From NCBI GenBank assembly GCA_001797365.1, contig MGPH01000008.1:1-35447 (forward strand): a stretch of 35,447 nt of DNA. Reading direction: 5' to 3'. The notes below the pieces were generated by a model. That model made no database searches, was not told the origin of the DNA, and saw nothing but the letters and a program-made list of their open reading frames with translations. Positions 1 to 35,447 of this stretch are shown here, piece by piece (position 1 is the stretch's first letter; each line of letters starts with the position of its first letter). This stretch comes from Deltaproteobacteria bacterium GWA2_45_12 (GTDB lineage: Bacteria; UBA10199). The position numbers and the translations under genes were made by a program.

Positions 1-152
1 TTTGCTCGTAACAACTCAAGAAATCCTCGCCTTTTTTACTCCAATTCCCTGAAAATACCTATATTTTCTACCCCCAATTTGTTTATGCATCGTTGCTCAA
101 TTTAGGCAGAAACTTTTTTTAATAAGTTACGATAAGTGAATCAAATATCCTT

Positions 153-650
153 ATGGCATACCCTTTCATTTTCAGAACTCCTGCGCTTGATGCAGTTGTG
201 CCTGTTTCTGACAATCCCGAACCGATCACTTGTTCGGACGAACGAGCCCAATTAGTGACAAAATTGGAAACCGTTTTAAAAATGGATTTCCCCGATTGCT
301 CCACATTTGAACTTGTGGGTAATAAGGACGATCCTCTGGAAAAAAAGGGCATACAGGCTACTTCCCGCCATCTGGGAAAAACACACATCGTTTTTATCAA
401 TACCCAGGGCAAAGCGTTTAAAACCATCCAATGTACACAGGAGGCCATGAACTTAACAGTTTACGATAAACCTGAACTAAAAAATAAAGATGGGGGCGTC
501 AACATCACCCAATCCTATCAACCTTACTGCAATGAACTCGCAGAAGGCGCCCCATTAGAGACAAGCTTTACCCAAGACCAACTCTATTGGGCAAAATTGA
601 TTATTTTACTTTCCAATGAAACACCATCCTCTGAACAAAAATCAAAATAA
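153..650 (+). CDS. Hypothetical protein, 165 aa
   Basis: I do not recognise this protein. It is 165 residues long, has no signal peptide or membrane segment, and its C-terminus is polar (ends in SEQKSK). It contains three cysteines (in PITCSDE, FPDCSTF and TIQCTQE) plus one in QPYCNEL, with no spacing that suggests a metal site. The ATG at 153 has no clear ribosome binding site. It lies 14 bases upstream of the giant gene at 665 on the same strand, so the two are probably cotranscribed and may work together. Upstream, positions 1-152 hold AT-rich DNA in which I see no gene. Reality of the gene is supported by its length, the tight spacing to the next gene and a codon use like its neighbour. 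Confidence 0.6.
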   Translation: MAYPFIFRTPALDAVVPVSDNPEPITCSDERAQLVTKLETVLKMDFPDCSTFELVGNKDDPLEKKGIQATSRHLGKTHIVFINTQGKAFKTIQCTQEAMNLTVYDKPELKNKDGGVNITQSYQPYCNELAEGAPLETSFTQDQLYWAKLIILLSNETPSSEQKSK

Positions 651-664
651 TCACGGAAACATCC

Positions 665-3600
665 ATGTCTTCTCCACACATAACAAATAAACCCCCGGAC
701 CCCTCGGTATCACCTGTAAAAGAGGGTGCAGTACCGGAACCTGCTCCAGCAGATAGAGCCACAGCCGGTGAAGCAACTCCAACAGGTTTAGATGATGGAG
801 GTGCACCCCCGCTTGATCTTGGAAATGGCCCAGGAACCGTTGATGCCGAGCTCTTCGGCGCACCACAAGCACAACGGAACGGAGCTTCTGTTTCTATAAA
901 AGCTGTTTTTCCACCGGACTCTCCCATTGAAGAAAGATACCGAAGGGTTCGTAATGAAGGCATCACCAATAATGAAGAACTGGCATTGGCATTGGATTAT
1001 TTGGCTAAATTAAATCCAGTCCTTCAAAATATCATAAATATTGTAAAGCATAGAATGGATGCCCACCAACTGACTATCGAAGTTAGAAACGACCAAAAAA
1101 CCCATTCTTATGCCAACCCCAGCTTTCAGGGAAAAGTCGATCGCACCACCTCCCATTTTGGTCAGGCCATTGTCTTGCACAAAAACGCCTTGCCCGATGT
1201 TCTTCTGCATGAAATTCTGCATTGCCTTCCCTTGGAAATTGTACAGACTCTTTTTTCCATTCCCTTTGATTTTCCACCCATCCATCCTGATTTAAGTTAT
1301 CAGGACTTAGTCGAAAATATTGCCGAGCATATTCGACTTAATGAAACTTTAAGTTTTGGAGTGATGCAACTGCTCTACGATATTGAAGAAGATCAGGGAA
1401 TAACGCCCGATTTCACGGACAATGTAATTTTTAAGGAAATCAACAAAGCCTGGCACCATGATGGATTAAAGGGAATCAGGAAAATTTTTGAAACTTATTT
1501 TCAAAATTACGAAAAAAATATTGCCAAAACATCCCTCATCATGGCGCTTATTGTTAAAGGGGAAAGACGTACCGATCTAACACCCGAAGAAGAAGCGCTT
1601 ATCCACGACTCCTCACAAAATGATTACCCAGGGGAACAGTACGTCAAATTTTTTCAGAAAGCCTATTTCAAAAGAGTCCGGCAACTGGCCGCCAAGGGCA
1701 TCTCCTTTCCGGCAGGCCAGTATGATATTAGCGCCATGCTAGCCCGCGGCATCTATAACCCCACCGAAGCGCTCTCCAGTCTCTTTGATAAATTGGATCA
1801 ATTGGAAAAAATTGGAGAGACCGAAATCGATCCGCCATCGACCGCCCAAGCTCCTCAGGAGGCTTCGCATTCTCCGCTACAGGGACACAAACAAACCCTT
1901 CTTGCATCGTATCAGGCTACTATTGCCAGGGTTTTGACCGAACAACCACGCAGCCTTTCCCACGGTGAAATCACAGCCCTTATCTCGTGGATCAGACTGG
2001 CTAAAACTGGTGAAATAAAAAAACTCATCCCCCACCTTTACTTCTACATTGACGAAAAACAGGCCGACTTATTTTTAAGACTAGCCTTTGAAATTTATCG
2101 AAGAGGGTTTGTAACCCAGGCCCATGAAATAATCGATCAAATCATGGCCCGCCATTTCAGGCCTGATTTTATTGAACCCATTTTTGAAATCATGGATGAA
2201 AAAGCCGCCTTAAAGGCCATTGAAACTTGTTTATCACATGTAAACAATCACCATCGTCAAACAAATATAGGGGCCCATATGAGCACCTTGGCTAATACTC
2301 AATCATGGAATGACGATCAAAGGAGCAATCTTTGGAGCAATATTAATTATTATTCTTTCATCTTTTCTGCATGCGGCTTGAAAAATATTTACAATAGTCT
2401 CAAGCCTTCTCTCTCCATGCCTGACAATCGAAGAGAATGGCGATGGCTTGTGCAAGGCACCGATCAATCTAGTTACAAACATGAATTTAAGGAGGCCCCA
2501 TGGAAACTTTATTTAAAAGAAATTGACGTTCTCAGGCGCAGGAAAAATCTGCCTCCACACATTGTTTCCCGACTTGATCAAATCTGGGAAGCTCATCGCG
2601 ATTGGTTGCGTTCTGCTTATACAACATTAAACGAGATCATGTCTTTTACTGACAATGAAGATCTTATTTATCTTGTTGCCGATAACAGTGAGATTTTAGG
2701 ATTGTTTAGTGACTCTGACTTGGAAATTATTTTTCAATCCTTTTCTGAAGAGAAACGAAAAATAGCCATGGGGCTAGCCCAAAAGGACCGGTTTGATATC
2801 AAGGATGACAAAGAAACCACCAAAAAAATAATTGCGGAGATTGTTTCTGATACAAGCCTTGATACGCATGAAAATCTAAGGAGCTCCACATCGATGAGCG
2901 CTGTCAAACTGGCCGTACTCAATGAAATTTTGCAGAGTAGCTACGAAAAAAATGGCGGGGATCTGACCTACCTCGGTTTAAGCGATGAAGAAATTTCAAA
3001 AATTGAACAGTTTGCCAAAACTCAACATGCATTCCAATTACCAGATAGTTATCTGGCCTTGATGCAATTCCATCCTTTCAGACAAGACTCCCTGGATAGA
3101 ACACGTACCGCCAATAGCTGGACAGAATTCGGGAATGATATGTTCAGTCCTTTTGGCACACAAGAGGAGGGACCAAGAATTGAATCAGGATTGCTTCTTT
3201 TAACCCACTTAAAAAGCGGACAACCCCAAACACGTTACCAATATGCCCTGGAAACATTAAGAAATCTTTTATACGACAACAGTGGATTGTGGGGTCTGAC
3301 TGATCTTTCCAATGATAGAAGAGATGGCAACATGCCTTTAAGTGAACGTGTCGATCAAACTCTGGCCCCTCTGGCCATTTATTTCCATCGAAGGGCCCTT
3401 AAAGAAGGAGAAATGGGCATTGCCCAAGGGTTCTATGATTTTCTTTTTCGAGAGATTCCCCGCACGCTTCAAGATAAAGTTGAGTTTCCCGTCATCATCG
3501 GGCGTGGTCAAAGGCGTTCGGCTATCAGCCGCTCGTTTTTCATGGCCGAGCTCTCGAGCTATGAATGGCGGCTTCAAATGGACCGCGAAAGACACATCCT

Positions 3601-6600
3601 TTTCACGCAAAATCCAAAAAACGAAGAGGATATCAATGTGTGGTTTGCCCGAATAAACAAGGAAATCGAACGCGGCAGCCCAAACATTACCTGGCAAACT
3701 CTTTATTATTTCACGGAGGAATTTCAGGAAGATAAAGTTGAAGGGCCTTACCTTGTACGACTTTATGAAAGCCTAAACCTTAAAATCATCACCGATCCAT
3801 CCATGGCCGCCGTACACAAGCTGGTTGAAAGCGTGCACAAGTCCCCCCTTTCTGCCGAAGCAAAAGACGGACTTTTCCATGATCTTTTTGGCGATCTTCT
3901 GGAACTGGCCAAATCAGCCTCTTCCACCAAACTCGATTATCTTTCTTTGGTACGCTGGGTAGCCGGATGGAAAACACCGTTTGATATCGACGCCATCATG
4001 AAGGATTATCCACGAACGGAAGCTCTTTTGGCCGTTGAACTGGCAGGGTTTGACCCGCTCACCAACCAAGGCAAGGCCTATGACGAGCACCTTCGCCTGG
4101 AAGCATTCGCTTTGGCCGGAATTGTTTTGCATCGCAACGAAACCAAATCAAATGTGGATAATGAAGCCTCCGTTGTCCCTGAATTTGTTTGTGGTTACAA
4201 CGAAGTCGAAGTTTTACAATCCATGGGGTTGGTTAGCCCCCATGATCCTGTACTGACACCTTTTTCAAGAGATCATTTGTACGGACCAAAGCCCTATCTT
4301 AAAGAGCACTGCTTGAGAGTTCTTACCTATCTTAGACAGAATCAAACTTATTCCCAGGCTCAAAGAGAATCGATTCTGAAACTGATAGACAGATTAATGG
4401 CCTTCGATGATGAAGGAGTGAACAGCGCTTTTGCTGAATGGCTGACCAGCAAGGATGCTATCTCGCATATTCTGTATCTGGATATTCTTAAACTCTTTTT
4501 CAAAAAAAATGATACGTTCGGAGAAACTAAAAGACAAACCAGTATCACACTTTTAAACAAACCCAATTTTTTGCCCCGCACCTTAAAACGCCGCCTCTTT
4601 GAATGGATTACACGAAAAGTATGGTGGTCACCCTGGGTTCAGGACAAATTGGAGAATTTAAAAAAAGACCCCAAAGGAACAAATGAAACAGATTTCATGG
4701 TGTTTCTTTTAAAGGTTTACGATTGTGTTGTTGCAGAAATTCCCGATGATTTCATGCTAGACCGTCTCAACAAGGACAACACCCTTTTGAGCCAATGGCT
4801 CAGGACCGGCGACACCAGCATGCTGCCAAAAGGCTCACTTTTACATATTGAAAAAATAACTGACGATGCTCTTGACACACTCAAGAAGGAAAAATGTTCC
4901 GAGGCAACAATGCCGGTTAGAACCCGCCATGATCTGGTCATGCGGGTTCTTTTTATGGCAAAAGCCATCTGCGAAGTAGCACCCACCACCCCATCTTTAA
5001 ATTTAGCTGAAACATTGAAGCCAGACCTTGTGAAGAAAAATCCTGCACTCTTTGGGCGTGCCCTTCTTTTCCCCGGCGAAACTTACCAAACCATGAATCC
5101 ATCCATTTTGGAAGAACGCTTGCGCCTTTTTTCAATCATGCTGAGCAGGGCTGGTTGGGTTGAAGTTTTTGATTGGCTCCAAAATAAGCAAGGTCCAAAT
5201 TACCTTGGATTAAAATACACCTTAACCGATATTGCCCACAGGGTTATTCCCAGTGATTTGGGATTGACTGCCGACAATTCCTGGAGCTGGCAAGATTTTT
5301 CCAGGGCCATTGACTCCATTGAAAATAAATTTGCAACCATTGAGGGAGAACGCCTCATTTTTGAGGCAGCCAATCTCAAGGATGAAGATCTGCCCGATTT
5401 TATCAGGCAAGAAACAGGCTTGAAAAAAGATCTGCTGGTATGGCTTTTCCAGATTTTGGACCCTGTGGCCAAAACCATTTTTCTGCGCAAACTCAAAGAC
5501 GCAAATACCGATGAAGAAAAAATCAAACTTTTGGGAGAAGCCTCGCACCTTGAAAAATTGCTTCAATTAGCCAGTGTGCACCCTGCAGTACCCAAGGCCC
5601 AACAGGAGATCCTGAAAATTTTTCAAAAACATGTTCCGCCGCGCGATCCCTTGGATGTGAAGGCCACCATAGAATTGAGTCTGGAGCCCTGGCAGTTGGC
5701 CAAACTGACCGTTGATCTGGCAAACCCCCTTTCAGAAGGAACCATCGGCGGCGTCTATCGCGCCATATATGATGGCAACGAAATCGTACTCAAAGTCATT
5801 CCGCAAGGGAAACGCCGCGACCTGACAAATTCACTGGCATCGCTTCAACGGCTAAGGCTCATCCTGATGGCCTCTGAATATAAAAATTACGGCTCGCATA
5901 CCCTCGAACATCTTCTTTCTTTTTACGAACGGGTGATTGTGGAAGAAATTGATTTAAGAATTGAACACGAAAGAGCCCAAAGAATGCGCGCCCTGGTACA
6001 GGGGCTACCGGGTTTTCATGTACCAGCCTATCGGGAAGATCTTTCCACAGTATCTGTAGCCGCCATGGAAAACCTTCCCCCCTATGACCTCATGCATGCC
6101 GATCTTGCCACACGCAAGCAAATCGCAGAAAAAATCGAAAGTGAGCTTTTGCCCGCCATGATCTGGAAAGGTCTTTTCCATTACGACCTGCACCCGGGAA
6201 ATATGGGCGTGCGCTATAATAGCGAAAATCAACCAGAGGTGGTTATTTACGATATGGGACGCGTTTGTGAATTAGACACTACCCAGCAAGCAACCCTCAT
6301 GAGCCTTTATGGCGTTTTGTCAGAGACTACGGAGGGGGCATTCAATATGGAAGCCATTATTCCGTTGCTGCGCCAAATGGGAAAGGTGACCGATGAGGAA
6401 AAATTCAGGAATATGGCCCAAGTTTTTTCAAAGACCTCAAGTTCGGATCCCGTCACCATTTTGGAAGCCATTTGTCCCGAATTAGCCGAATATGGCCTTG
6501 AACTTGATGACACCTATGTAAAACTTCTTTTAATGTTTGTGACCTGGAATGGGACCAAACGGGAATTGTTGAATGAAACATCCCTTCTCGCCGCGCAAAC

Positions 6601-6970
6601 TTTGCCTTCCAGAACACCTCCGGTACATATCGACACACCACGTTCCGGCTCATCGGACACACTGCGCACAACCCAGTTCCACACCTCAACCCTCATTGGC
6701 ATGCCGGCTATAGCGCCAAATTCAGGAGAAACCAATTTATTGGAAGGCCCGTGGCCCCAAGATCCTCTTGCACAAAACATTCCTGTAAATTTGGTGACAG
6801 AGGGGGCGACGGCACTCAAACCAAAACCCGAAACCACAAAACACCGGGGACCAACCGTCGTACGATCCCCACGGCAAACGGCCACTAGAAACATCCGCCC
6901 GGCCATGACGGGTCTATCCAAATTTTCAACATTTAATCGCACATCCATTCCACGCTTCTTTTCTCGATAA
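665..6970 (+). CDS. Giant protein with putative HExxH metalloprotease site and C-terminal ABC1/UbiB-like kinase domain
   Basis: This 2101-residue protein has a Pro/Ala-rich N-terminus (about 1-70), then a segment containing HEILH at residues 182-186, a match to the zincin HExxH motif; an acidic helix with ENIAEH lies about 35 residues later and could give the third ligand. The middle (about 300-1650) is mostly predicted helical and unrecognised. Residues about 1680-1900 resemble the ABC1/AarF/UbiB atypical kinase fold: a nucleotide-loop-like segment (SEGTIGGVYRA), a lysine in VLKVI (K1710), an EEIDLRIEHERAQ helix, the catalytic-loop-like HYDLHPGN (1839-1846) and YDMGRV in place of DFG (D1863). 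The family's alanine-rich loop is replaced by a glycine-rich one and the usual KxGQ motif is not seen just upstream. The last ~130 residues are low-complexity and basic. No signal peptide or membrane segment is visible. Kinase assignment is fairly secure; protease function is inference. Confidence 0.8.
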   Translation: MSSPHITNKPPDPSVSPVKEGAVPEPAPADRATAGEATPTGLDDGGAPPLDLGNGPGTVDAELFGAPQAQRNGASVSIKAVFPPDSPIEERYRRVRNEGITNNEELALALDYLAKLNPVLQNIINIVKHRMDAHQLTIEVRNDQKTHSYANPSFQGKVDRTTSHFGQAIVLHKNALPDVLLHEILHCLPLEIVQTLFSIPFDFPPIHPDLSYQDLVENIAEHIRLNETLSFGVMQLLYDIEEDQGITPDFTDNVIFKEINKAWHHDGLKGIRKIFETYFQNYEKNIAKTSLIMALIVKGERRTDLTPEEEALIHDSSQNDYPGEQYVKFFQKAYFKRVRQLAAKGISFPAGQYDISAMLARGIYNPTEALSSLFDKLDQLEKIGETEIDPPSTAQAPQEASHSPLQGHKQTLLASYQATIARVLTEQPRSLSHGEITALISWIRLAKTGEIKKLIPHLYFYIDEKQADLFLRLAFEIYRRGFVTQAHEIIDQIMARHFRPDFIEPIFEIMDEKAALKAIETCLSHVNNHHRQTNIGAHMSTLANTQSWNDDQRSNLWSNINYYSFIFSACGLKNIYNSLKPSLSMPDNRREWRWLVQGTDQSSYKHEFKEAPWKLYLKEIDVLRRRKNLPPHIVSRLDQIWEAHRDWLRSAYTTLNEIMSFTDNEDLIYLVADNSEILGLFSDSDLEIIFQSFSEEKRKIAMGLAQKDRFDIKDDKETTKKIIAEIVSDTSLDTHENLRSSTSMSAVKLAVLNEILQSSYEKNGGDLTYLGLSDEEISKIEQFAKTQHAFQLPDSYLALMQFHPFRQDSLDRTRTANSWTEFGNDMFSPFGTQEEGPRIESGLLLLTHLKSGQPQTRYQYALETLRNLLYDNSGLWGLTDLSNDRRDGNMPLSERVDQTLAPLAIYFHRRALKEGEMGIAQGFYDFLFREIPRTLQDKVEFPVIIGRGQRRSAISRSFFMAELSSYEWRLQMDRERHILFTQNPKNEEDINVWFARINKEIERGSPNITWQTLYYFTEEFQEDKVEGPYLVRLYESLNLKIITDPSMAAVHKLVESVHKSPLSAEAKDGLFHDLFGDLLELAKSASSTKLDYLSLVRWVAGWKTPFDIDAIMKDYPRTEALLAVELAGFDPLTNQGKAYDEHLRLEAFALAGIVLHRNETKSNVDNEASVVPEFVCGYNEVEVLQSMGLVSPHDPVLTPFSRDHLYGPKPYLKEHCLRVLTYLRQNQTYSQAQRESILKLIDRLMAFDDEGVNSAFAEWLTSKDAISHILYLDILKLFFKKNDTFGETKRQTSITLLNKPNFLPRTLKRRLFEWITRKVWWSPWVQDKLENLKKDPKGTNETDFMVFLLKVYDCVVAEIPDDFMLDRLNKDNTLLSQWLRTGDTSMLPKGSLLHIEKITDDALDTLKKEKCSEATMPVRTRHDLVMRVLFMAKAICEVAPTTPSLNLAETLKPDLVKKNPALFGRALLFPGETYQTMNPSILEERLRLFSIMLSRAGWVEVFDWLQNKQGPNYLGLKYTLTDIAHRVIPSDLGLTADNSWSWQDFSRAIDSIENKFATIEGERLIFEAANLKDEDLPDFIRQETGLKKDLLVWLFQILDPVAKTIFLRKLKDANTDEEKIKLLGEASHLEKLLQLASVHPAVPKAQQEILKIFQKHVPPRDPLDVKATIELSLEPWQLAKLTVDLANPLSEGTIGGVYRAIYDGNEIVLKVIPQGKRRDLTNSLASLQRLRLILMASEYKNYGSHTLEHLLSFYERVIVEEIDLRIEHERAQRMRALVQGLPGFHVPAYREDLSTVSVAAMENLPPYDLMHADLATRKQIAEKIESELLPAMIWKGLFHYDLHPGNMGVRYNSENQPEVVIYDMGRVCELDTTQQATLMSLYGVLSETTEGAFNMEAIIPLLRQMGKVTDEEKFRNMAQVFSKTSSSDPVTILEAICPELAEYGLELDDTYVKLLLMFVTWNGTKRELLNETSLLAAQTLPSRTPPVHIDTPRSGSSDTLRTTQFHTSTLIGMPAIAPNSGETNLLEGPWPQDPLAQNIPVNLVTEGATALKPKPETTKHRGPTVVRSPRQTATRNIRPAMTGLSKFSTFNRTSIPRFFSR

Positions 6971-7067
6971 ATTCCATAATTCTTACACCTTAATTTTTGC
7001 TACAACGTTCTCATATTCCTAAAATCTTTCATTCTCTTTAATTTTGCATGTACTTGAATTTTAACGC

Positions 7068-7094
7068 TTGACTTACACACCTTGCGCTTATACT
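7068..7094 (+). promoter_or_regulatory. Possible sigma-70-type promoter of the ccr gene
   Basis: TTGACT at 7068-7073 and TATACT at 7089-7094 are good -35 and -10 matches, but the spacer is only 15 bases, shorter than the optimum of about 17. The element lies about 80 bases before the ATG at 7172, which has a strong ribosome binding site (AGAAGGAG at 7156-7163). Confidence 0.4.
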
Positions 7095-7171
7095 TTTTCA
7101 AAGTTTTAGAGATCCACGGAGGTCTGTTCATTTTCTAAAAAAACAATAATCTTAAAGAAGGAGTTTTTAAA

Positions 7172-8425
7172 ATGACCAAAGATTTATATAATTTAGGTGA
7201 AATTCCTCCCATGGGAGAAGTTCCCCAAAAAATGCACGCCCAAGTCATTCGTGCAAGTCGTTTTGGAGAACCTAAAAACGCTTTCCAATCCGAAGTGATC
7301 GATGTCCCCTCCATTGGGGATGATGAAGTTCTTGTGTATGTGATGGCAGCGGGAGTCAATTACAACAACGTATGGGCCGCCATGGGCATTCCTGTCAACG
7401 TCATTGCCGCCCGTAATAAAGCCGGTGAAAAAGAAGATTTTCATGTCGGTGGCTCCGATGGCAGTGGCATTGTCTATAAAGCAGGTAAAAATGTGAAAAA
7501 TGTACGGGTGGGGGATGAGGTCGTTATCCACTGCGGCATGTGGGATATTCATGATCCGGCCATTAAAGCGGGAAAAGACCCCATGTACATCCCCTCCTTC
7601 AAAATTTGGGGATATGAAAGTAATTTTGGCGGCTTTGCCCAGTTTACACGCGTTCAGGCCCATCAATGCATGCCCAAACCCAAACATATGAGTTGGGAAG
7701 AAGCGGCTGCCTATATGCTTGTGGGCGCCACCGCCTATCGCATGCTCACCCGCTGGAAAGAACACGAAGTGCGTAACGATGATGTCGTGCTTATCTGGGG
7801 GGGTGCAGGTGGTTTGGGAAGTATGGCCATCCAGATTTGTAAAGCATTTGGAGCCAAGCCCATTGCCGTAATTTCGGGCGAAGATAAAATTGAATACTGC
7901 AAAAAATTGGGCGCCATCGGTTGCATCAACCGCAAAAATTTCAATCACTGGGGCCTACTTCCCCACTGGAAGGATACCGAAAAATACAATGCCTGGTTGG
8001 CTGGCGCCAGATCGTTTGGCAAAGCCATTTGGGATATTGCCGGCAAAGGAGTTTCTCCCCGCATCATCTTTGAACATCCCGGCGAAGACACCGTTCCCAC
8101 CAGTATTTTCGTGTGCGACACCGGTGGTATGGTCGTTATTTGTGCAGGGACGACCGGCTACAACGCCACGCTCGATCTGCGTTATCACTGGATGCGCCAA
8201 AAACGTTTCCAAGGCTCGCATTTTGCCAATGACGATGAAGCCTATGGGTTTAACAACCTGGTGCTTCAAGGCAAGATTTCGGCCTGCCTCTCCAAAGTTC
8301 TGGAATATTCTGAAACGGGCCACGCCCATCAACTGATGCGCGAAAACAAACATCCCCATGGCACGATGTCCATCTTGATCAACGCCAGAAAACAGGGATT
8401 GAAAAATTTGGCTGAATCAAAATGA
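7172..8425 (+). CDS. ccr: Crotonyl-CoA carboxylase/reductase
   Basis: A 417-residue medium-chain dehydrogenase/reductase of the crotonyl-CoA carboxylase/reductase type. The enzyme reduces crotonyl-CoA with NADPH while fixing CO2 to give ethylmalonyl-CoA; the family serves the ethylmalonyl-CoA pathway for C2 assimilation or supplies extender units. Signs seen are the N-terminal [14 protein letters not shown], the [10 protein letters not shown] segment, the [15 protein letters not shown] and [12 protein letters not shown] segments, a Rossmann dinucleotide loop ([14 protein letters not shown]) and a late [17 protein letters not shown] block, all in the order expected for this family and at about its usual length (slightly short). 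The ATG has a strong AAGGAG site. It is convergent with an acyl-CoA ligase gene. No other ethylmalonyl-CoA pathway gene is in the window, so the pathway here is unproven. Related enoyl reductases that do not carboxylate are the main alternative. Confidence 0.9.
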
Positions 8426-8479
8426 AGCCCCCCAGACTTGCCATGTACCGCTACTTCACAACCATTCTTGCCGGCATGC

Positions 8480-10012
8480 TTAGTTATTCGTGGTGAGTGT
8501 TTTGCGGACAATTTTCCCGTTATGCGTTTTGGGAAGCTCAGAGACAAAAACAATATCCCGTGGCACCTTATATTTGGCAAGGTTTTGCGCGGCATAATCC
8601 AGTATGGATTGGACGCATTTTTCTGTAGGAGTACAGTTTCCCTGCCCCATACATTTTAAAACAAGATACGCTTTTACAATTGTCTTTCCTTCTTTTAGGG
8701 TGGCCCCCACCACTGCCGATTCCAAAACATCTGGGCACGTATTCAAAACGGCTTCCACCTCCAAAGGCGAAATGCGATATCCCCCGGCCGTAATCAGATC
8801 ATCGCGCCTTCCTAAAAAATAAAAATTTCCTTCTTCATCATAGCGCGCCACATCCCCGCTTAAAAACCAGTCACCCATAAAACCTGGGCGGGAAACCCCA
8901 GCCCCTACGGCATCATGATATCCCAACATCAGCCCCATGCAGGACTTGTGACTGGCCAAAATGCCCTCACAGTCGGGCCCCAGTTCATTTAACTGTTCAT
9001 CCAAAATGGCAATGCGCGTTCCAAAAAGAGGGCGTCCACATGAACCGTCACGAATACGTTCCCCGTAAGGCTGCACCAAATAAACACTGTGCTCTGTCAT
9101 TCCCAAGCCTTCATAAATATCCGTTCCCGTAACCTTAATGAATTTCTCCCTGACCTCTCCCGGAAGTTTTTCACCGGCACACAGACACACGCGCACAGGC
9201 TCGAAACCAGAATCATCTTTTTCCAGATAGTCGGCCAGCCGGCGATAAATACCGGGCACACTCATGAAAATGCTCACGCCAAATTCATCCACAATCTTTT
9301 TTAATAAATCGGGGCGGCAAGATCCATTGTAGACAAGGCTGGTCCCCCCAAAACGCCAGATATCAAGTAATCCCCCTGTCAGTGCATAACTCCAGTTAAG
9401 GGCACTCGTATTAAAAACAACATCGTTTTCCTGAAAACTCTGCCACCGAAGCACACGTTCATCATGGGCCAGAATGCTTCGATGGGCATGAATAACACCC
9501 TTGGGCTGACCTTCGGTTCCACTGGTATAAAGCCAATAAGCCGGATCCTCCATCAAGGTGGGCAAAACAAGGAAAGGGGCAAAAGATGAAAAACGTATCT
9601 CATCCATGAAAACAACGGGCCCCACATCATGGGACCAGACATCTTTTGTGGTAATCAACCCGCTGGCCTGACTGTCTTTAAAAATGAAATCAAGCTCGGC
9701 CGGCTTAAGCATGATGGAAGTAGGAATGGGGATGGCTCCCATCTTGATGGCTCCCAAAAAAGCCACAATAAAATCGGGAGAATTATCCAGGCGCAGCACA
9801 ACACGTTCTTTGGGCTTTAACCCCTTGGACAATAAATAAGAGGCCATGGCATTGGTGGCCTTGTAAAAATCATCAAAGGTCCATTTTTTGGCAGAAATTG
9901 TCCCTTCCTGTTCCAGCACATGAATCATGGCTGTTTTATTGCGACTAATATTTGTTCGTTGATGTTTGTCGATGCAGTCGGTGGCGATATTATATGTGTT
10001 TGAAAAAGGCAT
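8480..10012 (-). CDS. Acyl-CoA ligase (AMP-forming, ANL superfamily; benzoate-CoA ligase-like)
   Basis: A 510-residue adenylate-forming ligase that would activate a carboxylic acid to an acyl-AMP and then to the CoA thioester. Visible motifs are the phosphate loop YTSGTEGQPKG, the EGLGMTEHS adenine-binding block, SGDVARYDEEGNFYFLGRRDD with the hinge, the A8 motif GGYRISPLEVE and the C-terminal catalytic lysine region (THNGKIVRK). The fold and order are complete. The overall look is closest to benzoate/medium-chain acyl-CoA ligases, but the substrate cannot be read from sequence. Between MLGYHD and DWFLSGD the residues AVGAGVSRPG are encoded by a copy of the genome's palindromic repeat (8882-8909). 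The start has no obvious ribosome binding site. It is convergent with ccr, with 54 bases between stops, which hints at related CoA-ester metabolism. Confidence 0.9.
   Translation of the reverse strand: MPFSNTYNIATDCIDKHQRTNISRNKTAMIHVLEQEGTISAKKWTFDDFYKATNAMASYLLSKGLKPKERVVLRLDNSPDFIVAFLGAIKMGAIPIPTSIMLKPAELDFIFKDSQASGLITTKDVWSHDVGPVVFMDEIRFSSFAPFLVLPTLMEDPAYWLYTSGTEGQPKGVIHAHRSILAHDERVLRWQSFQENDVVFNTSALNWSYALTGGLLDIWRFGGTSLVYNGSCRPDLLKKIVDEFGVSIFMSVPGIYRRLADYLEKDDSGFEPVRVCLCAGEKLPGEVREKFIKVTGTDIYEGLGMTEHSVYLVQPYGERIRDGSCGRPLFGTRIAILDEQLNELGPDCEGILASHKSCMGLMLGYHDAVGAGVSRPGFMGDWFLSGDVARYDEEGNFYFLGRRDDLITAGGYRISPLEVEAVLNTCPDVLESAVVGATLKEGKTIVKAYLVLKCMGQGNCTPTEKCVQSILDYAAQNLAKYKVPRDIVFVSELPKTHNGKIVRKTLTTNN
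8882..8909. repeat. Degenerate GTAGGGGC-type palindromic repeat inside the acyl-CoA ligase gene
   Basis: Read on the minus strand this begins GTAGGGGCTGGGG, followed by TTTCCCGCCCAGG, an imperfect palindrome of the same family as the intergenic copies at 13881, 21796, 23895 and 31288. It is translated in frame as VGAGVSRPG in a surface-loop position of the ligase. Confidence 0.6.
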
Positions 10013-10108
10013 TAGGCAGCACTTTGGATGGAAGTTTCTTCGTTTAAATCAACTAACTTGGCGGCCATGGACTGATTTCACTAGCAAATGTCTTTGGGCA
10101 ATTCAACT

Positions 10109-10147
10109 GGGAATTCATTGATTGGGAATTCATTGATGGGAATACAT
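10109..10147. repeat. Short tandem repeat, about 14-15 bp, three units
   Basis: GGGAATTCATTGATT at 10109-10123 is followed by GGGAATTCATTGAT at 10124-10137 and a partial, diverged GGGAATACAT at 10138-10147. It lies upstream of the acyl-CoA ligase start in non-coding DNA. Function unknown. Confidence 0.75.
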
Positions 10148-10153
10148 GGCCCC

Positions 10154-10228
10154 GTAAGGGCGATTCTTGTAATCGCCCTTGGACTGGGCGAACACCCTAT
10201 AAGGCGGGCAGACAAGGTTCACCTACGA
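10154..10228. repeat. Palindromic repeat pair (GTAAGGGCG type)
   Basis: AAGGGCGATT at 10156-10165 and AATCGCCCTT at 10171-10180 form perfect 10-bp inverted arms around a 5-base loop. A second, degenerate copy follows, from GGGCGAACACC to AGGTTCACCTAC (about 10187-10228). Both belong to the dispersed GTAGGGGCG family of this genome. Confidence 0.7.
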
Positions 10229-10243
10229 AATGGATCAGGCCCC

Positions 10244-10460
10244 TGTGGATAATTTTTTTGATTATTCTTTTATTTAACATGTAATTAAAAATGCTTATTC
10301 ACACAAACACTCACAACTGAAGTTCTTTCTGAGTTAAGGGCCTAAAACAGGGCTTCCGCCTGCGGCTTCTACGTGAACAAACTTATCCACACCTGTGGAT
10401 AACAATTTTTATTTGAAAATTTTTCTTATTTTTCAGTAAGATAAAAAAATCAAATTTTTA
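10244..10460. other. DnaA-box cluster with AT-rich DNA; possible replication origin
   Basis: Four exact matches to the DnaA box TTATNCACA occur in 160 bases: TGTGGATAA at 10244-10252 (reverse orientation), TTATTCACA at 10295-10303, TTATCCACA at 10383-10391 and TGTGGATAA at 10394-10402 (reverse). The last two form an inverted pair separated by two bases. AT-rich stretches lie between the first two boxes (10251-10298) and after the last (10401-10460), as an unwinding element would. There is no gene here. Against an origin: the large ribosomal-protein/dnaB operon to the right points toward this site, dnaA, dnaN and rpmH are not in the window, and gene strand does not switch cleanly. A DnaA-regulated promoter region is the main alternative. 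Confidence 0.45.
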
Positions 10461-10499
10461 GTGTATTGTCGTCTTAAAAACTTTGTGGTTTAAATAGCT

Positions 10500-11173
10500 T
10501 TGTCAGCAGGAAACTTTGAAATTAAATGTTCTTTTAAAATCTCATTATCGTTTAGCAAGCCCTCTAAAGTTTACTTTTGTGGACGCAAGTTAAAGGGAAG
10601 TTACAATCTTTAAATTTGCCCCAGGGTTTTTTGTAAAAAAAACTCTTGGCAAAGGGACCGGACCCAAGATTGGCCCTCTCTTGAACGCAAGAGCAACCCA
10701 TGAGAAAAAAGGCCCGAATGGAGGAAGAATTCGAAAGAAAACTTCTTATTCTCCCACCCGAAAAACTCTAAAGTTCCGCTTCATCAAGATTCGTCAAGAA
10801 GCTTGATTAGCAAGAACAAAAGAGAGGAAAGCCTGGAAGCAGGTTGTAAGGGTGAGAGGAGAAAACCATAGAGACCCAATGGAAATCTCACAAGAGGACG
10901 GGCAACAAAAAGACTTAGCACTCCATTAAGTCAAAAGCTGCCGATTCTTGCTTAAGGCACAACTCCTTGAAACTGGGGCGGTCGGGCTCATCTTAAAGGC
11001 GACTTTAAGTGACCCGAAGAAACCAACAGCACGAAGGAATGGGGGTTTGAAAAAATCACCGCCCTAAGCAAAAGTTTTAAAACTCTAAAGAGACATTCAT
11101 GCTTACTAAGCGATAACAGGACACAAAAGCCCGATTGCAAATGCAAATTTGTAACTCGGGCTTTTGTGCTTTT
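10500..11173 (+). ncRNA. Candidate large structured non-coding RNA (about 670 nt), family not recognised
   Basis: This stretch has no open reading frame of note on either strand but many strong helices. Examples: 10615-10653 (TTTGCC, AGGG and six T paired with A-tract, CTCT and GGCAAA); 10678-10693 (6 bp, loop AACG); 10720-10754; 10852-10857 with 10886-10891 (GTGAGA/TCTCAC) enclosing CCAT/ATGG; 10912-10932 (GACTTA/TAAGTC); 10983-11016, whose tip CTTAAAG-GCGA-CTTTAAG closes with a GNRA tetraloop; and a long-range pairing of 10948-10957 and 10978-10982 with 11063-11071 and 11058-11062. It ends in a strong intrinsic terminator. A weak promoter (TTGTCG at 10466, TTAAAT at 10490) would start it near 10500; the 5' end is a guess. 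I do not see RNase P, tmRNA, SRP or group II intron hallmarks. Confidence 0.6.
11122..11173 (+). terminator. Strong intrinsic terminator ending the candidate ncRNA
   Basis: CACAAAAGCCCGA at 11122-11134 pairs perfectly with TCGGGCTTTTGTG at 11156-11168. The loop itself continues the helix (CAAAT at 11138-11142 with ATTTG at 11147-11151, closed by a GCAA tetraloop). The stem is followed by CTTTT. There is no T-run on the other side, so it acts on plus-strand transcription. Confidence 0.85.
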
Positions 11174-11174
11174 A

Positions 11175-11196
11175 AGGACAATCCCAGAATTGTCCT
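11175..11196 (+). promoter_or_regulatory. Hairpin just upstream of the DUF374 start codon
   Basis: AGGACAAT at 11175-11182 and ATTGTCCT at 11189-11196 form a perfect 8-bp stem with a 6-base loop, ending 9 bases before the ATG at 11206, where a ribosome binding site would normally lie. No Shine-Dalgarno sequence is visible there. It may control translation or insulate the gene from the preceding RNA; this is inference. Confidence 0.4.
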
Positions 11197-11205
11197 ACCA
11201 AACAA

Positions 11206-11838
11206 ATGAAGTATCGCGTGGATACAATCCCCTATTGGCTCAAACCTTTTTTCTGGATTTATGGGTATGGGTTGGGATTTTTATGCTTCATCGGATTTTG
11301 TCTTCTGCACGGGACTTGCCGCTTTCAATTTAAAAACGTTCCTCCAAACAATAACAATTACATCTACTGCATTTGGCATGATGCTCTCATTCCCTATTGC
11401 ATCACTTTTTTAAGGCATCAACGGCATGTATGGATCAATCATCCTGCTTGGTACATGAAACCCATCCATGTATTACTTAAACTTCAGAGAATTCATAAAT
11501 TATGCCTGGGATCTACTGGAAATGATGGAAAAGAAGCCGCCGACGAGATCGTGGACTATTTAAAAAAGGGGTATTCCACGGTTATGGCAACCGATGGCCC
11601 CTATGGCCCGCCCAAAGTTTTAAAAAAAGGAGCCCTCCATATGGCCATCCAATCAGGGGTGCCCATTGTTCCCGTGCAATTTGTCACTTCCAAAACTTAT
11701 TTCTTCAAAAAAAGCTGGGATGGCAAACGCATCCCCCTGCCCTTTTCAACCATTCGAGTGATTTATGGACATCCCATTAATGTGACCAAAAAGAATTTTG
11801 ATGAATCGTATCAAAAAATTCAGAATGCATTATCTTAA
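11206..11838 (+). CDS. DUF374 lysophospholipid acyltransferase family protein
   Basis: A 210-residue protein of the DUF374 branch of the PlsC-like acyltransferase superfamily. A hydrophobic N-terminal helix (about 11-35) would hold it at the inner membrane. The family's version of the acyltransferase block is visible as IWHDALIP (about 57-64), followed by GSTGNDGKEA and ATDGPYGPPKVLKKGA, which is the usual second block, and GVPIVPVQF. Members are expected to transfer acyl chains to a lipid acceptor, in some bacteria in lipid A or related glycolipid assembly; the acceptor here is not known. The gene stands alone between the candidate ncRNA and a repeat-rich terminator. The start has no Shine-Dalgarno sequence but lies before all conserved blocks. 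Confidence 0.85.
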   Translation: MKYRVDTIPYWLKPFFWIYGYGLGFLCFIGFCLLHGTCRFQFKNVPPNNNNYIYCIWHDALIPYCITFLRHQRHVWINHPAWYMKPIHVLLKLQRIHKLCLGSTGNDGKEAADEIVDYLKKGYSTVMATDGPYGPPKVLKKGALHMAIQSGVPIVPVQFVTSKTYFFKKSWDGKRIPLPFSTIRVIYGHPINVTKKNFDESYQKIQNALS

Positions 11839-11872
11839 AAATAGATCAAAAGAAAAAATAATATGGGATCGG

Positions 11873-11993
11873 AAACGGGCCCAAATCCCCCTTCCCCCCC
11901 TTTTTTAAAGGGGACTATACGGAGAAAAAAATGATCCTTAGCCTTATTTCCCCCTTTAAAAAAGGGGGATTAAGGGGGATTTGGGCCCGTTTT
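11873..11993. repeat. Long inverted repeat of C-run/A-run type, likely bidirectional terminator
   Basis: Two arms of roughly 40 bases (about 11873-11914 and 11950-11993) are near-perfect inverted copies, each reading ACGGGCCCAAATCCCCCTT then a C-run and TTTTTTAAAGGGG. It sits between the convergent ends of the DUF374 gene and queG and would terminate both. The right arm is also the coding end of queG, giving its last six residues (TGPNPP) and its TAA stop. Confidence 0.8.
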
Positions 11994-12923
11994 TCTCCCC
12001 GCTTCCGTATTCTTATTGATTTGAATATTTCTTAAAAGCCCCTCCCACTTGGTTCTTTTGATGGGGCTGTTTTTAAAACGATGGGAAAATTCTTCTTGGC
12101 TCAAATTTTTAAGCGATGAAAGGGAGGGATGAAAATTTTCTGGACGAGGTTTAAAAGATTCCTCACGGGAAACGGGAATTTGTCTATTCCACGGACAAAC
12201 ATCCTGGCAGATATCACACCCGTAAATATGATGCCCCATTTTACTTTGCAATTTTGGGTCAATCTCTCCGCGATGTTCAATGGTCAGATAAGAAATGCAT
12301 TTGTTCGCGTCTAACTCATAGGCTTTCAAGGCATTCGTGGGGCAGGCATCCAGGCAACGCGTGCATTTGCCGCAATGATCGGCAGCAGGCTCATCATATT
12401 CCAGCTCAAGATCAGTGAGCATTTCTCCAAGAAAAAAGAAGGAACCGTTTTTTTGATTGATCAAAAGGGTGTTTTTACCCACCCAACCAAGCCCGGCGCT
12501 TTCGGCATAACTTCGCTCCAAAATGGGCCCCGTATCCACATATGATTTTAATTTTGCTTCAGGATGATGATTCAAAATGAAAGCTTCCAGATTTTTTAAT
12601 TTTGCCAACATCACGTCGTGATAATCATCCCCCCAGGCATAATTAGAGACCCACCCCTTGCCCGCTTCCACGTTCTCAATTGAAAGAGGCCAACCGTGAT
12701 AATAATTCAAGCCAACACAAATAAACGACTTGGCGCCAGGAAGTATTTTTTGGGGATCACTTCTTCTTTCAGCACCGCGCACAAGCCAATCCATTGTTCC
12801 ATAAAGCTTGTGGTCCATCCAATTTTTGAAAAATGAAAAATGGGGATGCGTTTCGGCTTGTGTAATCCCCACCAAATCAAATCCAATCTCATGGGCTTTT
12901 TGTTTGATAAGTTCAGACTTCAT
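11970..12923 (-). CDS. queG: Epoxyqueuosine reductase
   Basis: A 317-residue QueG, the cobalamin-dependent iron-sulfur enzyme that reduces epoxyqueuosine to queuosine in tRNA, the last step of the pathway. The N-terminal cobalamin-binding domain carries the expected VDTGPILERSYAE segment with the catalytic aspartate (D130) and GLGWVGKNTLLI. Two 4Fe-4S clusters are provided by CGKCTRCLDACP and GCDICQDVCPW. The conserved KRTKWEGLLRN end of the core is present, but the family's following LALGN-like tail and HEAT-like extension are missing. Instead the protein ends in a short unrelated tail whose last six residues and stop codon come from the repeat at 11950-11993. The start ATG overlaps the stop of the upstream reductase by 4 bases (ATGA), so the two are cotranslated. 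Confidence 0.93.
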   Translation of the reverse strand: MKSELIKQKAHEIGFDLVGITQAETHPHFSFFKNWMDHKLYGTMDWLVRGAERRSDPQKILPGAKSFICVGLNYYHGWPLSIENVEAGKGWVSNYAWGDDYHDVMLAKLKNLEAFILNHHPEAKLKSYVDTGPILERSYAESAGLGWVGKNTLLINQKNGSFFFLGEMLTDLELEYDEPAADHCGKCTRCLDACPTNALKAYELDANKCISYLTIEHRGEIDPKLQSKMGHHIYGCDICQDVCPWNRQIPVSREESFKPRPENFHPSLSSLKNLSQEEFSHRFKNSPIKRTKWEGLLRNIQINKNTEAGRKTGPNPP

Positions 12924-13870
12924 GGCGAAATCAGAAGTGCAAGTTTCCCATACCCATGTCCGGATTCTTGGATTTGGTGAGCCATTGCCACTTCCCGAAG
13001 AGGAAAAACATGGGACACAGTGATTTTCAGATTTCCTTTTTCAACCCATTTCCCAAGAAGGGCTAATTGTTCTGCATCGGGCCGGACAAAAACATAACCA
13101 ATTTGAATGGGTTTTCCTTTAAAAAAAGTTTCATCCAAGGCAAGAATGGAGGTGAGTCGGCCCCCTTTTTTAAGCACATCCACACTCCGTTTTTGCACAT
13201 CACCCCCTACCGTATCAAAAACGGCATCCAGCCCTTCTGCATTTTTTTCTAAAATCTGCTTCACAAAATCGTTGGCGCGATAATCAATCACTTCATCAGC
13301 TCCCAGCCCCTTCACATAATCAAAATTGGAAGCACTCGATGTCGTCAGCACATACGCCCCAAAAAGTTTGGCCATCTGGATTGCATACCCTCCAACGCCC
13401 CCAGCACCTGCATGAATGAGAATTTTTTCGCCACTTTTAATTTTTAGACTTTCAAACAACACTTGGTAGGCCGTAAGTCCTGCCAAAGGCAGCACAGCCG
13501 CTTCCTGAAAACTTGATTTCTTGGGTTTGAAGGCAAGATGCTCTGATGTGACCACAATATATTCAGCATAGGTTCCATCATGAATAACTTCCTTGCGCGT
13601 ATAGGCCATCACTTCATCACCCGGCTTAAAACCCTTCACTTCGGATCCTACAGCCTCAACAACTCCTGAAGCATCCCAACCAAGGGTGATGGGGAACACA
13701 TTGGGCAAACGGTCTTTTAAAAAACCTTTTCTAATTTTTAGATCAACGGGATTCACACCGGCCGCTTTGACTTGAAGAAGAATTTCATTTTTTTTGAAGG
13801 AAGGAATAGGGATTTCTTCTAATTTTAAAACCTCAGTTCCACCATATTGATGAATCAGAATGGATTTCAT
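12920..13870 (-). CDS. NADPH:quinone reductase-like MDR family oxidoreductase
   Basis: A 316-residue medium-chain dehydrogenase/reductase without zinc ligands, resembling quinone oxidoreductases (QOR/zeta-crystallin-like). The N-terminal GroES-like part has VKAAGVNPVDLKIR and LGWDASGVVEAVG; the Rossmann loop is HAGAGGVGGYAIQMAK. Such enzymes reduce quinones or enones with NADPH; the substrate is unknown. I place the start at the ATG at 13870, behind GGAAGAGG, because a longer open frame upstream runs only through the palindromic repeat at 13881-13942 and would add about 21 meaningless residues. It overlaps queG by 4 bases and follows rdgB after the repeat block. Confidence 0.88.
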   Translation of the reverse strand: MKSILIHQYGGTEVLKLEEIPIPSFKKNEILLQVKAAGVNPVDLKIRKGFLKDRLPNVFPITLGWDASGVVEAVGSEVKGFKPGDEVMAYTRKEVIHDGTYAEYIVVTSEHLAFKPKKSSFQEAAVLPLAGLTAYQVLFESLKIKSGEKILIHAGAGGVGGYAIQMAKLFGAYVLTTSSASNFDYVKGLGADEVIDYRANDFVKQILEKNAEGLDAVFDTVGGDVQKRSVDVLKKGGRLTSILALDETFFKGKPIQIGYVFVRPDAEQLALLGKWVEKGNLKITVSHVFPLREVAMAHQIQESGHGYGKLALLISP

Positions 13871-13880
13871 GCCTCTTCCC

Positions 13881-13942
13881 GTAGGGGTAGGGGCGCAATT
13901 CATTGCGCCCAAACTGCGGGCGTGATAAATCACGCCCCTACA
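13881..13942. repeat. Two adjacent GTAGGGGCG palindromic repeats
   Basis: GTAGGGGTAGGGGCGCAATT followed by CATTGCGCCC (13881-13910) and GCGGGCGTGATAAATCACGCCCCTAC-type copy (13917-13942, arms GGGCGTGAT/ATCACGCCC) lie tail to head. The second copy supplies the last three codons and the TGA stop of rdgB. Confidence 0.85.
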
Positions 13943-14514
13943 TATTTTTTCAACCGCATCAATGCCTTCCCCCGATGGGAAATCCTGTTCTTTTCATCCA
14001 AAGGCAATTGGGCCATCGTCATCCCATAATCAGGAAGAAAAAAATAAGGATCATAACCAAAACCGCCTTCTCCCTTGGCCACAAAACTAATAAGACCCTC
14101 GCAGGTTTCTTCGACTAAAGTCTCTTTTCCTTGGGGGTCGATCAATGCCAAGACGCACACATAACGGGCCAGTCGCGAAGGGTCATGGACTTGCTTCATT
14201 TCTTGAATCAATTTCTGATTATTTTCGTCATCGGTGGCATGGGGACCTGCAAAATAAGCCGAGCCAACCCCTGGCGACCCGTTTAAATCATTGCATTCCA
14301 ATCCGCTATCATCGGCAAGCACATATCCTCCAACAATTTTATGAACGGTGCGGGCTTTAATCAGAGCATTTTCTTGAAAAGTGGAACCTGTCTCGGAAAT
14401 GGAACCTATTTGCTTAAAGTCGATCGTACTTTTAATTTCAAAAGGCAGATCCTTAAGAAGTTCTTTAATCTCTCTTATTTTCCCGGCATTGCGGGTGGCG
14501 AGGGTGAGGATCAT
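13930..14514 (-). CDS. rdgB: XTP/dITP diphosphohydrolase (RdgB/HAM1)
   Basis: A 194-residue member of the Ham1/RdgB family, which hydrolyses non-canonical purine nucleoside triphosphates (ITP, dITP, XTP) to monophosphates and keeps them out of DNA and RNA. Family signs: [16 protein letters not shown] at the N-terminus, the [23 protein letters not shown] block with metal-binding acidic residues, [12 protein letters not shown] and the C-terminal [11 protein letters not shown] motif. Length is normal. The last residues VGA and the TGA stop are read from a palindromic repeat. The start ATG overlaps the stop of rph by 4 bases, a classic rph-rdgB pair. Confidence 0.95.
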
Positions 14515-15239
14515 GGTTTTTTCAATATTTTTTTCTGTTCAATAATGATCTGCCTGATTCCCTTCATGGCCAAATTCTTCATGATTTGCAAATTGGTAAA
14601 TGAAAAGGGGTTGTGTTCGGCAGTTCCCTGCACTTCGACAAACAAGCCGGCATCGGTGACCACAAAATTCATATCCACTTCAGCCGCGGAATCTTCTTCA
14701 TAATTCAAATCAAGGCACGAAACCCCGCTCACAATACCCGTACTTACCGCTGCCACCATTCCCGTAAGAGGTGAGGATGGGATCGCGCCCTGTTTTACCA
14801 ATTTGGTACAGGCCATGGCCAGAGCCACATAGCCTCCGGTAATCGAAGCGCAACGCGTGCCACCGTCTGCCTGCAACACATCACAATCGACTGTAATTTG
14901 TCTTTCCCCCAAAAGGCTCATGTCGCATACGGAACGCAAAGCCCTTCCCACCAGCCGTGATATTTCCTGTGTACGTCCCTGCACTTTGCCCTTTACCGAC
15001 TCGCGTGAAGAACGTGTATGGGTGGCCCGTGGCAACATGGCATATTCGGCTGTGACCCATCCTTTTCCACTTCCCTTCACATGGCGAGGCACATCTTCTT
15101 CCACACTGGCATTGCACAAAACAACCGTATGGCCCTGTTTGATCAAAACAGATCCTTCGGCATACCGCGTATAATGGGGAACCATTTTAATAGGGCGTAG
15201 TTGGTTGGGGTTGCGTTTATCGGAACGAATGTATTTCAT
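14511..15239 (-). CDS. rph: Ribonuclease PH
   Basis: A 242-residue phosphorolytic 3'-5' exoribonuclease that trims tRNA 3' ends. The hallmark segments are present: [13 protein letters not shown] at the N-terminus, [59 protein letters not shown] with the phosphate- and metal-binding residues, and [16 protein letters not shown]. Length is typical. It is translationally coupled to rdgB downstream (4-base overlap). A palindromic repeat lies between it and the upstream dnaB. Confidence 0.96.
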
Positions 15240-15270
15240 AAAAAAAACACTTCTTGTACTTTCCTAAACT

Positions 15271-15332
15271 CTGGTCCCCGAGCGGAATCGAGGGGTCGAA
15301 GGGAGGCCACCTCGACTCCGCTCGGTGACCAG
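15271..15332. repeat. Long imperfect palindrome between dnaB and rph
   Basis: CTGGTCCCCGAGCGGAATCG at 15271-15290 pairs with CGACTCCGCTCGGTGACCAG at 15313-15332 with few mismatches. It begins 4 bases after the dnaB stop in the transcription direction. A different sequence class from the GTAGGGGCG family. It could terminate or process the dnaB transcript, though no T-run follows. Confidence 0.75.
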
Positions 15333-15336
15333 CCAA

Positions 15337-16707
15337 TCAAAATGCGGCCTCATCGGCAGGAGGGACATAGGACCCTTGGGGTTCAAAGGCCAGGTTTTCA
15401 AATTTGGTATAGCTATTGAGGAAAGCGGCACGACATACCCCCGTAGGGCCGTTACGCTGTTTGCCAATAATGATTTCAGCAATCCCCTTGTCGGCCGTAT
15501 TGGGATCATAAACCTCATCACGATAAATAAAGGCGATGACATCGGCATCTTGCTCAATAGCTCCTGATTCACGGAGATCAGAAAGCTGCGGGCGACGGTT
15601 GGTGCGTGACTCAACGGCGCGGTTTAATTGTGAAAGGGCAATGACAGGCACTCTTAACTCTTTGGCCAGCGCTTTCAGTCCGCGTGAAATTTCGGATATT
15701 TCCTGTTCGCGACTTCCCGAAAAGTAACTTCCGCGAACCAGCTGAAGATAATCAACAATAACCAGATTGAGTCCTCTTTCTTTTTTAAGACGGCGAGCCT
15801 TGGCACGCATTTCAAGCACTGTAGGGGAAGCCTGGTCATCAATATACAAATTGGCTTCCGACAAATGCCCGGCCGCCTTGGTCAGCATGGGCCAGTCGCG
15901 TTCTTCCAACTGGCCGCAACGCAGACGCGATGAATCAATTCGAGCCTGGGAACACAGCATGCGCGTCACCAATTGTTCCTTACCCATTTCCAAAGAAAAA
16001 AGAGCCACAACCCCTTTTTCGTGGATAGCCACGTTTTCAGCCATATTCAAGGCAAGCGAAGTTTTCCCCATCGAGGGCCGGGCGGCAATAATGATAAGGT
16101 CTCCCGGTTGCAAACCGCTGGTCATATTGTCAAATTCATTCAACCCCGTGGCCAAGCCGGTAATGGATTTCTGATTTTCAAACAAGAATTCGATGCGTTT
16201 GAAACTGTCTTTAACAATGTCTTTGACATGCGAAAAAGCATTACGCATGTGGTTTTGGGAAATTTCAAAAATCAGTTTTTCAGCATTATCCAAAACCTTG
16301 TCAGGCTCGTCAGAATTTTCGTAACCGGATGTGGCAATTTGTGAGGCGGCTTCAATGAGTTTTCTTAAAAGGGCTTTTTCACGAACAATGCGGGCATACG
16401 AAACAATATTGGCTGAAGAAGGAATATTATCGGCCATTGAGGCAAGGTAGGAAGCCCCCCCTGCCAGTTCCAAAGCTCCTTCGGCCTGTAAAAGATTGCT
16501 TACGGTAAGAATGTCCGTGGGTTCGTTTTTTTCAGACAAGGCCATCATCGCTTCATAGATACGGCGATGGGCTTCACGATAAAAATCGGTGGGAGTCACA
16601 ACATCCATCACACGATTGATGGAATCGTTGTCGATTAAAATGGCCCCCAGCAAGGCTGACTCAGCCTCGAGATTTTGAGGCGGAAGTTTGGGGGCTTTTT
16701 CGTTCAA
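15337..16707 (-). CDS. dnaB: Replicative DNA helicase
   Basis: A 456-residue DnaB, the hexameric 5'-3' helicase of the replisome. The N-terminal domain begins LPPQNLEAESALLGAIL. The RecA-like domain has the Walker A loop AARPSMGKTSLALN, Walker B region LVIVDYLQLVRG, SQLNRAVESR with the arginine finger region and QLSDLRESGAIEQDADVIAFIYRD. No intein interrupts it. The start codon appears to be TTG at 16707, behind AAAGGAG, and overlaps the TGA of rplI by 4 bases, so its translation is probably coupled to L9. Confidence 0.96.
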   Translation of the reverse strand: MNEKAPKLPPQNLEAESALLGAILIDNDSINRVMDVVTPTDFYREAHRRIYEAMMALSEKNEPTDILTVSNLLQAEGALELAGGASYLASMADNIPSSANIVSYARIVREKALLRKLIEAASQIATSGYENSDEPDKVLDNAEKLIFEISQNHMRNAFSHVKDIVKDSFKRIEFLFENQKSITGLATGLNEFDNMTSGLQPGDLIIIAARPSMGKTSLALNMAENVAIHEKGVVALFSLEMGKEQLVTRMLCSQARIDSSRLRCGQLEERDWPMLTKAAGHLSEANLYIDDQASPTVLEMRAKARRLKKERGLNLVIVDYLQLVRGSYFSGSREQEISEISRGLKALAKELRVPVIALSQLNRAVESRTNRRPQLSDLRESGAIEQDADVIAFIYRDEVYDPNTADKGIAEIIIGKQRNGPTGVCRAAFLNSYTKFENLAFEPQGSYVPPADEAAF

Positions 16708-17171
16708 TGTTTCTCCTTTGTTTCTTCCTCTTTTTTGACCACTTCTACTTTTACATTGGCAACAACCTCAGGATGCAATTTCACATTCACGATATGAACT
16801 CCCAAAGTTTTAATGGGGGCCTCCAAGGCCATCAACCGGCGATCAACCACAAAACCCTTTTCTTTGAGATGAGCCACTATTTCCTGAGTATTGATGGATC
16901 CAAAAAGTTTATCACCACTACCTGCATTGTGGACAATAGAAATTTGATCTGCCTCTAACTTTTCCTTGAACTTTAAAGCCAATTCCTTTTCCTTGCCCTT
17001 TTTTACCTCGATGACGCGTTTTTGATGTTCAAGCTCACGAATACTTCCCGGGTTGGCCAAGAAAGCAATGGAACGAGGGGCCAGATAATTTCGATAATAT
17101 CCGGGTTTCACATTAATAATGTCACCAACAAAACCCAGACCATTGATGGTTTCTCTTAAAACGACTTGCAT
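16704..17171 (-). CDS. rplI: 50S ribosomal protein L9
   Basis: A 155-residue L9, slightly longer than the usual ~148. The N-terminal rRNA-binding domain is clear (MQVVLRETINGLGFVGDIINVKPGYYRNYLAPR), followed by the long charged connecting helix (about 45-75) and the C-terminal domain (LFGSINTQEIVAHLKEKGFVVDRR). The tail is Lys/Glu-rich. A good AGGAG site precedes the ATG. It ends in a 4-base overlap with dnaB. Confidence 0.96.
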   Translation of the reverse strand: MQVVLRETINGLGFVGDIINVKPGYYRNYLAPRSIAFLANPGSIRELEHQKRVIEVKKGKEKELALKFKEKLEADQISIVHNAGSGDKLFGSINTQEIVAHLKEKGFVVDRRLMALEAPIKTLGVHIVNVKLHPEVVANVKVEVVKKEEETKEKH

Positions 17172-17219
17172 AATAACTCCTTTTTAAAATCAAGCACTTA
17201 AACAAAAGTTGAGAGGGGG

Positions 17220-17239
17220 CCTTTTGTCCCCGCAAAAGG
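17220..17239. promoter_or_regulatory. Hairpin between the DUF2232 gene and rplI
   Basis: CCTTTTG at 17220-17226 and CAAAAGG at 17233-17239 form a perfect 7-bp stem around TCCCCG. It lies in the 134-base gap upstream of rplI and could be a leader or processing element. No clear T-run follows on the minus strand. Confidence 0.35.
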
Positions 17240-17305
17240 GTGTTCTTTTACCAAAAATAACCAACAATGCAACCATTAAAAAGTACCCATCATTTTGAAT
17301 TAATT

Positions 17306-18340
17306 TTAAGACTTTGGAGAAAAAGGCACGATACGTTTCCGGATATTGAGCCAGGCATCCGCAAAACCAAAGAGAATAAGGCCAGGACCCAGCACTTCAA
17401 AAAATATAAAAAACAAAACATATCCCATAAGGCGCATAAAGGATCCCAACGCTTTAGTCTGGAAAAAATAGGATACAATGGCTATCCCCTGCCAAAAATA
17501 AACAACTGCGGTAATGAGAAGCCCATTTAAACTGATGGCTTTAAGAATCGGATTTGAAAGATAAAAAATATGGATCAAAAAGAGGGCAAGAAAAAAAATA
17601 ACACCCCATACCCACAAAAATGGAGCTTGCCAGGTGTTGCCCCTGGCCAAAAGAACTTCCGGCTTTATTGAAAAAAGAAAGCGTTTGGCAAAAGTAAAAT
17701 TAAGAATATACAAAAATAATATTGATGAGAATAAGAAGGAGGGAGTTAGCAAAACAAACAGGTTAATTAAATCTCCTTCATATTGTTTCAGCCATGTTTT
17801 TTGTTCCAGAGAAAGTGGCCCCGCCTCTTGCGTGGCAACAAAGTCGCGTATAACTGTCTGAAAAAAGCTTTGTAAAAAATGGATCGGGTCAACCTTGTTT
17901 ACATAACCCAAAGCACAAAAAATAAGAATGGCCGCCAGTGCTGAACCCAAAATTCCCTTATAAAAAATACGGAACCATCCATCTTTTAAAAGATAGGCCC
18001 GGCTTAAAACAACAGCGCACGCCACCCAAAAAAGATAATAAAACAGTCCATAAACAGCGATACTATTTTGGCTGACAAATCCTGACAATTCAATTCCCGG
18101 GACAATCACAAGCCATCCCATCCATGGGTTGGCGGCATAGATGGTTTGAAGCCATGGGACACCAAAAAAATAGAGAATCATCAATCCCAACAAAATAAGA
18201 CCCTGGGATACCCAGAATATTTTTTTTTGATTTTTTAAAAGAAGAAAAACAAGGGGAATGGGTGTAAAAAAAACCAAAACCCCGCTAAAGTAGAGAGCCA
18301 ACGAGAAAAGTACGGGAACAATGTTTTTGGGCTGGATCAT
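17306..18340 (-). CDS. DUF2232 (YybS-like) integral membrane protein
   Basis: A 344-residue polytopic membrane protein with about eight hydrophobic segments, for example LFSLALYFSGVLVFFTPIPL near the N-terminus and LMGYVLFFIFFEVLGPGLIL near the end. Its position between rpsR and rplI, hydrophobicity and length fit the DUF2232/YybS family, which is often found in this locus. The molecular role is not known. A G-rich site (GAGGG at about 18348-18352) precedes the ATG, directly after a C-run/G-run hairpin. Confidence 0.8.
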   Translation of the reverse strand: MIQPKNIVPVLFSLALYFSGVLVFFTPIPLVFLLLKNQKKIFWVSQGLILLGLMILYFFGVPWLQTIYAANPWMGWLVIVPGIELSGFVSQNSIAVYGLFYYLFWVACAVVLSRAYLLKDGWFRIFYKGILGSALAAILIFCALGYVNKVDPIHFLQSFFQTVIRDFVATQEAGPLSLEQKTWLKQYEGDLINLFVLLTPSFLFSSILFLYILNFTFAKRFLFSIKPEVLLARGNTWQAPFLWVWGVIFFLALFLIHIFYLSNPILKAISLNGLLITAVVYFWQGIAIVSYFFQTKALGSFMRLMGYVLFFIFFEVLGPGLILFGFADAWLNIRKRIVPFSPKS

Positions 18341-18354
18341 CTTGTCACCCTCTT

Positions 18355-18380
18355 CCCCCCTCCTCTAAAAAGGAGGGAGG
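18355..18380. repeat. C-run/G-run hairpin between rpsR and the DUF2232 gene
   Basis: CCCTCCT at 18358-18364 and AGGAGGG at 18371-18377 form the stem around CTAAAA. It resembles the C-run/A-run repeat at 11873-11993. It is only about 15 bases upstream of the DUF2232 start and may attenuate transcription after rpsR. Confidence 0.6.
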
Positions 18381-18399
18381 CAAGAAAGAGGGAGAAAAA

Positions 18400-18672
18400 T
18401 TACAAGTTCGCATGCGTTACAGTGTAAGGAAGCAATGCCAAAACACGGGCCCGGCTAATGGCCTCAACAATGCGAAGCTGATGAAACACACAATTACCCG
18501 TTGTGCGGCGCGGAACAATTTTGCCACGTTCTGCAAGAAAATATCCCAATTGTCTGGCCAATTTGTAGTCGATGATAAGTTCTTTATCGGTACAGAAACG
18601 GCATGTTTTTTTGCGTGTACTTATTTTTCTTTTTTCTTTTTTTTCAGGTTTTTTGTTGAATTTTCTAGGCAT
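18400..18672 (-). CDS. rpsR: 30S ribosomal protein S18 (zinc-binding form)
   Basis: A 90-residue S18 with a basic N-terminal tail and the conserved core IIDYKLARQLGYFLAERGKIVPRRTTG and ARVLALLPYT. The cysteines in CRFC together with TGNCVFH give a CxxC...CxxH zinc-ribbon, the zinc-containing type. I chose the ATG at 18672 because GAGGAGGG lies directly before it; a start 30 bases upstream would add residues not seen in S18. It overlaps the end of rpsF by 8 bases. No ssb gene lies between rpsF and rpsR. Confidence 0.95.
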   Translation of the reverse strand: MPRKFNKKPEKKEKRKISTRKKTCRFCTDKELIIDYKLARQLGYFLAERGKIVPRRTTGNCVFHQLRIVEAISRARVLALLPYTVTHANL

Positions 18673-19096
18673 TGTTCCCTCCTCTTGCATCATCGTTATC
18701 ACGATTGTCGTCTCTATAATGTCTTACGGGCCTGGCATCATCGACAACAATTTTAAAATCTTCAGCCTGAGTCACTTTTTTAAGTTTGCTCTCGGTTTTA
18801 AGATGAATATTTTCATCCAACTTTACAGTTAAAAACCGCATGACATCTTCTTCAAACTTAAGCATACGCTCAAGATCGGTTACAATGCTGCCTGGAGCTT
18901 GATAGTTAAAATAGAAATATTGGCCAAAATTGTGTTTGCCAAGACGATAGGCTAGTTTTCTTTTTCCCCAGTCTTTTTCAACAAGCAGGCTGGCCTTGTG
19001 TTCCCCAAAGATACGGGTCATTTTGTCTTTGACCTTGGTCAAACCATCAGGGGAAAGATCGGGTTTGACGATATAAATGGTTTCATATTCGTTCAT
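18665..19096 (-). CDS. rpsF: 30S ribosomal protein S6
   Basis: A 143-residue S6 with the typical MNEYETIYIVKPDLS start, WGKRKLAYRLGKHNFGQYFYFNYQ core and RFLTVKLDE end of the domain. After about residue 105 it has an extended, charged, Asp/Arg/Asn-rich tail (RHYRDDNRDNDDARGG). S6 pairs with S18 on the 30S platform and the two genes overlap here by 8 bases. A GGAG site precedes the ATG. Two hairpins lie upstream. Confidence 0.95.
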   Translation of the reverse strand: MNEYETIYIVKPDLSPDGLTKVKDKMTRIFGEHKASLLVEKDWGKRKLAYRLGKHNFGQYFYFNYQAPGSIVTDLERMLKFEEDVMRFLTVKLDENIHLKTESKLKKVTQAEDFKIVVDDARPVRHYRDDNRDNDDARGGNNA

Positions 19097-19116
19097 TTTT
19101 GACTCCTTATGGATAT

Positions 19117-19168
19117 TCCTTTTCTAAAAAGAGAAAGGATTAACCCTTAAGACTTATTTCTTAAGAGT
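19117..19168 (-). promoter_or_regulatory. Two stem-loops in the pth-rpsF gap (possible terminator or S6 leader)
   Basis: On the minus strand, ACTCTTAAG pairs with CTTAAGGGT (19143-19168, 9 bp with one wobble), then a second stem forms from AGAGAAAGGA and TCCTTTTCT (19117-19139). They sit between the pth stop and the rpsF ribosome binding site. I do not see the CCG box typical of the known S6:S18 leader, so autoregulation is only a possibility. Confidence 0.4.
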
Positions 19169-19174
19169 AAGGTT

Positions 19175-19771
19175 TTAATTTTCTGTTTTCGCCTCAGATT
19201 TTTGAGACGAAACCGAATTATAATGGTTCATGACCCAGTTAAAGTCACGAACCACACTTGCCTCTAGCCCATGACAGGCTAATGAAACAATCTCATAGAC
19301 AGTGGGTTGTTCTTCTTTTTGAAAAGTCGTTAAAACAAAATCGACGACTTCTTTACTTCCCTTGGGTCTTCCAATGCCCACTCTTAAACGCTTAAAATTT
19401 TCTGTCCCCGCATGGTCAATAATGGAACTAAGACCATTATGCCCTCCTGAGGAACCTCCTTTTTGGAATTTGATTCTCCCCAAAGAAAAATCAAGTTCGT
19501 CATGCACAACCAGAACATCTTCAAAATCAATTTTAAAATAACGAACTAGGGGCCCCAGGGCCTGGCCACTTAAATTCATAAAGGTGAGTGGCTTTACTAG
19601 CAAGACATCCTGGCCCTCGTACTTTGATTTGGCAATCAAGGCTTGAAACCGCGATTTTTTAAAAGACACTTTCCACTTTGCAGCCAAAGCTTCAACAATA
19701 TTAAAACCAATATTGTGCCGGGTATCTTCGTACTGGGGTCCAGGGTTTCCAAGACCAACAATTAGCTTCAA
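19175..19771 (-). CDS. pth: Peptidyl-tRNA hydrolase
   Basis: A 198-residue Pth, which recycles tRNA by cleaving peptidyl-tRNA released from stalled ribosomes. The conserved N-terminus KLIVGLGNPGPQYEDTRHNIGF contains the catalytic histidine (in TRHN), and LVKPLTFMNLSGQAL, VVHDELDFSLGRIKFQKGGSSGGHNGLSSI and FKRLRVGIGRP all match the family. The start must be the TTG at 19771: an in-frame TAG lies immediately before it and the next possible start would remove the catalytic part. No strong ribosome binding site is visible. Next to rplY, its usual neighbour. Confidence 0.95.
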   Translation of the reverse strand: MKLIVGLGNPGPQYEDTRHNIGFNIVEALAAKWKVSFKKSRFQALIAKSKYEGQDVLLVKPLTFMNLSGQALGPLVRYFKIDFEDVLVVHDELDFSLGRIKFQKGGSSGGHNGLSSIIDHAGTENFKRLRVGIGRPKGSKEVVDFVLTTFQKEEQPTVYEIVSLACHGLEASVVRDFNWVMNHYNSVSSQKSEAKTEN

Positions 19772-19798
19772 CTAATAACCCATGGTTCGATTTAGGCT

Positions 19799-19828
19799 TC
19801 AGCCAAAGGCTGATCCGCCTCTGGCGGA
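19799..19828. repeat. Double palindromic repeat between rplY and pth
   Basis: TCAGCC-aaa-GGCTGA at 19799-19813 is followed at once by TCCGCC-tct-GGCGGA at 19814-19828, giving two adjacent perfect 6-bp hairpins. Another class of dispersed palindrome, unlike the GTAGGGGCG family. It lies in the 112-base gap downstream of rplY. Confidence 0.8.
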
Positions 19829-19883
19829 CACCATGTCCCATTTTTTGTTGAGCATAAAACAAGAGCGACCTAAAGCCATGTAA

Positions 19884-20630
19884 CTATTTTTTCTCAGAAG
19901 CCTTTTTTTCTTCCTTCTTGGTTTCACCACCGGCCTTTTTAGCTTCCCCACCGGCCTTGGCGCCTTCTTTACCAGCGGCTCCTTCCTTGCCGGCTTCGCC
20001 TTCAGCACCTTCCACTTTTTTGGCTGTAAGCACTTCAGGTTCAGCCATAACTTGGGGACCCGCGGGAATCTCTTCTTCCTTGGGCATAATCACAGCCGCA
20101 ATGGTGACATCGGTTTTTTCATCGGACTCGACACCTGCCGGAAGTTTGATATCACTTAAGTGTAAATTTTGATTCACCTTAAGATCGCTGATATCAACAC
20201 TGATTTCCTTGGGAATGCTTGTGGGCAAGCATGAAACATGAAGTTCGCGGGTGACTTGTTCCAAAATACCACCTTCTTTAACCCCCGCAGCGCGACCTGT
20301 CAGGTGAATACGAACAGACAAATGGATTTTCTTGGAAAGATCTAAATATTGAAAGTCTGCATGGGTAAAATGGCGTTTGATTAAATGAGCCTGATAATCA
20401 CGCAACAACACAGGATATTCCCCCTTTTCGGCAACCTTTAACTTGATAATGGTGTTCATCCCCATCTCAGAAGAAATGGCGCGTTCAAGTTCACGAGGGT
20501 TAACTGACAAATCCAGGTTTTCCTGTCCTTTGCCATAAAAAACAGCGGGAATTTTCCCTTCACGTCTTAAGGCATGAGAGCCTCCCTTGCCGGCTTTCCT
20601 AACTTGGGCTTGTAATTCAAATTGTTGCAT
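19884..20630 (-). CDS. rplY: 50S ribosomal protein L25/TL5 (CTC family)
   Basis: A 248-residue protein of the long L25 (TL5/CTC) type that binds 5S rRNA. The N-terminal L25 domain covers about 1-90 (LRREGKIPAVFYGKG, VLLRDYQAHLIKRHFTHADFQYL), the TL5 beta domain follows to about 190 (VSCLPTSIPKEISVDISDLKV), and the end is a Lys/Glu/Ala/Gly-rich disordered tail. I use the ATG at 20630, directly behind AGGAGA; an upstream start would add 11 residues with no counterpart. It lies 29 bases after prs, the common prs-rplY-pth order. Confidence 0.94.
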   Translation of the reverse strand: MQQFELQAQVRKAGKGGSHALRREGKIPAVFYGKGQENLDLSVNPRELERAISSEMGMNTIIKLKVAEKGEYPVLLRDYQAHLIKRHFTHADFQYLDLSKKIHLSVRIHLTGRAAGVKEGGILEQVTRELHVSCLPTSIPKEISVDISDLKVNQNLHLSDIKLPAGVESDEKTDVTIAAVIMPKEEEIPAGPQVMAEPEVLTAKKVEGAEGEAGKEGAAGKEGAKAGGEAKKAGGETKKEEKKASEKK

Positions 20631-20659
20631 ATAATTTCTCCTACAATAAGTTTCTGTCA

Positions 20660-21607
20660 TCACACAAAAAGATTCGAAACAGAATCGCCATTGGCTATTC
20701 TTGAAATGGCCTCCCCCAAAAGAGGAGCCACTGAAATCTGTAAAATCTTGCTGTTTTGCTTTCCTTGGTCGCTTAAAGGAATGGTATTGGTGGTCACCAA
20801 TTTTTCCAGGCTTGAATTTGCAATACGTTCAAGAGCAGGCCCCGACAAAACAGGATGGGTACAAAAAGCATAAACCTTCTTGGCCCCTTTTTCTTTTAAA
20901 GCTTTGGCTGCCTGACACAAAGTTCCGGCCGTGTCAACAATATCATCCACAATCACGGCATTTTTACCTTCAACATCCCCAATGATATGCATCACTTCCG
21001 ACACATTGGGCGCTGGTCGTCGTTTGTCAATTAAAGCCAACGAACCGCCCAGTCTTTTGGCATAGGCCCTGGCACGCTCGGCCCCACCCACATCGGGGGA
21101 AACCACCACCAGATTATCCAATGGGTTCTTCTTAAAATAATCAAGACAAACAGTAAGGGCATAAAGATGATCAAAAGGAATATCAAAAAATCCTTGAATC
21201 TGCCCTGCATGCAAATCAACGGATACCACACGGCTAGCTCCAGCGGCAGTCAGAAGATCAGCCACCAGCTTGGAGCTAATGGGCGTACGCGGCTGAACTT
21301 TACGATCTTGCCGGGCATATCCGTAATAAGGAAGAACGGCTGTAATCGTGGATGCGGAAGCCCTTTTTAAGGCGTCGATCATGATCAGCAATTCCATCAA
21401 ATGCTCATTAGCTGGGTTACATGTGGGTTGGATGATATAAGCATCCATCATGCGAACATTTTCGTGCACTTCAACCCAGACCTCGCCATCGCTAAAACGT
21501 TTGACAGTCGCCTTGCTTAAAGGAAACCCCAGATAGGCCGCAATTTCCTCAGCCAAAGGTTTATTGGCGTTCCCTGAAAATATTCGAATGTTTTTGTATG
21601 AGGACAT
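20660..21607 (-). CDS. prs: Ribose-phosphate pyrophosphokinase
   Basis: A 315-residue PRPP synthetase, which transfers pyrophosphate from ATP to ribose 5-phosphate for nucleotide, histidine and tryptophan synthesis. The family is clear from [44 protein letters not shown] with ATP-binding residues, [20 protein letters not shown] and the PRPP-binding loop [12 protein letters not shown]. Length is normal and no domain is missing. It lies between tRNA-Gln and rplY in the ispE operon. Confidence 0.97.
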
Positions 21608-21624
21608 AATTTCTTTATCTGTAA

Positions 21625-21718
21625 CCTCTATTTTCCATTTTCCACTTTCTATTTTCTAATTTTGCGCATGAGAAAATAGACAATAGAAAATAGAGGAAAT
21701 TTTGCATGCGCAAAATTT
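21625..21718. repeat. AT-rich nested inverted repeats between tRNA-Gln and prs
   Basis: CCTCTATTTTC at 21625-21635 pairs with GAAAATAGAGG at 21686-21696, with further matching runs inside (TTTCTATTTTCT with AGAAAATAG). Immediately next to the tRNA 3' end, AAATTTTGC (21697-21705) and GCAAAATTT (21710-21718) form a 9-bp stem. Probably a repeat element or a tRNA processing or termination structure. Confidence 0.6.
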
Positions 21719-21719
21719 G

Positions 21720-21791
21720 TTGGGGCGCCAGGATTCGAACCTGGGAATGCCGGAATCAAAATCCGGTGACTTACCGCTTGTCTACGCCCCA
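21720..21791 (-). tRNA. tRNA-Gln (anticodon UUG)
   Basis: On the minus strand the acceptor stem TGGGGCG pairs with CGCCCCA, the D arm contains AAGCGGTAAG, the anticodon stem-loop is CCGGA-TTTTGAT-TCCGG with anticodon TTG, and the T loop is GTTCGAATC. 72 nt including the discriminator. CCA is not encoded (CA follows the discriminator A), so it is added after transcription. It lies inside the ispE-prs operon. Confidence 0.95.
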
Positions 21792-21795
21792 ATTT

Positions 21796-21861
21796 GTAGG
21801 GGCGCAATTCATTGCGCCCATTATTTGTCCAATTTGCAGGCGCAATAAATTGCGCCCCTAC
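21796..21861. repeat. Pair of GTAGGGGCG palindromic repeats between ispE and tRNA-Gln
   Basis: GTAGGGGCGCAATTCATTGC-type copy at 21796-21819 (arms GGGCGCAAT/ATTGCGCCC) and a second at 21837-21861 (CGCAAT/ATTGCG core, ending GCCCCTAC). The outer ends GTAGGGGCGCAATT and the far AATTGCGCCCCTAC are themselves inverted copies. The block fills the gap between the ispE stop and the tRNA. Confidence 0.85.
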
Positions 21862-21862
21862 G

Positions 21863-22711
21863 TTATACATTCTCCGCAACAAATACACGCCACTTGGTAT
21901 CCCCATGGGTCTGTACTTTTTTCGCCGCTTTTTCGGCCTTTTCTTTGTCAGGGAAAATACCAAAGACGGTGGGGCCACTGCCTGTCATCTGCGAAGCAAG
22001 TGCTCCATATTTCATCAGCATCTCCTTAATTTCCTGAACAACGGGCACCTGTTTTGTTGTCACACGTTCCAAATCGTTGTTTAACACACGAACCACTGCT
22101 TTTTTAGTGGTAAATTCATTAGGTAATTCAACAGGGGTCAGGGAATTGGTTCGTTGATATTTTTCATAAACACTTTTAGTGGGAACAGACACGCCGGGAT
22201 TGACTAAAACCATGGGCATGGTGGGCATTTTTTTAACCTTGGTCAGAGTTTCACCGATACCCGTAGCCACGGCAGGCGCACCAAACATGAAAAAGGGAAT
22301 ATCCGACCCAAAACGAAATCCTATTTTCATAAGCTTTTCAATACTCAAATTGATTTTAAGCATTTGATTTAAGCCCATAATCACACTGGCCGCATTGCTA
22401 GACCCCCCACCCATTCCTGAAGCAACAGGGATATTCTTTTTAATAACGATACGAACCCCTACATTTTTATTGGAGTAGGCCATAATTTCCTTGCAGGCCT
22501 TGAAAGCAATATTGTCTTCTCCCAGAGGAACCAAAGGGTCATTATCACAGACAATTTCAACCCCTCTTTCGACAAGTTGAATTTCGATATCGTCATAAAC
22601 ATTCACGGCGCTGTTAAGCATGCGGATGTTATGGTAGCCGTCGGGCCGCTTATCAAAAACATCAAGACGTAAATTAATTTTACCTGGAGACTTTAGTTTG
22701 AGTATCTTCAT
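21863..22711 (-). CDS. ispE: 4-diphosphocytidyl-2-C-methyl-D-erythritol kinase
   Basis: A 282-residue GHMP kinase that phosphorylates CDP-methylerythritol in the MEP pathway of isoprenoid synthesis. Seen are the N-terminal SPGKINLRLDVFDKRPDGYHNI with the substrate-binding and catalytic residues, the glycine-rich ATP loop IPVASGMGGGSSNAASVI and the late MTGSGPTVFGIF motif. Start ATG follows GAGGGGG. It is the first gene of the long minus-strand operon and has a promoter candidate upstream. Confidence 0.96.
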   Translation of the reverse strand: MKILKLKSPGKINLRLDVFDKRPDGYHNIRMLNSAVNVYDDIEIQLVERGVEIVCDNDPLVPLGEDNIAFKACKEIMAYSNKNVGVRIVIKKNIPVASGMGGGSSNAASVIMGLNQMLKINLSIEKLMKIGFRFGSDIPFFMFGAPAVATGIGETLTKVKKMPTMPMVLVNPGVSVPTKSVYEKYQRTNSLTPVELPNEFTTKKAVVRVLNNDLERVTTKQVPVVQEIKEMLMKYGALASQMTGSGPTVFGIFPDKEKAEKAAKKVQTHGDTKWRVFVAENV

Positions 22712-22780
22712 AAATGCCCCCTCATAATCATGTTTAAGTGGGTAAAAACCCTAAGCAATCTGCAAGTGAGAAAGGGGCGT

Positions 22781-22808
22781 CTTATATACCAGCCATTTAA
22801 AAAGTCAA
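22781..22808 (-). promoter_or_regulatory. Promoter candidate for the ispE operon
   Basis: On the minus strand TTGACT (22803-22808) and TATAAG (22781-22786) are separated by 16 bases, close to the sigma-70 consensus. It lies about 70 bases upstream of the ispE start and points the right way. Confidence 0.6.
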
Positions 22809-22886
22809 TATGGCTCATTGAAAAGCCAAAAAAAGCGTAGGGACTAAATAAATCAACGATTTAATATTGCTTTTCGTCGAAAAGGC

Positions 22887-23891
22887 ATGCTAATCGCGCA
22901 AAAAGCAATGAAATCGAACTTATTAACCGTACAAGATTCCCATGGCTCAAAACAGCTTTCCCAAAGCCATCGCGGTAAATTAGTTCAACTTCACCGCACA
23001 AAAGAAGGATATGCCACCAGCTTTGATGGCACAAAAATTTGGTATCATTCAGTGGGGAAAGGTGTTCCCATCATCTGTTGCAATGGTCTTGGATGCTCCA
23101 CTTTTTATTTTTCTTATATCGAAGCCTATTTTAAGAAATCCTTTCAGGTTGTCACTTTTGACTATCGCGGCCATGGCCGGTCCGGTCCTCCCCAATTAAA
23201 AACCAACTTCACCATTTCATCCCTGGTCAAAGATTTAAAATCCGTCCTTGATGCCTTAAAAATAAAACAGGCCATTTTTGTAGGCCACAGCATGGGAACA
23301 CAAATCGTCTACGAATTCTACAAAAGCTACCCTCGCCGTTGTGCCGCGCTCATCCCCTGCTTTGGCACTTTTGGCAAACCCATGGACACTTTTTTTGATT
23401 CACCCTTATCAAAGTATGTTTTTGAAGGTATCTATATTTTCAATCATCTTTTTCCAAAACTTTCAAAAACGATGGGGCTGCTGATGGCCCGTTCACCATT
23501 CAGTTTCCAGGTGGGCGGATGGCTTAAAATAATCAAACCCTACATGGTCGATAAAAAAATTGTGGATCAATACATGGATCACTTCACCAAGGTGGATCCT
23601 GTTTTTTTATCCAAGCTTTTACGAGACTGGCAGCAATATAATTCCGAAGAAAACCTGAAAAACATCCGTATCCCCACCCTCATTTTTGGAGCCGATGAAG
23701 ACAAATTCACCCCTCTCTGGGTTGCCAAAAAAATGCACCACCTCATTCCACAATCGGAGTTGCTCATTGTGAAAAAAGGGAGTCACGTGGCCATTGTGGA
23801 ACAACCTGAGCTGATCAATTTGCGGATGGAAAAATTTTTGAAAGAACGAGTGATCACAAAGACAAATCGATTGAAACTGTCGTTGGCTTAA
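22887..23891 (+). CDS. Alpha/beta-hydrolase fold protein
   Basis: A 334-residue hydrolase of the alpha/beta fold. The nucleophile elbow is GHSMG with Ser135; the acid is in FGADEDKFTP (D270 or D272) and the histidine is H300 in KKGSHVAIVEQPE. DYRGHGRSG and an oxyanion-type CNGLG segment are also typical. Residues about 155-245 form a helical cap. The first ~40 residues are polar and lie before the family core, so the true start could be the ATG at 22908. Substrate unknown; esterase, lipase or C-C hydrolase are all possible. It stands between the divergent ispE operon and the convergent radical SAM gene. Confidence 0.85.
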   Translation: MLIAQKAMKSNLLTVQDSHGSKQLSQSHRGKLVQLHRTKEGYATSFDGTKIWYHSVGKGVPIICCNGLGCSTFYFSYIEAYFKKSFQVVTFDYRGHGRSGPPQLKTNFTISSLVKDLKSVLDALKIKQAIFVGHSMGTQIVYEFYKSYPRRCAALIPCFGTFGKPMDTFFDSPLSKYVFEGIYIFNHLFPKLSKTMGLLMARSPFSFQVGGWLKIIKPYMVDKKIVDQYMDHFTKVDPVFLSKLLRDWQQYNSEENLKNIRIPTLIFGADEDKFTPLWVAKKMHHLIPQSELLIVKKGSHVAIVEQPELINLRMEKFLKERVITKTNRLKLSLA

Positions 23892-23894
23892 ACA

Positions 23895-23917
23895 GGGCGT
23901 GGAAACCACGCCCCTAC
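23895..23917. repeat. GTAGGGGCG palindromic repeat between the hydrolase and radical SAM genes
   Basis: GGGCGTGG at 23896-23903 and CCACGCCC at 23907-23914 form an 8-bp stem around AAA, ending CTAC. It starts 4 bases after the hydrolase stop and its edge provides the TAG stop of the radical SAM gene (23914-23916). Confidence 0.85.
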
Positions 23918-24810
23918 ACATTTTGCCGTCTCCATTCATCAAAACGGCTGTTTTTACGAACACACCCAACAGTGCAATGAGGGCTGCATGTTTTAGGCAG
24001 GTAAAACTGTTTTTTAAGATCGGCAAACGTATAGTCTTCCAATTTTTTCCCAAAAACCTCGCGCGTTTGAGAACACCAGCGCACAAAACCAAATTCATCG
24101 ACATACAAATAACGACTCCCAGCACGACATTTAAAGGGAGCTTCCCCTTTTTGGATAAGCCCCATCCGATAATCGCCCCCTTCCATGAACCTTCTTCCAA
24201 GACGTTTGCGTACTTCATCGACAAGTTTTAATTGTTCCGGCGACAATGAAATTTGTCCATGCTCGTCATGCATGAACTGAACACGCGGGACAAAACCATG
24301 ATCCTTGGCAAAATCAATCACCTCAAGCACTTCAGCAGAAGAGGTACTTCCTATCACTGAATTAAGCAACACCCTGAATTTAGCATAGCGCGAAACCGTT
24401 TTAAGCCTTTGGCGCAGAGGGTCTAGTACTTTAATGGTGGTTTGGTTTGGCTTGACCCCATCGATGCTAATTTGAAGGTCTTGCAATCCGGCTTCATTCA
24501 AGGCTTCCACCTTTTCCTGGGTAAAGTAATAGGCATTACTAATAAGCATGGTCCGCCAAAAACCCAGTTTGCGGGATTCTTTGACAAGATCCATGATACG
24601 GGGATGCATCATGGGTTCCCCTCCTGTAAATTCCATGAACAAGGTCCCCATATCCTTTAAAAGGCGCATTCGTTCTTTAAGAATATCAAAAGAAACAGGG
24701 TCGGAGGTTTTGTCATATTCCGAGCAATAACCGCACGAAAGATTGCATCGGCGGGTAACCACCAACTGCACAAGAAAAGGGGAATAAAGAATGCGATCAA
24801 TCAACTTCAT
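23914..24810 (-). CDS. Radical SAM protein with SPASM-like C-terminal cysteines
   Basis: A 298-residue radical SAM enzyme. CNLSCGYC (C22, C26, C29) binds the SAM 4Fe-4S cluster, and GGEP (about 63-66) is the SAM-binding motif. The C-terminal part has CRAGSRYLYVDEFGFVRWC and CSPHCTVGC, the pattern of a SPASM/Twitch domain holding auxiliary clusters. Such enzymes modify peptides or proteins or act in cofactor and lipid chemistry; the substrate here is not known and no precursor peptide is evident nearby. It lies 8 bases after the flippase-like gene on the same strand, behind AAGG, so the two form an operon. The stop codon is supplied by a palindromic repeat. It does not look like HpnH of hopanoid synthesis. 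Confidence 0.9.
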   Translation of the reverse strand: MKLIDRILYSPFLVQLVVTRRCNLSCGYCSEYDKTSDPVSFDILKERMRLLKDMGTLFMEFTGGEPMMHPRIMDLVKESRKLGFWRTMLISNAYYFTQEKVEALNEAGLQDLQISIDGVKPNQTTIKVLDPLRQRLKTVSRYAKFRVLLNSVIGSTSSAEVLEVIDFAKDHGFVPRVQFMHDEHGQISLSPEQLKLVDEVRKRLGRRFMEGGDYRMGLIQKGEAPFKCRAGSRYLYVDEFGFVRWCSQTREVFGKKLEDYTFADLKKQFYLPKTCSPHCTVGCVRKNSRFDEWRRQNV

Positions 24811-24818
24811 AAGGGACC

Positions 24819-25838
24819 TTAAGTTTTTTTCTTTCTAAAGTGGCTGATGATATCGTGATAATCAACCACAAAAACACCCACACCGATCCAGAACATAATC
24901 CTGAGCCGGCGAATAAGCTGAACGGTAATTCCCATTTCAGGAGAAAGACCGTTTGCCATAAAAAACTGAGCATACACGGTTTCTAAAACCCCCAAAGCTC
25001 CAGGGATAAAACCAAACAGAACCGCCACCAAAGAAGTCACAGCCGCCAACATAAAAGCAAAATCCCACTTGGGGTCCCCCTGAATGAAATAAAGAATGAG
25101 CGCAATTTCAACTCCGCCCAAAAGACGGCCTGCAAAATGAAGAAAAAAAGAAAGGACAAAAGGCCCTTTGGGTTTATCGGCATAAAATGAAAGATCACTA
25201 CGCAGCTCATTGACAAATTCAATCACTTTTGGAAATTTTTTAAGTGGAGTCAGCCAGGAAATCACATATTCAACAAAACTTAAGCCCTTTCCCTGAAGCA
25301 GTTCCACCACCAAAAAACCGATCGAACCAAACAGGAAACCATACAATGCAAGCATCGTAAGGGTAAGCCACCGAGGAAAAATAACAGGCTGAAAAAAAAG
25401 CAATAAGGATCCTGTCAAACAAAAAAGATAAGCCGCCAACAAGTGCATGATGCGATCAATAACCACCGAACGAAGATGACTTGAGTGCCCCAGATATTTC
25501 CTTAAAAGAAGAAGACGAACGGGGTCCCCCGCCGCAAAACCAAGCGGAGTCATGAAATTAACCGCCTCACCACAAATACGGAGCTTTAAAAGGGCCGGAT
25601 AGGACAAGAGATGATGATGGTCTTCAAGGTAGAGATACCACGCCCTGGCAAAAAGCATCACGCCAATAAATGAATTGAAGATAACGGCCAAATAGCCCCA
25701 CCCGACCAGTCTGAAATAAGAGGCGACAGCACGAAATCCACCGAATTGTGAAATGGAAAAATAAAACAGGGCAAGTCCAACAACAAAACCCACCACACGA
25801 AAAAGTGTGCCCATTCCTTTTTTGCTATTAAAACTCAT
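24819..25838 (-). CDS. Flippase-like membrane protein (lysylphosphatidylglycerol synthase TM region / UPF0104 type)
   Basis: A 339-residue protein with about eight membrane segments, of the family typified by the membrane part of MprF/AglD (LPG_synthase_TM). Supporting segments are GYLAVIFNSFIGVMLFARAWYLYL, the conserved FMTPLGFAAGDPVRLLLLRKYLGHS with its G-D/E-P type motif, VVIDRIMHLLAA and FGFIPGALGVLETVY, which matches the family's late P-G-x-x-G-x-x-E motif. Members move or help move lipids across the membrane. It is cotranscribed with the radical SAM gene and divergent from the MMPL exporter gene with only 32 bases between, so all three may serve one envelope-lipid process; that is inference. 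Confidence 0.85.
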   Translation of the reverse strand: MSFNSKKGMGTLFRVVGFVVGLALFYFSISQFGGFRAVASYFRLVGWGYLAVIFNSFIGVMLFARAWYLYLEDHHHLLSYPALLKLRICGEAVNFMTPLGFAAGDPVRLLLLRKYLGHSSHLRSVVIDRIMHLLAAYLFCLTGSLLLFFQPVIFPRWLTLTMLALYGFLFGSIGFLVVELLQGKGLSFVEYVISWLTPLKKFPKVIEFVNELRSDLSFYADKPKGPFVLSFFLHFAGRLLGGVEIALILYFIQGDPKWDFAFMLAAVTSLVAVLFGFIPGALGVLETVYAQFFMANGLSPEMGITVQLIRRLRIMFWIGVGVFVVDYHDIISHFRKKKT

Positions 25839-25870
25839 GAAAGAAAAGTAAGTAACATTCTCTTAGGACC

Positions 25871-28351
25871 ATGTACAGCAAGACCATGAAAAATTTGATC
25901 CGGTTCCTGACCCGCTTTCCGCGCTTCATGCTGACCCTACTTGTTTTTATGAGTCTTATCGGGGGGTATTACACCCTCCAATTGGGAATCCGCAGCGATT
26001 TTAAGGCCCTTTTGCCGGACAGTTTTGAAAGTGTCGTCAACTTAACCAAGGTGGATGAGTACTATGGGGGCATTAGCCATTTATATGTTGTACTTGGGGG
26101 CCCCAACGCCCTTCAAACAGAGCATTTCATAGACGAAGTCTCTCCCAAACTGGAAAAGATCCCCACCATTAACTACGTTATTTCCAAACTGCCCAGCGAC
26201 TATTTCCAAAAACGTCTCGGGCTCTACATCAGTCCGGATGATTTAAAAGAAATTGACCGACGCATCCAAGTTTCAAATGCCAATGCAAAAAAAGGCGGGT
26301 CCGTATTCTTTTCAAACATGCTCGACCTGGTTGACCCTGAAGATTCAGCCAAACTTGATTTTTCAGACATTGAAAAAAAATATGAAAACACGTTTTCCAA
26401 TTTATGGGGAACACGCACGCTCACTTCAAACGCATCCGGCGAGTCGACCCCCCGTGATCGCGGCTATTTTTATGGCGCAGAAAACAATATGTACGTGGTG
26501 TGGATTAAATCAACGACCTCTTTCCTTGATCTGGATGCCACGCAAAAACTAATCGGTGAAGTCAAACAAATCCTGGATGCGGTCAACCAAAACCAGTTTG
26601 GGCATAGCATCACCTACGATTTCACAGGCACCTATAAAACCCTCCTCGATCAAAACCAGCACCTAAAAAAACAAATTCTGTGGGTCCTCATTATATTATT
26701 CTTCCTTTTGGGTATTGTCACGGCACTCTACTACCAGAACATCATTGTCTCTCTTATCATTGCCATACCACTGGCCATGGCTCTTTTATGGTCGGGAGCG
26801 ATAACCTATTTTGGAATAGGCCACTTGAATCTCATTTCCGGATTCACCGGTTTTATTATTTTGGGGCTTGGAAGCGATTACGGCATTTATCTTTTGGATC
26901 GATATTTGATCGAACGAAAACATCATCCCATCACCGAAGCCATGATTTTGGCTTTTTCAAAAACTGGGAGAGCCACACTGGGATCCTTTTTGACAACACT
27001 TATGTCCTTCCTGGCCCTTGTAGGTTGCCAGTTCAAGGGCTTTTCAGAATTTGGCCTGATTGGTGCCGTGGGAATTACAGCAACCTATCTGGCCGTTATC
27101 CTGGGCTTGCCGTGCCTATTTATGCTGATGGAAGATTACCATCTTTTCAAGCACGGAAAGATTCCATTCAGATTTCCTGAAAGCATCACCCACTTCCGTT
27201 TTTTACTCCCTTTTCTGAAAAAACCACGCCCCATACTTCTTGTATCCCTGGGGTTTCTTGCTTTTTCTCTTTTGGTTCTACCTTACAAACTTAAGGTTGA
27301 ATATCAAAGCAACGGCATTGAAAATCATGAAATCACAAGTTACAAGCTTGAAAAAATTGTCAAAAAAATTGTGGGGCAATCACTCAAACCCCCTGTGATC
27401 CTTGTAAATTCCATTGGGCAAGAAATGGAGACAACTGCAGTATTAGACACTCTCATAGAAAAATCCCCCAGAAAAAATATCCTTAAAAATACTTTAAGCC
27501 TGGGAACATTCATTCCAAAAAATCAGGAAGAAAAAAGAAAAGTCATCTATTCCATTCTGGAGCATCTCAAAGACTCCAAGGCTCCCTTATCGGGTTCCGT
27601 TCAAAATATTATTGATGATTTTAAAAAAATCGGCCTGATTCAAAACATCACAAGGGACGACTTGCCACCCACGATCAAAAAAATATTCCTCCCCCTCAAA
27701 AAAGAGGGGGATGTCTACTCAGCCATTTATCTGCTCCCTGACAAAATAAACATGGGGAACAAATCCGATGTTGAACTATTCACCCGTCTGTTTAAAAACA
27801 TTAAACTTCCCCAAGGGAAGACAGTTTCAGCCTCCAGTGAAAGTTTTATTTTAGCTGATATTCTTCGCCTGATTGAAAAAGAGGGTCCCGGGATCATGCT
27901 CCGAATGCTCCTGTTCTTTTTGGCTATTCTTTATTTTGATTTTCGTTCCATGCACAAAGTGGCTGTTATTTTCATTCCCATAGTAGCCACCATTCCCATG
28001 CTTACCGGCGTCATGGCCCTTGTGGGCATAAATTTAAACATCATCAATGTGTGCACCATCCCCATCATCTTTGGAGTGGGCATTGATGCCTTCATTCACT
28101 ACTACCACCGCTTTCTCGAGCAAAAAACCTCTCTTAAAAAAGTATCCGAGGATATTTATCCTTCCATCTTTTTTGCCACATTTACTTCCCTGATCGGCTT
28201 TGGGGGGTTTGCCATTGCAAGCACGCCTTACATTCGTTCCCTGGGAACCTTGGCTATTGTCGGTATTATCATGCTCTTTGCGGTGGTGATGATTGCTTTT
28301 CCTGCATGGATTCAACTGTGGCACTATAAACTGCAAAAAAACTCCGAATAA
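25871..28351 (+). CDS. MMPL/RND-superfamily exporter (HAE3-like)
   Basis: An 826-residue inner-membrane transporter with the two-fold RND layout: a first membrane helix near 15-35, an outside loop domain (about 36-275), five helices (about 276-430), a second loop domain (about 460-675) and five more helices. The proton-relay region of each half is visible as GLGSDYGIYLLDRY (D336) and GVGIDAFIHYYHRF (D739). Relatives export hydrophobic molecules such as hopanoids or complex lipids using the proton gradient. An AGGA site lies just before the ATG; the ATG at 25886 is an alternative. Divergent from the flippase-like gene. Codons at 27691-27710 (LPLKKEG) form a perfect C-run/G-run hairpin like the intergenic repeats. 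Confidence 0.9.
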   Translation: MYSKTMKNLIRFLTRFPRFMLTLLVFMSLIGGYYTLQLGIRSDFKALLPDSFESVVNLTKVDEYYGGISHLYVVLGGPNALQTEHFIDEVSPKLEKIPTINYVISKLPSDYFQKRLGLYISPDDLKEIDRRIQVSNANAKKGGSVFFSNMLDLVDPEDSAKLDFSDIEKKYENTFSNLWGTRTLTSNASGESTPRDRGYFYGAENNMYVVWIKSTTSFLDLDATQKLIGEVKQILDAVNQNQFGHSITYDFTGTYKTLLDQNQHLKKQILWVLIILFFLLGIVTALYYQNIIVSLIIAIPLAMALLWSGAITYFGIGHLNLISGFTGFIILGLGSDYGIYLLDRYLIERKHHPITEAMILAFSKTGRATLGSFLTTLMSFLALVGCQFKGFSEFGLIGAVGITATYLAVILGLPCLFMLMEDYHLFKHGKIPFRFPESITHFRFLLPFLKKPRPILLVSLGFLAFSLLVLPYKLKVEYQSNGIENHEITSYKLEKIVKKIVGQSLKPPVILVNSIGQEMETTAVLDTLIEKSPRKNILKNTLSLGTFIPKNQEEKRKVIYSILEHLKDSKAPLSGSVQNIIDDFKKIGLIQNITRDDLPPTIKKIFLPLKKEGDVYSAIYLLPDKINMGNKSDVELFTRLFKNIKLPQGKTVSASSESFILADILRLIEKEGPGIMLRMLLFFLAILYFDFRSMHKVAVIFIPIVATIPMLTGVMALVGINLNIINVCTIPIIFGVGIDAFIHYYHRFLEQKTSLKKVSEDIYPSIFFATFTSLIGFGGFAIASTPYIRSLGTLAIVGIIMLFAVVMIAFPAWIQLWHYKLQKNSE
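27691..27710. repeat. C-run/G-run hairpin inside the MMPL gene
   Basis: CCCCCTC at 27691-27697 and GAGGGGG at 27704-27710 flank six A residues. It looks like the core of the C-run repeats at 11873 and 18355, and is read in frame as PLKKEG in the second loop domain. Could be chance. Confidence 0.4.
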
Positions 28352-28452
28352 AATATGCCTATGTTCAATCAGCATATGTATATAACGTAACTAAATAGAA
28401 ATTGAATGGCTAAACTATTGAATTTATTTTGTTTTATTTTTAAGGATTTGGC

Positions 28453-30570
28453 GTGCCCCTTGCTTCAAGAATGGACATGCGGCTTTACAAAATAAATTTA
28501 ACTCTCTTCTTTCTTTTGGTAGTTTCATTACCCGCAAAGGCCCATGAATTTGATACCTATGCCATTGATAGCGATACTTATGTCGGAAGCTATGGCATCG
28601 ATATCGCCTTAAACTCTTCCGGACAGCCGGGCATTTGTTATTTTGCTCAAACGGCTGGCGATCTTAAATTCACCACATTTAATGGAACTAGTTGGACAAC
28701 AGAAACAGTGGATAATTCCTCAACCATGATCGGTTCCAATTGCGCCATCATTTATGATAATTCGGACAACCCAAACATCGTTTATCTAGATGTCACCAAC
28801 CAGGATTTGCTTCATATTGTAAAACAAGGGGAAAGCTGGTCAAAAAAAACAATCGATTCCAACATAAGAATCGACATTCCCGTGATCGTCCCGGCAGCCT
28901 ACCATAAATTATCCATTGCCAAAAATTCATCAGGAACCCTGGGTGTGGCCTACTATGATGCAAACAGCCGCGATTTAAAATATGCCACATTTAACGGCAG
29001 TTCATGGTCGGCCGAAACCATCGATTCAAGCGGAGATGTGGGGCGTTACCCCTCGCTTGCCTATAATGATTCCGATGCTCCCGGTATTAGTTATCAAAAA
29101 TATACGGATGGTTCGACAGCTTCACTCAAAATTGCCGAGAAAATCGGTGTTGGCTGGGGAGTACTCACTCTTGATGATGATGATTATGCGGGTGTTGCCA
29201 CCTCGCTTAGGTACGGTGCCGATGATAACGCTTTTGTAAGTTATCAGCAGACAAGTGGTGGAGTTCAAGCGGTTAAATTGATCAAACGCCTTGGAGACTG
29301 GGAAAATCCAGAAACAATTGAAAACGATGGAACTGAAACCGGCAACTTCATTGAATTAGGCTTAGACGGTGATGAAAACGCTTATTTGTTTTACGATCAG
29401 TTTCTCGCATCCGCCCTTTTTGCCGATTACGCCCAGGCCCGCTTCACCTCTTACTATCTTTCATTTGAAAACGAAATTCCCATTACATTTAATGTAGGGC
29501 TTTACCTTGTTGGAACCAACACGGTTGCAAGCACAACACTGGCCCTTGAAGGAACCTCGATGGCCGTGGCATGGACAGAATTTGGTGAACTCAACGCCGG
29601 AATTCTGACAAATTGGACTCCTTCCATTTCACCTATCACCCCCAATAGCGAAGATTACGAGGCTTCCGATAGTTTTACAATTACTTGGGATGATTTTGAC
29701 CCCGATTCCAATGCGGCCATTCGCATCCATTCAATCGACGAAGATTTTACCTCGACCCAGATTAGCCCCACCCTGAATGAAAACGATGCCAATTCTTTTG
29801 TGTGGGACACAACAGAAGTCGTAAAAGGGGATTACACCATTGCAATTGAAATTAGTGACGATGACTTTGACACTTACGACGGCGTGAGTATTGGACAACA
29901 AGTAAGCATTGCCAATCACACCCCTTCACAACCAAGTTTAACTAGCCCGACAAACAACTCAACAACTTCAGATTTAACACCCACCCTTTCTTATACGGCA
30001 GCCACAGATGTTGATGGAGACACTCTTAGTTATACCTATCAAATAGCAACGGATGCCTCGTTTACAAACATTGTGGCCACAAACACCTCAGCCACAACAA
30101 GTGCAACAGTGGCGTCAAACTTGTCAGAAGGCACAACCTACTACTGGCGGGTGAAGGCCGTTGATTCTGAGAATGCTTCAGGCTCATGGGCCTCTTCCCT
30201 TTCTTTTTCAACAAACGTAAGTGAAAGTGTCCAAGGAGATGACGACGAAGAACTTGACGATGACAATGACGATCAGGGAGATGATGATGATTCAGGCTCT
30301 GATTCTGATGATAACTCAGACTCGGATAATGACTCGGATTCTGATAACGACTCTGGCTCTGATAATGATTCTGGGGATAACGGCTCGGAGGAAGGATCCC
30401 AAGCAGGCGCCGGAGGGCAGTCGCCGGCTTCAGAATCATCCGGAGGCAGTGGTGGTGGGGGATGTCAGCTTAACACCCAAAACCCGAAAAATATTTTCAT
30501 GCCGGGACTTTTGGCCCTGCTTTTTCTGACCGGAATGCTTGTCAGAAACAGATGTATCAAAAAGATCTAG
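28453..30570 (+). CDS. Secreted surface protein: propeller-like repeats, FN3-like domain, acidic linker, GGGGC-type C-terminal anchor
   Basis: A 705-residue exported protein. The start is probably GTG at 28453 (AAGGA 6 bases before); ATGs at 28471 and 28477 are alternatives. A signal peptide (LFFLLVVSLPAKA, cleavage before HEF) is clear. Residues about 35-390 contain repeats of the form G-x-P/L-G-x-x-Y-x...DLKxxTFNGxSWxxET, as in beta-propeller blades. About 490-595 is an FN3-like domain (TYYWRVKAVDSENASGSW). Then follows an Asp/Ser/Asn-rich linker (about 597-650), a Gly/Ser segment, GGGGC (Cys671), a hydrophobic helix and a basic end (RNRCIKK). That tripartite end resembles bacterial C-terminal sorting signals of the MYXO-CTERM/Synerg-CTERM kind. 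Ligand or role unknown. Its stop codon overlaps that of the convergent E2 gene. Confidence 0.85.
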   Translation: MPLASRMDMRLYKINLTLFFLLVVSLPAKAHEFDTYAIDSDTYVGSYGIDIALNSSGQPGICYFAQTAGDLKFTTFNGTSWTTETVDNSSTMIGSNCAIIYDNSDNPNIVYLDVTNQDLLHIVKQGESWSKKTIDSNIRIDIPVIVPAAYHKLSIAKNSSGTLGVAYYDANSRDLKYATFNGSSWSAETIDSSGDVGRYPSLAYNDSDAPGISYQKYTDGSTASLKIAEKIGVGWGVLTLDDDDYAGVATSLRYGADDNAFVSYQQTSGGVQAVKLIKRLGDWENPETIENDGTETGNFIELGLDGDENAYLFYDQFLASALFADYAQARFTSYYLSFENEIPITFNVGLYLVGTNTVASTTLALEGTSMAVAWTEFGELNAGILTNWTPSISPITPNSEDYEASDSFTITWDDFDPDSNAAIRIHSIDEDFTSTQISPTLNENDANSFVWDTTEVVKGDYTIAIEISDDDFDTYDGVSIGQQVSIANHTPSQPSLTSPTNNSTTSDLTPTLSYTAATDVDGDTLSYTYQIATDASFTNIVATNTSATTSATVASNLSEGTTYYWRVKAVDSENASGSWASSLSFSTNVSESVQGDDDEELDDDNDDQGDDDDSGSDSDDNSDSDNDSDSDNDSGSDNDSGDNGSEEGSQAGAGGQSPASESSGGSGGGGCQLNTQNPKNIFMPGLLALLFLTGMLVRNRCIKKI

Positions 30571-31820
30571 AACTCCCACTTTTTGAAATCGGGATTTTCC
30601 AGTGCCTTTTTAAATGCATTCAGGAAAAGCCCCACATCACGGCCATCAAGCACGCGATGGTCAAAGGCCAATACAAAATCAGCAAGATGGCGAACTTCTA
30701 TTTTATCCCCTATCACCCAGGGACGTTTTTCTATCTTTCCCATGCCCAATATGGAGGAATGGCCCGGGGGAACAATCTGCACCCCCGTCGTAGAACCAAA
30801 AAAACCGTAATTATTAAAAGTGAAAGTCATGCCGGTCAAATCTTTGGGGGTTAATTTGTAATTCATGGCGTGTTCCATAAGGGTTTTTAGTTTTTTGGCA
30901 AAATCAACCATCGACAGGGAACCAACATCATGAAGGACCGGTGTAAAAAGCCCCTTCTCCGTTCCCGTGGCAATTCCCAAATTTATTTTCTTGAAATACC
31001 CGATGTATTTTCCTGATGCGTTTTCATGAAAAAAGGAATTGACCAAGGGAACTTCCTTGATGGCACTAATCAAGGCCGGCATCATCAAGGGAAGAACACT
31101 TAAAGTAACAGCATGTTTTTTTTCAAACCGGGTCTTGTTCTTGTTTCTGTAATCAACCAACAAGGTCATATCCACAGTCAATCCCGTATGGGCATGGGGA
31201 ATGGATTGTTTGGAAGCCACCATGTTTTCGGCAATACGCATACGAATGGGGGAAGCCGGCTGCAGATCAACTTCTTCGGGTACCCATGTAGGGGCGGGTT
31301 TAAAACCCGCCCCTACTGAAATATATTTTAATATATCCTCTTTGGTCAGGCGACCCCCAGGACCACTTGCAGGAATATTTTGTGCCACATCTTCTGAAAG
31401 ATTGTGCTCCCGCAAAAGGGCCCGCACCATGGGAGATAAGGGCATGGATTTTGAGGGCGCAGCAAGCGACGCCCCTACCCTCCCCAACGTACGGGCGCCG
31501 CTTGCTGCGCCCCCCGATTTTTTCGATGAATTTTTCTGCCCCAACCCCAAAAGCGCATAAGCCTTGGCCTTTTCATCGCTGACTTCAAAAACAGCAATGG
31601 TTTCCCCCACCGGGACTTTTTGATTGGGCTTTCCTGAAATTTCGATCAATTTTCCCTCATAGGGGGATTCATATTCAAAAACGGCCTTTTCAGTTTCAAG
31701 CTCCACAATGTTTTGGCCTTCTTTGATTGAATCACCCTGTTTGACAATCCATTTCACAATGGTGCCTTCGGTAATGGTCTCTCCCGGCTGGGGCATGGTC
31801 AGTGATATTTTTTGAGGCAT
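30567..31820 (-). CDS. Dihydrolipoamide acyltransferase (E2) of a 2-oxoacid dehydrogenase complex
   Basis: A 417-residue E2. Domains in order: one lipoyl domain (about 1-78) with the lipoyl lysine K45 in ETEKAVFEYESP; a linker; a peripheral-subunit-binding domain (about 127-168: MPLSPMVRALLREHNLSEDV...GPGGRLTKEDILKYI); a second linker; and the catalytic acyltransferase domain ending in AFDHRVLDGRD (catalytic His about 388). It transfers an acyl group from lipoyl to CoA in a pyruvate-, 2-oxoglutarate- or branched-chain-type complex; which one is not clear. Neither E1 nor E3 is in the window. Both linkers contain palindromic repeats translated in frame (31454-31513 as VGASLAAP-like residues, 31288-31316 as SVGAGFKPAPT). 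No good ribosome binding site is seen. Confidence 0.92.
   Translation of the reverse strand: MPQKISLTMPQPGETITEGTIVKWIVKQGDSIKEGQNIVELETEKAVFEYESPYEGKLIEISGKPNQKVPVGETIAVFEVSDEKAKAYALLGLGQKNSSKKSGGAASGARTLGRVGASLAAPSKSMPLSPMVRALLREHNLSEDVAQNIPASGPGGRLTKEDILKYISVGAGFKPAPTWVPEEVDLQPASPIRMRIAENMVASKQSIPHAHTGLTVDMTLLVDYRNKNKTRFEKKHAVTLSVLPLMMPALISAIKEVPLVNSFFHENASGKYIGYFKKINLGIATGTEKGLFTPVLHDVGSLSMVDFAKKLKTLMEHAMNYKLTPKDLTGMTFTFNNYGFFGSTTGVQIVPPGHSSILGMGKIEKRPWVIGDKIEVRHLADFVLAFDHRVLDGRDVGLFLNAFKKALENPDFKKWEF
31288..31316. repeat. Perfect GTAGGGGCGGGTTT palindrome inside the E2 gene
   Basis: GTAGGGGCGGGTTT at 31288-31301 and AAACCCGCCCCTAC at 31303-31316 are perfect 14-base inverted arms around one A. 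It is read in frame in the linker between the subunit-binding and catalytic domains of E2. Confidence 0.92.
31454..31513. repeat. Palindromic repeat pair inside the first E2 linker
   Basis: GGGCGCAGCAAGCGACGCCC at 31455-31474 followed by CTAC, and GGGCGCCGCTTGCTGCGCCC near 31494-31513, are inverted copies with few mismatches, joined by a short spacer containing CTCCCCAACGTAC. They are translated within the linker between the lipoyl and subunit-binding domains. Confidence 0.85.
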
Positions 31821-32148
31821 AGGTTTGATGATGGTAAGTTTTTATTCTGAAACGATCAAGATTTTATCAAAAAAAAATTTCAAAATTTTTGTAAGCCCCA
31901 ACTTTCAAGATCCATTAAGATCCTGCGATCAAAAGAAAGTACAAAAAATTACCGTTAATCTTTCAATCCCATAAAAAGTGAAGAAAGAGAAAAAATAGGG
32001 GAGCCCACACATCAAAAACAAAAGAAGAATTTTCAACTCGAAAAACTTCTATAAAAAAACAATAATATCATAAGCTTAATAACAAAATCTTTTGCCTCAC
32101 TTGGCATTGGGTTTGCTTTCTTTAGAACCCGGGTTGGAATTTTATCTT
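31821..32148. other. AT-rich intergenic region, no gene seen
   Basis: This 328-base gap separates the divergent E2 gene and the large transglutaminase-like gene. It is AT-rich, with A-runs at about 31871-31879 and 32055-32060, and must hold the promoters for both genes. I see no convincing -35/-10 pair, RNA or repeat. Confidence 0.5.
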
Positions 32149-35100
32149 ATGACAATGGTTCGACAAAGAGGGTACACGCCTCCAGAGGAACAACCAAGCT
32201 CGGATGTAGGGGAAGGGATTTTGCCAGGGAGTGCAGAAAAAACCCAACCCAACTTTTCGATCAACCCTGTAAATGGTGACCTAAAAATTTGTGGAGATCC
32301 AGATCCATTCCTATCTCTCCAACGACAAGCACGGCTCTTTTCGGAGTCCCCAACAGAAAGTATCCAGGATCAACTCGATTTGATCGACATTCTCTATCAA
32401 CGTTATCTGGGTTCTTCCCCCCAAGAAACACTTCAAATCGCATGGAAACATTTTCAGGATTGCATGGAATTGTGGCGGGAATACCAAAAAGAACGGGTTT
32501 CCGAAGGACTCCCCATTGAAGAATTAGACTTGGTCAGCATTCTATACCAATCCTATCTTAAGGAAGCAGACAAAAGAATCTCTGAACTTTCTTATCCCCA
32601 AGAAACACGTAATGATACGTTCAAACATGTTCAGAATTTCATGGAGTCGTGGCAGGAAGATCAAAGAGAACGGGTTCTAAAGGGGTTTTCCATTGAAGAG
32701 CCAGAAATATTCAAATATCAATTTTTAAACCCTCAGGACTCCCAACCAGAAAATAAACCAATCGCCTTCAACCCTATTAATCAGACCGACACGGTAACCT
32801 TCATTGGAGGCGTCATTGCATCCGCGGACGGGAAAAACCAACCTGTTTGGAAACTGACGGGTTACAATGCAAGCTATTCCAGACTCGGCAGTTTTGATGA
32901 GATCGATCTTGAGCGAAACAAGGGCCAAGTGCCTTTGGGAACCCTGGGAAAAGCCGATTTCATGCCTTCCAATCCCCCGGTCGGCACACTCACGCTTTTA
33001 GTTGAAGACAAGAGAAATTTAATCCCGCTCCCCACAGATGCCAATCACATCATGGTTCCCCAAAACAAAGCCTACAGCTTGTATTGGGATGCCACCTATG
33101 GACAGTTCTACGTCAAGCTGGATCACGATGGAGTCAAACCCGGGGAACTTGTCTTTGACGTGTATGAGAATGATGACGGCCAATTTGAAAAACCCTTAAC
33201 CGCCCTGCATTTTCAAAATAACTCTCCCTCCTTGGCGACCAAGGAACAGTTGGCCACACTCACGCGATCTGTATTTGAAGAAATCAAACAGCTCCAAAAC
33301 AAAGACCTCTTTGGGGCCCAGGCCCTTTCTGAATCTGAGGCCCTAAGGTATGCCGCCGCCAAACTTCAATCTTCGTGGCTCTATGATCTTAACCCCAAAA
33401 ATATTGAGCTCTACGTCAATAACGGCGTGGATGGTCTCAAATACCTCCACGATCCAAACTACATCAACACCGCCCTTTGCAGTGTGGCCGCAAGTGAATT
33501 TTTTCTGGCGGCAAGAGCCTACGGTTACAATGTGCGTTATGTGCGGGGCTATCTTGCTAGCGAGCCGGCTGGGGATGCTTCAACCTTTGTCATGGGCCAT
33601 GCTTGGGTCGAATATCAAGATCCTTTAAGCCATCACACCACCGTTCTTGAATCCACGCCTTGTGCTGATGTGGCTTGCAACGCTCTGTCAGAAGAGGTGG
33701 CCAAAAAAGTCCGGACGCTTAAAGAAAATCCCAACTATCTGTTAACTCAAATCACTCCAGAAACTCAAGGCACTCCCCAAACTCATGACAAATCTCTCGG
33801 AGTAGATAATCTTTACGATCGGAATGGCCGCTTGTATAGCTTAAGGGAAATCAAAGATCCTCTTTCCGAACACAAAATTCCTCAAGACATCATAGAAAAA
33901 TTTGAAGCGATTTCATTTAATGGTGAGGTGCCGCCTCATCTTTATGATGAAATCAGTTTTGAAGCCGAAGGTAAAATGATTCCTCTACCGACAGAAATCT
34001 TTAATGGACACGCTATGTCCCTCTATATATCTAAGGATCCGCAAAATCATGTTTTTTGGTCCCCTCAATTGGGGCAGTTTTTCCTCGTTCGGTCTACTGC
34101 AGCAAGAGAAAAAGTGACGCTTCATTTTTATAGGAAATGGAGTGGGGATAGAACAGAGTGGCCGATCCTTCAAATCTTCGATCGTTGTAAGCTCAATGCT
34201 TCAGGCCTGCCCCCACCTTCAGAGGTGACACCCTCATCCTCTCTCCCTGAAGACATTCAAAAATTATTCGAAAGAATCAAAAAATACCAGGACCCCATGT
34301 ATGGATCGACAGCCTTCAGTGATGGGGCAGCCTTGGACTACGCAAAAAAACAGATCGAAGAGATGAGTCACTCATCTTGGGCCTCTTTTTCCCTTTTTCC
34401 GTTGGCCATGGAGAAATTGAAGACCCTCTTCCCCGATAACAAAATGGAACTTCCTGATGACAAGGCCCGGATGATGCTCCTTTTTCTGGCGGCGCAAAGC
34501 TACGGCTATGATGTTCAGCTCATTGTCGGATCATCGCAAGAAACAAAGGGCAACAGACTTTGGCTACAACTAAACTCTAAACAGGGCACGAAAGAAATGT
34601 GGACGCCGTGGACACCTTACAACCCTACTGATGAAAATAAAAATTTTGAGGGTTATAAAGCTCGAGCCGGCATGATGGATCGTTGGGATTCATTTAAAGC
34701 CGCTCAAGATGCCGACCAAGAAATAGAAAACCTGACCAAGTTGAGTAGCTCAGGGAAAGAAAGAAAATCGAGAATAGATCAACTCACGAAGGTATACGAA
34801 GAACTCGTCCGTTTGCCGGAAACCGCTCTTTTGAGACAAGATGAGGAAACTGTTGGGGTGTATGGCACGGGGCAATCCTACTTCCCCCTCTATAAAACAA
34901 TTCTGAATGACCCGACCCCCAGCCAAGTGGACCCTCATTTTAAATTGCAACTTCCAGCCCTTCAATCAACACCACAAGCCTATCTTGGTCACTATAATCT
35001 AAATAACAACTCCCTCAAAATCGATGGCATTGACGGTGAAATTCAAATTTATGATCCTGTTCATTCTGATTACGGTCAACCGATTGTAAATGCAGCTGGG

Positions 35101-35400
35101 CAAGAAATTTCGATACGCGACCTTAAAAGCGCCAGCTTTGTTCTTGTAAAAACATCGAACACCTATTGGAAGAACAAATATTATTTCAGCCGAGAATTAG
35201 GTCTTGTGGTGAGTGTCCATTTTTTTGGATCAACTATTTTTCGTGATGACGATGGATCCCCTGTAAAGCTTTCTTGGAAATATGAAGCAACCAAATATCA
35301 AGAAACCGAATATGTAGAAGATTGGCCTGTTGAAAACAAAGTTATATCTGTGCGGCAGGATTACATCATGCCCACGGGTGGGGGTCAATCCCATTCTTAG
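32149..35400 (+). CDS. Large protein with duplicated transglutaminase-like modules
   Basis: About 1083 residues from the ATG at 32149; the frame is also open to a TTG at 32092, which has no ribosome binding site. Numbering from 32149: residues about 75-190 hold two ~50-residue helical repeats (DLIDILYQRYL...ERVSEGLPIEE and DLVSILYQSYL...ERVLKGFSIEE). Next come two copies of a larger module (PLPT...YGQF/LGQF beta part, then an helical part, then a papain-like core). The first core has the transglutaminase pattern: Cys444 in NTALCSVAASEFFLAARAYGYN, His484 in GHAWVEYQD and an acid (E501) in VLESTP. The second (ARMMLLFLAAQSYGYDVQLIVG, RLWLQLN, WTPWTP) keeps the fold signature but lacks the Cys and His. 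No signal peptide is visible. Activity could be protein cross-linking, proteolysis or peptide cleavage; this cannot be decided. Confidence 0.75.
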   Translation: MTMVRQRGYTPPEEQPSSDVGEGILPGSAEKTQPNFSINPVNGDLKICGDPDPFLSLQRQARLFSESPTESIQDQLDLIDILYQRYLGSSPQETLQIAWKHFQDCMELWREYQKERVSEGLPIEELDLVSILYQSYLKEADKRISELSYPQETRNDTFKHVQNFMESWQEDQRERVLKGFSIEEPEIFKYQFLNPQDSQPENKPIAFNPINQTDTVTFIGGVIASADGKNQPVWKLTGYNASYSRLGSFDEIDLERNKGQVPLGTLGKADFMPSNPPVGTLTLLVEDKRNLIPLPTDANHIMVPQNKAYSLYWDATYGQFYVKLDHDGVKPGELVFDVYENDDGQFEKPLTALHFQNNSPSLATKEQLATLTRSVFEEIKQLQNKDLFGAQALSESEALRYAAAKLQSSWLYDLNPKNIELYVNNGVDGLKYLHDPNYINTALCSVAASEFFLAARAYGYNVRYVRGYLASEPAGDASTFVMGHAWVEYQDPLSHHTTVLESTPCADVACNALSEEVAKKVRTLKENPNYLLTQITPETQGTPQTHDKSLGVDNLYDRNGRLYSLREIKDPLSEHKIPQDIIEKFEAISFNGEVPPHLYDEISFEAEGKMIPLPTEIFNGHAMSLYISKDPQNHVFWSPQLGQFFLVRSTAAREKVTLHFYRKWSGDRTEWPILQIFDRCKLNASGLPPPSEVTPSSSLPEDIQKLFERIKKYQDPMYGSTAFSDGAALDYAKKQIEEMSHSSWASFSLFPLAMEKLKTLFPDNKMELPDDKARMMLLFLAAQSYGYDVQLIVGSSQETKGNRLWLQLNSKQGTKEMWTPWTPYNPTDENKNFEGYKARAGMMDRWDSFKAAQDADQEIENLTKLSSSGKERKSRIDQLTKVYEELVRLPETALLRQDEETVGVYGTGQSYFPLYKTILNDPTPSQVDPHFKLQLPALQSTPQAYLGHYNLNNNSLKIDGIDGEIQIYDPVHSDYGQPIVNAAGQEISIRDLKSASFVLVKTSNTYWKNKYYFSRELGLVVSVHFFGSTIFRDDDGSPVKLSWKYEATKYQETEYVEDWPVENKVISVRQDYIMPTGGGQSHS

Positions 35401-35447
35401 TTGAAATTGTTTGATAACCATCACGCTGCTATTTTTTGTTGTTTAAT

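Follow-up and report, generated by a model that had tools for sequence, protein, structure and literature searches.

A candidate new family of large structured RNA with an rRNA-type boxA and upstream DnaA boxes in uncultured bacteria

What is encoded by a stretch of bacterial DNA that holds no gene but ends in a strong terminator? This question is raised by contig MGPH01000008.1 of Deltaproteobacteria bacterium GWA2_45_12, of which a stretch of 35,447 nucleotides (the window) was analyzed. An earlier note on this DNA had described a gene-free region closed by a very strong intrinsic terminator and had proposed a large structured RNA at positions 10500–11173. Our ORF scan of the window confirmed the gap, as no ORF of ≥70 amino acids lies between 10012 and 11206. 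The terminator is as strong as described, with a perfect 13-bp stem (CACAAAAGCCCGA at 11122–11134 pairs with TCGGGCTTTTGTG at 11156–11168) followed by TTTT at 11170–11173; a simple scanner missed this hairpin (11122–11173) solely on account of a loop length above 8. The proposed boundaries proved nearly exact. Judged from its sequence, the stretch 10501–11173 is a stand-alone unit that encodes a structured RNA and is predicted to be transcribed. The unit and its upstream region comprise the following features.

10244–10252, minus strand: distal DnaA box TTATCCACA, by sequence match
10295–10303, plus strand: near-perfect DnaA box TTATTCACA, at the spacing (−251/−253) of a perfect box in genome G005
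10383–10391, plus strand: perfect DnaA box, one half of the inverted pair TTATCCACA-CC-TGTGGATAA, by sequence match
10394–10402, minus strand: perfect DnaA box completing the inverted pair, by sequence match
10466–10494, plus strand: predicted promoter, −35 TTGTCG at 10466–10471, 17 bp, extended −10 TGg-TTTAAA at 10489–10494
10501–11173, plus strand: whole putative RNA transcription unit, ∼670 nt; boxA to the 3′ end of P1, ∼590 nt
10527–10539, plus strand: putative boxA antitermination element TGTTCTTTTAAAA, kept in nearly all homologs
10545–10555, plus strand: closing helix P1, 5′ strand TTATCGTTTAG, with covariation in 23 homologs
10718–10721, plus strand: central helix, ATGG strand, pairing with CCAT at 10866–10869 (98.9%)
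10866–10869, plus strand: central helix, CCAT strand, conserved among homologs
10893–11086, plus strand: most conserved 3′ domain (models R1/R2), with AGAGGACaGg...CAAAAG, AAATCCCTGAAGC, CCAACAGCACGAGGGAATG, and ACTCTA
10992–11009, plus strand: GCGA-loop hairpin, stem 10992–10998/11003–11009
11106–11116, plus strand: closing helix P1, 3′ strand CTAAGCGATAA, with covariation in 23 homologs
11122–11173, plus strand: intrinsic terminator, 13-bp stem and T tail, seen in the window and in homologs

Folding of 10480–11180, which includes the terminator, gave z = −6.4 relative to dinucleotide shuffles, and folding of 10501–11122, which leaves it out, gave z = −3.5. We aligned 23 full-length homologs, 44–58% identical to the window, without the use of any structure. 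At this level of identity compensatory change is extensive: both partners have changed in 68 of the 79 consensus pairs, and 92.8% of the cells are paired, compared with 38–49% in slid controls. None of 500 shuffles matched the 68/79 result. Because the shuffle test ignores relatedness, a purpose-written script was used to run an R-scape-style null that takes the tree into account. At E < 0.05, 18 of the 79 pairs were significant, and of the 13 highest-scoring column pairs (∼180,000 in all), 12 belong to the structure. Among eight units from four genomes, compensatory change was found in 101 of 167 predicted pairs. The 3′ domain, aligned from 27 copies, shows changes on both sides at 50 of 60 pairs and 91.9% paired cells (0/500 shuffles as good; slid controls, 35–47%), in an alignment that was fitted to the model and hence leans toward the structure. 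No reading frame is consistently kept among the homologs, whose longest ORF within the RNA measures anywhere between 24 and 141 amino acids, and this favors a structured RNA. Family members are 560–640 nt long, and a terminator-like hairpin follows the RNA at 21 of 23 loci versus 20 of 115 shuffled controls. The locus almost certainly represents a structured RNA family.

The fold comprises several domains. Helix P1 (10545–10555/11106–11116) closes the whole RNA, GGCC..ATGG/CCAT..GACC closes the middle, and AGAG/CTCT closes the 3′ domain. P1 is 97% paired in the 23 homologs, and its outer pairs covary; the central-helix pair of columns 244 and 419 reaches E ∼1e-5 in the tree-aware test. All local helices listed in the earlier note are present in the window, and homologs back some of them and not others. 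The GCGA tetraloop helix holds, with its stem paired in 100% of the cells in close relatives and its loop variable. From the proposed long-range closure of the 3′ domain, 10948–10954/11065–11071 stands (96% in close relatives), whereas 10976–10982/11058–11064 is doubtful (56–77%). The nested stems, however, have to be redrawn: the outer one (10852–10857/10886–10891) is paired in just 29–36% and is not conserved, and the inner CCAT pairs instead with the ATGG of the central helix. P1, boxA, the DnaA boxes, the tandem arrays, and the family distribution are additions of the present analysis. Two loci, L104 (G004) and L108 (G018), possess a shorter 5′ domain, with ∼260–300 nt from boxA to the core versus the usual 340–380 nt, which suggests that one domain may be dispensable. 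A copy without the 5′ part lies around position 3996 of L115 (G027), where the contig appears chimeric or truncated.

Shortly before P1, nearly every homolog carries a boxA of the type (T/G)(C/T)TCTTTGA(A/C)AA. The same element (GTTCTTTGAAAA/GCTCTTTGAAAA) precedes 16S rRNA in all 14 genomes examined, and the 16S boxA of the window's own genome reads GTTCTTTGAAAAC. As in boxA-antiterminated stable RNAs, an rRNA-type boxA is found at the 5′ end of what is predicted to be an untranslated transcript, and the element is very likely functional. A predicted sigma-70-type promoter would place the start near 10501. The pattern TTGnnn-17-TyTAAR with a GCG discriminator also occurs in several homologs (G012, G013, G036, G037, and G040), and the promoter is poorly conserved beyond this subset. 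The arrangement resembles an rRNA operon leader in its same-sequence boxA, a long closing helix for each unit, and tandem units followed by one final terminator. It differs in that the new RNA itself is non-ribosomal and in that the 16S leaders of these genomes generally lack DnaA boxes (one box, in 1 of 14).

DnaA boxes are enriched before the RNA. Across 23 loci, the density of boxes with ≤1 mismatch is 4.86 per kb within the 400 bp preceding P1 and 0.26 per kb elsewhere (∼19-fold), a difference beyond chance. The box spacing is conserved: in the majority of the 23 homologs, the proximal box, often part of an inverted pair, lies ∼140–160 bp ahead of P1. Just three perfect boxes were found in 800 kb of G018; one of them is at the RNA promoter, where the tightest three-box cluster of those 800 kb is located. 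A perfect TGTGGATAA immediately precedes dnaA in G038, as would be expected if this were the DnaA consensus of the group. Three loci of family f7 (G043, G044, and G045) have no DnaA boxes, and boxes are missing or weak at both loci of G385; in the second phylum described below, a perfect box lies upstream at the G223 locus only. Control by DnaA would therefore not be universal. The boxes look like promoter-upstream regulatory sites to which DnaA could bind, and they recall DnaA-controlled promoters and datA in that perfect TTATCCACA boxes lie upstream of the promoter. On balance, we consider that DnaA probably controls the RNA. Known DnaA targets are protein genes or a titration site. To our knowledge, no large structured RNA is a DnaA target, and a literature search likewise found none.

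A box cluster at a fixed position beside a transcribed region might also mean that the DNA carries the main function, as a datA-like titration site at which transcription modulates DnaA binding and the RNA is secondary. However, the conservation of the fold far exceeds the needs of a bystander transcript, and the RNA is kept without boxes at some loci, which makes a titration site improbable.

The family was traced by DNA search and by covariance models. Within eight genomes of the window's order, the DNA search found a single copy in G007 and tandem copies in G005 (two) and G001 (four), at ∼70% identity over 200–350 nt. Model R1 of the 3′ domain detected the RNA in 23 of the 46 genomes of the class and the wider model R2 in 24 of 46; the class and phylum searches cover the same 46 genomes. 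Phylum members score 64–209 bits with R1 or R2, models that are home-made and give rough E-values. With the exception of G001 and G005, each genome of the phylum has one locus. The near-complete genomes G010, G011, G014, G017, and G026 hold no detectable copy, as is the case for about half of the phylum, although absences are soft in fragmentary MAGs. There, the RNA may either be nonessential or have diverged past detection. Members named in a scan of 84,980 species are MAGs labeled Deltaproteobacteria or “bacterium” (e.g. JADGCS010000005, JAHJDR010000011, JACQOY010000002, and PCXA01000013), from a phylum that we take to be GTDB UBA10199.

A broad sample of 385 genomes yielded one further match, in another phylum (G223, 46.9 bits). 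Model R3, which includes the G223 copy, added two loci in G385, from the same five-genome second phylum. The second-phylum RNAs score 41–61 bits with R3, a model built with one of them; they are likely to be genuine relatives, less certainly so than the phylum members. The RNAs that hold these distant relatives (L207, 5400–6520, minus strand; L211, around 4873–5050, plus strand; and L212, around 5061–5240, minus strand) are apparently larger: another conserved stretch (AAAACTCTGAAGGG..AAATCCC..GCGTTGGG.CTGAAA) follows downstream, and the main match is accompanied by additional weak R2/R3 matches. Candidate relatives in Treponema and Oscillospiraceae, where many contigs matched the motif pattern, were rejected. 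The seven inspected contigs (L068, L077, L078, L090, L096 (Treponema), L093, L062) are a motif trap, consisting of coding DNA (MKDITNLFGSMVFNDAVMQARLPKDIY...) of one shared protein, presumably glutamine-synthetase-III-like by its translation, and R1/R2 reached 16 bits at best on the Treponema and Oscillospiraceae contigs.

Six GTDB families (f3, f7, f14, f15, f19, and f20) form clades in the RNA tree, arguing for mainly vertical descent with losses. The units of G001 and G005 form one clade, and duplicates cluster by genome. The tandem arrays of these two genomes (L020, 3095–5615, minus strand, four units; L019, 8684–10015, plus strand, two units) contain complete units, which are 70–83% identical to each other within a genome. 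BoxA and P1 recur in every unit, and a terminator follows the last unit only, as expected of a precursor that would be cut into units. Patchy distribution, tandem duplication, variable context, and the distant relatives in a second phylum could also be explained if the RNA were a mobile or selfish element moving from genome to genome. We regard this as very unlikely, given that there is usually one copy per genome, that the RNA tree largely follows the GTDB families, that no viral contig matched the motif pattern, and that no linked mobility gene was noticed.

Three perfect DnaA boxes had also raised the suspicion of a replication origin. DnaA boxes and an AT-rich flank are kept just upstream of the RNA in most homologs, as they might be if the locus were a chromosomal or secondary origin and the RNA an origin-linked primer or regulatory transcript. 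GC skew in the two genomes with long contigs, G038 and G018, ruled against it. In G038, the skew changes sign at ∼735–800 kb and dnaA is found at 746 kb, whereas the RNA lies at 240 kb; in G018, the cumulative skew has its minimum at ∼525 kb, whereas the RNA lies at 182 kb. In both genomes, dnaA is far from the RNA. An origin is thus very unlikely, and the boxes are better read as regulatory sites of the RNA promoter.

The neighborhood of the RNA varies from family to family, with no flanking gene shared, no partner protein common to the loci, and the nearest downstream ORF mostly convergent. By translation, the flanking genes include TsaE-like and ErpA-like proteins in G007, a HisG-like protein in f15, and an RdgB-like protein in f20. 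In the window, the terminator is followed after 33 nt by a co-directional gene at 11206 (acyltransferase-like, DUF374), as would suit a cis-regulatory leader or riboswitch for this gene. Such a leader is nevertheless most unlikely because the neighboring genes differ between families and no co-directional gene is conserved; moreover, 560–640 nt is a large size for a leader, and tandem arrays of whole units would make no sense for one. Elsewhere in the window, we noted a long inverted repeat between two genes (11876–11996; C/T-rich arms around 11885–11915 and 11950–11980), perhaps a miniature element, and an ORF of 2101 amino acids (665–6970), whose sole recognized domain is an ABC1-type kinase (residues ∼1687–1881).

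Does the independent RNA belong to a known family? Rfam 15 returned nothing at gathering score for this RNA in the window and the scanned homolog loci, and no ROOL, GOLLD, OLE, or HEARO in 10013–11205 up to E = 10. Below threshold, there were scattered chance matches only, with none consistent, which supports the novelty that had been suggested for the RNA. The stretch GAGGAAAGCC near 10825 resembles the 5′ motif of RNase P; the true RNase P is found on another contig, and tmRNA was rejected, its gene being located elsewhere in the window's genome. Size and complexity alone would speak for a diverged form of RNase P, tmRNA, a group I/II intron, OLE, GOLLD, or ROOL. Such an identity is scarcely credible, given the lack of any Rfam 15 family at gathering score or any consistent weak match in the scanned loci and the presence of RNase P (RF00010) and tmRNA (RF00023) elsewhere in the same genome.

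ROOL (∼660 nt) and GOLLD (often >800 nt) are multi-helix bacterial RNAs of unknown function that are carried by phages and prophages near tRNA islands; ROOL is reported to be as abundant as 16S rRNA and has no known protein partner (PMC12286853). The new RNA resembles them as a large multi-helix bacterial RNA but is chromosomal, without a match in Rfam or among viral contigs. Its core motif pattern, a narrow search, had no match in 2.9 million viral contigs, and the tRNA nearest to the RNA in the window is at 21.7 kb; a phage origin was rejected. We know of no counterpart of the boxA, the DnaA-box promoter, or the tandem arrays in ROOL and GOLLD. With OLE, the RNA shares a large, structured, non-phage nature and a limited set of lineages. 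OLE is linked to the gene of its protein partner, whereas the new RNA has no conserved neighbor gene and no Rfam match. None of the traits that define known RNA families was found, and we consider the RNA family categorically new. In a looser sense, it would take its place beside ROOL, GOLLD, and OLE, a small set of large ornate RNAs whose function is unknown (PMC12286853).

Taken as a whole, the locus probably represents a new noncoding RNA family whose large, structured members stand alone, are expressed like rRNA, act in trans, and are kept at a level tied to DnaA. RNA polymerase would initiate near 10501, from the promoter downstream of the DnaA boxes, and the rRNA-type boxA would then recruit the NusB/S10 antitermination machinery and keep Rho from shortening the long untranslated transcript. 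The RNA would adopt a multi-domain fold closed by P1 and end at the terminator; trimming near P1 is probable, and transcripts of tandem loci would be cut into units. It is very probable that the product is a stable RNA acting in trans, as a structural RNA that may form an oligomer alone or act with a protein encoded elsewhere. That it serves as an abundant, rRNA-like scaffold is a tentative proposal, somewhat short of even. Through DnaA, the RNA level could be tied to replication and growth state.

In a bolder version of this model, the amount of an abundant ornate RNA is set directly by DnaA, which initiates chromosome replication, and the RNA forms a particle alone or with protein. This replication-coupled, rRNA-like RNA would be a new kind of RNA machine, found in two or more uncultured phyla, with tandem duplication where more is needed; we regard it as speculative and rather unlikely. 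If DnaA does drive the RNA, replication initiation would be linked to a structural RNA, a link for which we know of no precedent. The family is well supported by covariation, its boxA and DnaA-box signals provide concrete handles on expression, and two genomes offer tandem amplification. Few large structured RNA families lack a known relative, and some of those have proved to be RNA-only particles. The present family shows that small uncultured phyla still harbor entire RNA families that are absent from Rfam.
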